Assembly: GCA_944391565.1 (NCBI GenBank)
Contig: CALXUB010000005.1
Span: 1 to 64,000, forward strand
Source of the DNA: an uncultured Alphaproteobacteria bacterium
Lineage (GTDB): Bacteria > Pseudomonadota > Alphaproteobacteria > CAAHEQ01 > UBA3637
DNA length: 64,000 nt
Direction: 5' to 3'
The notes below the pieces were generated by a model. The model was not told the origin of the DNA. It worked only from the letters and a program-made list of their open reading frames with translations, and searched no databases. Numbering within the stretch: position 1 is the stretch's first letter; each line of letters starts with the position of its first letter. The translations under genes and the position numbers were made by a program. This document shows positions 1-64,000 of the stretch, piece after piece.

Positions 1-12
1 CCCCCCCCCCCC
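1..12 (+). repeat. Poly-C tract, truncated by window start
   Basis: At least 12 consecutive C at the window edge, inside the leader-coding part of a cysteine-rich secreted gene. The flanking sequence TGTTCTCCTCGTTAACCTAA is identical to that after the 15-C tract at 49297. It is a likely slippage-prone site; its full length is not visible. Confidence 0.8.
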
Positions 13-628
13 TGTTCTCCTCGTTAACCTAAATATCTGCTTCTGTTTTTCTTTTCCTGCTCACCCTAAAATCATTCAAAGAAAAATTCACATGGTCTTT
101 CAAGAACATGAGTCTGCTTATTGGGACGGATCTAAAGGTGTCTGCTGTGATAAAACCGTTAAAAAAGTAGCCAATGAAAACAGATATGCTTGCTGTGAAG
201 AATGGCAAAATGCTTATCTTTATGATGGCAGGGTTTTATGTTGTAATAATGATCCGAACGAGTATGACGGCCTATGTTGTACATCTGAAAACATCATTGC
301 CACACCGTCTAAGACCTGCACGGGTAAAAATTGTGAGAAAACAGAATACACTTGCGGCGGAAATGCTGCCTGCACAGACGGAGAAACCTGGGGCATAACA
401 CGTACTTATATTCTTCAGGGTGATACTTATCATCAAACAACTACAAATTACGGATGCATTGCTTCCAATTGGAAAAGTTGCCAACGACATGTCGCCACAG
501 ATGTGACTTGCTGGTGTGACTCTTCAGGAGAAAACTGCATTAACGGATGTGATGTTTACGAAACCTGCGCTAACGGCGAGCAACCATGGTTGGAATATGG
601 GGATGATACTTGTGTTTGCAATTGGTAA
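1..628 (+). CDS. Cysteine-rich secreted protein, copy 1 (5' end outside window)
   Basis: The frame is open from the window edge through a poly-C run (1-12) to TAA at 626-628. After the C run it encodes a hydrophobic stretch (VLLVNLNICFCFSFPAH), then KIIQRKIHMVFQEHESAYWD, then a cysteine-rich body with many CC pairs. The stretch after the C run matches the signal-peptide region of the copies at 49275 and 63473, so the true start is upstream of the window and the ATG at 92 is internal. The usual AxA-like cleavage site is degenerate here (PAHP), and the first cysteine of the MVCQEHE motif is Phe. Function is unknown; export is inferred from the leader. The on/off state cannot be judged because the tract length is cut by the window. 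Confidence 0.75.
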   Translation, partial: PPPPVLLVNLNICFCFSFPAHPKIIQRKIHMVFQEHESAYWDGSKGVCCDKTVKKVANENRYACCEEWQNAYLYDGRVLCCNNDPNEYDGLCCTSENIIATPSKTCTGKNCEKTEYTCGGNAACTDGETWGITRTYILQGDTYHQTTTNYGCIASNWKSCQRHVATDVTCWCDSSGENCINGCDVYETCANGEQPWLEYGDDTCVCNW

Positions 629-649
629 AAAAAAACAAAAAGATTTTTA

Positions 650-678
650 TTGACAAAGTTTTTAAATGCGTGTATAAG
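650..678 (+). promoter_or_regulatory. Sigma70-type promoter for rplU-rpmA
   Basis: TTGACA at 650-655, 17-bp spacer, TATAAG at 673-678, about 40 bases ahead of the rplU start. Near-consensus hexamers at ideal spacing. Confidence 0.75.
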
Positions 679-719
679 TGCAGTTCTTAAAAGTTTTTAT
701 AGTTTCTATGAGGATGAAC

Positions 720-1019
720 ATGTTTGCAGTTATTAAAACCGGCGGGAAGCAATATAAAGTCACAAAAGATGACGTGATTGTGATTGAACGCCTGAATGGA
801 GAAGCCGGAGAGAAGGTCACATTTAATGAAGTCTTGATGGTGGATGGTAAAATCGGCGCCCCTTTGGTTGAAGGTGCAACAGTTGTCGGCGAAATCAAAA
901 AACAATCCAGAGGTGAAAAAGTGATTGTTTTTAAAAAACGCCGTCGTCAGGGATATCGTCGTAAAAACGGTCATAAACAAGAATTGACCGTCGTGAAAAT
1001 CACTGACATCAATGCTTAA
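720..1019 (+). CDS. rplU: 50S ribosomal protein L21
   Basis: Structural protein of the large ribosomal subunit that binds 23S rRNA. The 99-residue product begins [14 protein letters not shown], the standard L21 start, and carries the basic rRNA-binding stretch [16 protein letters not shown]. An upstream ATG at 714 lies in frame, but the 720 start matches the family and has GAGG at 710-713 at good spacing. It lies 18 bases ahead of rpmA, the usual L21-L27 pair, and has a strong promoter. Confidence 0.96.
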
Positions 1020-1037
1020 GAGATAAGGAGAAGAATT

Positions 1038-1295
1038 ATGGCTCATAAGAAAGCAGGCGGTAGTACACGAAACGGACGCGACTCAGAAGGTCGTCGCTTG
1101 GGCGTCAAAAAAGCCGGTGGTCAAGCAGTTATCCCGGGTAATATTATTATTCGTCAACGCGGAACAAAATACCGTGCCGGTGAAAATGTCGGTATGGGAG
1201 TTGATCATACATTGTTTGCAACGGCTGAGGGTGTCGTTGAGTTCAAACGCTCCAAACAAGACAGAATGTATGTTTCCGTCACAAAAAAAGCTTAA
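1038..1295 (+). CDS. rpmA: 50S ribosomal protein L27
   Basis: Ribosomal protein L27, whose N-terminal tail reaches toward the peptidyl transferase centre. The 85-residue product starts [18 protein letters not shown], the family signature, without the cleavable N-terminal extension seen in Firmicutes. It is preceded by AAGGAG and co-transcribed with rplU. A strong intrinsic terminator follows six bases after the stop. Confidence 0.97.
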
Positions 1296-1300
1296 TAAAC

Positions 1301-1327
1301 AAAAAACCTCCTTCGGGAGGTTTTTTT
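1301..1327 (+). terminator. Intrinsic terminator after rpmA
   Basis: Stem CCTCC/GGAGG with TTCG tetraloop, flanked by A6 and T7, so it could also act on the opposite strand. Confidence 0.9.
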
Positions 1328-1449
1328 ATACCTTATGAGACATTCCCGCTCTAATGTGCATTTTATTTCCGAAATAAAAGAGTGAGAGTGTTTTTTCGTT
1401 TAATCAGCTATACTTTATTATAAAAAATTAACGATTTGTTAATTTGTCA

Positions 1450-1478
1450 TTGTTTTTGGATACAAAATAAGATATACT
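1450..1478 (+). promoter_or_regulatory. Probable promoter of the ankyrin gene
   Basis: TTGTTT at 1450-1455, 17-bp spacer, TATACT at 1473-1478, located about 65 bases ahead of the ATG at 1542. The rest of the 1328-1541 gap shows nothing else recognisable. Confidence 0.5.
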
Positions 1479-1541
1479 ACTTACAGGGAGGAAAAAGACA
1501 ATGTCTTAATCCTCTTTTCTTATGGCGGCGAGGAGCAGAAT

Positions 1542-2783
1542 ATGACAATGGAAAAACAACAAACAAAACACCAACTACAACTTCAAACTCTCGAAGAATT
1601 CAAAAAAATGGGCATTCAAATCAATCTGGAAGATGCTTTATTGACGGCTATTCAGACAAACAAGCCCTATAATGTTCAAAAACTATTAGCTTTGGGAGCT
1701 GATCCGAACGTTTTGATTAAAGATTGTCGACCAAACGGAAACGAAAAGCAATTGGAAAAAAGATTGTCCCTTGCTTCTTATGCAGCTTTTCACAATAAGA
1801 TACAAGCGTTGCAGTTGCTAATTAAATACGGAGCTGATTTGGAAAAGACCCTTGAAACCGCTATTGAAGCAGATCATAAAGCAGCCGTTCGTCTTCTGAC
1901 TGACCAGCCGATCAACAAGTCAAAACTTTTGCCCAGCGGCTATACTTGGATTACTTATGCTATTCACTGTCAAGCCTTTGATGCTTTGGAAATCTTGTTG
2001 AACAGGGGATATGATGCACAAAAAGAATCCGAAATTTACGATTTTACAAAAGTAAAATATAATCTACATCCTTATCAACATGCTGTCACCCGCAACAAAT
2101 GGCCGGCTTTTCTTATGTTGTTAAAACATGGCATTCCTTTTCCGAAGACATGGTCAAACTATCAAACGAGTACCCTCTTATTTGACGCCCATTCTTTGGA
2201 AAATGAAGAATTACAAGAATTGTTGGAATTGAACAAAGAATATCAATGGGCGAATTTAAATACTTTGAACGAAAAAGGTGAGACCATTGCTTTTGATGCG
2301 GCTTACGATCGCAAAATCAGAACAATTCGCTTGATGGCTTATTACGGTCTTGATCTATCAATCAAAAATAAATACGGAGTCACGGTGTTTGAACGTGTTT
2401 ACGAAGCTCCTTTCGGTGAATTATTTACGGAAGATAAAGCTATTTTAAAACAACTGAAAGAAGAAACCTATCCCGAGCTGAAAAAAGAAATACCGACTGT
2501 CTCAAATAATGCACCTGCTTTGGAGGAAGAACCGGATCCACTTCTTTCTAAACCGGCTCCAAAAAAACGCAAGCCCAGGAAAGATCCGAACAAAAAAGGA
2601 ATACCGACTCTCTCTTATGCAAAAAAGACAGAAAATATGAAGCGTAATATGCCGCAATTTGTTGCCGATGAGCAACCAAAGATTAATTTAATCCGCGAAC
2701 GGAAAGAAAAAGCGCCAGTTCGTCCGGTTGCTCGACACACGCACCTTTTACCCAGAACCAGAAGCGGCGGACGGGGCATGTAA
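1542..2783 (+). CDS. Ankyrin-repeat protein with basic tail
   Basis: A 413-residue protein with no signal peptide or membrane segment. Ankyrin-like units cover about residues 20-310; visible repeats include KPYNVQKLLALGADPN, KIQALQLLIKYGADLE and RKIRTIRLMAYYGLDL. The last 90 residues are Lys/Pro/Arg-rich (KKRKPRKDPNKKG) and likely disordered. Ankyrin repeats mediate protein-protein contacts; the partner is unknown. The start has GAGGAG upstream. It is a single gene between the rpmA terminator and obgE. It could be cytoplasmic scaffolding or an exported effector; nothing in the sequence decides. Confidence 0.85.
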   Translation: MTMEKQQTKHQLQLQTLEEFKKMGIQINLEDALLTAIQTNKPYNVQKLLALGADPNVLIKDCRPNGNEKQLEKRLSLASYAAFHNKIQALQLLIKYGADLEKTLETAIEADHKAAVRLLTDQPINKSKLLPSGYTWITYAIHCQAFDALEILLNRGYDAQKESEIYDFTKVKYNLHPYQHAVTRNKWPAFLMLLKHGIPFPKTWSNYQTSTLLFDAHSLENEELQELLELNKEYQWANLNTLNEKGETIAFDAAYDRKIRTIRLMAYYGLDLSIKNKYGVTVFERVYEAPFGELFTEDKAILKQLKEETYPELKKEIPTVSNNAPALEEEPDPLLSKPAPKKRKPRKDPNKKGIPTLSYAKKTENMKRNMPQFVADEQPKINLIRERKEKAPVRPVARHTHLLPRTRSGGRGM

Positions 2784-2879
2784 TCTTCTTAAATAGAGAA
2801 TTACTGGCCAAAACGATAAAATCCCTTGCGTTTCAGAGTACTTTCGACTAAGCTAAACAGAAAGGAAACAAAGGATTAA

Positions 2880-4288
<1,409 letters not shown>

Positions 4289-4300
4289 GGGAGAAAACGC

Positions 4301-5455
4301 ATGCTGCCACAAATTCCTATCATTCGTTTAGCCGACTCGCTGGATTTACCTCTGCCCAGATATGCTGATGGAGTCGGAACCAGCATTATTTTACAAGCTG
4401 CAGTCTCCGAACCTGTCAAAATCATTGGCGGACAGTATATTACTGTTCCGACAGGATTCGCCTGTGCTTTACCAATGGGAATGGAGGCTCAAATCCGTTC
4501 TTTAAAAGAATCAAAAACGTCCGGACTGGTTGTTTTAAATGCCCCTTTCACCATTGATGCTTCTGATCGCGAAGAAATGACAGTCACCCTTTTTAATGCC
4601 GGGCACAATGCTGCCATTATCCGCCGCGGACAACCGATCGCTCTTCTGGTTTTTCAGGCGGCTCTCCGCATTCAATGGGATGAAATTACAACTCAAGAGG
4701 CTTTAAATAAAGAACGTGAACGTTTAATCGCTTTAGAAGAAGCTTATCAGACAAACAAAACCGAAATTGTATCTGAAACGATACAAACAACCGAAACTTT
4801 GTCTTCTGATGAGCCGGAAGAAAATGATGATCGTCGCATTCTTAGTGAAGAAGAAGTCAAAAAAATTCAAGATGATGCCGATAGGGAATTGGACAAATTA
4901 ACAGAAATCAATACTAAAAACATTCCTGATGCTTACAGTGCTCAAGCATTGCTTGAAGACCCCCATACAGAACTCGTTTCAGAGGAGCCTTTCGTACCTA
5001 TTGACGACAATGAGACCCTCTCTGAGAGGACATCAACACCATTTACTCAAGCAGCTGAAATGGATGGTGTTCAGCCATCGATACCACCGCTGGAATCCTA
5101 TTCCGAAACGGCTGAACCACCAGCAGTTCCTGCACAGGAAGAAGTACCAACGGATATTCTAAACGCTGCCGCGGACGCCATTCAAACGCAACTTGAAACA
5201 ACGCTTCAAATAAAACCGGAACCTGTTTTTGCAGCACCCTCGGAGGCACCGGCATTTATTGCAGATATGCCTGAAGTGACCGCGCCGGTTATTCCACCGA
5301 TGATACCCGAAACTGACGAAGGAACCGAACAACCCTTGGGACCACCGCAAGTTCCATTGGATGTTGAACATGTCACTTTGGCACCTGAACCGATTGAAAA
5401 GACACAAGAGACAACGGATTTTTCTCTGCCAACAGTTCCCAAGGAGGGAGAATGA
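4301..5455 (+). CDS. Divergent dUTPase-fold protein with long acidic tail
   Basis: Residues about 1-135 resemble the trimeric dUTPase fold: PLPRYADGVGTS at motif 1, VPTGFACALPMGMEAQIR at motif 2, LNAPFTIDASDREEMTV in place of GxIDxDYRGE, and a GQPIALLVFQ element. Key positions are altered: the motif 1 Asp is replaced, the RSGLA serine motif is not intact, and the motif 3 Tyr/Arg-Gly are missing, though TID remains. The C-terminal glycine-rich motif is absent. Instead about 245 residues rich in Glu, Pro and Thr follow, likely disordered. The dUTP-hydrolysing function is therefore doubtful. It is coupled to the next gene by ATGA overlap. Confidence 0.7.
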   Translation: MLPQIPIIRLADSLDLPLPRYADGVGTSIILQAAVSEPVKIIGGQYITVPTGFACALPMGMEAQIRSLKESKTSGLVVLNAPFTIDASDREEMTVTLFNAGHNAAIIRRGQPIALLVFQAALRIQWDEITTQEALNKERERLIALEEAYQTNKTEIVSETIQTTETLSSDEPEENDDRRILSEEEVKKIQDDADRELDKLTEINTKNIPDAYSAQALLEDPHTELVSEEPFVPIDDNETLSERTSTPFTQAAEMDGVQPSIPPLESYSETAEPPAVPAQEEVPTDILNAAADAIQTQLETTLQIKPEPVFAAPSEAPAFIADMPEVTAPVIPPMIPETDEGTEQPLGPPQVPLDVEHVTLAPEPIEKTQETTDFSLPTVPKEGE

Positions 5456-5931
5456 AGTGTCTTTTCGGTCTTATGCTTTGTCTGCTGCCGTTTTGGACCG
5501 CAGCCGAAGAGCTTCCGCTTCCCCGATTTGCCTCGTTAAAAAGTAATTTAATTAACTTAAGAACAGGACCGGGAGAACGTTTCCCCATTGATTGGGTCTA
5601 TAAACGTCAAGACTTACCGGTTGAAATTACGGATGAATTTGAACACTGGCGAAAAATTAAAGACTTTGAAGGAACAACCGGCTGGGTTCACAAAAAAATG
5701 TTGTCCGGTAAACGAACTGTTATGACACGACCGGATCAAAAAATTGTTTTATACAAAAAAGAAAAAGAAAATGCCGCACCAACGGCTTATTTAAATGGTC
5801 TGATTATTTTGACCGTCATTCGATGTGAAGCTCTCTCTCCCTTTTGCAAAGTCCGATTACAAGACCTAACGGGTTATATTAAAAAAAATGAAGTATTCGG
5901 GCTTTATCCGAACGAAGAGGTTGATGAATGA
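5452..5931 (+). CDS. Exported SH3-like domain protein
   Basis: The 159 residues begin with a signal peptide (MKCLFGLMLCLLPFWTAAEE). A bacterial SH3-like domain follows, with hallmarks NLRTGPGERFPIDWVYKR and GTTGWVHKKMLSGKR. These domains often bind peptidoglycan peptides or partner proteins in the envelope; the exact ligand is unknown here. The start overlaps the previous stop (ATGA) and its own stop overlaps the next start, so it is part of a tightly coupled run from obgE to 7903. Confidence 0.85.
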   Translation: MKCLFGLMLCLLPFWTAAEELPLPRFASLKSNLINLRTGPGERFPIDWVYKRQDLPVEITDEFEHWRKIKDFEGTTGWVHKKMLSGKRTVMTRPDQKIVLYKKEKENAAPTAYLNGLIILTVIRCEALSPFCKVRLQDLTGYIKKNEVFGLYPNEEVDE

Positions 5932-7070
5932 AAAGACTGATTTTATGTTTCTTGGCTTTATTCGGATTTGCAGCCTTGGCGGAAGAAATCCCTCCTTTGG
6001 TTTATGAAGGTGAACGATTAGACGAATATTTAATCCAAAGCCAAGATGGAAAAACCGTTCTGCACTATTTATCGCGCATCCCCGTTCCTCAAGATTGGAC
6101 GATTGCTCCCGTAGATTCTTTACAAAACGGCTTCCATGAAGTGACGCTTTTAAATGCCGTCAATATCCCTCAGGAGACTTTGAAAGGCTATTTTTTAGAC
6201 GGTTTTTGGATCGGGCGGACCCCTTTAAACACGCCACTGTTAAAACGAACCTCTCCTGTCGACGGGCAACAGGAGTTATATTATTTTTTAGAGAAAGATA
6301 CACGCTTAAATATTTCTTATATTGGCAAAATGACAAGTATTCTAAACGAAGAGAATGTTTATCCTGCTTTTGATGCCTGTTCGCCTTTTCATATCATTTT
6401 GTTGACCGAAAATCAGGAATTATTTAAAAACCAAGCGACTATTCAAAATCTTTTTACGGTTGCGAAAAGCTATGCCAAAACCATCTGCCCGTCCGTTTCT
6501 CGTATTATTTTTGATGCGTCAAAAGATCGTAGCCTTCGAGAAGAAAACATTTTTTTCAGAGAAGATTTATATCAGGATGAAAGCGGATTATGGATACAAA
6601 ATCCGGAAACTTCTTTCAACATTTTTACCAAAAAAAACACAGCCACACCGGAAGAAACGCTGGCTTTTATTGAAATGTTGCCGCCGATGGATCGAGCCGC
6701 TTTTGTTTTTTCCGAGACACAAGTCGACTCCCCTTTTCTTCTGGTAAAAGCCTCCGAATTACTAAAACGCCCTGTTGAAGGCATTTTTATCATTCATACT
6801 CGCCCCGGTGATTCCCATTGGATTGATTATCCTTTTCCGATGCGAACAAATGATCTAGAAAAAAGCGGATGGTTCCTGGTTAAAGGATACTTATCGATGC
6901 TTTCGGATTACGACAAAAAGAAAAGCGGACTGCCTCTTTGGGAATCGGCTGCGACTCTGAACATTGAACAAGCTTTTCCATGCACCGCAAAATATTGTGC
7001 AGAATGGCAAAACGCCTCTTTTGTTTTAGATAAGATTGAATCTCTGCCTTCAAAGGAGAATGCACCATGA
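5928..7070 (+). CDS. Uncharacterised exported protein
   Basis: The 380 residues start with a clear signal peptide (MKRLILCFLALFGFAALAEE). No domain is recognised. The protein is rich in aromatic residues, and a CTAKYC pair near the C-terminus may form a disulfide. It is coupled by 4-base overlaps to the SH3 protein before and the anchored protein after, which suggests an envelope function shared by the three. Confidence 0.75.
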   Translation: MKRLILCFLALFGFAALAEEIPPLVYEGERLDEYLIQSQDGKTVLHYLSRIPVPQDWTIAPVDSLQNGFHEVTLLNAVNIPQETLKGYFLDGFWIGRTPLNTPLLKRTSPVDGQQELYYFLEKDTRLNISYIGKMTSILNEENVYPAFDACSPFHIILLTENQELFKNQATIQNLFTVAKSYAKTICPSVSRIIFDASKDRSLREENIFFREDLYQDESGLWIQNPETSFNIFTKKNTATPEETLAFIEMLPPMDRAAFVFSETQVDSPFLLVKASELLKRPVEGIFIIHTRPGDSHWIDYPFPMRTNDLEKSGWFLVKGYLSMLSDYDKKKSGLPLWESAATLNIEQAFPCTAKYCAEWQNASFVLDKIESLPSKENAP

Positions 7071-7903
7071 AAAGAATAATCTCCTTCTTTGCAATATGTG
7101 CCTTCGTCATCGGTACCTTTCTTTTTTTTAATTATGAAATGGAAACACGCAGCAATCATTTAACACGTAGTCTGTTGTCGCAGAAAAATATATTAGAAGA
7201 CATTTCATACAAGGGCACTTCTAAGTCTCTTTTAGATAGTGCACTCAATCTGCATGATGTTCATTTTGTGCATTTGTCTCCATTGTTCCATATCCGAAAG
7301 CTAACCTTAAAGCAACTATCTGACCAAGATTTAAATATCCAAGCTGAAGGGATCGAATTTTCTCTTTCCGAATGGATGCAAAACCGTGAGGAAGACAGCC
7401 TTTTATCAGCTTTTCGAAACTATCAACCTTATTTGGATATTTTAAGAGAACCACTTATTAGCCTTTTTCTGTCCGGATATGATCACATTTCCGCAGACGC
7501 CGCTTTAACATTGCATACCAATCCCATTACTGCCGAAGGCAAAATGTCTCTCTTTCTCATCATTCCAAAGGGAATGAATGCGCAACTTACTTTTGAATTG
7601 CAAAATCTGCCGCCTCATTTTATTCAACAGTTGATTACGCAATTTCTAAAAAACAAGCCGTTGCCCTTATCATCTGACACAGTTAAAGAAATCACGCTTG
7701 CAACCGAAGATACCGGCTTTATTAAAAATTACCAGATCTTCACAAATAAACTGACAACAGAGAAAAAACAGCAGGCACGTCATCACAACCCAAGCATTTA
7801 CACTTACTTTTCCAAGCCCCAAGGAAGCCTGCGAATGGACTATGATACCTTTCAATGGGTTTTAAAAAGCGCTTTTTATAAAAGAGAAAAAAGCAATAAA
7901 TAA
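7067..7903 (+). CDS. Uncharacterised membrane-anchored periplasmic protein
   Basis: The 278 residues have one N-terminal hydrophobic segment (IISFFAICAFVIGTFLFFNY) that probably remains as an anchor, then a soluble part with no recognised domain. The layout faintly resembles DUF945-like periplasmic proteins, which cannot be confirmed by eye. It ends the obgE operon. Its last 28 bases overlap the convergent gene at 7876-8199. Confidence 0.7.
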   Translation: MKRIISFFAICAFVIGTFLFFNYEMETRSNHLTRSLLSQKNILEDISYKGTSKSLLDSALNLHDVHFVHLSPLFHIRKLTLKQLSDQDLNIQAEGIEFSLSEWMQNREEDSLLSAFRNYQPYLDILREPLISLFLSGYDHISADAALTLHTNPITAEGKMSLFLIIPKGMNAQLTFELQNLPPHFIQQLITQFLKNKPLPLSSDTVKEITLATEDTGFIKNYQIFTNKLTTEKKQQARHHNPSIYTYFSKPQGSLRMDYDTFQWVLKSAFYKREKSNK

Positions 7904-8199
7904 GTCCCGATCGTGCAAATACATAAAATAATAATATGAAAATAATCTTTAAAAACATGTATTAAAGAATGCTTCAAATAAGGACTTTCTCCCCGATATA
8001 CCAACAACCAAATCCAAGAACGAATTAAAAACAAAATTAAAAACAAAATAATATAAAATTGAGGATTGCTCAACGTGTAAAAAACCTCAGATGCATCGGT
8101 ATTCCACCAAAGCAGAATAATCCCCAAGAATATTCCTACAACATCCAACACGCTGAATGATAAAACATGTTTAATCGTTCGTCCAACCACTTTCAACAT
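7876..8199 (-). CDS. Small multi-pass membrane protein
   Basis: The 107 residues hold three likely transmembrane helices (about 14-31, 46-67 and 85-106), with basic residues between the second and third. No family is recognised. It sits directly downstream of the Sel1 gene on the same strand with one base between, so the two are probably co-transcribed. Confidence 0.65.
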   Translation of the reverse strand: MLKVVGRTIKHVLSFSVLDVVGIFLGIILLWWNTDASEVFYTLSNPQFYIILFLILFLIRSWIWLLVYRGESPYLKHSLIHVFKDYFHIIILCICTIGTYLLLFSLL

Positions 8200-8200
8200 C

Positions 8201-9223
8201 TTATCTTCTCCTAATCATTCGACGAGAACGACGAGAACGAGGAGCAGAAACCGTCGTTTGACCTTCAATCGTCATCCCTGTGACACTGGTTTGAACAACC
8301 GGTTGAATCGGAGAAACAACCGTATTCGGATCGATTTTCTTTAAATCCAGCACACGTGTTTTGGCCGCGGATATTTCAGACAAACTCATCGAATCTGCTA
8401 AGACGGGTAAAGCATCTTGAGCTTCTTTCAAATCCTGTTCTGATGCCATAGTCAACCAAGCATATGCCTCAACTTTATCCAACTTGCCAGCTCGTCCGTC
8501 TGCATACATTGTTGCCAGATTAAATTGAGCCAGCGGATCTCCCTTCTCGGCGGCAAAAGTATAGAATTGAACGGATTTTGCCGTATTTTCCTGAACCGCA
8601 CGTCCTTCCTGATACAAATGACCCAGGAAATAATGAGCTTCCACGCTACCTAATTGAGCTGCACGCAGATAATAATCAATTGCTTTTTCCGGATTTTGCC
8701 GCACACCATAACCATAATAATACAAATTACCAAGATACAGCTGTAAAATGGCCGAATCCACATGCTCGATTTCCGAAAGCAATTCAAAGGCTTTATCGTA
8801 ATTTTGCGGAACGCCGTCACCTTTGTAATACATCACACCCAAGTTAATTGTTGCCGTTATGTCGCCTTCTTCATATGATTTCTGATATAATTCAAATGCC
8901 TTTTTTTTATTGACAGCAGTTCCTTTTCCCTCGTCATAAAGATAGCCTAAAAATGTCTGAGCCTCGATATGACCTTTTTCCGTTGCATCCTTAAAAAGCT
9001 CAAAAGCTTTCGAATAATCTTGAACAACTCCCATGCCATGATAATACATAAAGCCCATCAAGTATTCAGCTTTTGGATCCCCTTGCTGCAGCAAATCCGA
9101 CAGCTCCAATGCCGCCAGCGAATAATTTCCATTTTGAAGAGCCTCCACACTTCTGGCATAATCAGCCTGAACTGCACCGGCAAACATTAAAAAACCCATT
9201 AAGAAAAAAGCAACTTTGGTCAT
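8201..9223 (-). CDS. Exported Sel1-repeat (SLR) protein
   Basis: A signal peptide (MTKVAFFLMGFLMFAGAVQA, cut before DYARS) precedes about seven Sel1-like repeats of 36 residues, such as AEYLMGFMYYHGMGVVQDYS and AHYFLGHLYQEGRAVQENTA. A basic C-terminal tail ends RSRRSRRMIRRR. Sel1 repeats form alpha-solenoids that mediate protein contacts, often in envelope or signalling roles. I chose ATG 9223 because AAAGGG lies at good spacing; the in-frame GTG at 9241 would add six residues. Confidence 0.85.
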   Translation of the reverse strand: MTKVAFFLMGFLMFAGAVQADYARSVEALQNGNYSLAALELSDLLQQGDPKAEYLMGFMYYHGMGVVQDYSKAFELFKDATEKGHIEAQTFLGYLYDEGKGTAVNKKKAFELYQKSYEEGDITATINLGVMYYKGDGVPQNYDKAFELLSEIEHVDSAILQLYLGNLYYYGYGVRQNPEKAIDYYLRAAQLGSVEAHYFLGHLYQEGRAVQENTAKSVQFYTFAAEKGDPLAQFNLATMYADGRAGKLDKVEAYAWLTMASEQDLKEAQDALPVLADSMSLSEISAAKTRVLDLKKIDPNTVVSPIQPVVQTSVTGMTIEGQTTVSAPRSRRSRRMIRRR

Positions 9224-9296
9224 TTTAGAAATCCCTTTCACAGCATCTATGTAAAGAGACTATCAAAATTTAAAAAAGAAGTCTACGATTTTCTTT

Positions 9297-9482
9297 TTAC
9301 AAATCTTTATGAATAACGGCTTGCTCTTCAATTTCCAACTGAGCATGATAATGATCAACCAAATGTTTTACCTTATGTAAAAAGCCATTTTCCCATGCAA
9401 TAACAGTCCCCCAAATCGCTCCGATGGAAACAATAATTGTGCAAATAGCTTCCAAAATTTCTAAAATATCTTTAATTTTCAT
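9297..9482 (-). CDS. Small single-span membrane protein
   Basis: The product has about 61 residues from ATG 9482 (MKIKDILEILEAICTIIVSI), which has GGGGAG at ideal spacing. One transmembrane helix (about 10-30) precedes a polar tail rich in His and Glu. No family is recognised. It is an isolated gene between the Sel1 protein and the poly-C pilin-like gene. Size and layout recall toxin-like or holin-like small proteins, without specific support. Confidence 0.55.
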   Translation of the reverse strand: MKIKDILEILEAICTIIVSIGAIWGTVIAWENGFLHKVKHLVDHYHAQLEIEEQAVIHKDL

Positions 9483-9547
9483 TTTTTTCTCCCCAAAGAT
9501 GAAATAGAACAAAAATTTAAAAATTCAATTATCAACCAAATTTTTTC

Positions 9548-9576
9548 TTGCCAAAAAAATTAAATTTTATTAAATT
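9548..9576 (+). promoter_or_regulatory. Possible promoter of the poly-C pilin-like gene
   Basis: TTGCCA at 9548-9553, 17-bp spacer, TAAATT at 9571-9576, in very AT-rich sequence upstream of 9623. Weak match; the AT bias makes chance likely. Confidence 0.3.
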
Positions 9577-9622
9577 TGTTAGGTAATAAAAACAACTTTT
9601 TTTATCTAAAGAGGTTATTTTC

Positions 9623-11376
9623 ATGTGTCTTGTCCCCCCCCCCCCCACTCAAAAAGTCTTTTAAAACAATATATTAAATCTTTTTCAGGCCGTTCAACAC
9701 TAGAAATTTTAGGTGTCCTGGCGATTATCGGCTTGTTGAGCGTAGCGGCATTGGCGGGGTTTACTTATGCCATGAACAAACACAAGGCCAATGAGACCAT
9801 CCACGATGTCATGCTCAGGGCCTCCAACGTTCCCATGATTGATGAGTTTTATACACAGAGAACGGGCGACTATGAATGGATGTTCGCGGGGTTGCCTGAC
9901 AGCGGGCAAACGGGCTCTTTTTATACCATGAACACTTGGGTTTCCGACATTAACGGATACATTTACCGTGTTGTGGTTTCTGATGTTCCCAAACGGGTCT
10001 GTCGTCAAATTTTGGCTTTGGATCCGACCGACATTGACGCCATTTATGTGGAAGGAGACAAACCGACCGATGATGAATGTCCGAACGAAGTAAACAGAAT
10101 GGCTTTTTACTTTGATGAATACGGGACGGGCGGACATTTGCCGGACATTGACAAACCCGATCCAGATGATCCAAACCCGGACAATCCAGATCCGGATAAC
10201 CCGGACCCGGATCAACCAGAATGCACGCCGGCTTGCGGGTCTTGTGAAGAATGCGTCAATGGTTCTTGTCAGGTCAAGGCATGTGAGATAGAAAGCTGTC
10301 CGGAAGGGCAAACGTCTACAGGCACCGACACTTGCGGATGTATCATGGGTTGTCAAGAAAAATGTCCGGGGTTGACGTGTGAGGACTGCGAAGTCCCGAA
10401 CTATGACACTTGCACCTGTGATGCGGATCCTGATCCCTGCTGCGGCTTGGAAGGAGCAGCGTTGACTTGCTGTCAAGGCGGATTAACCTGTGGAAACTGT
10501 GAACTTCCTAACTATAACACTTGCACCTGTGTGGCTGATACCTCTTGCAGCTGTGAAGAACGAGGCGGAGAAACCATCCCTTATTTGAGAGGCGTATGTT
10601 GTGAACAGCCTGCTACATGTTGCAGTTTAGATGAAAACTGCACAGCTGAGGCTTGCGAAATCACAGATGAAACTCAATGCGGCGTATTCTGCACAGATGG
10701 TGCTCAGACTACCTCCGTGTGTTGCACGGCGGTCTCCATGGACGGGGACGAGCCTGAAAACCACGTATGGGTCGGCGATCCCTACGGTGATGGTTATTGC
10801 TGCAAAAGCAAAAACGAAAACGAAGACTGCTGCAAAGCCGCAGGTGATACTTGGACAAACGGAACTTGTGGTAGTTGTAATTCAGAAACTCAACATTCAT
10901 GAACAAACGATACTGATACATGGTGCTGTAATGTCGGACAGTCGTGCGGAAATAAAATAGGAGTATGTGATGAATGCAATGCTAAGTCCGCGGAAAATGA
11001 TGAAACTCTTTGTAAAAAATGCGGATGGGATTGGACCTACGCGGCTTACTGGAAAGGTGAGCCTTACTATGATCCTCTGTGCGGCGGAACGGCTTTCTGT
11101 CGAGCAAGATATGGCACCGCAACTTGGGATCTTATGCAACAAAATGGTGATTTCTACTATTATGCCTGTGCAGGAGATGGCTACTGCAAAGATCAATATG
11201 GAGCAGGTTCTTGGGGACTTCAAAAAACAGACCCTTCTCAAAATTTGGTTTGGTATGGCTGCACAGGAGATGACTATTGCCAAGCAATAGATATGGGCGG
11301 ATGCTGGGTTCAAGATCCCGATGGAGATGATACAGGCACCTATGTCAGTTATGGTTGTGGAGCCTGTTCTGGTTAA
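9623..11376 (+). pseudogene. Phase-variable cysteine-rich pilin-like gene, off-frame and with an in-frame TGA
   Basis: ATG 9623 has GAGG at 9611-9614. With the present 13-C tract its frame ends at TAA 9662-9664; 11 or 14 C would join it to the long frame. That frame can start at GTG 9625 and encodes a prepilin-like N-terminus (SGRSTLEILGVLAIIGLLSV; Glu at +5 if cut after Gly), then a globular part, an Asp-Pro linker (PDPDDPNPDNPDPDNPD) and a cysteine-rich body. The frame meets TGA at 10900-10902, yet stays open and cysteine-rich in the same frame to TAA 11374-11376. The N-terminus closely matches the 1230-residue protein at 27695. Likely a surface or pilus-associated protein; currently off or truncated. 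Confidence 0.75.
9634..9646 (+). repeat. Poly-C tract, 13 C, four codons after the start
   Basis: Thirteen consecutive C between ATGTGTCTTGT and ACTCAAAAAG. From ATG 9623, the downstream pilin frame needs a tract length of 2 modulo 3, so 13 is out of frame. GTG 9625 is in frame at 13. It is a likely slipped-strand switching site. Confidence 0.85.
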
Positions 11377-11496
11377 AAACACCATTATGTCTGTGTTTTA
11401 CTCTCTAGATATAACTGGACCATTTTTTAATCGTCAAGCTTTCTATCGTGATAAAAGTTTGTATTAAAAAGTTTTTTAAACTTTTTTTATAAAACA

Positions 11497-11520
11497 AATC
11501 CCCCGCAAAACGGGGGATTT
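11497..11520 (-). terminator. Intrinsic terminator after accC
   Basis: AAATCCCCCG and CGGGGGATTT pair around a CAAAA loop. On the minus strand it lies just past the accC stop. It could also end transcription from the pilin-like gene, but the T run on that side is short. Confidence 0.75.
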
Positions 11521-11538
11521 ATCCTTGGAGGTATCACT

Positions 11539-12885
11539 TTATTTCTTATTTCGTTCCAAAAACTTTTCAAGCCAATGAATATTGTATTGACCATCAATAA
11601 AATCAAAATCCTTTATAATCCGCTGATGCAATGGAATCGTTGTTTCCACTCCCTCAATAACAAATTCCTCCAATGCTCGACGCAAACGCATCAAAGCCGC
11701 ATTGCGTGTACGCCCGAAAACAATTAACTTGGCAACCATGCTGTCATAATGCGGAGGAACACGATAGCCCGAATACATGGCACTGTCCACCCGAACCCAT
11801 AAACCACCCGGTGTATGCCAACAGCCGATTTGTCCCGGGCATGGAATAAAAGTTTCAGGATTTTCCGCATTAATTCGACACTCGATCGCATGACCTTCGA
11901 TCCGCACATCTTTTTGCGTATAGCCAAGTGGCGCACCGCTGGCGACCCGAATCTGTTCTCGAACAATATCAATACCCGTCACCATTTCCGTAATAGGATG
12001 TTCTACCTGAAGACGCGTATTCATTTCCAAAAAATAAAACGCACCGTTTTCGTATAAAAATTCAATGGTTCCAAGATTCGAATAGCCGATTTTTTCCATT
12101 GCATTACGCACAACTTCCATAATGTGTTCTCGCTGATTTTTGTTTAAAGCCGGAGACGGCGATTCTTCCAAAACCTTTTGGTGTTTGCGCTGAAGAGAAC
12201 AATCCCGTTCTCCCAAACAAACGACTGTTCCGTAGTTATCAGCCAAAACCTGAATTTCGATGTGACGCGGTGTTTGCAAATATTTCTCGATATAGACCAT
12301 ATCATTGCCAAAAGCCGTCTTTGCTTCTATTTTAGCCAAATTAAAAGCCTCAACCAGCTCTGTTTCGTTATTGGCAACTTTCATCCCTTTCCCGCCGCCG
12401 CCGGCAGCCGCCTTAATAATAACCGGATAACCGATTTTCTCAGCAACAATTTTGGCTGCATCAACTGTTCTGACATCCCCGTCAGAACCTGGGACAACAG
12501 GAAGCCCGGCAGCTATGGCCGTTGCTTTGGCAGTCACTTTATCCCCCATCGTCCGAATCATCTTGGGCGTCGGACCGATAAAAGTGATACCGTGTGCTTC
12601 CACCATTTCAGCGAAATCCGCATTTTCAGACAAAAAACCATAACCCGGGTGAATAGCATCAGCCCCAGTAATCAATGCTGCGCTGATAATAGCCGCTTTA
12701 TTCAGATACGAATCCCGAGCCGGTGCCGGTCCAACGCAAACAGCCTCATCCGCCAATCGAACATGCATAGCATCCGCATCAGCCGTTGAATGAATGGCGA
12801 CTGTCTTAATTCCCATTTCTTTACAGGCCCGATGAATTCGAAGGGCAATTTCTCCACGATTCGCAATTAAAACTTTTTCAAACAT
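11539..12885 (-). CDS. accC: Biotin carboxylase subunit of acetyl-CoA carboxylase
   Basis: Carboxylates biotin on AccB using ATP and bicarbonate, the first half-reaction of fatty acid synthesis. The 448 residues are typical length. Motifs: N-terminal [20 protein letters not shown]-grasp glycine loop [29 protein letters not shown], and active-site region [16 protein letters not shown]. It follows accB with three bases between, the standard accBC operon. Confidence 0.97.
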
Positions 12886-12888
12886 CTT

Positions 12889-13326
12889 TTATTCCAAAAT
12901 GAACAAAGGTTCGTTAAACTCAACCGGCGTTCCCGATTCGACTAAAATCTGTTTGATTTTTCCAGCTTTTTCAGCCTTAACCGGATTAAAAGTCTTCATT
13001 GCTTCAATCAAACAAAGCGTTTGACCGAGACCGACCATATCACCCACATTTACGAAATTCGGAGAATTCGGATCAGAAGATAGATAAACAACACCTACCA
13101 TTGGTGATTTCACTTGATTTTCCTTAGCTACCGGAGCCGAAGCAGCGGCTGGAGATGCTTGGACAGGAGCCGGAGCGGCAACGGCTGCGACAGGAGTCGT
13201 TATTTCTGTTCCTTTGGCCACGACACGAATGCGTGTATTATCGGTTTCATATTCAATTTCTTTCAACTGATGTGCCTGCAACAAATCAGCCAATTCAGAA
13301 ATTGCTTTTTTATTGATATTTTCCAT
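12889..13326 (-). CDS. accB: Biotin carboxyl carrier protein
   Basis: The 145 residues comprise a helical N-terminus, an Ala/Pro-rich linker (about 45-68) and a C-terminal biotinyl domain with EAMKTFNPV, where the Lys is biotinylated (commonly EAMKLMN or EAMKTFN). It carries CO2 between AccC and the carboxyltransferase. First gene of accBC. Confidence 0.96.
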   Translation of the reverse strand: MENINKKAISELADLLQAHQLKEIEYETDNTRIRVVAKGTEITTPVAAVAAPAPVQASPAAASAPVAKENQVKSPMVGVVYLSSDPNSPNFVNVGDMVGLGQTLCLIEAMKTFNPVKAEKAGKIKQILVESGTPVEFNEPLFILE

Positions 13327-13375
13327 TCTTTATTCCTTATTCAGTTAAAACTTAGTTTCAGTTATAACCGAAAGT

Positions 13376-13404
13376 CCCATAAATTGCAAGCTCTCAGCCG
13401 TCAA
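13376..13404 (-). promoter_or_regulatory. Probable promoter of accBC
   Basis: On the minus strand TTGACG (13399-13404), 17-bp spacer, TATGGG (13376-13381), about 50 bases ahead of the accB start. Confidence 0.45.
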
Positions 13405-13410
13405 TTTTTA

Positions 13411-13743
13411 TTACACTTTTGTTAAATTGTATTCTTTCAGAATTTTTGACAGCTTTCCCTTAACCACACTTTCGCGGATTTCTTCTCCCGTTCCGACAAG
13501 TTCTCCTCGGATGAACAGCTGAGGAACCGCAGAAGAACCTGTATAGGCCTTTAATGTATCCATCAGGCTAATTTCTTCCATTAAATTAAAAAATTGATAC
13601 GAAACCTTATGAAAATCCAAAAACTGAGCTGCCATTGCAGATGAGCAGCAGCGTGGAAACATAGGTGTTCCATTCATGTATAAAACCACTTCATGCGTCG
13701 CTATATCATTTTCAATTCGTTTAAAATTGATGTTGTCAGTCAT
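13411..13743 (-). CDS. grxD: Monothiol glutaredoxin-like protein with altered CGFS motif
   Basis: The 110 residues align with Grx4/GrxD proteins, which bind [2Fe-2S] clusters with glutathione and BolA partners: VVLYMNGTPMFPRC, then SSAVPQLFIRGELVGTGEEI. In place of CGFS the active site reads CCSS, keeping the first Cys but losing Gly-Phe and adding a second Cys. The cis-Pro (VPQLF) and Gly-rich glutathione region are intact. It is divergent from the TPR-methyltransferase gene. The substitution may alter cluster binding or give dithiol-like behaviour; this is inference. Confidence 0.85.
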   Translation of the reverse strand: MTDNINFKRIENDIATHEVVLYMNGTPMFPRCCSSAMAAQFLDFHKVSYQFFNLMEEISLMDTLKAYTGSSAVPQLFIRGELVGTGEEIRESVVKGKLSKILKEYNLTKV

Positions 13744-13796
13744 TTAAAAGATACTTATACTCCTTCTTAAAGTTAATATAAGGGAAAAAAATAGAA

Positions 13797-15578
13797 ATGT
13801 CGACGGAAATCATTTTAAAAGAAGCAATGCGCCAGTACGGTAATGGAAATCTTGACGAATCCGAACGGCTTTTTCGTGAAATCCTGGAAAATACACCGCA
13901 AAACGGTGATGCTCTATACTTTTTGGGCGTTATCGCCATGACACGCGGTGTTTATGCCGAAGCATTAGATTTTTTATACAAAGCCACCATTTTGTATCCG
14001 GACAATAAAGATTACACCTACAGTTTGGGTGTTGCTTTACAAGAAACAGGACATACCGAAGAAGCCATTCGCACTTATGAAAAAATCGCAGATTTACCTG
14101 AAAGTCAAAACAATCTTGGCAATCTTTATCGAACGCTGGGAGAACTTGAAAAAGCCGAAACAGCCTTTGATAAAGCTTTACAGTTGGATCCTCAAATGAC
14201 CTGGGCCATGCTGAACAAGGCGTTGTTAAAACGTGCTCAAAATCAAACAGAAACAGCTCGTTTTTTATTAGAACATGCCGTTCAAACAAACCCTCATTTC
14301 GTTGAAGGCTGGTATCAACTGGGTGTTCAGTACAGAGTTGAAAAAAACATTGAAAAAAGCTTGGAAGCATTTGAACATGCGTTAAAACTGAATAATGCTT
14401 ATCCGCCGTTGTGGACAAGCTACGGTATGTCACTTTATGCACAAGGCCGTCTTAAAGAAGCCGTCGATGCTTATGATCATGCCATAGCGTTAGACCGTTT
14501 TGCATATGATGCTTATTTCAATAAAGGACTGGCTTTGGAACATCTGAATCGTCTGCAGGAAGCGGAAGAAGCATACCGCTCCGCCGTTCGCGGGGATCGT
14601 CATTTTATACAAGCTTACAATAACTTAGGCTCTTTGCTTTACAAAATGGGACGGCTAAACGAGGCTTTGGAAACGTATCGGCAAGTTTTCCTGATTGATC
14701 CACACAATCCTGAAGCCAATTTTAATTTAGCCGTTATTTTAGAAGATATCGAAGAATTTGAAGAAGCTGCCGGACTTTATTTCCATGTTTTATCCATGAA
14801 AAAATATGAGGAGGCTATTCACCTACGTTTGGCGGCTTTATTACCAAAGTGGTCTTTAACGGAAAAAGAAAAAGCACTGACTTATGCCGAAGGTTGGGTC
14901 AAAAACTTCCACGATAACCCGTTGGCCCGTCATACATTAAATGCGTTAAAGGGTATTATTGATGAAGATGCTTTGTTTTCTTATACACAAACATATTACA
15001 ATGCCTTTGCCGAAAGTTATAACGAAAAGATGAAAGAATTAGACTGCCAGGTTCCTCAAGCTATTGCAGAACGACTGCCGAAACAACGTTTTAATCGCGC
15101 TTTGGATTTAGGATGTGGAACCGGAGCGCTGGGGCCTTTTTTATCTAAACACAGCGAGACACTGATCGGTGTGGATATGGCTCAAAAAATGGCACAACTC
15201 GCCGAAAAAAAAGGTTGTTATCAAAAAATAATCGTCAGCGATGTACTGGATTATTTATCCCGGAACAAACAACCTTTTGATTTGATTGTTGCCGCAGACG
15301 TATTATGCTACATGAGTGACTTAACTCCTCTTTTCAGTGCTGTTCATCAAAACTTAACACCAAAAGGAAGCTTTATTTTTACCGTTGAAAAATCCAACCG
15401 AAAAGAAGGTTTTGAAATCAATCCTTTCGGCCGTTTTTTACACACTGAAGCTTACCTTCGTCACGTGCTGAAGAACGCCGGATTAGATATTCAAACGATT
15501 GAAGAAATTGACTTACGTAAAGAAGGTAGCGGAACAGCAAGGGGGTTGATTGTCACAGCCGCTCTTTCTGTGCCTTAA
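13797..15578 (+). CDS. TPR-repeat protein fused to a class I SAM methyltransferase
   Basis: The 593 residues carry about ten tetratricopeptide repeats over residues 1-340, for example NNLGNLYRTLGELEKAETAF and NNLGSLLYKMGRLNEALETY. A methyltransferase domain follows from about 400, with motif I ALDLGCGTGALGPF and the post-I acidic IGVDMA. No signal peptide. TPR-methyltransferase fusions are common in alphaproteobacteria; the substrate is unknown. Its last 26 bases overlap the convergent gene. Confidence 0.88.
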   Translation: MSTEIILKEAMRQYGNGNLDESERLFREILENTPQNGDALYFLGVIAMTRGVYAEALDFLYKATILYPDNKDYTYSLGVALQETGHTEEAIRTYEKIADLPESQNNLGNLYRTLGELEKAETAFDKALQLDPQMTWAMLNKALLKRAQNQTETARFLLEHAVQTNPHFVEGWYQLGVQYRVEKNIEKSLEAFEHALKLNNAYPPLWTSYGMSLYAQGRLKEAVDAYDHAIALDRFAYDAYFNKGLALEHLNRLQEAEEAYRSAVRGDRHFIQAYNNLGSLLYKMGRLNEALETYRQVFLIDPHNPEANFNLAVILEDIEEFEEAAGLYFHVLSMKKYEEAIHLRLAALLPKWSLTEKEKALTYAEGWVKNFHDNPLARHTLNALKGIIDEDALFSYTQTYYNAFAESYNEKMKELDCQVPQAIAERLPKQRFNRALDLGCGTGALGPFLSKHSETLIGVDMAQKMAQLAEKKGCYQKIIVSDVLDYLSRNKQPFDLIVAADVLCYMSDLTPLFSAVHQNLTPKGSFIFTVEKSNRKEGFEINPFGRFLHTEAYLRHVLKNAGLDIQTIEEIDLRKEGSGTARGLIVTAALSVP

Positions 15579-16719
15579 CCTGATGCCAAATCCGTGCAAT
15601 CATACGGCGTTGCCGAGACGACGTCTGTTCTTTCAATAACAGAACAAAATCTGCTCGCAATCCGGACTGAAGAGGATCTGCTTTTTGACGGATACGTTCC
15701 ATTGCTTCTTGTTGTCTCCAAGCCCGTAATCCGGCCTGCGTTCCGTCATATATAACCTGATGATTCCGTTCTAAACGAGCTTCAACAACTTTCCCTTCCG
15801 GCAAAATCAAATAAGAGATTTTTTCTGTTTGAGAAGCTTGATCGGGATGTTTTTTTCGAATTTCTAAAACACGACGCATAAGCGAACCATTATGATAAAA
15901 ACTTTCTGTCAGCGTTTTAGTGATTCTTATTTTACCCGGTGCATAAAAAGGATCAAAAAAAGTCTGTTTTAACCGAATATGACCATCGGCCTCATATGTT
16001 TTTATAATTTGCTTTTTATCCATGACAATCAATCGTTTTTTGAAACCCTTTGAGGACACCCAAGTTCTAACTTTTTTTAAACCTGTTTTACTGTGTCGAA
16101 AAATGCATGCAACAACATCGCCCTCTTTTTCAATGGTTCCTTTTTTATAAAAATACATCCTGAGACCGTTATCAGAAGAAGAACATGCGGATCGAAGTTC
16201 TCCCCGTTCATAATGATAAATCGTTTCTTCGTTTAAGAGATTATAAGAAACAACATCCCCTTCTTTCAAACCCGCATGATAGGTCCCTTTTTCTTCCAAA
16301 AAGTCCTTTTTGTGAAAGCTGAATTTTCGGCCGCCCCAACTTAACTCAATGTCTTTGTCAAAGAGAAAATAAGGCCCGTCTTTTTGCCCGTTTTTATAGG
16401 AAATCCTTGCTGTTAAAAAAGAGTGGCAAAATTTTTTATCATAATACTCCCAAATCCCTTGCTCAAGCCCCATTGAATAGTTGCCTTTTTTCCACTTTTC
16501 TTTCGTAGAAATCAACCATTTGCCATCTTTTTTCCAAAGTCCGTCTAAAGGATCTTTTTTATAACTGCCGTATCTTTTTTCCCCTGCTTCTCTTTCTGTC
16601 CATTTACCGATGCGATCCCCCTTTTGATTGACATAGCCGGCAGTCATCGTCTCTCCTTGAGTTATCTTGACATATTTAAGGCCTGTCAACCCAAAAATAA
16701 GCTGATGATATAAATTCAT
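15553..16719 (-). CDS. MORN/YwqK-like repeat protein
   Basis: The 388 residues carry Gly/Lys/Tyr-rich repeat strands typical of YwqK/MORN-type beta-hairpins, for example GIWEYYDKKF, NGQKDGPYFLFD and KEGDVVSYNL. No signal peptide. The start at 16719 has AAGG at good spacing. It is the last gene of a three-gene operon with the helical-repeat pair upstream (3-base gap). Function is unknown; some YwqK-like proteins act as antitoxins, which cannot be assumed here. Confidence 0.7.
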   Translation of the reverse strand: MNLYHQLIFGLTGLKYVKITQGETMTAGYVNQKGDRIGKWTEREAGEKRYGSYKKDPLDGLWKKDGKWLISTKEKWKKGNYSMGLEQGIWEYYDKKFCHSFLTARISYKNGQKDGPYFLFDKDIELSWGGRKFSFHKKDFLEEKGTYHAGLKEGDVVSYNLLNEETIYHYERGELRSACSSSDNGLRMYFYKKGTIEKEGDVVACIFRHSKTGLKKVRTWVSSKGFKKRLIVMDKKQIIKTYEADGHIRLKQTFFDPFYAPGKIRITKTLTESFYHNGSLMRRVLEIRKKHPDQASQTEKISYLILPEGKVVEARLERNHQVIYDGTQAGLRAWRQQEAMERIRQKADPLQSGLRADFVLLLKEQTSSRQRRMIARIWHQVKAQKERL

Positions 16720-16722
16720 GTT

Positions 16723-17511
16723 TTAACCTTCATGTATATGCTGTGTATCTTTAAGTTTTTCCAAAGTCGCATTATGCCGAATTTTTTTATGAAAAAGACT
16801 ATTCATCTGGGGAAATTTTTCAAAAACAATTCTTTTAAAGTTATGATATGGCATATGATAAAAGCTATATTTTCCATACTTATCTTCATTACTTCGGAAT
16901 AAGTCGAAAACTTGGTACGGATTTTCCATTCGCATCACGGCTTGTAATTTCTGTTCATTTGTTAAATAATGAAAATCCGTGTGACCGAATTCGTCCTTAA
17001 CACCCGTCAACAAACTGAAAAGCTGTTTGACATGTTCCATTTGATCCATCAACTTATTTTGTTGCTCTCGATCGAGATAATAAAAAACCGTATGGCGCTG
17101 CCGGTCATTGAAAGAACGTATAAAATGAATGACGTTTTCATTCTTTCCTATACGCTCCAAAACCATATTTTGCAATTCAGGAGAAAGGTAGTAAAAGTCT
17201 GTCTGCCCCGCATTATTGCGGCTAAAAATCAAAAGACGCCGAAACTCATCATATGTCTGCATGCGTTCCAACACCTCTCTGGCAAGTGTATCGTTCAAAC
17301 GGGACATCAAAGAGTGACCGGCCGGATTGTGAGGTTTTGTTAAAACTTGTATCAATTCTTCATTGGAGGAAATGTCTTTCAAGAAAAATCTTTGTGATTT
17401 CTCGTCCATATCCAAAAACTGACGCATCGGTTCAAACGACCCCGTCAGCAGATATTCTTTTAATTCTTTATTTTTCTTTCTTTGAGTTAAACGAAAAATA
17501 TATTCAAACAT
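16723..17511 (-). CDS. Lineage-specific helical-repeat protein (paralogue A)
   Basis: The 262 residues contain at least four repeats of about 37-45 residues with the core pattern (T/S)xFYYLxxExQ: TDFYYLSPELQ, TVFYYLDREQQ, TDFHYLTNEQK and YSFYHMPYHNF. No known domain is recognised; predicted helical and cytoplasmic. The C-terminal SFYHMPYHNFKRIVFEKFP matches FYKTPYKAFRQAVYKKFP in the neighbour at 17511, so the two are paralogues. Start and upstream stop share base 17511, so they are translationally coupled. Confidence 0.7.
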   Translation of the reverse strand: MFEYIFRLTQRKKNKELKEYLLTGSFEPMRQFLDMDEKSQRFFLKDISSNEELIQVLTKPHNPAGHSLMSRLNDTLAREVLERMQTYDEFRRLLIFSRNNAGQTDFYYLSPELQNMVLERIGKNENVIHFIRSFNDRQRHTVFYYLDREQQNKLMDQMEHVKQLFSLLTGVKDEFGHTDFHYLTNEQKLQAVMRMENPYQVFDLFRSNEDKYGKYSFYHMPYHNFKRIVFEKFPQMNSLFHKKIRHNATLEKLKDTQHIHEG

Positions 17512-18563
17512 TATAAAGCTCCTTTTTGCCGGTCATTTTGACTCAATTTAAGATGATGCCGAGATTTTGCTTCGGGATGGATATCCAGCTCCGGAAATTT
17601 TTTATAAACCGCTTGACGAAAGGCCTTGTAAGGGGTTTTATAAAAAGCTTTCTTGCCAGTTTCATCCGAAGGTGTTTTAAACATTTTCAAAACATACTTT
17701 TTATTTCGCATTTGAAGAGCTGCCTGGGTAATAACAGGCCAAGACATGTGTTTCATAGCTCCGTCTGAAAACAAACGCAACAACAAATGAGGATGATTTT
17801 CATATAAAGATATAACCTTCTTTTGAATAAACGGAGGCATTTTTTCAAGCAAAGAAATCTGTGCATCATCCTTTCTTCGCAAGAAAGCATCCATTTCCTC
17901 AAAGGGAATTAAAGACAATATATACTCCTGGGCCATCGGGCTGCAGTTTCTTGGCCAATAATACAATCCCTTGTTTTCAAATGTTCTGATTGTGGAACGC
18001 AGCCCATGAAAATCATTCAGGTTCATTAAAATTTTATCGGCCAATTCAACATTATTCTTTGTTAAATATTCAAAAGCCGTTTCATCAATTCCCGTTTTCA
18101 TGATCAGGAAATCAATGCGTTCCCGTTGTGTACACATGTTCAACAAAAAGTGTTCCTGATATTCTTGAGGAGCGGCAAAAAAATTCGGAAGCGGTAAAAT
18201 GAGTTGATGTTGTTTACTCTGTTGGCATTTTTTATTTTCATAGGGACGTTCGATTAAAAAATTTTGCAAATCCTGAACCGAGAGACGTTTTAAAGCCTCT
18301 CTGCGAACATCTAAGGAAAGATCGTGAAAAATATTGATCATTCTCCCTTCGTCGGAATAAGAGATTATTCGGTAGACCTGAGCAGAAGTTTCCAATTTAT
18401 TCAAAATAACAATTTGTTCGTCAGAGGACAGTTTTAAAAAACGGCAGGCTGTGGATTCAGCTTGAAGCTCCGGCCTACATAAACGATCAATCATATTTTC
18501 TAATCGTTTCGTATGAATTTCTTTTTTCTTTTGAGAAACCCAGCTCATCACTTTTTTTAACAT
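17511..18563 (-). CDS. Lineage-specific helical-repeat protein (paralogue B)
   Basis: A 350-residue, largely helical protein; the basic N-terminus is followed by short leucine-rich units (LSSDEQIVILNKLETSAQVY, LSLDVRREALKRLSVQDLQN). The C-terminal 60 residues match paralogue A. It is the first gene of the operon 18563 to 15553. The repeat style recalls HEAT-like solenoids; the function is unknown. Confidence 0.65.
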   Translation of the reverse strand: MLKKVMSWVSQKKKEIHTKRLENMIDRLCRPELQAESTACRFLKLSSDEQIVILNKLETSAQVYRIISYSDEGRMINIFHDLSLDVRREALKRLSVQDLQNFLIERPYENKKCQQSKQHQLILPLPNFFAAPQEYQEHFLLNMCTQRERIDFLIMKTGIDETAFEYLTKNNVELADKILMNLNDFHGLRSTIRTFENKGLYYWPRNCSPMAQEYILSLIPFEEMDAFLRRKDDAQISLLEKMPPFIQKKVISLYENHPHLLLRLFSDGAMKHMSWPVITQAALQMRNKKYVLKMFKTPSDETGKKAFYKTPYKAFRQAVYKKFPELDIHPEAKSRHHLKLSQNDRQKGAL

Positions 18564-18626
18564 CCGCTTCTCCTTTTTATTCTGCGAAAGGATAATTTAA
18601 CACACAGAAAAGTTTTTGTCAACCTT

Positions 18627-19088
18627 TTAAGATATATTTGAAAGCATGTCTAACGCACCTTGTAAAATATAAGCGGCTGCAGCCTTATCAAGCACTTCTT
18701 TTTGGCGTTTACGAGATAAATCCGCCTGTTGTGTAAATAGGCGCGTCACAGCCGCGGAAGACAAGCGTTCATCCCAAAACAAAACAGGCACATTGTATTT
18801 TTTTTGAAGCTTTTCCGCCCAACGACGAGTCAAAGCTGCCTGCTCGCCTTCCTGACCATTCATCTGTCTGGGCAGACCGACGACAAAACCGCCGATTCCT
18901 CTTTCCTGTAAAACGTGATCCAACTCATTCCAAGAAGAAACAATTTTCAACGGTGTTGCTGTCATCCACATTAAATCAGAAACGGCCACCCCAATTCGCT
19001 TGGTTCCGTAATCAATACCGTAAAGCGGCGTCATCGGTTTGACACTTTTTTTGAACTCTTGTGGCGAAATGTCTTGTCTTTTTTCCAT
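18627..19088 (-). CDS. ruvX: Putative pre-16S rRNA nuclease / RuvX (YqgF)
   Basis: RNase H-fold protein of the YqgF family, which matures the 16S rRNA 5' end and was earlier called a Holliday junction resolvase. Motifs: YGIDYGTKRIGVAVSD, VVGLPRQMNGQEG, FWDERLSSAAV and the acidic VLDKAAAAYIL. The start at ATG 19088 avoids overlap with the divergent rpiB; the longer frame to 19178 would run into rpiB. Confidence 0.92.
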   Translation of the reverse strand: MEKRQDISPQEFKKSVKPMTPLYGIDYGTKRIGVAVSDLMWMTATPLKIVSSWNELDHVLQERGIGGFVVGLPRQMNGQEGEQAALTRRWAEKLQKKYNVPVLFWDERLSSAAVTRLFTQQADLSRKRQKEVLDKAAAAYILQGALDMLSNIS

Positions 19089-19142
19089 AAATTCTCTACA
19101 AATAGATAATACATTCCGTATTAGAAAAGGAAATACGTTAAA

Positions 19143-19589
19143 ATGCAAGATAAAAAAATCGTCATTGTTTCGGATCATGCCGGCTTTTCCCTAAAAAAAG
19201 CACTTGTTTCCTATTTAGAAACAAAGGGTTATGAAGTGCTGGATCTGGGCCCCGAAACAGAAAAAAACGCAGTAGACTATCCGCTGCAAGGAGAAAAACT
19301 GGCCGACTCGATACACAAAGGAGCCGCTGAAAGAGGAATTGCCATTTGCGGTTCCGGCATCGGCATCTGTATGGCAGTCAATCGTTTTCCATTTATCCGA
19401 GGTGCTTTGGTTTACGAGAAAAATGCAGCAGAACTGGCCCGAGAACACAATGATGCGAATGTTTTGTGTCTGGGGGGACGCTTAACAGACGAAGAAACGG
19501 CCAAACAACTGGTTGATGTTTTTTTAAATACCCCGTTTGAAGGGGGACGCCATGAAAAACGCGTTCAGGAATTAGGAGGACTCTCATGA
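19143..19589 (+). CDS. rpiB: Ribose-5-phosphate isomerase B
   Basis: Interconverts ribose-5-phosphate and ribulose-5-phosphate. The 148 residues show [13 protein letters not shown], the catalytic-loop [17 protein letters not shown] with the conserved active-site Cys, and [15 protein letters not shown]. It overlaps glyA by 4 bases. The order rpiB-glyA-nrdR-nusB is a recurring alphaproteobacterial operon. Confidence 0.96.
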
Positions 19590-20887
19590 CTTGTACATGT
19601 ACACATCATTTAGATACAACAGATTTTTTCAAGAACACTTTAAAGGAACAAGATCCGGAGATCGCACGCTTGATTGAGCAGGAATTATGGCGTCAACAGG
19701 ATCATATTGAATTGATCGCCTCTGAAAACATTGTTTCAAATGCTGTCCTGGAAGCGCAAGGCTCTGTCTTAACCAATAAATATGCCGAAGGATATCCGGC
19801 CCATCGTTATTATCATGGTTGCGAATGGATTGATGCTGTAGAAAACTTGGCTATCGAAAGAGCAAAAAAGTTGTTTGACTGCGCTTATGCGAATGTTCAG
19901 CCTCATTCAGGTTCTCAAGCAAATGCAGAAGTTTATATGGCTTTATTACAACCCGGCGACACGTTAATGGGATTGTCTTTAGACGCCGGCGGTCATTTAA
20001 CGCACGGTGCCAAAGTTTCTTCTTCGGGCAAATTTTATCAAGTCATTCCTTACGGCGTGACGGAAGAAGGTTTGATTGACTATGAAGAAGTTGAACGCTT
20101 GGCAAAAGAACATCGACCGAAATTGATTATTACGGGCGGTTCGGCTTATGCCCGCATTATCGACTTTAAACGTTTCCGACAGATCGCTGATGAAATCGGT
20201 GCTTTGTTTATGGTAGATATGGCCCATTTTGCAGGTTTGGTTGCCGGCGGCGTTTATCCCTCACCGTTGCCTTATGCTGATGTTGTGACAACAACAACAC
20301 ATAAAACATTGCGCGGACCGAGAGGCGGCATGATCTTGACCAACAACCCGGAAATTGCTAAAAAAATCAATTCCGCCGTTTTCCCAGGGCAGCAAGGAGG
20401 ACCCTTGGAGCACGTCATTGCCGGAAAAGCCGTTGCATTCGGAGAAGCCCTAAAACCAGCTTTTAAAGACTATGCCGAACAAATTGTCAAAAATGCCAAA
20501 ATACTGGAAAAAACATTATTATCTCGTGACATTGACTTGGTTTCCGGTGGAACGGACAGCCATTTGCTCTTAATCGATCTGCGTTCTCGCGGATTAAAGG
20601 GAAATGAAATTTGTGACAGTCTGGGCCGTGCCAATATTATTTGCAATAAAAATGCAGTTCCCCACGATCCTGAAAAACCCAGCGTCACATCAGGATTGCG
20701 TGTAGGCACGCCTGCCGGAACAACGCGCGGTTTCGGAGAACATGAATTTGAAGACATCGGAGAAATGATCGCTGACATTATTGACGGATTTAAATTATCC
20801 AATGGCGATAACACGGTAATTGAAAAAGTTGTTCGCGAAAAAGTTATTGAGATGTGCCGTTCTTTTCCCATTTATCCAAATAAATAG
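19586..20887 (+). CDS. glyA: Serine hydroxymethyltransferase
   Basis: PLP enzyme converting serine and tetrahydrofolate to glycine and methylene-tetrahydrofolate. The 433 residues have [10 protein letters not shown], the PLP-lysine motif [16 protein letters not shown] and [15 protein letters not shown]. The N-terminus has a short Cys/His-rich extension (MTCTCTHH) not typical of the family. Translationally coupled to rpiB. Confidence 0.97.
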
Positions 20888-20896
20888 GAGAAGATA

Positions 20897-21355
20897 ATGC
20901 GTTGCCCTTTTTGTCATCAAGAAAACAGCCAAGTTAAAGATTCTCGCACGACAGAAGACGGATCAACAATTCGCCGACGGCGAGTTTGCGTCAAGTGCGG
21001 CGCTCGTTTTACGACTTTTGAACGTGTCCAACTGCGCGAATTGACTGTTATCAAAAAAAACAATGACAAAGTTCCTTTTGATCGCGACAAATTGGCCAAA
21101 TCGGTTTATATTGCAACGCGCAAACGACCGGTTGATATGGACAAAGTTGAACGGTTAGTCAATGACATCCAACGTAAATTGGAAGGATTGGGTGAAAGTG
21201 AAATTTACAGCACTCAAATCGGTCAAATGGTGATGGAAGCACTTTTAGGACTGGACAAAGTTGCATATATCCGTTATGCTTCCGTTTATCGAAATTTTAC
21301 GGAAACAAAAGACTTCGAAGAATTTATCAAACCCTTGTTAAAAGAAGAAAAATAA
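20897..21355 (+). CDS. nrdR: Transcriptional repressor NrdR
   Basis: Represses ribonucleotide reductase genes in response to ATP/dATP. The N-terminal zinc ribbon (CPFCHQ ... [12 protein letters not shown]) precedes an ATP-cone domain from about residue 49 ([20 protein letters not shown]). 152 residues. AGGAG lies before the start. Confidence 0.96.
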
Positions 21356-21356
21356 A

Positions 21357-21827
21357 ATGAGCAAAACACAAAAGTTTACAAATGCGCGCTTAAACGCAAT
21401 TCAAGCTTTATATGCCTCCGAGTTGAATGATACTCCTCTTGAAAAAATAGTTTTTCAATTTTTGAACGGAGAAATCGGCAACCGGATTATTGATGAAGAT
21501 GAACAAGGTCACGAAACTTTTTTACCTCTGAATGAGACGGATACAGAACTGTTTACCAAAATTGTCAGAGAAGTTCAAAAACACAAAACTGACATTGATA
21601 ATACGATTTTAGCGACGCTTTCCGCAGGATGGGATAAGGAACGGATTGAATTGTTGCTGCAAAGCATTCTGCGTGCCGGTATCGGTGAGTTTTTTGCCCA
21701 ACCGGATCTGGATGCGCCGATTATTATCAACGAATATACAGATATTACGCGTTCTTTTTATGATGGCCCTGAAGTGCGTTTAGTAAATGCTATACTGGAT
21801 AAGTTTTCAAAAGTGATTCGTTCTTAG
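21357..21827 (+). CDS. nusB: Transcription antitermination factor NusB
   Basis: All-helical antitermination factor that binds boxA of rRNA transcripts with NusE. The 156 residues include RLNAIQALYASEL and, near the end, PIIINEYTDITRSFYDGPEVRLVNAILDKF-type family signature. One base separates it from nrdR. The stop overlaps the convergent gene by 4 bases. Confidence 0.93.
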   Translation: MSKTQKFTNARLNAIQALYASELNDTPLEKIVFQFLNGEIGNRIIDEDEQGHETFLPLNETDTELFTKIVREVQKHKTDIDNTILATLSAGWDKERIELLLQSILRAGIGEFFAQPDLDAPIIINEYTDITRSFYDGPEVRLVNAILDKFSKVIRS

Positions 21828-22360
21828 CCGTTTGAACGTGTTTGGTTTTGTAAAAACACCCAAAATGTTCTTTTATGCCGAATCTTTTTCCCGATAAGCT
21901 CATTTTGAAACTTTTCTTGTTCATCTGCCGAAGCCCTTAAAAACGCATTTATCCCCGCATGTATTTCATTAAACAGCGTTTGATTATCAATGTCTTGACG
22001 TGTCAATTTCGTTATATATTTCGTTTTATCGGTCAGACAATAAGGACCTCCCGTCACCGTTTTGTAAACACGATAAATGAGGGAAACAATCTGAAAAGAA
22101 TCTTTTTCTTGCGATACAGTCAACAAATCCTTTGTCATCCTCTCTCGTGCCGGAAGCGGTAAAGCAGCTATCAAAGCTTTTAAAACTGCCAAATGGCTCA
22201 TTCTTTTCATTCTTTGATATAAAAATGCATTTCCCATTGAGCTGGAAGATGTTTTCCCGATAGGAAATAAAAAATGTTTTAAAGCCTCTCTCCAGAGATC
22301 TTTCTTCTCCGCATAAATACTTTCCTCTTCTTTCCGACCTCTTTGAGGGAATTTCAGCAC
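21824..22360 (-). CDS. Uncharacterised helical protein
   Basis: No domain recognised. I prefer GTG 22358-22360, with AAGGAA at good spacing, over the ATG at 22408, because the latter would put the ackA terminator hairpin (22380-22405) inside the coding region. About 178 residues, Lys/Arg-rich, cytoplasmic. Its basic, helical style resembles the pair at 16723-18563, but I see no clear shared motif. Confidence 0.55.
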   Translation of the reverse strand: MLKFPQRGRKEEESIYAEKKDLWREALKHFLFPIGKTSSSSMGNAFLYQRMKRMSHLAVLKALIAALPLPARERMTKDLLTVSQEKDSFQIVSLIYRVYKTVTGGPYCLTDKTKYITKLTRQDIDNQTLFNEIHAGINAFLRASADEQEKFQNELIGKKIRHKRTFWVFLQNQTRSNG

Positions 22361-22379
22361 TTTTATTTCCTTTTTGATT

Positions 22380-22405
22380 AAAAGGAGCCGCAAGGGCTCC
22401 TTTTT
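22380..22405 (-). terminator. Intrinsic terminator after ackA
   Basis: On the minus strand the stem AGGAGCC/GGCTCCT is followed by a T run, 12 bases past the ackA stop. Confidence 0.85.
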
Positions 22406-22416
22406 CATTCTTGTTT

Positions 22417-23622
22417 TTAAACAATTAAAGCCATTGTTTCATTGGCAATTTCAAGTTCTTCATTCGTTCGAATGACATAAATTTTAATCTTGGAATCCGG
22501 CGCTGAAATCAATGCATACTCACCGGGACGAACCAAATTGGCTTCTTCATCCAGCTTTAAGCCAAATGCTTCCATCCCTTTTAAGGAATCCCGGCGCACA
22601 ATGGCATCATTTTCACCAACACCGGCCGTCCATACCAAAGCATCTACTTGGCCGCTCAACTGTGCTAAATAAGCCCCGATAAACGTCCGGATTCGATAGG
22701 TCAGCATTTCCAAAGCTAATTTTGCTTTTTCATCGCCTTTTTCAATCATGGCATGAACATCCCGCATATCATTGTATCCACATACGCCAAGCAAACCGGA
22801 TTTTTTTGTCATCAAAGTATCCACGTCATCGATGCTCATATTCGCATTGCGCATCAGAAACCCGACAACAGCCGGATCAACAGAGCCGCAGCGCGTTCCC
22901 ATCATCAAACCATCCAAAGGCGTTAATCCCATTGACGTATCAATGCATTTACCGTCTTTGATAGCTGAAATAGAAGATCCCGAACCGATATGGCACGTAA
23001 TTAAATTACAATGCGATAATGGTTTACCCAACAACTCTGCTGCACGTTTAGCAACATATTTATGGCTTGTGCCGTGAGCGCCGTATTTGCGAACTTGATA
23101 TTTTTCAAAATATTCCAAAGGCAGCGGATAAAGCTTGACATATTCCGGCATTGTTTGATGAAACGCCGTATCAAAAACCACAACATGCTTTGCCTCTTTG
23201 AAAATTTCCTGAGCGACACGAATACCAATTAAATGTGCCGGATTATGAAGCGGTGCCAGAGGAATGACTTTTGTTAAATTATCAATCACTTCATTCGTCA
23301 CCAACATTGGTTTAACATAAGAGCCGCCATGAACGACCCGATGCCCGACACCTTTAATCTCATTTACATCATGAATAACGGCCGTATCCCCGCTCATCAT
23401 CATTTCAACCGCTTTGCGCATGCCCTCTGCATGCGTTGGAAAGCGTTCTTCAACAACTGTTTTTGTTTCTTCAGCTTTATCAGGAAATTTTTTATGTGTA
23501 ATTCGGCTGATGCTTTCTCCGATTTTTTCGACCAAACCGGAACATAAAACTTCCTTGGAGACCATATTAAAAAGCTGATATTTAATTGTGGAGCTGCCAC
23601 AGTTAATGACAAGAATCTTCAT
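22417..23622 (-). CDS. ackA: Acetate kinase
   Basis: Interconverts acetyl phosphate plus ADP and acetate plus ATP. The 401 residues have NCGSSTIKYQLF at the N-terminus, VVFDTAFHQTMP, CHIGSGSSISAIKDGKCIDT and VWTAGVGEND. It lies 11 bases after pta, giving the fermentative acetate pathway. Confidence 0.97.
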   Translation of the reverse strand: MKILVINCGSSTIKYQLFNMVSKEVLCSGLVEKIGESISRITHKKFPDKAEETKTVVEERFPTHAEGMRKAVEMMMSGDTAVIHDVNEIKGVGHRVVHGGSYVKPMLVTNEVIDNLTKVIPLAPLHNPAHLIGIRVAQEIFKEAKHVVVFDTAFHQTMPEYVKLYPLPLEYFEKYQVRKYGAHGTSHKYVAKRAAELLGKPLSHCNLITCHIGSGSSISAIKDGKCIDTSMGLTPLDGLMMGTRCGSVDPAVVGFLMRNANMSIDDVDTLMTKKSGLLGVCGYNDMRDVHAMIEKGDEKAKLALEMLTYRIRTFIGAYLAQLSGQVDALVWTAGVGENDAIVRRDSLKGMEAFGLKLDEEANLVRPGEYALISAPDSKIKIYVIRTNEELEIANETMALIV

Positions 23623-23633
23623 TTGTTTTTCCT

Positions 23634-25106
23634 TTATTTATTTTGAGCAAAAAGAGCCGTAAAAGCAACCGTATTGATAATGTCCGGCACCGTACAACCC
23701 CGAGAAAGATCGTTGACAGGTTTCTTTAACCCCTGCAAAATCGGACCCACGGCCAAACAATCATCATTAGCCCGTTGGACCGCTTTATAACAGCAGTTTC
23801 CCGTGTTTAAATCCGGGAAAATGAAAACATTGGCCTTTCCAGCAACGAGACTGTTCGGCAGCTTTGTTTTCGCTACGCCCGGATCAATCGCCGCGTCAAA
23901 TTGAATAGGACCATCCAAAACTAAATCCGGTGCTTTTTCTTTTGTTAAAGCAACAGCCGATTTCACGATGTCCACGCTGGGTCCTTTCCCCGAATCGCCG
24001 GTGCCATAAGACAAAAAGACCACTTTGGGATCCAATCCAAAAATACGAGCAGTTTCCGCCGTTGTGATCGCAATTTCAGACAATTGTTCCGGCGTTGGAT
24101 TCGGTGTGACGGCACAATCTGCAAAAACAAACAACTGCCCGTTAAAGCACATGATAAAAGCTCCTGAAACCATCGAGGCCGTTGGTTTTGTTTTGATAAA
24201 TTGTAAAGCCGGTCGAATGGTATGCGCCGTCGTGTGTTCAGCCCCTGAAACCATACCGTCGGCATCATCTTTGTACACCATCATCGTTCCGAAATAAGCC
24301 GAATCTTTCATTGTTTCTTTGGCCTGTTCTTCCGTGATGCCTTTAGCTTTGCGCAGTTCATAAAAAGTTGCCGCATAATCATCAAACTTTTCACTTGTCT
24401 CGGGGTCAATAATGTCAATCCCAGCCAAAGACACATTTAAGGCAGCTGCTTTTTCTTCAACAACAGCTCGATTGCCGAGAATGGTCAGACGAGCGATTCC
24501 GCGACGGTTAATGATATCTGCGGCTTTTAAAATTCGCTCAGAATCTCCTTCCGGCAAAACGATTCGCTGAATATCGGATTTAGCTTTATCAACCAAAGAA
24601 TACTCAAACAATTTCGGTGAAATTGTTTTACCTTCAAACGACATTGCCTCCTTTACAAGGAAATCCAAATCTTCTTCACTGGTCAGCATCCCTAAAACTT
24701 TAATAAAACGCTGTGCCAAAATACGAGTCGTAAAATCAGAAGATTCCAATGTATCTTCCCCGGCCCGCATAACCAAAACGACCGGAAGACACAAAGCAGC
24801 CGCCAAAATCGCATTCAAACGAAATTCAATCACCGTGTCACGGGTTTTCAAATTTGTCCCATCAACAATAACGAAGTCATGTGTTTTTTCCATTTTTTTA
24901 TAAGCCTCAATCACCTGTTCGATTAAGGTATCTTTTTGACTTTCAACAATCATATGCTTCGCTTCGGACAAAGAAAATAAAGCTTCGGGTTCGTCACCGA
25001 CAGGCTTAAAATAAGCAACCTTTTTGCCTTCTTCTTTTAATAGTTCAACAGCTTTCGCAGCAATCACGGGTTTTTGTGTATCGGCTTCTCCCGCGATAAA
25101 AAACAT
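23634..25106 (-). CDS. pta: Phosphate acetyltransferase, short form
   Basis: Transfers acetyl from acetyl-CoA to phosphate. The C-terminal PTA_PTB catalytic domain (about 165-490) is complete: IVLPEGDSERILKAADI, YFGTMMVYKDDADGMVSGA, VFLSYGTGDSGKGPS and PLQFDAAID-like QFDAAIDPGVA. The N-terminal 160 residues look like the BioD-like domain of long Pta proteins but lack a standard P-loop, and the DRTGG domain seems missing. It is about 490 residues against about 700 for long forms. Start at ATG 25106 (MFFIAGEAD); 12 more residues are possible upstream. Confidence 0.92.
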   Translation of the reverse strand: MFFIAGEADTQKPVIAAKAVELLKEEGKKVAYFKPVGDEPEALFSLSEAKHMIVESQKDTLIEQVIEAYKKMEKTHDFVIVDGTNLKTRDTVIEFRLNAILAAALCLPVVLVMRAGEDTLESSDFTTRILAQRFIKVLGMLTSEEDLDFLVKEAMSFEGKTISPKLFEYSLVDKAKSDIQRIVLPEGDSERILKAADIINRRGIARLTILGNRAVVEEKAAALNVSLAGIDIIDPETSEKFDDYAATFYELRKAKGITEEQAKETMKDSAYFGTMMVYKDDADGMVSGAEHTTAHTIRPALQFIKTKPTASMVSGAFIMCFNGQLFVFADCAVTPNPTPEQLSEIAITTAETARIFGLDPKVVFLSYGTGDSGKGPSVDIVKSAVALTKEKAPDLVLDGPIQFDAAIDPGVAKTKLPNSLVAGKANVFIFPDLNTGNCCYKAVQRANDDCLAVGPILQGLKKPVNDLSRGCTVPDIINTVAFTALFAQNK

Positions 25107-25142
25107 CCCTTTCAATTTTTTTTCCTTTCTTTCCAACGGCAA

Positions 25143-25163
25143 GAAGCCCCCAAAGGGGCTTTT
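25143..25163 (-). terminator. Intrinsic terminator after popZ
   Basis: AAGCCCC/GGGGCTT stem with CAAA loop, between the popZ stop and the pta start, with an A/T tract on both sides. Confidence 0.75.
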
Positions 25164-25179
25164 ACCAATTTCTTTTCAT

Positions 25180-25644
25180 CTATGACAAATCGGCCTTATC
25201 AACCAAGCGTCTGACTTCCTTTTGAACAACTTTTTCCACAATTTCAGGCAAGTGGGCATTCAACCAGTCTTTTAAATAAGGCGCCAACAAAGAACGAACC
25301 ATTCCTTCCAAAGAGGTCTCAGGGGTCGTCGTTTCTTTTTCCTCCGATAAAACCTGCGCCAGTTCGGACAGTTTTGCCGTCGACTCGCGCGCAGCTTGTT
25401 CGGAAATTAACCCCTCTTCTACAATGTCAGAAGGCACAGGAAGCTCTTTTTTCGGAGCTTCTTCAGTCTGAACCGGCTCTTCTACAACCATATCGGATGT
25501 TAACTCCAGAGGGGAATCTTGAACAATTGCCTTGGGAGCCAACATTTCCTCCTTAATTGTTGTTTCAGAATCGCCTTCTTCATTCGACAGAATCCGACGA
25601 ATAGAGGAAAGGATTTCTTCCATAGACGGTTCTTTTTGTTCCAT
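25180..25644 (-). CDS. popZ: PopZ-like polar organizing protein
   Basis: PopZ-family proteins (DUF2497) form polar condensates that anchor the chromosome centromere and cell-cycle factors in alphaproteobacteria. The N-terminal helix EPSMEEILSSIRRILSNEE and C-terminal oligomerisation region LEGMVRSLLAPYLKDWLNAH are diagnostic. The middle (about 20-100) is acidic and Pro-rich, as expected. Start ATG 25644 (MEQKEPSMEE); the longer frame begins inside the tolC tail. It is downstream of tolC on the same strand. Confidence 0.93.
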   Translation of the reverse strand: MEQKEPSMEEILSSIRRILSNEEGDSETTIKEEMLAPKAIVQDSPLELTSDMVVEEPVQTEEAPKKELPVPSDIVEEGLISEQAARESTAKLSELAQVLSEEKETTTPETSLEGMVRSLLAPYLKDWLNAHLPEIVEKVVQKEVRRLVDKADLS

Positions 25645-25658
25645 TGTGTGATTCCTTT

Positions 25659-27035
25659 TTAAATGCCTGTCCCAATCCATTTACCACTGACGTCATTATA
25701 ATAGTCTTCTGGGTGATATTGTGCAACATTTAAATTCAGCGAAGCTGCCGTCATTTTACCGATAGAAGCCAGCAAATTCAAAGCTGCAACTGTCATATTC
25801 CGCTGAGCTGTCACCAAATTAACACGATAATTCAGGTATTCCTGCTCGGCATCCAAAACGTCCAAAACAGTCCGAGATCCGACATCAGCTTCCCGAATCA
25901 CACCATCCAACGCCATCTTAGAAGCCTTAATTTGTGCTTCGATTGAAGCGATGGAAGCCTTTGAAGACTGATACTGTTCCCAAGCCTGAGTTGTTGAACG
26001 CGCGATATCTCGTTTGACCTGTTCCAAATTGATACGTGCCTGATTAGCTAATTGTTTAGCTTCGCGAACGCGTGCATACTCAGCACCGCCTTGATACAAA
26101 GGAATTGACAATTTTGCTCCGACTTGCCAATAATTACCGTCATATTTGTCATCCAAATACGGCACAGGCTGTCCCCATTGATAACCTGTTCCGGCACTCA
26201 CAGACAATGACGGTAATAAATCACCACGTTGCAAAGTGATATTATATTTAGCAGCTTCATTTGTAAACTCGGCAGCTTTAATCGCCGGATTATGCAGCTC
26301 CATCTCTTGCAAGGACAACTTTAAATCCTTGGGCAGCATTTTGTTGAAGTTATTGATTTCCGTTTTCTGAGGCGGTTTTTTACCGACCAAACTGACATAA
26401 GTTGCAATAGAAGTTTCCAAATTTCCTTCCGCATTGATGCGATTTGCTTTGGCTCCTTCAAGACGTGCTTCGGACTGTGCAACGTCCGTTTTTGTTAAAT
26501 CACCGACTTTAAAACGTTTCTGATAAGATTTCAGGTGACGCGCCAAAACTTGTTCCTGATTCTTTTGCAAATCAAGCAAAGCACGATCACGAATAACGTC
26601 TACATACGCAGTCGCGGCAGAAAGCAAAATATTTTGTTCCGTTGCCCGCATATTTTCACGTTCCTGCAAAACAACCGTTTCCGCATAATCAACACCGGAA
26701 GTCGTTTTAAATCCCGAAAAAATGGGTTGGGTCAACGTAATACCGGCATCATACATTTCATCCCGATAACTGAAATCATCCATTTGAGGATAATTTTTAT
26801 ACTCCTGATCCACATGCGTTGCATTTCCTTCAGCAGCAATGGTCGGACGCCATCCTGCTTTTGCCTGTCCCACTCTTTCATCGACAGATCGTAAGTAAGC
26901 GCGCTGAGCTTCCAAAGCCGGATTCGTTTCATACGTATAAGCCAATGCATCAAAAAGCGTTTCCGCTGCGTAAGAAACGCATGAAAAAACGACCATTACA
27001 CCGGTTAAGAAAGCAACTTTCAATCCTTTATTCAT
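25659..27035 (-). CDS. tolC: TolC family outer membrane efflux protein
   Basis: Trimeric outer membrane channel for type I secretion and efflux. A signal peptide (MNKGLKVAFLTGVMVVFSCV, cut near YAAE) precedes two OEP repeats, with helical stretches such as NPALEAQRAYLRSVDERVGQ and VREAKQLANQARINLEQVKR. About 458 residues. Start ATG 27035 has AAGG upstream. It is upstream of popZ; no pump partner adjoins. Confidence 0.93.
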   Translation of the reverse strand: MNKGLKVAFLTGVMVVFSCVSYAAETLFDALAYTYETNPALEAQRAYLRSVDERVGQAKAGWRPTIAAEGNATHVDQEYKNYPQMDDFSYRDEMYDAGITLTQPIFSGFKTTSGVDYAETVVLQERENMRATEQNILLSAATAYVDVIRDRALLDLQKNQEQVLARHLKSYQKRFKVGDLTKTDVAQSEARLEGAKANRINAEGNLETSIATYVSLVGKKPPQKTEINNFNKMLPKDLKLSLQEMELHNPAIKAAEFTNEAAKYNITLQRGDLLPSLSVSAGTGYQWGQPVPYLDDKYDGNYWQVGAKLSIPLYQGGAEYARVREAKQLANQARINLEQVKRDIARSTTQAWEQYQSSKASIASIEAQIKASKMALDGVIREADVGSRTVLDVLDAEQEYLNYRVNLVTAQRNMTVAALNLLASIGKMTAASLNLNVAQYHPEDYYNDVSGKWIGTGI

Positions 27036-27134
27036 TTCTTTTCCTTTTATCATCAATTTTTGTTAAAATATAAGTATCTTATACGCAACTTTAATAAAAT
27101 TGTAAACTTTTTTTTGTGTTAAATACATTTTTTT

Positions 27135-27162
27135 CTTGACGCTTTTTCAAAATATGCTACAA
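27135..27162 (+). promoter_or_regulatory. Possible promoter of the tRNA-Cys/tRNA-Asn region
   Basis: TTGACG followed after 16 bases by TACAAA, some 18 bases ahead of tRNA-Cys. Confidence 0.4.
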
Positions 27163-27179
27163 AAAGAGCATCTTGATTT

Positions 27180-27254
27180 GGCCGGTTGGCAGAATGGCTC
27201 ATGCAGAGGACTGCAAATCCTTTTATATCGGTTCGATTCCGGTACCGGCCTCCA
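27180..27254 (+). tRNA. tRNA-Cys (GCA)
   Basis: Acceptor GGCCGGT pairs with ACCGGCC; discriminator T then encoded CCA. Anticodon GCA at 27213-27215. T-arm GGTTCGATTCC. The U73 discriminator is typical of tRNA-Cys. A dedicated tRNA-Cys is of interest given the extreme Cys demand of nearby genes. Confidence 0.95.
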
Positions 27255-27319
27255 AGAAAAAAATGAAAAAAGTACTTGATTTTTATTTTAAGAAAGAGTA
27301 TTGATTCATTCTATCGTTT

Positions 27320-27394
27320 TCTGGCGTAGCTCAGTGGTAGAGCAATCGGCTGTTAACCGATCGGCCGTAGGTTCGAATCCTACCGCCAGAGCCA
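27320..27394 (+). tRNA. tRNA-Asn (GTT)
   Basis: Acceptor TCTGGCG pairs with CGCCAGA; discriminator G and encoded CCA. Anticodon GTT at 27352-27354 in loop CTGTTAA; T-arm GGTTCGAATCC. Its 3' end is the left copy of a direct repeat (27376-27449). Confidence 0.95.
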
Positions 27395-27660
27395 ATTTAA
27401 AATCCCTGCCTACGGCGGGGATTTTTATTTCTAAAAAAGGATTCGAACCGAAAGGGGCGCTAAGCGAAAAACGTCCGGGGGACGATTTTCGTCTGCAAGC
27501 CCAACGCAACATCTTAATGAGCATGGCTTTTTAAAAAAAAGACAATGCGAGTTTAGATGCCGTTGAGAAAGAGCCGCATTGCGGCGTAATCCTACCGCCA
27601 GAGCCAATTTAAAATCCCTGCCTATGGCGGGGATTTTTATTTCTAAAAGGGATTCGAACC
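27376..27660 (+). repeat. Duplicated tRNA-Asn 3' end and terminator with 138-bp insert
   Basis: Direct copies at 27376-27449 and 27588-27660 begin at AATCCTACCGCCAGAGCCA, inside the tRNA T-arm. They continue through a terminator-like hairpin (CCCTGCC/GGCGGGG) and end with GGATTCGAACC, which is the reverse complement of the tRNA T-arm. The 138-bp insert holds no gene; a GCCGC/GCGGC hairpin lies just before the second copy. Confidence 0.85.
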
Positions 27661-27662
27661 AA

Positions 27663-27692
27663 TGAAAAAAGCCCCTTCGAAAAGGGGCTGTC
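27663..27692 (-). terminator. Intrinsic terminator of the giant cysteine-rich gene
   Basis: On the minus strand AGCCCCTTT pairs with AAGGGGCT, followed by T6, immediately after the stop at 27695. Confidence 0.85.
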
Positions 27693-27694
27693 TT

Positions 27695-30600
27695 TCATTC
27701 ATCCTCAATTGTATCTTCTGGATGACCTTGAACAATTTTAATTTCTCTTTTGACCGTATGGCAGGAAACTCCCCCGCTGCCGGTATAATACGGATATCCG
27801 CGGTCCGGACAACAAGCTTCATGGTTAGCCCAACCGATGACATCCAAATGATCGCTGGTATAGCAACATTCTGGTTCGGATGCACCATAAGCCAACATAA
27901 TGTTAGCATGAGCAAATGTTCCGTCGCCGCCGTATTCAGTCCAATCTTGACAGCATTTTTCTTCTTCATACCATCTTATACCGCGCCATGTAAATGGATG
28001 CAGACAATCAGAGAAGTTACCACGGCATTTATGAACGGAGGCATATCCTTCATTGCAACACCAAATAGCGATACCCGTATCATCAGCCTTTTCTCCTGAG
28101 TCAAAAGCATTTGCAGCGCCCGGACGAACAGGTGCTAAACCTTCAGGACAAGGACTACCTTTGGGTTCACATCCGTTATCTCCGCACATTTCATTTTCAC
28201 CACAGCAGATTCCGTCGCAACAATCTTGTCCCGTTGGACAACAAGTTTCTCCGCAACAAAAATGCGTTTCTGTATCACAGCATTCATTTTCGCAGACAAG
28301 GTAGCCTTCCTGGAAAACGCAGATGCCGTCAAGGCACTCATAGCAGGTACCGCAATCGTCGGCCGTTTCACACACACACTCATCCGTATTCCATTGTTGG
28401 CAGACCAGTGTTAAATCGTCAGAACAAGTGTAAGTATAGTCTTCCAAAACGGCGCCTGTACACGGTTCTTCTCCGGGTTCAGGGCAAGTGCAACAATCAG
28501 GGTCTGCTACGCAAGTTGGACATCCGTTTGCGTCAGTTCCTTCGATTTCGCATTCACCGCATGGAGAAGAGAGGGGATCACAGCAAACACCGCCGTTACC
28601 GCAGGTTTGTCCTTCTGAACAACATTCTCCACCGCAGCAAGCATGACCCACTGCACAGCAGCTATCTCCGCCGCAACAGAATTGATTGGCCGCTACACAA
28701 CACTCGCTACCGCATGAGAACTGATCCGTTTCACACGGTTCACACACCGGGCAGCCACAGCTATCGCTCCCGACTTGTCGAGAACCGGACAGACATGTAT
28801 CTCCTTCAGGACATGCGTTTTTCACATATCCTGCCGGACAATCAATACCGCAAATTTGATCGCCGCTTGTTTGTGTATAACATTCCGGATTACTGGGTAG
28901 ATCAGGCACCGTCTCCGGACATTCCCGCGACACACATTCGTCGCCACACTCTCCCCATGCAGCGCAGCAAGTTCCTAAGAACTCATCACAACACTCGCCA
29001 CTGTACATGTCCGTTTCTCCGCTCGGACATTCGCAGTTTTCTTTGGTCGGTGTGCATCCGCAGTCTTCCCAAGCCGGACAGCAGCCTTCAGACGCCACCG
29101 TTTCACAACAATCGCCGCTGTATTTTGTCACTGTCTCGACCGGACAGACGCATGTTTCCGCCGGCTTGCAATCTACTTCACAAGAAGAAGTTGCCGGGCA
29201 ACATGCTTGAACAGCCGATCCGTCGCAGCACTCCGAGATATCTATTTCAATATATCCGATTTCGGTGTATCCGCTCGGACAGTCAACTCCGCAAACCGTT
29301 GTGCCGGCCGACACTTCTTCACAACAACCCGACTCACATGTCGCACTGACCGTCGGACATGTAGCCTGCGTGCAACTATGGCAATCATTGCCATCCAACG
29401 GACAACAAGATTGAACAACGGAGCCGTCACAACATTGTGAGACATCTTGTTGTTCACTTAAATCCGCACTACACACGCCACTGCTTAAACACTGACGGCA
29501 GCCCTCACAATCGGCATCCGTTTCGCAAGAAACGATTGGTTCACACACCGGGCAGCCACATGTGTCCGTCCCGGTTTCTTGTTCATTTGCCGAACAGGGT
29601 GTGCAGGACTTCTTATAATAACCGCTGCCTTGACAGACCTCCCCGCAAACCTCGCCGGAACCACCGATCACTTCTTCATAACACAACGGATCTTCCCCAC
29701 TCGGCACCTCACTCAAAAGATCGTCACATGTAGCCTGCGTGCAAGAACAGTCTTCCCAACGCGGGCAACAGGCGGCATTTTCCGTTATATCGCAGCACTT
29801 GCCCGTCATTTTTGCAACCGTCTCCACAGGACACGTGTCACACGTTTCTTGCGGTGTACATCCGCAGTCTTCCCAAGTCGGACAGCAACCTTCAAACGCC
29901 GCCGTCTCGCAACAATCGCCGCTGTATTTTGTCACCGTCGTGACCGGACATGTGCCGCAGTCCCACCGTTCACACGTCAGGCGTTCGCCATTTGAACACG
30001 TGTAAAAATAACTGACCAACGAACCTTCCTCACACGGTGAAGCTCCGGGATCCGGGCATGAACAACAATCGGGACACCCACACGCGTCCTTGCCGATTTC
30101 CGCTGATCCGCTCGGACAAGGTTCACATGATTTTTTGCGATACCCGCCCTGTTGACAAACCGTGCCGCAAACTTCTTCGCCGGCCGATACACTGTCATAA
30201 CAAGCCGCGCTTTCCCCGCTTGGAATCGAAGTGACAATATCAGAACACGAGCCCGCCGTGCACGAACAATCTTCATCCAAAGAACAGCATGCTGCCGTCG
30301 CACTGCCGTCACAGCAGTCAGAATAATCTTTTCGAACAACTTTACTGACACACAAACTGTCCTCACAAGCCGAGCATCCCAAACAATCATCACTTGTTTC
30401 ACACGGACAAGCGCTCCAACGTTGACATGTCAAATTTTGACCATCAGCACAAGCATAGGTATATTCTTCCGTCACCGCCTCATTGCACAAACGAGACCCC
30501 ATCTCGGGACAAACACACGCCCGCGGCGCACAGGTACACGTTGTTTCATCAAACGCATCTTCGGGACCACAATCCGGCGCCGGATCACACCTCGTCTCCT

Positions 30601-31387
30601 GACAGCTGACATGACATCCGTCCTCGTCATACACCTTAATCTCGTTGCTTCCACAGACAGGCGCAACAGGACACGTCTTTCCTTCACACGCCGGCGGACA
30701 ACCTTCCACTAATGGATTAATACAACATTCCCCTGTATATTCACAATTGTCCCCATACTGATATTCAACCGTCTCTAAACAATTCTCATCCGGAACGGGT
30801 AATGGTGGATCCGGTGGGACAAATCCACAACCAGGCAAATTATAGTTCGCTTTACAACGGCCTTGGAAACATTCTTGACAGCTGCTGCAATCCGAATCCG
30901 ACGTACAATGCTTCTCAAAATAAAATGTCATCAACGTTTGTTCCGATGCATCCGCATGCGTCGTGCATAAATCCCACGCCCCGCGCGTGTAAACCTCTTT
31001 ATTCTCCCCGATTCGTATCTCGTCTATGTCCGTCGGCTCTAACCGCAAAATCATATTACATACTCGATACGGTATCGCTAACGCTTCCACTTTATATACA
31101 TACCCGTATTCCGCATTCTTCAACGTGTTCAACGTATACCCCATCGTCGATAACTCATTCTGCAAATCAGGAAATTTAAACGCATGTCCCGTCGGACGCG
31201 TCTGATAAAACTCATCCGTCATCGGAACGTTCGCCGCACGCAACATCACATCGTGTATCGTCTCGTTCGCTCGATGCTTGTTCATCGCATACGTGAAACC
31301 AAATAATGCCGCTACGCTCAAAACGCCTATTAAAACCAATACGCCCAGCATCTCAATCATGCTGCGACCGTTTTGTTTCTTCTTCAT
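27695..31387 (-). CDS. Giant cysteine-rich protein with prepilin-like N-terminus
   Basis: The 1230 residues start MKKKQNGRSMIEMLGVLVLI, a class III prepilin-like leader: cutting after Gly leaves RSMIE with Glu at +5, then a hydrophobic helix. Residues about 40-150 form a conserved head shared with the gene at 9623 (TIHDVMLRA, VPMTDEFY, PTDID). The rest is very Cys-rich with diverged modules, for example CPVxTVxKxxGxCCxxxxxExCCPxWEDC and a VCGxxCxxGYxKxxC type. Many CC pairs suggest dense disulfides in an extracellular stalk or adhesin. No sortase signal or membrane anchor at the C-terminus. Function is inferred only as pilus-like or surface. Confidence 0.85.
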   Translation of the reverse strand: MKKKQNGRSMIEMLGVLVLIGVLSVAALFGFTYAMNKHRANETIHDVMLRAANVPMTDEFYQTRPTGHAFKFPDLQNELSTMGYTLNTLKNAEYGYVYKVEALAIPYRVCNMILRLEPTDIDEIRIGENKEVYTRGAWDLCTTHADASEQTLMTFYFEKHCTSDSDCSSCQECFQGRCKANYNLPGCGFVPPDPPLPVPDENCLETVEYQYGDNCEYTGECCINPLVEGCPPACEGKTCPVAPVCGSNEIKVYDEDGCHVSCQETRCDPAPDCGPEDAFDETTCTCAPRACVCPEMGSRLCNEAVTEEYTYACADGQNLTCQRWSACPCETSDDCLGCSACEDSLCVSKVVRKDYSDCCDGSATAACCSLDEDCSCTAGSCSDIVTSIPSGESAACYDSVSAGEEVCGTVCQQGGYRKKSCEPCPSGSAEIGKDACGCPDCCSCPDPGASPCEEGSLVSYFYTCSNGERLTCERWDCGTCPVTTVTKYSGDCCETAAFEGCCPTWEDCGCTPQETCDTCPVETVAKMTGKCCDITENAACCPRWEDCSCTQATCDDLLSEVPSGEDPLCYEEVIGGSGEVCGEVCQGSGYYKKSCTPCSANEQETGTDTCGCPVCEPIVSCETDADCEGCRQCLSSGVCSADLSEQQDVSQCCDGSVVQSCCPLDGNDCHSCTQATCPTVSATCESGCCEEVSAGTTVCGVDCPSGYTEIGYIEIDISECCDGSAVQACCPATSSCEVDCKPAETCVCPVETVTKYSGDCCETVASEGCCPAWEDCGCTPTKENCECPSGETDMYSGECCDEFLGTCCAAWGECGDECVSRECPETVPDLPSNPECYTQTSGDQICGIDCPAGYVKNACPEGDTCLSGSRQVGSDSCGCPVCEPCETDQFSCGSECCVAANQFCCGGDSCCAVGHACCGGECCSEGQTCGNGGVCCDPLSSPCGECEIEGTDANGCPTCVADPDCCTCPEPGEEPCTGAVLEDYTYTCSDDLTLVCQQWNTDECVCETADDCGTCYECLDGICVFQEGYLVCENECCDTETHFCCGETCCPTGQDCCDGICCGENEMCGDNGCEPKGSPCPEGLAPVRPGAANAFDSGEKADDTGIAIWCCNEGYASVHKCRGNFSDCLHPFTWRGIRWYEEEKCCQDWTEYGGDGTFAHANIMLAYGASEPECCYTSDHLDVIGWANHEACCPDRGYPYYTGSGGVSCHTVKREIKIVQGHPEDTIEDE

Positions 31388-31420
31388 GTGCCCCTCATTT
31401 TTTTGGTTATACTTGCCATA

Positions 31421-31451
31421 AGTATAAACTACCCCCCTTCCCCCCTGTCAA
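31421..31451 (-). promoter_or_regulatory. Promoter with double G6 run in the spacer
   Basis: On the minus strand TTGACA (31446-31451) and TATACT (31421-31426) are separated by 19 bp containing G6-AA-G6. The ATG of the giant gene is 34 bases downstream of the -10. The spacer is 2 bp longer than optimal, and the runs could change length. Confidence 0.7.
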
Positions 31452-31571
31452 GAGGTTTTTACAAAAAAGTGGTATTTTTTTATTTTCTTAAAAATCTTCT
31501 TTTAAAGCCTGAAAACAAGTCTTTTTGAAGGCGGTAATATAATACCTCTTTTCAAAAGCGCAAAAAATCAG

Positions 31572-31599
31572 TTGACAAAGATGCATTTTATGATATAGT
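31572..31599 (+). promoter_or_regulatory. Promoter of rplM-rpsI
   Basis: TTGACA at 31572-31577, 16-bp spacer, TATAGT at 31594-31599, 30 bases ahead of rplM. Confidence 0.75.
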
Positions 31600-31629
31600 G
31601 CAGCTCTGTTTAATAAAAAGGATATAAAG

Positions 31630-32100
31630 ATGAAAACAACAACAAGTGCAAAACCCGCCGATATCAAGAAAACTTGGTATTTGATTGATGCGACGGACTT
31701 GGTTTTGGGCCGTTTGGCCAGCCAAATTGCCACCCTTTTGCGCGGCAAACATAAACCGAGTTATACGCCTCACATGGATTGCGGCGATTATGTGGTTGTC
31801 ATCAACGCCGAAAAAGTGGCGCTGACCGGCAACAAAATGGAAAACAAGATGTATCACCATCATACCGGCTACATCGGCGGCATCAAGTCCGTCAATGCGG
31901 CTAAATTGATGGAAAAACATCCCGAAGATTTAATTTACAAAGCAGTGGAACGCATGATTTCCCGTAATAAACTGGGACGGGCTCAGATGACAAAGCTGCG
32001 CGTTTATACCGGCACCGAACATCCGCATGCCGCTCAAAACCCTGTCGCTTTGGATATCGCGGCCAAAAACAGAAAAAACAAAAGGAGCATTGAAAAATGA
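31630..32100 (+). CDS. rplM: 50S ribosomal protein L13
   Basis: Large-subunit assembly protein. The 156 residues contain [39 protein letters not shown] and YRHTGYxGG-like [12 protein letters not shown], all family signatures. It overlaps rpsI by 4 bases. Confidence 0.97.
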
Positions 32101-32564
32101 GTACATTGGAAGATTTGAAAAATACACAAACTGCTGCTCCTGAAGAAGCTGTGAAACGCGAACCTAAAAAAGATAAACAAGGGCGTTCCTATGCAACCGG
32201 CAAAAGAAAAGACGCCGTTGCTCGTGTCTGGTTAAAACTCGGCAAAGGCGCAATCACCGTTAACGGTCGCGATGTGAAAGATTATTTCTCTCGCCCCGTG
32301 TTGCAAATGATTATCAACCAACCGTTCGTCGCAACCGAACGAGTCGGTCAATTCGATGTCGTCTGCACCGTTGCCGGCGGCGGATTATCCGGCCAAGCTG
32401 GTGCCGTGCGTCACGGTATTTCTCGTTGCTTGGACTTGTTTGAACCCGATTTACACACGACTCTGCGCCGCGGCGGTTTCCTGACCCGCGACAGCCGTGC
32501 CGTGGAACGTAAAAAATACGGTAAAGCAAAAGCACGTCGTTCGTACCAATTCTCCAAACGTTAA
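32097..32564 (+). CDS. rpsI: 30S ribosomal protein S9
   Basis: Small-subunit protein whose C-terminal tail contacts P-site tRNA. The 155 residues have [33 protein letters not shown] and the basic end [18 protein letters not shown] charged 30-residue N-terminal extension is typical of alphaproteobacteria. Confidence 0.97.
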
Positions 32565-32579
32565 TTGGGAAGACAAAAA

Positions 32580-32614
32580 ACGAAAGGGCTGCCCGTCGCA
32601 GCTCTTTTTTTTAT
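32580..32614 (+). terminator. Intrinsic terminator after rpsI
   Basis: GGGCTGC/GCAGCTC stem followed by T8. Confidence 0.85.
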
Positions 32615-32622
32615 CAAATTTT

Positions 32623-33309
32623 CTATGCGACAACGGCGGCTTTTTTCTTTTTCAGAAGTTTCTTTTTAGGGGCCAACAGTTCCGGCACATGTGTCAAAAC
32701 AGCATCATAAACGCCTTTCAACTGTGCCGTATACAAATGATCCGCATCCGGCAACAGCACATAATCAACCTGTACTTTGCGAGAAGCGTCCAACCGTTCT
32801 GCCAAAGCCGCCACGGATGGTTCGGACACGACGGTATCGGCACCGCCTTGAATAATCAACCCCGAAGACGGACACGGTGTCAAGAATGAAAAATCGCACA
32901 CGTTAGCCGGCGGAGAAACCGCGACAAAGCCGTTAATATCCGGTCGACGCATTAAAACCGACAAACCAACCAAAGCGCCGAAAGAATACCCGGCAATCCA
33001 GGCATGCATGGACTCGGGATTCATTGATTTGAGAAAATCCAGCGCCGCCAGCGTATCTGCCAGCTCGTTATTGGAATCGCCGTCGAAGACACCCTGCGAT
33101 TTACCGACTCCACGGAAGTTAAAGCGTAAAACGGAAAAACCCAACTTGGCAAAAGCTTGATAAAGCGTGTAAACGACTTTATTGTTCATTGTGCCGCCCA
33201 ACTGCGGATTTGGGTGCAAAATCAAAGCAACCGGCGCATCGGGGCGTTCCGCTGCATGATACCTGGCTTCCATTCGACCGGCCGGACCGTTAAAAAAGAG
33301 TTCTGTCAT
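32623..33309 (-). CDS. Alpha/beta hydrolase
   Basis: About 228 residues with the serine-hydrolase fold: oxyanion region LILHPNPQLGGTMNN, FNFRGVGKSQG, nucleophile elbow AGYSFGA, later GGADTVV and a candidate His in DADHLY. Matches the small cytosolic hydrolase group common in alphaproteobacteria. The Lys-rich C-terminal tail (KKKLLKKKKAA) is unusual. ATG 33309 has AAGG upstream. Confidence 0.88.
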   Translation of the reverse strand: MTELFFNGPAGRMEARYHAAERPDAPVALILHPNPQLGGTMNNKVVYTLYQAFAKLGFSVLRFNFRGVGKSQGVFDGDSNNELADTLAALDFLKSMNPESMHAWIAGYSFGALVGLSVLMRRPDINGFVAVSPPANVCDFSFLTPCPSSGLIIQGGADTVVSEPSVAALAERLDASRKVQVDYVLLPDADHLYTAQLKGVYDAVLTHVPELLAPKKKLLKKKKAAVVA

Positions 33310-33499
33310 TTTCTTTCCTTTATTTTCATGATGTTGTTGTATCATAACATCAAAACAGGGATAAAAATCAAGAAAAAACTGAGAAGTGATTGATTTTAAT
33401 AGAAAAACAAAGATTTATCCATCCGTAGATGAAACAAAATTCAAAACATGTCTGCAAGAGTCGTGTTCAGCTTTTTTGCACAAGAAGTTAAAATAAGTG

Positions 33500-33528
33500 T
33501 TGACTTTTCGGAAAAGAAACGGTATAAA
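33500..33528 (+). promoter_or_regulatory. Promoter of tRNA-Met
   Basis: TTGACT at 33500-33505, 17-bp spacer, TATAAA at 33523-33528, 15 bases ahead of the tRNA. Confidence 0.75.
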
Positions 33529-33543
33529 GTCGGTTATCCTTGT

Positions 33544-33620
33544 GGCGGGGTAGCTCAGTTGGCTAGAGCAGCGGAATCATAATCCGCGTGTCGAGGGTTC
33601 GAATCCCCCCCTCGCTACCA
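33544..33620 (+). tRNA. tRNA-Met (CAT)
   Basis: Seventy-seven bases including encoded CCA. Acceptor GGCGGGG pairs with CCTCGCT (two G-U pairs); anticodon CAT in loop ATCATAA; T-arm GGGTTCGAATCCC. Most likely elongator tRNA-Met; a lysidine-modified tRNA-Ile cannot be excluded from sequence alone. Confidence 0.88.
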
Positions 33621-33805
33621 TTAAAAAAACACTCCTTCGGGGGTGTTTTTTTGGTTTGGGGGGGCGGGGCAAAGAACCCTCGGGGTTCGGCGGCAAGCCG
33701 CGCTATCATTGGGCGGCGACGACGCGACGGCCAAAGGCCGGTCCCAAGCAACGCGACGGGAGCAATCGTGCCAACGGCCGATTGACAATCCCCCCCTCGC
33801 TACCA
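33602..33805 (+). repeat. Duplicated tRNA-Met 3' end bounding a 166-bp GC-rich insert
   Basis: The 19-base tRNA 3' end (starting AATCCCCCCC) at 33602-33620 recurs at 33787-33805; both copies are followed by a terminator-like hairpin. The insert is GC-rich and structured. A hairpin at 33763-33784 (CAATCG/CGATTG with inner GCC/GGC) comes right before the second copy. A near-identical hairpin sits in the tRNA-Gly unit at 56260-56287. No coding capacity recognised. Confidence 0.85.
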
Positions 33806-33861
33806 ATCAAAAAAAACACTCTAATAAGAGTGTTTTTTTATTATAAAAAGCTAGTCCACTT

Positions 33862-34518
33862 TTATCGCTTCAATCCCTTTCCTAAAATTTTTTGAAAAAA
33901 AGAAGGAGCAATCTTCTTTTCGGTTGTCCTTTTCCACCGTTCTTGTTCTGAAATTGGGAGCATTTTTTCCATATCTTTTAAGCCTTCTTTAACTTGTGCA
34001 CCTTTTTCTGGATAAGCATTACACCACTTATCAATGCATGCCATATTCAACCCTTTAGAAGATGTTTTTAACTTCCGATAAATATATAAACAATCATTTA
34101 ATTTTTCACAGCACTGTCCATATTCTGCACATACACCTTTCTGTGAAATCGCTTCATCTTTCATCATAGAATGTATTTCTGGATATTCTTTCTCAATTTG
34201 ATGTACTTTAGATAATATATTTTGGTAATGATGCGCAACCATAATAGAGGGACAAAGTGAAATAGAATCAGCCTTAGTTTCAGAATTAAAATCATCCGCA
34301 CCAGCATTAACATATTGAATACTTTCTTTATAATTTCCCTGCCTAAAATCGCGAACAAAAGGGGTATCCCCATTCTCATCATATTCAGAAACAGATTTCA
34401 TAGCATCAAAAATATTTAAGTTGATAGAGGTTTGCTTTTCTTTAGATGCTATTTTCTTTAATAATAATTCTTGCTCGCTTTGTTTCATTTTCATCTGAGC
34501 TCGTTCTAAATCCGTCAT
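33862..34518 (-). CDS. Uncharacterised protein
   Basis: ATG 34518 has AAGGAG at ideal spacing; the product has about 218 residues. No signal peptide. Helical and charged, with a five-Cys central portion (CAEYGQCCEKLNDC ... CIDKWC). No family recognised. More AT-rich than its neighbours and placed beside a tRNA unit, so it may be acquired; this is inference. Confidence 0.6.
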   Translation of the reverse strand: MTDLERAQMKMKQSEQELLLKKIASKEKQTSINLNIFDAMKSVSEYDENGDTPFVRDFRQGNYKESIQYVNAGADDFNSETKADSISLCPSIMVAHHYQNILSKVHQIEKEYPEIHSMMKDEAISQKGVCAEYGQCCEKLNDCLYIYRKLKTSSKGLNMACIDKWCNAYPEKGAQVKEGLKDMEKMLPISEQERWKRTTEKKIAPSFFQKILGKGLKR

Positions 34519-34601
34519 AGAAAACTCCTTTTTTGTCTTACTAATAGTGAACTTAGTTATTATATCATAAAATTTAACTTTTATCAAATTCAGTACAAAT
34601 A

Positions 34602-34631
34602 CAAAAAGACCTCCCCGAAGGAAGGCTTTTT
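34602..34631 (-). terminator. Intrinsic terminator after rpmB
   Basis: On the minus strand GCCTTCC/GGGGAGGT-type stem with TTCGG loop and T run, 20 bases past the stop. Confidence 0.7.
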
Positions 34632-34651
34632 AAATTTAAATCTGCAACAGA

Positions 34652-34945
34652 CTACGCTGTTTCTTGAGCAGAAGCATTTTGAATACGTTGTTTGATTTCC
34701 TTAGCTTCTTTTGTCAAACGGCTGTTCGGCGTTGACAACAGGTACGCATCCAATCCGCCGTTATGTTCCAGCGTGCGCAGCCCACGGGTTGAGATCCGAA
34801 GGCGAATAACGTTTCCCAAAGTTTCGCTCATCAAAGAAACATTCTGCAAGTTCGGCATAAAACGGCGTCTTTTTCTGTTTTTTGCATGACTGACCGTATT
34901 TCCAGTTTGTACACCTTTCCCGGTGACGAGGCAACGTTTTGCCAT
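34652..34945 (-). CDS. rpmB: 50S ribosomal protein L28
   Basis: The 97 residues begin MAKRCLVTGKGVQTGNTVSHAKNRK-type family start, then RRRFMPNLQ and RISTRGLRTLEHNGGLDAYL. Alphaproteobacterial length. Second ATG chosen; the two starts are adjacent. Confidence 0.96.
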   Translation of the reverse strand: MAKRCLVTGKGVQTGNTVSHAKNRKRRRFMPNLQNVSLMSETLGNVIRLRISTRGLRTLEHNGGLDAYLLSTPNSRLTKEAKEIKQRIQNASAQETA

Positions 34946-35029
34946 CATGAAATCCTTTCATTAAATAAAACCTAGGCGTTCCTTTTACACGCTTTTAAAC
35001 AAAATGTCAACAAAAAAGTTAAAAATTCT

Positions 35030-35632
35030 TTACATAAGTTTAATTAAAAAGAAGCTGCCGATTAAAAGAACGACAAATAAAATAGATAACCATCCCAAAT
35101 TCTTTTCAATATACGCTTTCATCGGTGCACCCCATTTCCAGAGCAACCAAGCGACCAAAAAGAAGCGGCCACCGCGAGATAAAACAGAGGCAATGGTAAA
35201 AACACCTAAATTTAAATCAACTGCGCCGGAAGCAATCGTCACTACTTTATAAGGAAACGGCGTCAGTCCGGCCGTAAAGACAATCCAGGCACCGAATTCA
35301 TGATACCAGCCTTTGAATGTGTTGAACGCATCCATCATCCCATAACGCACTAAAATGGGATTTAAAACCGACTCGTCCAGTACCCAGCCGATAAAGTATC
35401 CGAAATAACCGCCCAACACACTGGCAACCGTGCAATACATCGCCAGCCGAAAAGCTCTTTCACGTTGCGCCAGCACCAGCGGAATCAACACAACATCCGG
35501 CGGAATGGGAAAAAACGAGCTTTCCATAAACGAAATCGCAATCAACAGCCAAACGGCGTTAGGCTTACTTGAAATATGCAAAGCCCAATCATATATTCTC
35601 TTAATAGTTTTATTATATAATTTTACAAACAT
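35030..35632 (-). CDS. DedA/YqaA-family membrane protein
   Basis: The 200 residues contain about four to five transmembrane segments. SNARE-associated/DedA signatures are ESSFFPIPPDVVLIPLVLA and FGAWIVFTAGLTPFPYKVVT, closest to the YqaA branch. The family is linked to lipid flipping and membrane homeostasis. Single gene. Confidence 0.85.
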   Translation of the reverse strand: MFVKLYNKTIKRIYDWALHISSKPNAVWLLIAISFMESSFFPIPPDVVLIPLVLAQRERAFRLAMYCTVASVLGGYFGYFIGWVLDESVLNPILVRYGMMDAFNTFKGWYHEFGAWIVFTAGLTPFPYKVVTIASGAVDLNLGVFTIASVLSRGGRFFLVAWLLWKWGAPMKAYIEKNLGWLSILFVVLLIGSFFLIKLM

Positions 35633-35721
35633 AGTTCCGTTCTTTTGTCATGAGGGAATATGTTTTTTATAGCGGGAAAAAGAACAAAAGGCAAAGGTTT
35701 TTTTAAACAAGGGGGGACGAC

Positions 35722-36174
35722 ATGAAAAAGTGGGGAGTCATTTTATGTATTTGTTTAGCGGTGACGGCATGCGGAGTGGGCAACACGAACACGACGTATT
35801 CGCGGGGCAATATCGGCCAAGCGGGGATTGTGCGGGAAGGCGTGATAATTTCCATGACACCGGTGAATGTGGAAGGAACGGCGGCAGTCGGCACCATCGG
35901 CGGTGCGGTTGCGGGCGGTGCGGCCGGTTCAATGATCGGCGGCAACACGGCTGTCAATATTATCGGCGGCACGGCCGGTGCGATTTTGGGCGGCATGATC
36001 GGCAACACAGCTGAAAAAGCCATTACCAAAGACACGGCAATGCAGTTTTTAGTGCGTTTGTCAAACGGCCAGACAACCGCCGTGGTGCAATCGAACGAGT
36101 TAAACTTCCGTGTCGGAGACAAAGTGTTGCTGATTACGACGGACGGAACGACTCGGCTGCAGTACGCGAATTAG
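35722..36174 (+). CDS. Glycine-zipper outer membrane lipoprotein (SlyB-like)
   Basis: Lipoprotein signal with lipobox VTAC at Cys 17. A glycine-zipper (GTIGGAVAGGAAGSMIGG, then GGTAGAILGGMIGN) precedes a short beta-rich C-terminal domain. SlyB/Pcp-like proteins lie in the outer membrane and affect envelope integrity. 150 residues. Its 3' 41 bases overlap the convergent MATE gene. Confidence 0.88.
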   Translation: MKKWGVILCICLAVTACGVGNTNTTYSRGNIGQAGIVREGVIISMTPVNVEGTAAVGTIGGAVAGGAAGSMIGGNTAVNIIGGTAGAILGGMIGNTAEKAITKDTAMQFLVRLSNGQTTAVVQSNELNFRVGDKVLLITTDGTTRLQYAN

Positions 36175-37504
36175 GCAGTGTGCGCAGAAAATACACGAAC
36201 AAGCTGACGGACAACAGCACAGTTGTCACATCGGCGACGGGCTGAGCCCAAATATAGCCTTCAAAGCCCCACCAGGCGTTGAACAAAAATAAAAACGGGA
36301 TAAACAGCACGCATTGCCGCGCCAAAACAATCATAAAAGCCAACAGCGCCTTGCCGGTTGCCTGAAACGTCATGGCAATCGTAAAATGCAGACCGAACAG
36401 CGGAATGGCGATTAAAAACGCCCGAAGCATCAAAGACCCGATGCGCGCCACTTCCCGGTTATCCAAAAACCACAAGAACACCTGGTTGCTCAGCAGATAA
36501 AACACGCAACAGAAAAACACGGCCACACCGACCGCATAACCGAGTGTCACCCAAAATGCCTTTTTGAGCCGCTTGATATTTCCGGCGCCGTAATTATACC
36601 CTGCAAAAGGCTGATATCCTTGTGAAATCCCCATAATCAGAAATAAAACAATACCAACGATACGCATCATAATGCCGTTGGCGGCAATGGTTTCATCGCC
36701 GTAGCGCATGGCTATGTTATTGGTTAGAATATGCGACACACTCATAATCAGGGCATTCAAAGCCGCCGGCAAACCAATCGCCAGCACTTCAAACATCATA
36801 TGCTTGTCCGGTCCCCAATAGCGTAAAGACAAGCTCAACAGGCTTCGTTTACCTTTAAAATAAAACAGATAATACACCACGCCGCAGGCATTGCCGGCCA
36901 AAGTCGCCCAAGCAGCGCCTTCGACTCCCCAGCCCCATCTCAGGATAAACAAATAATCCAGCACGATATTCAGTCCCGTTCCGATGAAAATACCGTTCAT
37001 AGCCTGCCGCGTGGCGCCTTCCGAACGAATAAGGCCTGCCAGAACGACCTGTAAAATCTGCACAAAACTGAACAACGTTAAAATAGACAAGTAAGCCTGT
37101 GTATAACCGCGCGTGGCCGGTGACGTTCCCAACAAAGTCAAAACGGGCTTCATCAGAAAAAACACGGCAACGGTTGTGATGATACCGGATAACATAGACA
37201 AGTAAAACACGGTTGCGGTGGTTCGTTTGGCTTCATCGTAATTTTTGGCGCCCAGCTGACGGGAAATATAAGAGGCACCGCCGATCGCAAAGATGTTGCC
37301 GAGGGCTTGAATCAGCATGGCAAAAGGCATGGCCAGCGCAATGGCGGCAACCATATTGGCATCCCCCATTCGACCGATAAAAAACGTGTCCGTCAGGCCG
37401 TAAATCACCTGAACCAGCATGGCAAACATAGACGGCAGCGCCAGTCGCAAAATAGCGGCGGGAACAGGTGTTTTTTCCAATAATTCCAGTTGTGCGGCTT
37501 TCAT
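36134..37504 (-). CDS. MATE family efflux transporter
   Basis: Twelve-helix Na+ or H+ coupled multidrug/metabolite exporter; 456 residues. Motifs: PSMFAMLVQVIYGLTDTFFI near the start, GGASYISRQLGAKNYDEA and ISQGYQPFAGYNYGAGNIKR between the two halves. Closest in style to the NorM/VmrA-DinF group. Single gene. Confidence 0.93.
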   Translation of the reverse strand: MKAAQLELLEKTPVPAAILRLALPSMFAMLVQVIYGLTDTFFIGRMGDANMVAAIALAMPFAMLIQALGNIFAIGGASYISRQLGAKNYDEAKRTTATVFYLSMLSGIITTVAVFFLMKPVLTLLGTSPATRGYTQAYLSILTLFSFVQILQVVLAGLIRSEGATRQAMNGIFIGTGLNIVLDYLFILRWGWGVEGAAWATLAGNACGVVYYLFYFKGKRSLLSLSLRYWGPDKHMMFEVLAIGLPAALNALIMSVSHILTNNIAMRYGDETIAANGIMMRIVGIVLFLIMGISQGYQPFAGYNYGAGNIKRLKKAFWVTLGYAVGVAVFFCCVFYLLSNQVFLWFLDNREVARIGSLMLRAFLIAIPLFGLHFTIAMTFQATGKALLAFMIVLARQCVLFIPFLFLFNAWWGFEGYIWAQPVADVTTVLLSVSLFVYFLRTLPNSRTAAESFRPS

Positions 37505-37559
37505 TTTATCTCCTGGAAAGGCACCTTAACACGGCTTTTTCGGAAAAGCAAGTCTTGCG

Positions 37560-38945
37560 CTATTGAACGGTTCCCGTGGCTTTATAGAATTGAATGATAT
37601 TCTGATAAATGGCTGCGTTGCTGTTAACCCAGTCGTTTTGAGCCGACAATCGCCGCAGTTCGGCGTCCAGCACATCGCTCATTTCCACAAGCCCCTGTTC
37701 ATATTTTCCGCGTGTCAGACTGAGCACGTTGTCCATTTGTCGAAAAGCCCGTTCGGCCGAGGTATTGCGGCGATATTCATTTTGAATGGCCGTCATGGCG
37801 TTTTTAATCTCATGAGCGGCCTGCAGCAACGTTTGCTGATAAGTGACGAGCTCTTCTTCTTTTTTGGCTTCCTGCAGCGCAACATTGTTTTTAAGAGCGC
37901 CCCAGTGGAAAATCGGCAGGCTGATTTCGGGTGCGTAAGAATAGGTCCAACTTCGTTTTTTTAACAAATCCCGCATGTGAAAAGACTCAAAGCCCAACAA
38001 ACCGCTCAACGACACTTTGGGATACAAATCGGCAATCGCCGCACCGACCAAGGCATTTTGCGCAATCAAGCTTTCTTCGGCGGCTTTGACGTCCGGTCGG
38101 TCGCGAACAACGGAAGCCGGTAATTCAAACAAATGCGCCAAGTTGTATTGAAACCGTTTGGCTGTTAAATTGCGCCCGCCGGCCAATTCGTTTTTTAAAT
38201 CGCCGGGCAATCGTCCCAACAGCAGCGCCAGCGCATTGGCGCTTTCTTCTTTTTGAGTCTGATACTCAGGAATTTGCATTTGTGTCGTTTGAACGGCATA
38301 ACCGGTCTGATCCAACGTCATTTCATCGGCCAAACCGGCTTCGAATTTTACCCGAACGGTTTGATAGATGTCGGATTGAAGTTTCAGATTTTCCTGCGCG
38401 TTGTTCAACAACTGTTCGGCCGTGCGATAGGAAATATACTGATCGGCCACTTCGGCGGCCAGGGAAACATACACATTTTGCAAATTCGCCACAGCGGCAC
38501 GCGCATTGGCGGCGGCAGCTTCCGTTTGGCGACGGATGGATCCGAAAATATCAATTTCCCATGATGCGTCCAATCCGACTTGATATGTATCTTCATCATA
38601 AACCAATCCCAAGTTGCGGCTTTCTTTTACATAATTGTATTTCCCGCTGGCATCGATGGTAGGCAGCCCCGCCACTTTTTGAATGGACAGGCTGGCTCGT
38701 GCCTGCTTCAACCGTGTCAGCGCAATCCGGACTGTCGGCGCCTGACGCATGGCTTCTTCCAACAGCTTGTTCAACGTCTTGTCCTGAAAGGCCAGATAAG
38801 AAATCTCGGGCGCTTTGGCGGCCACAGGTTTTAAATCCAACGATTGTTCCAACGCTTTATCATCAAAGAAAGCCGGCTGCTCGTAATCCGGACCGACCGT
38901 GCAGGCCGTCAGAAGCATCAGCAAAATCAGCGCACGTTTCATCAT
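37560..38945 (-). CDS. RND pump outer membrane lipoprotein (NodT/OprM family)
   Basis: Lipobox LLTAC, then [10 protein letters not shown], the signature start of OprM/NodT proteins. Two OEP repeats fill 461 residues, ending [20 protein letters not shown]. Last gene of a three-gene RND operon, start overlapping the pump stop (ATGA). Confidence 0.93.
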
Positions 38946-41900
38946 TTTCGACCTCCCGAACGAGCTTTTGAAACAGCAGGAGGCGGCGCAAACCGGCTTG
39001 CAAACGTGTCAAACAGCGCGAACAATGCCGGAATAAACACAATACCGACCAAAGTTGCCAAAATCATGCCAAAAAACACCGACGTGCCGATGGCCCGCTG
39101 GCTGGCGGCCCCTGCCCCGGAAGCAATCACCATGGGAAACACACCCAAAATGAAGGTCAATGCTGTCATCAAAACGGCTCGGAACCGTTCAGAGGCTCCT
39201 TTCAGCGAGGCCTCCAAAATGCTCATCCCCTGCCGACGGAAGTCTAAAGTAAACTCGACAATCAAAATCGCGTTCTTGCTGGCCAACCCGATCAGCAGCA
39301 CTAACCCCAGCTGCGCATAAATGCTGAGCGGATGCCCCATGATTTTCAATCCCAGCAACGCTCCCAAAATGGCAAACACGTTCGAAAACATCACCGCCAG
39401 CGCAATCAGCCAGCTTTCATACAATGCGACCAAAAACAAATAACCGAATACCACGGCCAAACTGATTAAAATCGCCGCCAACCCGCGGGTTTCGACTTCC
39501 TGCAACGACAATCCCGTCCAGGCAATTTCGTTTTGCCGTCCCAAATCGGCCGCCGCCAATCGTTCTACCGTGTCAATGGCCGTGCCGGTGCTGACTGAAG
39601 AAGCCGCTTGCGCCGTCACCGAAGCGGACATGTATTGGTTATAGCGATAGATGATTTTAGGCGATAAAACCGTCTCGACGCGCGCAAAGCTTTTAACCGG
39701 CACATATTTTCCGTCAGCCGTTGGCACATGCAAATCCAACACATCCTGGATGCTTTTGCGATGGGTGTAGTCAGCTTGGACAATCACGCGGTTAATTTGA
39801 CCTTCCAATGTAATGTTATTGACATATTGCGACCCCAGATTCGCCTGCAGCACATCAAACAAAGTCGATACGGGAATACCGTAGCTTTCCAACTTGGTGC
39901 GGTCAATGTCCAAAAACAAATGCGGCGTGCCGGAACTGAAGGTCGTAAAGGCATAAGACAAATCCGGATTTTGATTCAATTTTTCCAAGAACGGCGCCAA
40001 AACGGCAAAAAACGACTCGGCAGACAGATTTTGATTCAGCTCCAGAACTTCAAAAGACAAACCGTCGCTGTTGCCGACACCCGGAATGGCCGGCAGAGCA
40101 AAAAAGTCAATCTGCGCACCGGACTGATCGGCAAACGTTTCATTCAGGCGAGCCATAATTCCTTGTAATGACAACGCCGCCGTTTTCCGTTCGGACCAAT
40201 TTTCCAACCCGATAACGCCCAACGCAATGTTTTCACCACTGCCACCTAACAGGCTGGCACCGGCCACCGACATGAAATAAGACACTCCGTCAATTTGTCG
40301 GATTTCGGCGCCCATTTTGGTCAACAGCGCTTCGGTTTGGTTAATGCTGGCCGTTTCGGGTAATTGAACGTTTGCAAAAACAATGCCTTGATCTTCTTGC
40401 GGCAAAAACGCCGTCGGCGTCACCCAAAACATCATTCCGATGCAACCGATGACAACCGCCATCAATACCGCTAAAACACCCAATCGCGCCGACAAAAAAC
40501 CGACACCTTTTAAATACCAATCCCGGCTTTTATCCAAAACGCGGTTAAAGCCGTCAAAAAACGACCGACGGCGGGACGGCCGGTTTTGATTTCTCAGAAA
40601 AATAGCGCACAAAGCCGGCGACAACGTCAAAGCGTTAAATGCCGAAAACACAACTGCCGTAGCAATGGTGACGGCAAACTGTTGATAAATCTTGCCCGTG
40701 ATACCGGCCATCAAGCCGACCGGAATAAAAATAGACAACAGCACAAACGTCGTGGCTACAATCGCACTGCCGATTTGCTGCATGGCTTTGATGGCGGCCG
40801 CCTCGGCATCCAACCCTTCGTTGACCATCAGATACTGTGCGCGCTCGACCACGATAATGGCATCGTCCACGACCAAACCGATGGCTAAAATCATGGCGAA
40901 TAACGTCAAAATATTGATGTTAAATCCCAATACATAAATCACGGCAAATGTCGCAATCAAAGATACGGGAATAGTAATGGTGGGAATCAAGGTGGATTTG
41001 GGATCCTGCAGGAAAATAAACACCACGGCAATCACCAAAGCAAAGGTGACAAACAACGTATCCACGATGCTTTCAATGGAGGCACGCACGAAAGTCGTCG
41101 AGTCGTAAACAGGCGCGAGCTCCATGTCTTCCGGAAAGGTTCTGGAAAGCTTTTCAATTTCTTTGCGCACGGCTTTCATAATGGACAACGAGTTTGACCC
41201 CGGTGTTTGGGACAAACCGATCACCACGGCCGGCGCATCATCATAAGCGGCCGTCACATTATACGAGTCGGCCCCGATTTCCACACGCGCCACATCTTTT
41301 AATCGAACAATTCCGCCGTTTTTACCGGTTGCCACGACAATTTGATTAAAATCTTTCACATCATTCAGCAATCCTTTGGCCGTCAGCGATAACACCAATT
41401 CATTGCTTTTGGGACTGGGTGCCGCACCGATTTCACCGATGGAAGCTTCGGTGTTTTGGCTTTCGATGGCTTGAATGACATCTGAAACGGACAAGCCGAG
41501 GCTGGTCATTTTCTGGGGATTCAGCCACACCCGAATGCTATATTGCGGACCGTAAATCTGCACGTCGCCGATGCCCGGCACACGGCTGAGCGGATTTAAA
41601 ATCTGCGTATAAGCATAATTGCTTAAAAATAAATCACTTTGGCTGCCGCCGGGCGAACGAAGTACCAGCATCGCCAAAATGTTGGCAGACTGCGTATCAA
41701 CACTGATGCCTTCTTTGGTGACGATGGCCGGCAAATCGGCCGTCACTTGCTGCAGACGGTTTTCTACCTTGACCTGAGCTATATCGGGATCCGTGCCGAT
41801 ATCAAACGTGATGGTCAGCTTATAATCCCCCGCGTCGTCCGACGTCGAGTTCATGTAAAGCATTCCTTCCACGCCGTTGATTTCATTTTCGATAGGCACC

Positions 41901-42091
41901 GCCACCGTATCCACCAGCACTTGAGCCGATGCGCCGGGATAACTGGCCTGCACGATAATCTGTGGCGGCGTAATGTCGGGATACTGCGCCACGGGCAGCA
42001 CAACCAAACTCATCAAACCCAGCAAAATCATCACCACCGAAATCACGATGGCAAAACGCGGACGGCGAATAAAGAACGCTGAAAAATTCAT
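38942..42091 (-). CDS. RND multidrug efflux inner membrane pump (HAE-1/AcrB type)
   Basis: The 1049 residues have the AcrB start [20 protein letters not shown], proton-relay acidic pair in [15 protein letters not shown], and [11 protein letters not shown] in the second half. Trimeric drug/proton antiporter working with the adaptor and outer channel of the same operon. Overlaps both neighbours by 4 bases. Confidence 0.96.
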
Positions 42092-43266
42092 GAATCCCCC
42101 TCTTTGCCGGGATAACTCATGGCCGGCGGACGGGAAACGGCTTTTAATTTCATTTTAACGGTTTTATCCGGACTAAGGCGTGCGGGTGCCTCCAACACCA
42201 CAAACGCCCCGTCTTCCAATCCGTCAAGCACCACATAGTTGGACTGAATGACCGGTCCCAATTCGATTTTGCGCGCCTCAACACGGTTATTTTCATTCAC
42301 GACGGACACATAATTGCCGTCTTGTTTCATAGTGACGGCGCTTTGCGGCACCAAAATACCGTTCGGTACCTGTTTTTCGACCAGAACGTCCACATACGCA
42401 TTGGACAACAGTTCTTTGTCGGGATTGTTAAAGTCCGCATACACCTGAACGGAGCTGGTTGATTCGGCGACTTGGTTGTCCATGAACTGCACCGTGCCGG
42501 GAATATCGAACAATTCCCCGTCCGCCAACCGAAGCCGCACGGCGTCTTTTTGAAACAAAGTCGACGAATCGGATCTTTTTTCCTGTAAGTATTCTTTATC
42601 CGTTATCGAAAACACTACCCGAATTGGCGACATTTGCACCAAATACGCCAAAGCCTGACCCGACGGTCCCACGTAATCGCCTTTGGTGACATCAATATTG
42701 CCGACTAACCCGCTGATGGGCGCTTTGACCACCGTGTAATCATAATTCACCCGTGCTTGTTCCCAATTCGCCAACGCCGAAGCCAACGCCGCTTTTTCGG
42801 ACAAATAATTTGCTTTGGCCTGGTCCAATTCCGACGGAGAAACAGCCTTGGCCCCTGCTTGTTTCATGCGGTTGTAATAAGTTTCAGCATTTGTGTAAGT
42901 CGCTGCGGCCTGTAAAATCGCTGCGTATCTGGCATCCAAAGCCGCTTTGTATTCATCCTGTTGCAGGACGAACAACACGTCACCGGCTTGAACACTTTGA
43001 CCGCCCGACACACGCACCTCATCAACGAACCCGCTGATAAAAGGCAGAATATTCACTGAATGAATGGGAATAACCGTGCCGATATAGGTCCGTGTCAAAA
43101 CCAACGGCGCGGCTTCGATCCGCTGCACCACAACCGTCGGTTCTTCGACCGACCGCGGACTTTGTGCCGCTTTTGAGCGGCTTTCGTGCCGCCATACTGC
43201 CCATACCAGCGCCGCCGCCGCAATCAACACAACCAGCCCGATCAGGGCCTTCAGAATGCCTTTCAT
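42088..43266 (-). CDS. RND periplasmic adaptor (membrane fusion protein)
   Basis: About 392 residues: N-terminal anchor ([20 protein letters not shown]), lipoyl-like [20 protein letters not shown], alpha-hairpin ([20 protein letters not shown]) and beta-barrel domains. First gene of the pump operon. ATG 43266 is chosen; 8 further residues are possible. Confidence 0.94.
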
Positions 43267-43419
43267 CTGCCTTTCCCCCTTTTCTCCCAAAGGGACATAG
43301 GGCGATCGACGGCGCTTTGCAAGCCGTTTTGTGCCGTTTCATACCCGCCGATGAGGCCGTGCATATCCCGTGTATGTCTTTTTGTTCCCAACAAAATAGG
43401 TATTTATGAAAAATTCTAT

Positions 43420-43448
43420 TTGCTTTTATTGGAATGAATGAATATAAT
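43420..43448 (+). promoter_or_regulatory. Promoter of the small HTH gene
   Basis: TTGCTT at 43420-43425, 17-bp spacer, consensus TATAAT at 43443-43448. Confidence 0.65.
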
Positions 43449-43485
43449 AGCACTCAGAGCATAAGTTTGAAGTAAAGGATTTCGC

Positions 43486-43698
43486 ATGACACCTTCACAA
43501 AAAGAACAAGTCCGCCAACTGAAACAATCCATGGCACGCCATATTGTTTCTCTGCGTGAAAAAAAGGGCTTGACCCGCCAACAAGTGCAAGAACAAGTCC
43601 CCGTTTCAGCCGAAATTTTGTCGCACTTGGAAGAGGCAAAAGGAAACGTAAACGCTTATTCCTTATACAAAGTGCTGCAATTTTTGGAAAAAGCATAG
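43486..43698 (+). CDS. Small XRE-type HTH regulator
   Basis: The 70 residues form a single Cro/C1-type helix-turn-helix: IVSLREKKGLTRQQVQEQVP, then LSHLEEAKGNVNAYSLYKVL. Divergent from the RND operon (220-bp shared region), so it may control the pump; this is inference. A weak hairpin plus T5 at 43813-43834 may end its transcript. Confidence 0.8.
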   Translation: MTPSQKEQVRQLKQSMARHIVSLREKKGLTRQQVQEQVPVSAEILSHLEEAKGNVNAYSLYKVLQFLEKA

Positions 43699-43883
43699 AC
43701 CAAACAAATAAGCATATTGACTTATTCGGTCGATAAAAATAACGCATTATTTTATCTTTCTAAAAACATCAAATAAAAATGCTATTTACCCGTACAAATT
43801 CTCGTGCAGCATGGTTGCACTTTTTACAGGCTGGTATGGGACAAAGTATGTTTGTGAAACAACATGATTTTCGTTAAAAACCC

Positions 43884-43913
43884 TTGACAAAACACATAAA
43901 ACGGCGTTAGGTT
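43884..43913 (+). promoter_or_regulatory. Probable promoter of gatCAB
   Basis: TTGACA at 43884-43889, then a -10-like TAGGTT at 43908-43913, 35 bases upstream of gatC. The -10 is poor. Confidence 0.45.
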
Positions 43914-43947
43914 AAAAGCCTTGTTTTATGAAAGGGATTAAACAAAA

Positions 43948-44241
43948 ATGACGAAAATTGATAAAGACACCATTAAAGAAATGGCTTTTTGGGTGCGTGT
44001 TCGCATTCCCGATGAAGAAGCCGAAGTCATGGCCAAAGAGTTTACCGAAACACTTTCCTGGATCGGGGAAAGATTGAAAAACCCGGAAATTCAAACCGTT
44101 CCACCAATGGTCACTCCGTTTGACGAGCAAATCCCTTTACGACAAGACATCGTGACCGAAGGACATCAAACCGCAGCCGTTTTATCCAATGCAACGGATG
44201 CGACCGATGAATTTTTCTCAGTTCCCAAAATGGTGGAGTAA
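43948..44241 (+). CDS. gatC: Asp-tRNA(Asn)/Glu-tRNA(Gln) amidotransferase subunit C
   Basis: Small GatC subunit stabilising the GatAB complex. The 97 residues include MAFWVRVRIPDEEAEVMAKE and the end DATDEFFSVPKMVE, the GatC C-terminal signature. First gene of gatCAB. Confidence 0.95.
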   Translation: MTKIDKDTIKEMAFWVRVRIPDEEAEVMAKEFTETLSWIGERLKNPEIQTVPPMVTPFDEQIPLRQDIVTEGHQTAAVLSNATDATDEFFSVPKMVE

Positions 44242-44244
44242 AAA

Positions 44245-45630
44245 ATGACTGATTTAACTGAATTGACATTAACAGACGCTTTAAAAGGTCTGGCAGAAAA
44301 AAAGTTTTCAAGCGTTGAACTGACAAAGGCTTATTTAACCAAAATGGAACAGCTGCGCCGCTTGAACGCATATATTACGGAAACCCCCGAAAAAGCGCTG
44401 GACATGGCCGAAAAATCGGATGCCCGCCGCGCCCGGGGTGAAGCCGGCAAACTGGACGGCATTCCTTTGGGAATCAAGGACATGTTCTGTACAAAAGGCA
44501 CCAAAACAACAGCGGCCTCGCGCATTTTATCCAATTTTGTCCCCCCGTTTGAAGCCACGACAACCCAACGTTTGTGGGACGCGGGTGCCGTCATGCTCGG
44601 CAAAACCAATACCGATGAGTTCGCCATGGGGTCTTCGACGATTACCAGCTATTACGGTGTGACACACAATCCGCATGATGAAAACAAAGTGCCGGGCGGT
44701 TCTTCGGGCGGATCGGCAGCAGCTGTCGCAGCACACATGTGCGCCGGCGCAACCGGAACAGAAACTGGCGGCTCTATCCGCCATCCGGCGTCGTTTTGCA
44801 AAGTGTCCGGATTTAAGCCTACTTACGGACGTTGCTCCCGATATGGGGTGATTGCCTATGCGTCCAGCTTGGATGAGCCGGGCGTGCTGGCCCGCAGCGT
44901 AGAAGACTGCGCCCGCATGATTGAAGTCATGGCCGGACATGATCCCAAAGATTCAACCTCCTCTCATCGGGAAGTGCCTGAGTTTCATAAAATGCTGGAC
45001 AAGAACATCAAAGGCATGAAAATCGGCATTCCGAAAGAGTATCAAGAATTGTTGCCGCCCAACTGGGAAAAAGCTGTTCAATTTTTAAAAGATGAAGGAG
45101 CCGTTTTAATGGACGTCGACATGCCGCACACCGAAGAAGCCGGCATGGTGTATTACGTCATTTCCCAAGGGGAAGCAACAACCAACCTGGCCCGCTATGA
45201 CGGGGCACGCTATGGTGTTCGGGAAGACGGGGCCACATTGGACGAAATGTACATGAACACGCGCATGAAGGGTTTTGGACAGGAAGTGCGCAACCGCATG
45301 ATTTTGGGAACCTTCTTTACGTCGGCCAAAGGATATAACGATTACTTTGTTCCGGCACAAAAAATGCGTTCCTTAATCAAGCAAGACTTTGACAAAGCTT
45401 TTGAAAAAGTCGATGTGTTGTTCAGCCCGGCCGTCCCCATTGAGCCTTTTACGATTGAAGAAGCCAAACACGGCGCTGCGAAAGGTCGCTTTAACGACAA
45501 TTACCTGATGCCGTCTTGTTTAACCGGCGTGCCGGCAGGCTGCGCCAACAACGGGCTTCAGGTCATCGGCCGGATGTGGGATGATGCGACGGTTTTAAAA
45601 GTTTTGGATGTTGTGGAGATGTGCAAATGA
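44245..45630 (+). CDS. gatA: Asp-tRNA(Asn)/Glu-tRNA(Gln) amidotransferase subunit A
   Basis: Amidase subunit generating ammonia from glutamine. The 461 residues have the amidase signature region: [14 protein letters not shown] with the catalytic Lys, [14 protein letters not shown] with the cis-Ser, and [12 protein letters not shown] with the nucleophile Ser. Slightly shorter than usual (about 480-490). Overlaps gatB by 4 bases. Confidence 0.96.
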
Positions 45631-47084
45631 CATATCATGTAGAAGGGAAAACAGGAACTTGGGAACTTGTCTGCGGACTGGAAGTTCACTGTGAAATTAT
45701 TTCCAATTCAAAAGTCTTCAGCGGGGCTTCGGCCGAATTCGGCGGCGAACCGAATGATCATGTGGCTTTTTTGGACGCCGGCTTTCCGGGACAGCTGCCT
45801 GTTTTAAACGAAAAGTGCGTGGAACAGTGCATTAAAACCGGGTTTGGTTTGAATGCTAAGATTAACAAGCATTCGGTTTTTGACCGCAAAAATTATTTCT
45901 ATGGCGACTTACCGACGGGCTATCAGATCACTCAGCTGTTTTATCCCATCGTGGGCGAAGGGTATTTGGATGTCACCAATGAAGACGGCGGAATCAGCCG
46001 GATCGGCATCGAACGGCTTCATTTGGAACAGGACGCCGGAAAATCTATTCATGACATGCATCCCACGCGTTCTTACCTGGACTTTAACCGAGCGGGCGTG
46101 GGCTTGATGGAAATTGTTTCAAAGCCGGACATTCGTTCTCCGGAAGAAGCAGGCGATTATTTGCGCAAGTTGCGTTCGATCGTGCGGTATTTGGGTACGT
46201 GCGACGGCAACATGGACGAAGGTTCCATGCGCTGCGATATTAACGTTTCCGTCCGTAAAGTCGGAGAAGAAGGCTATCGCCACCGTGTGGAAATTAAGAA
46301 TGTCAACTCGGTGAAGTTTGTCATGCAAGCCATTGATCTGGAAGTTCATCGTCAAATTGATTTATATGAAAGAGGATTGGACTTCCCGCAGGAAACACGT
46401 TTGTTTGATCCGGAAAACATGGAAACACGCGCCATGCGCAGTAAAGAAAACGCATTGGATTATCGGTATTTCCCCGATCCAGATTTGCCGCCTTTAGATA
46501 TTACGGACGAATACATTGAACGCATCCGTCAAAATCTGCCGGAGCTGCCGGAAGCCAAAAAAGCCCGCTTTATGGATGAATTGGGATTGCCAGAATATGA
46601 TGCACGGATTTTGGTGTCTGACCGTGAAACGGCGCTTTATTTTGAAGCGGCCGCCAAAGGGCGGGATGCCAAAAAAGTCGCAAACTGGGTCATGGGGGAT
46701 TTATTTGCCGCCCTGAACCGAGACTATATTGCCATTGAAAACAGTCCTGTCGTTCCCGAACACTTGGGCGCATTGGTGGACTTGATTACAGATGGCACGA
46801 TTTCCGGCAAAATCGCTAAAGAAGTCTTTGAAATCATGTTCGAAACCAAACGCCATCCGGCCGAAATCGTGGAGGAAAAAGGATTAAAACAAGTTTCCGA
46901 TACCGGCGCCATTGAAAAAATGATTGATGAAATTTTGGCTGCTAACCCGGATAAAGTGGCCGAAATCAAGGCAGGTAAAGAAAAACTGAAGGGCTGGTTT
47001 GTGGGACAGATTATGAAAGCGTCCCAAGGTAAAGTCAATCCGGCTTTAGCTAATGAGCTTTTGGAAAAGAAACTGGCTGATTAA
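45627..47084 (+). CDS. gatB: Asp-tRNA(Asn)/Glu-tRNA(Gln) amidotransferase subunit B
   Basis: tRNA-binding kinase/transamidase subunit. The 485 residues contain [51 protein letters not shown] and the C-terminal YqeY-like tail ending [20 protein letters not shown]. Start ATG 45627 overlaps gatA's TGA. Presence of GatCAB implies indirect Gln- and/or Asn-tRNA synthesis. Confidence 0.97.
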
Positions 47085-47087
47085 GAT

Positions 47088-47123
47088 AAACCGCTGTCGT
47101 TTTAACAAAGGCGACAGCGGCTT
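47088..47123. terminator. Bidirectional terminator between gatB and radical SAM gene
   Basis: CCGCTGTCG/CGACAGCGG stem between the two convergent stops, with A/T flanks in both directions. Confidence 0.75.
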
Positions 47124-48498
47124 AAATACGCTCGATTCCCTGTATGATTTCTTTCAGCCGTCCTAATGTCGGCAAGGTTGGTGTTGCGACCGGTCGAATG
47201 ACCGGTCGAACGGTTTTCAAGGCTCTTTGAACAGGTAAAGTGCTTTGATAACGGAAAATATCATCCACTTGTTGCCAATCAAATCGGCCGGTTTGTTCGT
47301 TTAAACAATTCAGCCAAACCCGACCATCCGACTTAATCACCAGGTTGCGGGCTTCGGCAAAACCATTTATTTGATAAGAGCCGTCAAGCGAATGTTGACG
47401 GACATAAGCCGTCCAACGACCATTCAAACATGGTTTTGCCGACGGAAAATGAAGGCCTTGGCATTCAATTTGAGGGACGGTCTCAAGACCGCTTGTGGAA
47501 TAATATCGTCCGCTGATTTGATCTATTGAGCCGCCATAACGACGATAAATATTGATGGTATTTAAAACACGGCGGACATTGCGTTGGATATTTTCTCCGG
47601 GCAACAACACGACCGACAACGAAATGGGAGACCGGCTCATGGCCATTTTGGCAATGGGAATCACTTCTCGATTTGTGGCAATCCCTTTGGTCAGGAAAAA
47701 AACGGGTTCGCGATTTTGCAACGGAATCGTCGTTTTCAGAAAGTAAACCACGTCTGCCGCATCGGCACCAATGATAGGGTCTTCATAACTGATCGGATCG
47801 GAGTCTGCATAAATCATCTGGCCGTTCAATCCTTTTCCACCCAATTGATGCCCGAATGCTTCCACAAGACGCAAAAAAATCGGATACGGCATGTGAGAAA
47901 GAACAGGCTTTGCTTCATAGCCGCAGTGAACACATTGATTATAACAACCGGTGCTGAGCGAAACGGTCATGCGCGCTTTCAGGGCTGTAAAAGGTGCTTT
48001 TTCAATTTCAGGAAAAGAAATAAAATTGTTTAAATCCAACAAAAACTTGTTGGCTGCATAAAAAGCTTGACGCTTTAACGTTTGAGACACCGGCGGATGA
48101 AGAACGGCTTTTTGAAGCCGATGCAAAAGCTTTTCTCCCCGAGGTGACAGCAAATTCATCGTTTTGCATGCAACCGTCGAATGTGCCGGCAACGGGACAG
48201 AACAGGCTTGATAACCGGACAACACGCGCAACGCCCTTTTGACCCAAAACGTATCAATTTTGTCCTGAAGCACCAAATCCGACAAATGCGGACTTTCCTG
48301 AATAAACGAAGGCCATCCGGCTACAAAATCCTCAGGCAAAGACGATTGCCGCTCCGCCATCATCCGGCAAAGCTGAGGCGTGTAAAATTCAAACAACATC
48401 CATTTCAAAAAATGTTTCTCGACGAAAGAAAAATCATCCCGGCGCTTATAAAAATCACCAGAAACATAAGCATCAAGCGTGTCAAATTCCGAATACAT
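47122..48498 (-). CDS. Orphan radical SAM protein
   Basis: The 458 residues carry a radical SAM CxxxCxxC motif near residue 190 (STGCYNQCVHCGYEAKP), which binds a [4Fe-4S] cluster and SAM. Around it are further domain-like elements (MIYADSDPISYEDP, ADVVYFLKTTIP). The N-terminal 170 residues are helical with no recognised domain; the C-terminus holds extra Cys (CQGLHF, CLNGRW, WLNCLNEQ). No peptide substrate gene lies next to it. The reaction is unknown. A repeat array starts about 160 bases upstream. Confidence 0.8.
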   Translation of the reverse strand: MYSEFDTLDAYVSGDFYKRRDDFSFVEKHFLKWMLFEFYTPQLCRMMAERQSSLPEDFVAGWPSFIQESPHLSDLVLQDKIDTFWVKRALRVLSGYQACSVPLPAHSTVACKTMNLLSPRGEKLLHRLQKAVLHPPVSQTLKRQAFYAANKFLLDLNNFISFPEIEKAPFTALKARMTVSLSTGCYNQCVHCGYEAKPVLSHMPYPIFLRLVEAFGHQLGGKGLNGQMIYADSDPISYEDPIIGADAADVVYFLKTTIPLQNREPVFFLTKGIATNREVIPIAKMAMSRSPISLSVVLLPGENIQRNVRRVLNTINIYRRYGGSIDQISGRYYSTSGLETVPQIECQGLHFPSAKPCLNGRWTAYVRQHSLDGSYQINGFAEARNLVIKSDGRVWLNCLNEQTGRFDWQQVDDIFRYQSTLPVQRALKTVRPVIRPVATPTLPTLGRLKEIIQGIERI

Positions 48499-48659
48499 GT
48501 TTTTCCTTTCTCAGAAAAGATATCCCAAAACCGTTGTTTTGTCAAGTTTTTTACTCTGAAGACAAACGAACCGGACGATGCCCCAAAACCGCATACTGAG
48601 ATGAATGATCTTAAAACAAAGACGGCTAACAAAAATCTTCGTGCGGAGCCAACCTTTAT

Positions 48660-49110
48660 GAAAAGCAGGCTTTCTGGTTTTTAGGGGGGCACAGGGGGCG
48701 GGCGAGTCATATTGCTTTATCTCTGGAAAAAGGGCTTTTTTGGTTTGAGTTCGGGGGCAGCAAAAGGCCCTTTTTCGCTATGAATTTGCCTATTTATTAA
48801 ATAAAGCTGCAACACAGGCCGCCCGCGAAAATTTTCGCGCGGCGCGGGCGGCCTCAAACAACATTTATCAAAAGCGCGCTTCCTGGTTTTTCATAGGCGC
48901 GGGCAGAAAGCGCGCTAAAACACAAAAAACTGATAAGAAAAATTAAATTAATTCATTCCTTACTTGGGCTTTTTTTAAGTTGGGGTGTCATCCCAAGCCC
49001 GCCCCCTGATTTTCAAGGGGCCCACCGGCTATTCTGTTAAATAAAAAGCTTTTCTTGATCAAAAAGGGCCTTTTTGCCGCCCCCAAACCCAATTCAAAAA
49101 GGCCCTTTTT
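48660..49110. repeat. Array of GC-rich palindromic repeats
   Basis: Within the gene-free 48499-49274 stretch I see five hairpin units: AAAAAGGGC/GGCCCTTTTT at 48728-48772; GGCCGCCCGCG/CGCGGGCGGCC at 48816-48854; AGCGCGCTT/AAGCGCGCT at 48874-48918; CTTGGG/CCCAAG at about 48965-49002; and a second GGGCC/GGCCC unit at 49060-49111, which is an inverted copy of the first. The last unit and the region after it recur at 63181-63472. No gene is seen. Confidence 0.8.
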
Positions 49111-49214
49111 AAATAATATAATTGTCTGCGTGCCACAAAAATTTCACAGGCGGCCTCTCCTTCAAAAACAACACACACACTTCAACACAAATTCTCTTGT
49201 CAAAAAAATAATCA

Positions 49215-49244
49215 TAGACAAACAAACTACAAATCTGCTATCAT
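49215..49244 (+). promoter_or_regulatory. Conserved promoter of cysteine-rich gene copy 2
   Basis: TAGACA at 49215-49220, 18-bp spacer, TATCAT at 49239-49244. The same arrangement (TGGACA, 18 bp, TATCAT) lies before copy 3 at 63413-63442. Conservation between copies supports function. Confidence 0.6.
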
Positions 49245-49274
49245 ACCTTCAGAACACATGAAAGGAGCTTAATC

Positions 49275-49891
49275 ATGTTCACTTTAACCAAAATTACCCC
49301 CCCCCCCCCCCTGTTCTCCTCGTTAACCTAACCATCTGCCTCTGTTTCTCTCTCCCCGTCCAAGCTAAAATCATTCAAAGAAAAATGCACATGGTCTGTC
49401 AAGAGCATGAGTCTGCTTATTGGGACGGATCTAAAGGTGTCTGCTGTGACAAATCAATCAAACAAGTTGCCAATGAAAACAGGTATGCTTGCTGCGAAGA
49501 ATGGCAAAACGCTTATCTTTACAACAACGCCGTCGTTTGCTGCAACCAAGACCCAAACACGACACCGGCACACAAATGCTGCACGGAAGAAAACGCTCAA
49601 CCGTATTACAAAGATATTTACTCGGATTGTGCCACTTGCGGTGAAGTAGATTGCTGTACCGGAACTGTTTATTGCACAGGAAATTTGTTCGGTGAGGTGT
49701 GTGGTGGCTGGAGTGAACATCAATATGCGTGCTGTCCGGCGGGAGGAACCGTATTTGCCAGCTTAGGAGATGACAGTGATGGGTTTATTTTTGCCTACAA
49801 CTGTTGTCCGACGGGCAAAACGATCGGTGAAAAAACCTATATGGATTTCGGTGAGGGCCCCACGTCCCAATGGTCAAGAAGTTGTTTTTAA
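49275..49891 (+). CDS. Cysteine-rich secreted protein, copy 2 (phase OFF)
   Basis: ATG 49275 has AAGGAG upstream. With 15 C in the tract, its frame ends at TAA 49329-49331 after 18 codons (MFTLTKITPPPPLFSSLT). The long frame, open through the tract to 49891, encodes VLLVNLTICLCFSLPVQA, a signal-peptide core with a VQA cleavage site, then KIIQRKMHMVCQEH and a Cys-rich body with CC pairs about every 15-25 residues. Tract lengths of 1 modulo 3 (13, 16) would restore the fusion. An internal ATG at 49385 lacks the signal peptide and a good ribosome site. Residues up to about 45 of the mature part closely match copy 1. Confidence 0.85.
49297..49311 (+). repeat. Poly-C tract, 15 C, in the signal-peptide coding region
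   Basis: Fifteen consecutive C, starting eight codons after ATG 49275. Out of frame by the rule derived from copy 3 (needs 1 modulo 3). Confidence 0.9.
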
Positions 49892-49938
49892 AACATTGTT
49901 GATGTGAACTGTCCGGTAAAGGACAGTTCACGATCTGT

Positions 49939-51870
49939 TTATTTATCTTGTGAGGGCATTTGAGCTTCTTTTGCCAAAGCAGCCACGAACGCATCCAGCG
50001 TCATGACTTCCTGTTTATCAGAGCCCAAACGGCGCACTGTCACTGTCCGGTTTTCTTTTTCTTTACCGCCGACCACAGCAATAACCGGCACTTTGGCCAG
50101 CGAATGCGTCCGAATTTTATAGTTGATTTTTTCATTCGACAAATCAGCGGATGCTGTCAAGCCGGCTTTTTTCAAAGCCTCGACGACTTCCAGTGCATAT
50201 CCGTCAAAGTCCGAGACAATCGGAGCGACCACTACTTGTTCCGGAGACAACCACAGCGGCAGATGTCCGGCGTAGTTTTCGATCAAAATCCCCAAAAACC
50301 GTTCAATTGACCCGAACAAAGCCCGATGCAGCATAACCGGCTGATGTTTTTCACCGTCCTCGCCAATGTAGGAAATATCAAACCGTTGCGGCAGGTTCAT
50401 ATCCATCTGCACGGTACCGCACTGCCATTCCCGACCGATAGCGTCTTTTAAAATAAACTCCAGCTTCGGACCATAGAACGCTCCTTCGCCCGGATTGATT
50501 TCATACGCATAGCCGTGATGTTCCAACGCGTTAGCCAATGCTTTTTCCGACATATCCCACACTTCGTCCGAACCGATCCGGTAAATGCTGTCCGGTCGCG
50601 TTGACAAATAGATTTTAACATCCTTGAAACCGAAGTCTTTATAAATATCCAAAATCAGTTTAATGGTGCGAACGCATTCTTCTTCCATTTGTTCGGGAGT
50701 GCAGAAAATGTGCGCATCGTCCTGAGTAAACTCACGCACCCGCATCAAGCCCATCAATGATCCCGATGCCTCATACCGGTTGACCATTCCGAATTCTGCC
50801 ATGCGTAGCGGTAAATCGCGGTAAGATTTAATGCCTTGTTTATAAATCAACAAACCGCCCGGACAGTTCATCGGCTTGACACAGAACATTTTGTCGTCCT
50901 CGGTTTTGCCCGAATAGTTGTGCGCGCCGTATTTATCCCAATGTCCCGATGTTTCCCACAAACAACGATCCATAATCCGCGGCGTTGCGACTTCGACATA
51001 GCCGTTGTTTTCTTGACGTTTACGCATATAGTCAATCAATTTTCGGTAGATTTTATAACCTTTGTCATGCCAAAACACGGCGCCGGGCGCGTATTCGGGT
51101 TCAAAATGGAACAAATCCATGTCTTTGCCGATTTTACGATGATCGCGTTTTTCGGCTTCTTCCAGCATGGTCAAATAAGCCTTTAACTCTTTTTGATCCG
51201 CAAAAGCCGTTCCGTAAATGCGCTGCAGCATTTCATTTTTGGCATCGCCGCGCCAGTAAGCACCCGCGACTTTCATCAGCTTGAATGCTTTGCCGAGCTT
51301 GCCCGTTGACGGCAAGTGCGGTCCGCGGCACAAATCAATGTAATCTCCTTGACGATAGACGGATATTTCGGCATCTTGCGGTAAATCGTTAATGATTTCC
51401 ACTTTGTAATGCTCGCCTTTGCCCGAAAAATAAGCAACGGCTTTATCGCGCGACCAAACTTCCCGCTCAATCGGCAGATTGCGATCCACGATGTCGGCCA
51501 TACGCGCTTCAATGCGAGCCAAATCATCCGTGCTGAACGGTTCTTTTTTTGCAAAGTCGTAGTAAAAACCGTTTTCAATCACAGGCCCGATGGTCACTTG
51601 AGTTCCCGGGAACAATTCCTGTACCGCCTGCGCCATGATATGAGACGCCGTATGACGCAGCACTTCCAGCCCTTCTGTCGTTTTTGCGGTCACAATTTTG
51701 ATCGTTGCATCCGTGGTGATCGGCGTTGTCAAATCTTGCAATTTTCCGTTGACTGTGACAGCAAAAGCGGCATCAGCCAACCCTTTACTGATTTTCATAG
51801 CGATATCCCGCCCCGAGACGGGTTCCTCGAAGGAAAGGACCGAGGCATCCGGTAATTGAATGTTAATCAT
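49939..51870 (-). CDS. thrS: Threonyl-tRNA synthetase
   Basis: Charges tRNA-Thr. The 643 residues hold the N-terminal TGS domain (1-60), editing domain with HTASHIMAQAVQEL, catalytic core with CVKPMNCPGG and RYEASGSLMGLMRVREFTQDD, and the anticodon-binding C-terminus (PLWLSPEQVVVAPIV). Complete, single gene. Confidence 0.97.
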   Translation of the reverse strand: MINIQLPDASVLSFEEPVSGRDIAMKISKGLADAAFAVTVNGKLQDLTTPITTDATIKIVTAKTTEGLEVLRHTASHIMAQAVQELFPGTQVTIGPVIENGFYYDFAKKEPFSTDDLARIEARMADIVDRNLPIEREVWSRDKAVAYFSGKGEHYKVEIINDLPQDAEISVYRQGDYIDLCRGPHLPSTGKLGKAFKLMKVAGAYWRGDAKNEMLQRIYGTAFADQKELKAYLTMLEEAEKRDHRKIGKDMDLFHFEPEYAPGAVFWHDKGYKIYRKLIDYMRKRQENNGYVEVATPRIMDRCLWETSGHWDKYGAHNYSGKTEDDKMFCVKPMNCPGGLLIYKQGIKSYRDLPLRMAEFGMVNRYEASGSLMGLMRVREFTQDDAHIFCTPEQMEEECVRTIKLILDIYKDFGFKDVKIYLSTRPDSIYRIGSDEVWDMSEKALANALEHHGYAYEINPGEGAFYGPKLEFILKDAIGREWQCGTVQMDMNLPQRFDISYIGEDGEKHQPVMLHRALFGSIERFLGILIENYAGHLPLWLSPEQVVVAPIVSDFDGYALEVVEALKKAGLTASADLSNEKINYKIRTHSLAKVPVIAVVGGKEKENRTVTVRRLGSDKQEVMTLDAFVAALAKEAQMPSQDK

Positions 51871-51953
51871 TTTTCTTTTTTCCTTTTCTACTTAAACAAA
51901 GAAGGCTTGGATTTTACCAAACCTTCCGAACGTCGTCAAGGGAAACAAAGGCT

Positions 51954-52793
51954 TTATCGTCGACCGCCCTGATCCCTTGACCACACAACTGTTCGCGGCG
52001 TCGTCAATCCGCGCATCACCAGCTCCAAAGCCTGACGACGGTCTTTGTTGGTTTGCTCACGCACACCCTGTTGAGGATCAATGGTCGGATTCACCTTGGC
52101 AAAGGTCCCCGTTGAAATATCCATGTTGTTGATAAACTGACGCCACGCCTCTTCATTTTCCGACACGGGCAAGGACAACGCATTGGCTGCCTTGACCAAA
52201 TTTGTGTAAGAAGCCAATTTACCGCCCGTCCGTGTATACACGTCCATCAACGCGGCCCGCACGGCAGCCGGCTTTTGTGCGAAATCCGGCACCAGTTTTT
52301 CCACCTCGGGTATGTTTTTACGCAAATAAGACAGAGTATAAGAACGAATGGCGTTGTTTTCGATCCTAAAGTTGGCAAATTCTTCCAACACCCGATCGGG
52401 CAGTCCCGGAATCGGTTCCAACAAGTGTTTATAAATCATGCGTTTGATGGCAGGCACATTTTTGCGGCCCAACCCGTCAAAGCTGGATCTCAAAGAAACA
52501 AAGTCCGCTTCGGAAATGGGTGTGCCGAAACCGATTAAAACAGTCGGTTTGTCCTGAAAAACACCCTTTCGAGGATAATAAGAAAACTGGCCGTCCAAAC
52601 TTTGCAATGCCTGATAGGTTGCCAGCAAATGCTCCCGCGCGGGATCTTTGGGTCGGGCCGACACTTTTTGTGTTTGCTTAACGGGTTGAGGTGCGTTCGA
52701 AACGGCGTCTTTGCATCCGGCCGCCGTTAAAGCCGTTGCGGCGGCAAGCCCCACCGGCATGACCGTTTTTAAAATTTTTTTCTTAAGCGTCAT
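51954..52793 (-). CDS. Lipoprotein, possibly a degenerate lysozyme-like protein
   Basis: Start ATG 52793 (MTLKKKILKTVMPVGLAAAT) has GAGG at good spacing; the lipobox TAAGC gives a lipidated Cys. About 279 residues. ALMDVYTRTGGKLASYTNLV resembles the helix after the active site in phage-type lysozymes, but no catalytic Glu-Gly motif is seen, unlike the upstream neighbour at 52851. Downstream of that gene with 57 bases between. Its role may be structural or regulatory; tentative. Confidence 0.6.
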   Translation of the reverse strand: MTLKKKILKTVMPVGLAAATALTAAGCKDAVSNAPQPVKQTQKVSARPKDPAREHLLATYQALQSLDGQFSYYPRKGVFQDKPTVLIGFGTPISEADFVSLRSSFDGLGRKNVPAIKRMIYKHLLEPIPGLPDRVLEEFANFRIENNAIRSYTLSYLRKNIPEVEKLVPDFAQKPAAVRAALMDVYTRTGGKLASYTNLVKAANALSLPVSENEEAWRQFINNMDISTGTFAKVNPTIDPQQGVREQTNKDRRQALELVMRGLTTPRTVVWSRDQGGRR

Positions 52794-52850
52794 TGTTATA
52801 TCCTCTTTCATTGAATTCAAGCTAGCATACATTTTCACGTTTGTCAAAGC

Positions 52851-53714
52851 CTAACGCTGTTGAATTGTTCGGCGCAGGGGCAAATGCTGTTGCTCGGCGG
52901 TTTTGTTAATTAAAGTGTCCAATTGCAAAACACGACGTTTTCCTCCATTTTTAAACAGCTGCGCAATGGCGGCATTTCGCTCTTTTGAAATACCTTTGCG
53001 ACCGGATTCCTCAGCCATTTTGGCATAGTCTTTTTTGGCAACTCCCAATGTCCAAAAGTTTTGATACGCTTTGGTGGAAAAACCGGCCGCGCCCAAGTTA
53101 TATTCCATATCCATCATGGCATATTGGGCCTCTAAAGCCAAATCATAAAACCCGACACCGACCGAACGGCATTTTTTTTCCAAACTGGCCAGGCAAGATT
53201 GCAGTTTTTGAGTTTCTCGTTTGTCCAAACTGGCCGGCGTTGCCTCGTACACACACAGATTTTTGTAATATTTAGCCTGATAATTAAAGCCTTTTTTAGC
53301 TTGTCGCGCCCGCAGTTGATACAAGCTTTTAAAATACAGGGCTTTTTGTTCCCGCGAAAGGATTTTGCCGTCTTTTGTTTGAAAGTCCAAGCTGTCAAAC
53401 TCGGCCCACATGGAAATATTCAGACCGCGCCCGACAGTCAAATAGCCTTTGGTGTCAAAATAAGGATGCGCCACTTGCCCCTCATGTTGAGCGATTTCCC
53501 GTTTCATCAGATTGATTAACGCCGTTTGGCGCTGCGCTTTCATTTTCAACAGCTGTTGATACAGGTTTTGTGTTTTTTGAACGGTTTTGGGCGCGGATTG
53601 AGCCGCCGGCTTTTCGGCGGCCTGACCGGTCAGACCGGCAACACTCACCAACCCGGACAACATCACGGGCGCCCAGCGTTTTAATCCTCGTTTTTTCAAA
53701 AAATCCTTCAGCAT
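52851..53714 (-). CDS. Exported GH24-like lysozyme
   Basis: Signal peptide (RWAPVMLSGLVSVAGLTGQA), then from about residue 65 a T4-lysozyme-type motif: REIAQHEGQ with candidate catalytic Glu, YFDTKGYLTVGRGLNIS with the paired Asp/Thr-Gly, and later QYAMMDMEYNLG. 287 residues. Probably cleaves peptidoglycan in the periplasm. Extra Cys residues (CVYE, CLAS, CRSV) lie in an insert at about 150-190. First of a pair with the lipoprotein at 51954. Confidence 0.78.
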   Translation of the reverse strand: MLKDFLKKRGLKRWAPVMLSGLVSVAGLTGQAAEKPAAQSAPKTVQKTQNLYQQLLKMKAQRQTALINLMKREIAQHEGQVAHPYFDTKGYLTVGRGLNISMWAEFDSLDFQTKDGKILSREQKALYFKSLYQLRARQAKKGFNYQAKYYKNLCVYEATPASLDKRETQKLQSCLASLEKKCRSVGVGFYDLALEAQYAMMDMEYNLGAAGFSTKAYQNFWTLGVAKKDYAKMAEESGRKGISKERNAAIAQLFKNGGKRRVLQLDTLINKTAEQQHLPLRRTIQQR

Positions 53715-53863
53715 GCTTTTCTCTCCATGAGCATCAGTATAGCATAAAACGCGTCAAATAGCAACTTTTAATATGAGTTTATGCAAGAAACTTGACTTTT
53801 TAATTTAAAAACACGACATAGCAAGTGGTCTATTTCATTTTTAAATAAAAAGGGAGAAAAAAA

Positions 53864-54067
53864 ATGGAAATTTTTACAAAAATTTGTTTGTGGATCAGCT
53901 TGATCGGTGCTTTCAGCTGGGGGTTGATCGGTGTGTTCGGACTGGATTTGATTGCTTTGGTGTTCGGCACCATGTCTTTATTCACACGCATCATCTACAT
54001 CATTGTCGGTTTGACGGCGATCTGGGTCGCGCTCAGAGAACTCAACCTGATTCCCAGCCAAGACTAA
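53864..54067 (+). CDS. DUF378 family small membrane protein
   Basis: The 67 residues have two transmembrane helices: ICLWISLIGAFSWGLIGVFG and IIYIIVGLTAIWVAL. The pattern GAxxWGLxGxFxxDLV and IYxLVGLxA is typical of DUF378 (YuzA-like). AGGGAG upstream. A terminator follows at 54089-54121. Confidence 0.88.
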   Translation: MEIFTKICLWISLIGAFSWGLIGVFGLDLIALVFGTMSLFTRIIYIIVGLTAIWVALRELNLIPSQD

Positions 54068-54088
54068 AACACGCCGGCATGCATGCCG

Positions 54089-54121
54089 AAAACCGTCGGG
54101 AAAGTTTCCGGCGGTTTTTTT
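54089..54121 (+). terminator. Intrinsic terminator after the DUF378 gene
   Basis: CCGTCGGGAAA/TTTCCGGCGG stem followed by T8. Confidence 0.85.
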
Positions 54122-54165
54122 ATAAAATACTTGTTTGACAAACCGCAATCCGCTATGCTGACAGT

Positions 54166-54819
54166 ATGATCCGCACGCTTTTTATTGATTGGAATCGCAC
54201 ACTCAGTTTCGGACGGTTTTGGGGACCGGCGGCCGAACGGAATCCTGTGCTTTTTCAGCTGTTGGAGAAAAGGTTGTTTCAGGACAATCGACCGCTTTTG
54301 GAAGATTGGATGCGCGGTCGTTTGTCTTATGAAACGGTCTGCACCCGCATGGCTGATGCCGATTTATCCGCGGATACCGTTGACCAAGCCTTTCGAGAAG
54401 GATTTGACGCCCTTTTTATTGCGCCGGCGATACAAACCGCACTGAAAACGCTTCGCCGAACCGGTCTGCCGATTTGGGTTGCCACCAATCATATGGATGT
54501 GTTCGGTCGCTTTATTTATCCGCGTTTCAGCCATTTGTTTGACGGTTATTTGTGTTCGGCCGACATCGGCTTTTTTAAAGAAGAGCTTAGCGTGAACGAC
54601 CGGCCGTTGTTTTTCAATTCGTTTTTTAAAAAAACGGGCATTATGCCCGAACAAACTGCCTTGATTGACAACACATCCAAAGTGACGAATGCCTGCGCTC
54701 GCTGCGGCATGCACACATATCTGATTGAAAGCCCGGGAGATGTCCTGCGCACGCTGACAACACTTCATGCAGAAGAAACACGCTCAACGACGGACGGAAC
54801 GAGCCGAGGCCATGGCTAA
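54166..54819 (+). CDS. HAD-like hydrolase with altered motif I
   Basis: The 217 residues follow the HAD fold: motif I FIDWNRTL, motif II VATNH, Lys in FFKEEL and motif III LIDNTSK. Motif I is DxNxT rather than DxDxT: the nucleophile Asp is present but the acid/base Asp is Asn, so phosphatase activity may be low or different. The C-terminal 35 bases overlap the convergent gene. No start-site alternative looks better. Confidence 0.75.
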   Translation: MIRTLFIDWNRTLSFGRFWGPAAERNPVLFQLLEKRLFQDNRPLLEDWMRGRLSYETVCTRMADADLSADTVDQAFREGFDALFIAPAIQTALKTLRRTGLPIWVATNHMDVFGRFIYPRFSHLFDGYLCSADIGFFKEELSVNDRPLFFNSFFKKTGIMPEQTALIDNTSKVTNACARCGMHTYLIESPGDVLRTLTTLHAEETRSTTDGTSRGHG

Positions 54820-55992
54820 CAGTTGCGGATTGGCTTTTTGACTGAGCTTTTGAAAGAAATTGACCCCCAGATCGGATTTTTGCTGAGCCGTCAACATTTG
54901 GGGCAGTTTGCGCTCCAATTCCTGCCATTCTTCGGGTTCCAGGCTTCTTATGTTCATGACTTCCCCTTTGTCATCATGGTGGTAAACATTAGCAAAAATC
55001 TTTTGAGAAGAATTGATTTCCACAGTGTCTTTCCCTTGCGTCAGCAATAAACACACATGATTAAAGTGCGGATTTTTGATGATTTCCACATCTGAGAATC
55101 GTTCAAATGTGATCAAAGATGCTATTCGCTGCGCTTCTTTTTGTGCCAACAGCTGCTGTTTTTGACGCTGTGCCAGTTCTTGTGCCTGGCGTTCTTTTTC
55201 GCGAATTTGATATTGAGCCACGGCTTTGGCTTTATTTTGATCAAACTCTTTTCGTTCTTCCTTTGCCAACGCCGGCAGATTTTGCATATGCTTAAGCACA
55301 TCTTTTTTATAAGACTTGGCAAACTGTTCCACAACCGTGTTTTGCAGGCTCTTTAAAAATAAAGGTTGAACACTGAGCGCCAGTGCTTTTCCTGTCGCGC
55401 CACCGATTCGTTGAGCATATTTTTGAATCATTTTTTTGACATCTATGACGTCTTCCGAGTTGCAGGCGCTGAAAGCCGCCAAGCTTTTGTCAAAAACAAC
55501 ATCCAGCTCCGCTTTTTGTGCCGGCCGGCGCCGACCGTTTTCCTCAACGACAATCTCGGGATAAGAGGAACGAAACGTCCATTCGTTCGGATTGTCGGGT
55601 TTTTGAGAAGAAACCTTTTCCCCCCGATCCATGGCGATCAACGTGCCGATCAGGCTTTCCAACACTTCCCGCGGCATTAAAACCAATATGTTTTTGGTCC
55701 CATCTTTCACAACAAGGCCTGTTTCCGCCCCTTTAAAATAAAAATCCACATCCTTTAACGCCTTGTTTGTCTTTTGTTTTTGCCGAAACAAAGGAGTGTC
55801 AAACGATAAACCGTTGTAAGTGATTTTCCGGTTTTGTTGAATGTACGATAAAAGACTGTTTTGATCCACCTTTTGAACGGCAGCCGGCGGCCGCGCATCC
55901 TGAACGGCATCCGGCGTCATGGCACCCGCCCCCAAACTGACGGCCGCCGAGGCAATTAACAGATGTCGTTTCAATTGGTCTTTCAAAGCCAT
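54784..55992 (-). CDS. Uncharacterised exported protein with charged coiled coil
   Basis: The 402 residues begin with a signal peptide (LLIASAAVSLGAGAM). A Gln/Glu/Arg/Lys-rich coiled coil lies at about 245-295 (REKERQAQELAQRQKQQLLA). No family recognised. It shares an N-terminal style and location with the lysozyme pair at 51954-53714, which may suggest a related envelope role, but no shared domain is visible. Confidence 0.65.
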   Translation of the reverse strand: MALKDQLKRHLLIASAAVSLGAGAMTPDAVQDARPPAAVQKVDQNSLLSYIQQNRKITYNGLSFDTPLFRQKQKTNKALKDVDFYFKGAETGLVVKDGTKNILVLMPREVLESLIGTLIAMDRGEKVSSQKPDNPNEWTFRSSYPEIVVEENGRRRPAQKAELDVVFDKSLAAFSACNSEDVIDVKKMIQKYAQRIGGATGKALALSVQPLFLKSLQNTVVEQFAKSYKKDVLKHMQNLPALAKEERKEFDQNKAKAVAQYQIREKERQAQELAQRQKQQLLAQKEAQRIASLITFERFSDVEIIKNPHFNHVCLLLTQGKDTVEINSSQKIFANVYHHDDKGEVMNIRSLEPEEWQELERKLPQMLTAQQKSDLGVNFFQKLSQKANPQLLAMASARSVRR

Positions 55993-56169
55993 AGTTGTCT
56001 CCTATTTTTTTATTTTAGCAAAAAACGGCTTATTCGTCAAACCGTATGTTTTAGGTTGAAAAACCAAACTTATCGGATGATTTTTAAAACTCAACTGAGA
56101 TTTTGATTATCTTTAAAATTAAACGGGTTTTGTTAGGTTTGAACAGACAAAAATCATACGTGTGAGCAA

Positions 56170-56429
56170 AATCGGGTTCAAGCCCCTCACGACTTCCAAT
56201 AAAAAAACCGTCCCAAAGGACGGACTTTCTCTTCAAGCGGCAAACGGGCGAAGGGATTTGTCAATCGGCCAAGGCACGATTGATCCCATCGCTGATGCTC
56301 GGGACTGTCGCCTGAGCGACATCCTGCCCTCAGACACCTTCGGCGTCTTCGGTCACGTCCCCTCTTCTCGGGTTCAAGCCCCTCACAACTTCCAATAAAA
56401 AAACCGTCCCAAAGGACGGTATTTTTTAT
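56170..56429 (-). repeat. tRNA-Gly-linked repeat unit with two terminator copies
   Basis: Downstream of tRNA-Gly on the minus strand: a CCGTCC/GGACGG terminator (56399-56425), then a structured segment, then a hairpin at 56260-56287 (CAATCG/CGATTG with inner GCC/GGC), then a partial copy of the tRNA 3' end (AAATCCCTTCGCCCG at 56244-56258), then a second terminator copy near 56203-56225. On the plus strand, GGGTTCAAGCCCCTCAC at about 56173 and 56369 resembles tRNA T-arm/acceptor ends. The upstream 55993-56169 shows nothing recognisable. Confidence 0.8.
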
Positions 56430-56504
56430 TGGAGCGGGCGAAGGGATTTGAACCCTCGACATCAACCTTGGCAAGGTTGCGCTCTACCCCTGAGCTACAC
56501 CCGC
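56430..56504 (-). tRNA. tRNA-Gly (GCC)
   Basis: On the minus strand acceptor GCGGGTG pairs with CGCCCGC (one G-U); encoded CCA. Anticodon GCC in loop TTGCCAA; T-arm GGGTTCAAATCCC. Confidence 0.94.
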
Positions 56505-56633
56505 AAATCCGAATGCCCTTTTTTATGCCACACCTTATCGTAAAAATCAAGCTTTTTTTCGAAAAAAATATCAAAAACAATTAACCTTTTGTTTTTTAAG
56601 CCTTTTCAAAAAATCTTTTTCTGTTTTTTCCGG

Positions 56634-56661
56634 TTGAAAAAAATCCAAAAAAGCGTATAAT
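56634..56661 (+). promoter_or_regulatory. Promoter of mnmG
   Basis: TTGAAA at 56634-56639, 16-bp spacer, consensus TATAAT at 56656-56661, 24 bases ahead of the start. Confidence 0.7.
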
Positions 56662-56685
56662 AGCGGCCTTACGAAGGAAAAGAAA

Positions 56686-58548
56686 ATGGATTTTGATGTT
56701 ATTGTGGTCGGCGGCGGTCATGCCGGTTGCGAAGCCGCAGCAGCAGCAGCCCGTGTCGGCGCACGCACTGCTTTAATCACGCATCGCATCGGTTCGATCG
56801 GTGATATGTCTTGCAATCCGGCTATCGGCGGTTTGGGCAAAGGGACGGTCGTGCGTGAAATCGACGCTTTGGACGGATTGATGGGACGCATCATTGATGC
56901 GGCAGGATTGCAATTTCGTATGTTGAATCTTTCCAAAGGCCCCGCTGTTCAGGGCCCCAGGGCACAAGCCGACAAAGACCTTTACAAACAATTGATGCAG
57001 GAAGCTTTATTGACTTACCCGAATCTAACGGTTTTGGAAAACGCCGTCGAAGGGATTTTGTTTGATGCCGCCGCCCGAACGGTTCAAGGCGTCACATGCG
57101 CGGATGGCACCGAACTGAAAAGCGGCGCTGTCGTCATCACGACGGGAACATTCTTAAACGGTTTGATGCATCAGGGGGAACAAAAAACAACGGGCGGCCG
57201 ATGGGGAGACCCGGCCTGCACGGGCATTACGCCGGACCTAAAGCGCATGGGTTTGACCGTCGGGCGATTAAAAACCGGAACACCGGCACGATTAGATCGC
57301 GACAGCATTGATTGGCGCCAAACAACCATACAACCGGGCGATGCCGTGCCGCAGCCTTTTTCTTTTATGACACCGGCGATCACCCAACCGCAAGTGCCTT
57401 GTTTTTTGACACGGACAACGCCTCAGACACATGCGATTATTCAGGCAAACTTATCCCGCGCGCCCATGTATTCGGGTCAGATTAAATCCATCGGCCCGCG
57501 TTATTGCCCCAGCATTGAAGACAAAATCGTCCGTTTTGCGCAACGAGACAGTCATCATATTTTTTTAGAGCCGGAAACACGCAACGGCCCGTCCATTTAT
57601 CCCAACGGCATTTCAACCAGCCTGCCCGTTGATGTTCAGGACGCTTTTTTACGCACCATTCCCGGCCTTGAAAAAGTGCGTGTTTTACGCTATGCATACG
57701 CGATTGAGTATGATTTTGTCGATCCGCGCGAAGTCAAACGCACATTGGAAACCAAAAAAATCAAAAACCTGTTTTTGGCAGGACAGATTAACGGCACAAC
57801 CGGCTATGAGGAAGCAGCGGGACAAGGTTTGGTGGCCGGTGTCAATGCGGCGTTAAAGGCGGGAGGCGGGGACAAAGAGCTGACGCTTGATCGCACGGAC
57901 AGCTATATCGGCGTGATGATTGACGACATTACCACCTTCGGGGTCGACGAACCTTACCGACTGTTTACCTCCCGCGCCGAGTATCGGTTGACAATTCGGG
58001 CGGACAACGCAGATTTGCGATTGACAAAGCTTGGGCTTCGGGCGGGCTGTGTTTCCCAAGCACGGCAGCAGGCTTTTGAAGCCAAGAAAAAAGCTTACGA
58101 TGCGTTAAAAGAAGAAATGACTCACACTTTTGTAAGTCCCAAAGAATTGATTGCCCAAGGGTTTGATTTGCCGGTGCGTGGGACAAAGCACTGTTTGTTC
58201 GAACTGTTGGGGTATCCCTTTGTCACGTGGGAGACGCTCAGCCGTGCTTTCCCCCATTTGGCGGACCGACGAACCGATGTGGTGCAGCAGGTGATGATTG
58301 AAGGCCGCTATCAAGGCTATTTGGCACGACAGGCAGCAGATATCGAAGCTTTCCGCAAAGACGAGTCGGTTAAAATCCCCGACGATTTAAACTACGAGGA
58401 CGTCGGCGGGCTTTCTATTGAAATTCGCGGGCGACTGACGCGCGCTCGACCGGCCACCATCGGTGCGGCCGCCCGGCTGCCCGGCATAACACCGGCAGCG
58501 GTGACGGCTTTACTGGGCCATTTGAAAAGTCGCAAAAAAGGAGCATAA
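56686..58548 (+). CDS. mnmG: tRNA uridine-34 modification enzyme MnmG (GidA)
   Basis: FAD protein that with MnmE makes carboxymethylaminomethyl-U34 in tRNAs. The 620 residues contain the dinucleotide motif [40 protein letters not shown], and [16 protein letters not shown]. MnmE is not next to it. AAGGA precedes the start. One base separates it from the GT8 gene. Confidence 0.97.
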
Positions 58549-58549
58549 C

Positions 58550-59395
58550 ATGTCAATTCCTTTGGTTTACATAACAGACGACGGATATGTGCTGCCCACG
58601 GCGGTCAGCATAACTTCAGCCGCACTGAACAAAGCCCCCGATACCGTTTATGACATTTATGTCATCGGCTATCAGCTCAGCAACGGCTTGGACGAAGCGT
58701 TCGCACTGTTAAACGCGCCGGGTGTTCGCATTCATTTTTTAGCTTATCAAACCGACCAGGCTTTGGAAAATATCACCTCGGACACTTATGTGACCAGTAC
58801 GGCCCTGCTGAAGTTCAAAATCCCCGATTTGTTGCCGGAATTGAATAAAGTCATTTACATCGACGGCGATACATTGGTGCAAAAAGATTTAACCGCCCTT
58901 TATGAAACGCCGTTGGACGGCAAAGCATTGGGAGCCGTCAAAGATCATGCCTGCATCGAGTTGTTTCATGACAATATGAACTTGCCGACTTATTTTAACA
59001 GCGGTGTCTTGCTGATGGATTTGGCTGTGTGGCGCCGACAAAACCTGGGCGCACAAATGATGACCTATAAACAAACGCATGACGGGCTGCATTATATGGA
59101 TCAGGATGTATTCAATTTAGTGCTGGAAGACGCCTATCAAAAACTGCCGGTTATTTACAACGCCATGATGCCGAATTTCAGGGGTTATGCCGTGCCGATG
59201 CCGGATTTGAACGCCTTTTACGGAACAGATTTCACCGATTACGCCGACATTTTAAACAAAGCCGCCATTATTCACATTACCAACACCTACAAACCGTGGC
59301 TTTACAAAGATGTTTATTTGTCTGACATGTGGCTGGCCTACTTAAAGCAAAGCCCGTTTCGGGACATTCAATTATCGTTAAGAAGCCCAAAATAA
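58550..59395 (+). CDS. Family 8 glycosyltransferase
   Basis: The 281 residues show GT8 traits: N-terminal IPLVYITDDGYVLPTAVSI, DxD motif VIYIDGDTLVQKDL binding Mn-nucleotide sugar, YFNSGVLLMDLAVWR and the C-terminal IIHITNTYKPW. LgtC/WaaJ-like enzymes add hexoses to lipopolysaccharide or glycoproteins; the acceptor is unknown. Its last 28 bases overlap the convergent acyltransferase gene. Confidence 0.92.
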   Translation: MSIPLVYITDDGYVLPTAVSITSAALNKAPDTVYDIYVIGYQLSNGLDEAFALLNAPGVRIHFLAYQTDQALENITSDTYVTSTALLKFKIPDLLPELNKVIYIDGDTLVQKDLTALYETPLDGKALGAVKDHACIELFHDNMNLPTYFNSGVLLMDLAVWRRQNLGAQMMTYKQTHDGLHYMDQDVFNLVLEDAYQKLPVIYNAMMPNFRGYAVPMPDLNAFYGTDFTDYADILNKAAIIHITNTYKPWLYKDVYLSDMWLAYLKQSPFRDIQLSLRSPK

Positions 59396-60312
59396 TCATA
59401 GAATTGGAAAAAAGCGGCGGGATAGGCCAAAATCAATGCTTCCAAAAAATCGGCATAAGCTTGTGCAACGCCGGCTTCGGGCGCACGGCGCGTAAACAAA
59501 GTATATGTATCCGGTGCCGTTTTCACACAGGCGATAAAGAAAACCGGACTTTCCATCAAGCGAGCAAACGTAAAAACGCCATGAGGCAGCGGCACCCGGC
59601 GATCCAACATTCGAACCGTCACCTGACGTCCCGGCGCATTTTTAGAAATACGATCGGCAGCCATCATCACCAGCTCGCCTTTATCCAAAAACTGTTTCAT
59701 TTCAGCCGCGGTCGCCACATCAACCGCATCGGTCGGATGAATAAAGACACGCGGATCATGACAATGCGCCCGATAAAAATCAAAGAAAATTCGACTTTGC
59801 GCCGTGTCCTGAAAAGCATGCATGACACGTGGCGGAAAAGCCGACACCTGTGTGTATAAGCTTTGTAAAATCTCAATGCTGCCGACATGCGAACACAAAA
59901 AGAAAACACCGTGATGCGCTTTGATTTCAGCCAACAGCTGATTAAAATCGCCTTTTTGATCAATCTCAAGACACAATTTTTGTTTGCGAAGCGCCGCCGC
60001 ATCAACTTTATCGAACAAAGCCGTCACATACGCCAAAACATGGGCGCGTCCCGACAACGGTGTTATCGGCCAGCCCCGCCGTTTTTGTGCCGCCTTTAAA
60101 ACGACTCGATAGGCACGGGAAGCTTCCCTGGCCGGTCCGGCCACCATCCAAATCGCCGTTCCCACAATCGATAATGCCCCGCGAAACAACCATAGCGGAC
60201 AAAACCGATACAATGCCCACAGCACAGCCAGCCGCCAGCGGCCGGCACTTTGCTCTTTTTGAGAAAACCAGGCTTGCGTCCGTTTGCTTTTTCGCTTACA
60301 CTCTTTTGTCAT
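59368..60312 (-). CDS. LpxL/HtrB-like acyltransferase
   Basis: About 314 residues with an N-terminal membrane segment (LAVLWALYRFCPLWLFRGAL) and the acyltransferase motif FLCSHVGSIEILQSL (HxxxxE), as in lipid A late acyltransferases. Many members of this branch act on other lipids, so the substrate is open. Start ATG 60312 overlaps the divergent PPTase ATG by two bases; an in-frame TTG at 60348 is an alternative. Confidence 0.82.
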   Translation of the reverse strand: MTKECKRKSKRTQAWFSQKEQSAGRWRLAVLWALYRFCPLWLFRGALSIVGTAIWMVAGPAREASRAYRVVLKAAQKRRGWPITPLSGRAHVLAYVTALFDKVDAAALRKQKLCLEIDQKGDFNQLLAEIKAHHGVFFLCSHVGSIEILQSLYTQVSAFPPRVMHAFQDTAQSRIFFDFYRAHCHDPRVFIHPTDAVDVATAAEMKQFLDKGELVMMAADRISKNAPGRQVTVRMLDRRVPLPHGVFTFARLMESPVFFIACVKTAPDTYTLFTRRAPEAGVAQAYADFLEALILAYPAAFFQFYDYFGLLNDN

Positions 60313-60982
60313 GGAACTTTTTATAGCAGATTTGGACGCCGTCGGCAAGGAAGAAGAAAAGGCCTATGCGGCTTTGTTAAACGCGGACGAAACCGTTCGA
60401 CTGACACGCATGTCCGTGTGGCGGCGCAAAACTTTTTTAACGGGACGCGCCTTGGTGCGGGATGTATTGGGTCAAATCATGGGATTGCCTCCGGCAGCGG
60501 TCGAGCTGCGATTGTTGGCGGGCGGCGCACCGGTTTTAAAAGAGGACGGCCCTTTTTTTAATCTGTCGCATAGCGGTCATTTTGTACTGATGGCCGTTGA
60601 TGACACACCCGTGGGCGTGGACATTGAAAACAGCCGTTCAAACCGAAATATTGACGGCATGGTGCGGGAATACTTCGATGAAGCGGCAAAAGCGGCTTAT
60701 TTTCTGTTAGATCCCAAAGAGCGGCGATCGTTCTTTTATCGGCTGTGGACAATGAAAGAAGCGGCGTTAAAACTGAAAGGCTGCGGCGGCACCGATATTC
60801 CGTTGATGCAGGGGCTGAAAGAAGCGCCGACGGAACCTGTTCATTTTTATTCGGGCCGCTTGTTTGATTATTTTTTTGCTGTCGCAGGCAAAGACCCGCT
60901 GCGAACAATGCAGTTGATTTTAAAAACACCGTTAAAAGGGCGGGAAAGCTTCTTGACGCCCGAAAGCACACTGCTCAGCTAA
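60311..60982 (+). CDS. Sfp-type 4'-phosphopantetheinyl transferase
   Basis: The 223 residues show PPTase motifs: GAPVLKEDGPFFNLSHSG, VGVDIENSRSNR with Mg-binding Asp/Glu, and FYRLWTMKEAALKLKGCG. It transfers phosphopantetheine from CoA to carrier proteins; target could be ACP or a secondary-metabolite carrier, none of which is in this window. No clear Shine-Dalgarno; the start is chosen because MELFIADL matches the family N-terminus. Confidence 0.9.
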   Translation: MELFIADLDAVGKEEEKAYAALLNADETVRLTRMSVWRRKTFLTGRALVRDVLGQIMGLPPAAVELRLLAGGAPVLKEDGPFFNLSHSGHFVLMAVDDTPVGVDIENSRSNRNIDGMVREYFDEAAKAAYFLLDPKERRSFFYRLWTMKEAALKLKGCGGTDIPLMQGLKEAPTEPVHFYSGRLFDYFFAVAGKDPLRTMQLILKTPLKGRESFLTPESTLLS

Positions 60983-61278
60983 AGCGCGAACATTTGAGAT
61001 AAAATGTGGCTGATTTCCTGATGACTGGTTTCGGGCAGCACGCCGATTTTGCGAACAAGTGCCGTTTTGGAAACGGTTCGAAGCTTTTCCAGGGCAATTT
61101 GACCGTCCCGTCCCTTCATTTCAATCATCACACGATAAGGCAGCGCCCGCACGCGTCCCGTAATCGGAGCCACCATCACATAAGGCAACACGGCATTCAG
61201 CTCGTTAGGCGACACCACCACACACGGTTTTTGCACGCCGGCGTCCTCCATTTCATAAACCATAAAACGCTTTACCAT
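60979..61278 (-). CDS. mazF: MazF/PemK-type toxin
   Basis: The 99 residues follow the PemK/MazF endoribonuclease fold: MVKRFMVYEMEDAGVQKPCV, VSPNELNAVLPYVMVAPITG, and ALPYRVMIEMKGRDGQIALE. Normally cleaves mRNA at short motifs until bound by MazE. Start ATG 61278 overlaps the antitoxin gene end by 7 bases. Its end overlaps the convergent PPTase by 4 bases. Confidence 0.9.
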   Translation of the reverse strand: MVKRFMVYEMEDAGVQKPCVVVSPNELNAVLPYVMVAPITGRVRALPYRVMIEMKGRDGQIALEKLRTVSKTALVRKIGVLPETSHQEISHILSQMFAL

Positions 61279-61490
61279 TCCCAGTCGCCCTCCTCTTGCC
61301 ACGGCGCCGTTTCGTTTTCCAAAACCGACAGCTCTTCCCAACCGCGGCGTGTCGTATCCGCCGCCGTCAAAACCAAAGACCGGCCTTTGACTTCCACATT
61401 CAAAGTGTCTTCAAACCGACACTGTTTTATCAAGGACGCCGGAATGCGGATCCCTTGTGAATTGCCGATTTTAATTAAAGGCAGTTTCAT
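61272..61490 (-). CDS. mazE: MazE-type antitoxin
   Basis: The 72 residues form an AbrB/MazE DNA-binding domain (LIKIGNSQGIRIPASLIKQC) with an acidic toxin-binding tail (ENETAPWQEEGDWEW). Neutralises MazF and represses the operon. Its ATG overlaps the stop of the upstream coiled-coil gene, so all three genes are translationally coupled. Confidence 0.92.
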   Translation of the reverse strand: MKLPLIKIGNSQGIRIPASLIKQCRFEDTLNVEVKGRSLVLTAADTTRRGWEELSVLENETAPWQEEGDWEW

Positions 61491-63049
61491 GCCGCGCCTC
61501 CTTTCTTACCCAAAGCTTGTTTTAAAATCATGTAAAGCCGGCCGGCATCGGAACCAATTAAAACCGGCAGTAAAACGTCTTTTTTCTCGTTGTTTTTAGC
61601 CTTTTGCGCCAATGCATCAAACTCGGACAAATAACGCGTGACAGCCACACGAACGGCATTATTTTCCTGATACAAGGCCTTAAACTTGTCCATTTTGTCC
61701 TTGGGCAAAGCCGTCATCAAATAGCGCATAAACGCCCCGTTGTCGCCCGCATAGTATTTTTTCCATTGTTCTTCTTCGGCTTTGGGCGTAAACACATGCA
61801 CAATGTCAATGGAAAACAGCGACAGATGTTCCAAAATCAACCGCGCGTCTTTCATAAACTGATCCGTTTGGGTCGAAGCCAAATCAGCTTTCAACTCTTT
61901 CAAATAAGTTTCGGTCGACCGACTGACCTCCATCAGTTTTTCGGCTTGTTTTTCAAGGCCGAGCGTACCCAACTCATGCAGCTTGGCATCGACAGAACCC
62001 AAGGCCTCTCCCATTAAATCCGCCTGCGTTGCAAACTGCGCGCCGACATCGCCCAAGTGCCGAATCGCCTGATCCGACAGTTGAAAAACCGCCTGCGTGT
62101 GTTCGGCCGCCTGCTCGGCCGCACCGGTCAGCTTGTGCAAGGTTTTTTCCACTTCCTGATCCAACAACGTACCTTGTGTCTTCAGGATCGTTAAAATCTT
62201 TTCGGCATTGGCGAACAAACGATCATTATATGTTTGTGTCTGAGCCTCATATTGGCTTAAAATCCCTTCCAGCCGATCCATGTGCGTTTGAAAATGCACT
62301 GCCGTTCCATCGGCCGCCGTCACAATTTGCTGCGTCTTTTGCGCTGCATCCTTTAACGTATCCGTCACGCGATCAATGGATTTCATATTCTCGGTCAATA
62401 CACCGGCCACACCCCCCAGCGTGCGCGCGACTTTTTCAGACGTCGCCTGCAAAACCATCGCCCGTTCGGATAAATCTTCGGTAATGCCGCGCGTGCTTTC
62501 GTTTGCTTTTTGCGTGGATTTGGCCAATACTTGCACATGATGCGCCATCTCTTTGATAGACGCCAGCGTTTGCGTATCCACATGATCAATCACGGTTGCT
62601 AAATCTTTAATCCACAATTTTAAGTCATCTCGCACGCCATTGGTTTGATCCGCCACTTCGGCAAAAACTTTTTTAAACTCACGGATCTGCGCCCGAAGCG
62701 CATCCGTCAGCGACTTTGTGTAAACAGCCCCCTCCTCGGTCGGATACATCAGCTGATTCATATAACGGCGCAGCGTTTGTGTTTCCTGACGCAGTTGATC
62801 CCGCCGTTCAATCCACGCCACCACAAACCAAATCAGCGCAAGCGGCACCAGCTGGCTGAGCACCAAACCCATAAATTCCGCCGGCACCAACCGATAGCGG
62901 CTTGACCACCATCCCGTTCTGATAAAATAATCCGCCGCTAAAAACAGCCACAAAACACTCAGCAAAACCCCCAGCCAATAAATCGGTTTGCGATACCAGG
63001 CAAAGCGTTTTTTCAAAGCCGTTTCATCAAAAGTATCTTGTTGTCGCAT
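61487..63049 (-). CDS. Membrane-anchored coiled-coil protein
   Basis: The 520 residues begin with two transmembrane helices (about 20-42 and 62-82: WLGVLLSVLWLFLAADYFI, LSQLVPLALIWFVVAW). A long coiled-coil follows (about 100-400) with many Ala/Thr/Gln heptads, then a globular C-terminal domain (SIDIVHVFTPKAEEEQWKKY). The layout recalls ZorA-like motor-anchoring or chemoreceptor-like proteins, but motor residues and a signalling hairpin are not evident. First gene of an operon with mazE-mazF. Confidence 0.75.
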   Translation of the reverse strand: MRQQDTFDETALKKRFAWYRKPIYWLGVLLSVLWLFLAADYFIRTGWWSSRYRLVPAEFMGLVLSQLVPLALIWFVVAWIERRDQLRQETQTLRRYMNQLMYPTEEGAVYTKSLTDALRAQIREFKKVFAEVADQTNGVRDDLKLWIKDLATVIDHVDTQTLASIKEMAHHVQVLAKSTQKANESTRGITEDLSERAMVLQATSEKVARTLGGVAGVLTENMKSIDRVTDTLKDAAQKTQQIVTAADGTAVHFQTHMDRLEGILSQYEAQTQTYNDRLFANAEKILTILKTQGTLLDQEVEKTLHKLTGAAEQAAEHTQAVFQLSDQAIRHLGDVGAQFATQADLMGEALGSVDAKLHELGTLGLEKQAEKLMEVSRSTETYLKELKADLASTQTDQFMKDARLILEHLSLFSIDIVHVFTPKAEEEQWKKYYAGDNGAFMRYLMTALPKDKMDKFKALYQENNAVRVAVTRYLSEFDALAQKAKNNEKKDVLLPVLIGSDAGRLYMILKQALGKKGGAA

Positions 63050-63073
63050 AAGCCTCTCCTTCTTGATAAAGCC

Positions 63074-63102
63074 AGCTTAACGCTCTTTTTTCATTTTGAC
63101 AA
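63074..63102 (-). promoter_or_regulatory. Probable promoter of the coiled-coil/mazEF operon
   Basis: On the minus strand TTGTCA (63097-63102), 17-bp spacer, TAAGCT (63074-63079), 25 bases ahead of the start. Confidence 0.5.
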
Positions 63103-63180
63103 GAAGAAATTACATTGTAATTACATTTTATGGAATTGAAAAGCTGATCAAAGGGCTCGCCGGAAGTTCTGTTAAATAAG

Positions 63181-63355
63181 TAAAAAGCTTTTTTTTGATC
63201 AAAAAGGGCCTTTTTGCCGCCCCCAAACCCAATCCAAAAAGGCCCTTTTTCAAATTGCTGATTTATTTAAAAAAAACACGCTTGTTTAAATAAAGAGACG
63301 CTTAAATATTAAAGAAGGCCGCCCGCGCACCGCAAAAATTTCGCGGGCGGCCTTT
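63181..63355. repeat. Palindromic repeats shared with 48660-49150
   Basis: A GGGCC/GGCCC unit at 63204-63252 is nearly identical to 49060-49111. A GGCCGCCCGCG/CGCGGGCGGCC unit at 63318-63353 matches the one at 48816-48854. Sequence from about 63360 to 63494 then matches 49160 to 49296, including promoter and start codon. The 63050-63180 part shows no feature beyond the minus-strand promoter. Confidence 0.85.
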
Positions 63356-63412
63356 CATTCAAAAACAACACATCCGCTTCAATACAAATTCTCTTGTCAA
63401 AAAAAATAATGA

Positions 63413-63442
63413 TGGACAAATAAACTACAAATCCGCTATCAT
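63413..63442 (+). promoter_or_regulatory. Conserved promoter of cysteine-rich gene copy 3
   Basis: TGGACA at 63413-63418, 18-bp spacer, TATCAT at 63437-63442, matching copy 2. Confidence 0.6.
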
Positions 63443-63472
63443 ACCTTTAGAACATATGAAAGGAGCTTAATC

Positions 63473-64000
63473 ATGTTCACTTTAAACAAAATTACCCCCC
63501 CCCCCCCTGCTTTAAATAACCTTTTCAACTACTTAATCCTCTTCTCCATCATTACCCTTCCCGCTCAAGCCAAAATCATTCAAAGAAAAATGCACATGGT
63601 CTGTCAAGAACATGAATCTGCTTATTGGGATGGATCGAAAGGTGTCTGTTGTGATGGAAACGTATATCAACCTGATACTGAAAACACCTCTTTTGCATGT
63701 TGTCCTACTGGAAAAGAAGTCTCTATTGTCCAAGGTAAAGAAAACCTCAACCACTGTTGCTCAGAAGGACAAAAGGCTTATTGGAACGGATCTTCTGCCC
63801 AGTGCTGTGCGACCGCAACGCATCAGATCGTCACTAACTATATCAGTGGACAAACCGATACCGCTTACGCATGCTGCGAAATTAAAGAAGATACATATTC
63901 AGAAAGAATAGACACAGAATTTGATGAAAAATACACTAACTCATTTACTGGTTATACCGTCGCTGGCGCCATCAACAACTCTTGCTGCGGCGGATACTCT
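63473..64000 (+). CDS. Cysteine-rich secreted protein, copy 3 (phase ON, 3' end outside window)
   Basis: ATG 63473, with AGGAG upstream, reads in frame through a 13-C tract and on to the window end without a stop. The leader is MFTLNKITPPPPA followed by LNNLFNYLILFSIITLPAQA, cut before KIIQRKMHMVCQEH. The mature part is Cys-rich with CC pairs (FACCPTG, HCCSEGQ, QCCATA, YACCEI, SCCGG). The mature N-terminus is shared with copies 1 and 2, then diverges quickly. A proline run inside a signal peptide is unusual. Export by Sec is inferred; the function is unknown. Confidence 0.85.
   Translation, partial: MFTLNKITPPPPALNNLFNYLILFSIITLPAQAKIIQRKMHMVCQEHESAYWDGSKGVCCDGNVYQPDTENTSFACCPTGKEVSIVQGKENLNHCCSEGQKAYWNGSSAQCCATATHQIVTNYISGQTDTAYACCEIKEDTYSERIDTEFDEKYTNSFTGYTVAGAINNSCCGGYS
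63495..63507 (+). repeat. Poly-C tract, 13 C, in the signal-peptide coding region
   Basis: Thirteen C, eight codons after ATG 63473. This length keeps the ATG in frame with the signal peptide and mature protein. Confidence 0.9.

Follow-up and report, generated by a model that had tools for sequence, protein, structure and literature searches.

The C tract at 63495-63507, inside the signal-peptide region of a Cys-rich protein gene (Table 1), is a real feature and most likely a slipped-strand phase-variation switch within a large phasome. We put the probability that it is such a switch, and that it belongs to a phasome with about 60 poly-C/G tracts, at roughly 0.85. The window, i.e. the whole stretch of 64,000 nucleotides analysed here, corresponds to the start of contig C5 (its first 64 kb) in a draft MAG (G000) that comprises 1,268,233 bases in 37 contigs. 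Homopolymer phase switches are well documented in Neisseria and other bacteria.

By codon count, ATG 63473, 22 nt and 13 C lead into the frame of ALNNLFNYLILFSIITLPAQA, followed by KIIQRK..., with a predicted signal peptide cut between LPAQA and K. The ORF has 276 codons, 18 of them for Cys, and is still open at the window end, reaching its end at C5:64303. The preliminary description of this DNA had claimed an in-frame start with 13 C, an LPAQA cut and a Cys-rich protein open to the window end, and the count bears all of this out. By frame, 10, 13 or 16 C correspond to the ON state, and 9, 11, 12, 14, 15 or 17 C yield peptides of 12-16 codons. The promoter-like pair, a consensus match that is conserved in 13 aligned paralogous leaders, lies upstream of the tract and the gene thus lacks a promoter-spacer arrangement of the opc/porA type. 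It had also been proposed that a switch within the signal peptide decides export as well as expression. The tract does lie between n- and h-region, but the export part was overstated: as the tract precedes the hydrophobic core, loss of the frame would abolish the whole protein and export would be no separate decision. At this gene no other well-placed start was seen from which an unexported form could be made; the only candidate is an ATG past the signal, with a weak purine stretch in front of it.

Table 1. Features of the window (ON and OFF as predicted from the assembled tract length).
Feature	Position	Strand	Basis or location
Cys-rich secreted protein gene (predicted), ON as assembled	63473..64000, stop C5:64301-64303	+	sequence reading
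C13 switch tract (predicted)	63495..63507	+	between signal-peptide n-region and h-region
Promoter-like pair of conserved leader: TGGACA (63413-63418), 18-nt spacer, TATCAT (63437-63442)	63413..63442	+	
Shine-Dalgarno AAGGAG, 7 nt 5' of ATG 63473	63460..63465	+	
Second Cys-rich copy, OFF as assembled, stop after 18 codons	49275..49891	+	sequence reading
C15 switch tract (predicted) of second copy; 10, 13 or 16 C would be ON	49297..49311	+	
Leader promoter-like pair of second copy: TAGACA, 18 nt, TATCAT	49215..49244	+	
Third Cys-rich copy, cut by contig start; tract 1-12 (at least 12 C), frame to 628	1..628	+	
Pseudopilin-like (GRSTLEILGVLAIIGLLSVAALAGFTYAMNKH) Cys-rich gene with C13 tract 9634-9646	9623..10902	+	
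Pseudopilin-like Cys-rich paralogue, 1230 aa, without tract	27695..31387	-	

The copy at 49275 shares with the gene at 63473 a long homopolymer early in the coding region and a full product in only one frame of three; its frame past the tract is intact over 192 codons. That this copy has 15 C and is out of frame, as had been claimed, was confirmed. The two copies had been taken to represent the two states predicted for slipped-strand phase variation; their tract lengths are compatible with switching, but paralogues in a single assembly do not show it. The preliminary description had covered neither the C tract at position 1, nor the C13 tract at 9634-9646, nor the class of promoter tracts described below. 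Position 1 is the contig start and lies inside a C tract, where the ON/OFF state of the third copy is unreadable. Overlapping C9 matches number 21 in the window versus 0.35 expected from shuffles.

The pseudopilin-like gene at 9623 is OFF from ATG 9623 and would be ON with 11, 14 or 17 C. It is in frame from an overlapping GTG (9625), which could hold the gene on while the ATG frame is off. This gene also contains an in-frame TGA (10900-10902), behind which the frame continues open for 157 more Cys-rich codons; the TGA may be a nonsense mutation, a sequencing error or the mark of a split gene. Since the paralogue at 27695 carries no tract, the switch is not present in every family member. The prepilin N-terminal methylation motif is visible; in the PF07963 profile, the 27695 protein alone gave a match, which at an E value of 0.014 and 15.4 bits stays below the cut-off of 21.2.

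Tabulation of the MAG gives 61 tracts of at least 9 C, mostly of 12-15 C; a pattern search returned 60 because the contig-start tract has no preceding base. Sequence was examined around the tracts and leaders and at selected genes used for comparison. Tracts of at least 11 C number 57, i.e. about 45 per Mb. In a sample of 387 alphaproteobacterial genomes, 182 contain any tract of at least 11 C and about half contain none; by our reading of the table, no genome of the sample exceeds the tract density of this MAG. A genome of the same family from another genus (G007) has 69 tracts in about 1.3 Mb.

One class of tracts (class A) lies inside signal peptides, as at 63473. The paralogues of this class have about 130-290 bp of upstream DNA in common, and TGGACA or TAGACA, 18 nt, TATCAT, AAAGGAG, ATGTTCACTTTAA, the tract and a hydrophobic stretch ending in AxA follow one another; behind AxA stands KIIQRKMHMVCQEHESAYWDGSKGVCC or a close variant. 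The preliminary description had proposed a genome-wide search for the shared leader next to C tracts, with tabulation of the frames. Thirteen aligned paralogues agree in leader, start and tract position, and copies of both kinds occur: by assembled length C4:253, C5:63495, C6:103, C11:4394, C11:19276, C14:5769 and C36:2428 are in frame, and C5:49297, C6:2970, C10:10749, C14:162 and C9:50456, the last with a mutated start, are out of frame. The OFF copies keep long open frames with a pairwise dN/dS of about 0.1-0.5, some dS values being near saturation, and judged by these ratios their intact frames are under purifying constraint. Two copies have interrupted tracts. In C11:18352 the tract reads C7-T-C5, a total of 13 with a synonymous CCT, and is in frame, so that this copy is apparently a locked-ON derivative. 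In C19 the tract reads C8-A-C6, is out of frame and is accompanied by an in-frame TAG. Both states agree with the prediction of the frame model.

Many of the other tracts (class B), read as G, are framed by a TTGACA -35 element and a -10-like box; the gene that follows is often pseudopilin-like, with a Cys-rich C-terminal part. In 43 of 107 tracts, drawn from four genomes, at least five of the six TTGACA positions are matched within 6 nt, versus 7.7 expected from shuffled flanks. Compared with an optimum of 17 nt, spacers of 17 and 18 nt are commonest, in a range of about 12-27, and several -10 boxes are poor; given this scatter and these poor boxes, some members of class B need not be functional promoters. 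Two tracts are located upstream of glycosyltransferase-like genes, and a few others, placed within the coding frame, come before the start region of a pseudopilin-like gene. At G000:C28:31038 a family-2-like glycosyltransferase gene has a C13 tract at its start and is out of frame from the ATG preceded by a ribosome-binding site. An intergenic C tract is conserved in three species with 11, 12 and 13 C (L168:2379, L147:2923, L125); it lies in the loop of a AAAAAAGGAAC...GTTCC hairpin, and in L168 an RNase HII-like gene lies downstream. A search for RNA families (Rfam) near two conserved intergenic tracts gave no match.

Orthologous tracts in sister species are better evidence of switching than a pair of paralogues from the same assembly. 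In G011 and G012, two closely related species of the same genus, the flanking DNA identifies six tract loci as orthologous. The comparison involves six tracts at assembled length, between species rather than strains, and the 63473 locus is not among the pairs. Five of the six pairs differ in length (12/10, 13/14, 13/12, 14/12 and 12/11 C) and one agrees (12/12), and in two pairs one species is predicted to be OFF and the other ON. The flanks are mostly 84-98% identical. With one recombined 3' part set aside, 11 indel events fall within about 5.2 kb of flank; this rate leaves out the non-homologous 3' ends of L155/L169, which had inflated a first count. At the flank indel rate, five of six differing tracts would have a probability of about 1e-7. 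The Cys-rich genes L155 and L169 are orthologous and 97.7% identical over the first 216 nt past the tract, after which they align poorly, and their 3' ends seem to have been exchanged.

The Cys-rich family of 63473 and 49275 occurs mostly in this genus and one neighbouring genus, with traces elsewhere, and profile searches gave no Pfam, NCBIfam or PDB match. A Cys-rich query gave no match among named genomes, and GatB matched alphaproteobacteria only, at 57-67% identity, which supports the class but neither a genus nor a habitat. In the mature protein the N-terminal part is conserved and the rest diverges in sequence and length. The AlphaFold model has a pLDDT of 58.8 and is confident only at about residues 11-70, where it contains short beta strands; Foldseek with this model, of low confidence overall, against the PDB returned no usable match. 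The signal peptides suggest that the Cys-rich proteins are secreted, and a role in surface or secreted display would be a guess from the cargo. An open Cys-rich homologue without a tract lies near mutS in both sister species (L283:3130-3756, L284:1967-2593).

The preliminary description had proposed a poly-C-switched Cys-rich secretome, and this proposal gains support on a larger scale, i.e. from 61 tracts, both states, a promoter class and length differences between orthologues. We infer that slippage occurs within populations and affects the expression of proteins with a secreted or surface role. At 63473, gain or loss of a single C by replication slippage would shift the frame between ATG TTC ACT TTA and the signal peptide with the Cys-rich protein, downstream of the conserved promoter-like pair and ribosome site. 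The protein would result from every third length (10, 13 or 16 C), and a peptide of 12-18 codons from all others. Signal-peptide tracts would in this way switch small secreted Cys-rich proteins. In the G runs of class B, a change in length would alter promoter spacing and hence transcription, mainly of pseudopilin-like Cys-rich genes. Together, the two classes would leave each cell with its own random selection of these proteins on display. With somewhat better than even odds, we picture a two-layer phasome, among the densest known per Mb and in an uncultured lineage without an identified known pathogen, that combines frame switches on secreted Cys-rich proteins with promoter-spacing switches on Cys-rich pseudopilin-like proteins. 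Each cell would then carry its own random mix of secreted or surface proteins, dozens in number and diversified further by recombination of 3' ends.

Homopolymers are error-prone in sequencing, and the tracts might be real while their exact lengths (13 versus 15 C), and hence the ON/OFF assignments, are sequencing or assembly artefacts, the loci perhaps all being ON or fixed. We regard this as unlikely, but as deserving serious attention. In this draft MAG, a tract is found no more than 300 bp away from 34 of the 74 contig ends; repeats, heterogeneous tract lengths or failed sequencing through C/G runs may account for this. The sequence past some contig-end tracts looks degraded (C6:12155 with n=25, C36:13195 with n=17, C32:45 with n=20). 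In Bifidobacterium breve, moreover, Illumina sequencing reportedly had trouble at G tracts and the reference length was unlike that of the population majority (PMC9187656). The tracts at 63495 and 49297, however, lie deep within a contig, tracts at the same positions recur in three species, and the interrupted C7-T-C5 copy matches the frame model in its total length.

Granting the lengths, out-of-frame alleles might still make some protein by transcriptional slippage or ribosomal frameshifting on the C run, so that the tract would tune expression rather than switch it. Polymerases can slip on homopolymers, and the constrained, intact frames of the OFF alleles would suit such leakage; yet the apparently locked-ON copy and the decayed OFF copy fit frame-dependent expression, and promoter-class tracts cannot work in this way, which makes tuning improbable as a general account. 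Still less probable, in our judgement, is a neutral origin, in which loss of mismatch repair lengthened the C runs and the OFF copies are young pseudogenes. It draws on the two tract-richest genomes of the family, as MutS was not found in G000 and MutL not found above cut-off in G007. Against it, G013 has no MutS match and G017 no MutL match, and both are without tracts; tracts are found repeatedly at functional positions; and orthologous tracts occur in sister species that possess both genes. Both queried genes that flank mutS in the sister species are missing from G000 as well, making an assembly gap equally likely. Most relatives of G000 and G007 have both MutS and MutL. As a cause of the tracts, loss of mismatch repair is thus suggestive but inseparable from assembly gaps, and we retain phase variation as the preferred reading.

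Most of the large phasomes known so far come from mucosal pathogens. If our reading is correct, a similar locus count in an uncultured alphaproteobacterium of 1.27 Mb suggests that contingency switching extends well outside the studied pathogens, here with switched protein families that lack a database match. Paralogues with one leader, varied tract lengths, a natural interrupted tract and orthologues in sister species would make this lineage a test bed, and gene callers will miss OFF copies or mis-start them. A literature search on poly-C tracts with alphaproteobacterial pilins, the coverage of which excludes most subscription papers and all preprints, returned no earlier description.

The closest precedent for a tract between a secretion signal and its protein is the sortase-pilus switch of B. 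breve, where a G tract parts the Sec-signal frame from the rest of the pilin and replication slippage joins the frames (PMC9187656). That organism is a Gram-positive gut commensal with a G tract at two loci and a pilin unrelated to the proteins described here, whereas the present genome has about 60 loci and many paralogues with one leader. The spacing effect proposed for class B resembles that of Neisseria opc and porA (PMC3447861, PMC2791445); in opc, porA and fetA a homopolymer between -10 and -35 alters expression, and Neisseria also has frame-shift tracts in coding genes, with up to 54 loci per genome (PMC3447861, PMC2791445, PMC5953494). Neisseria belongs to another class of Proteobacteria and switches other cargo, the density per Mb is higher here with only poly-C/G tracts surveyed, and the promoter tracts here, unlike those of Neisseria, often directly abut TTGACA. 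Bartonella, likewise alphaproteobacterial, has contingency loci with mononucleotide repeats near gene starts and ON/OFF variation between isolates, including a trimeric autotransporter adhesin, in an ancestor genome with far more A/T than G/C runs (PMC11466379); there the variation was shown experimentally, whereas here it is read from sequence. Taken together, the mechanism is a known one, and it is the lineage, the cargo and the density that look new.
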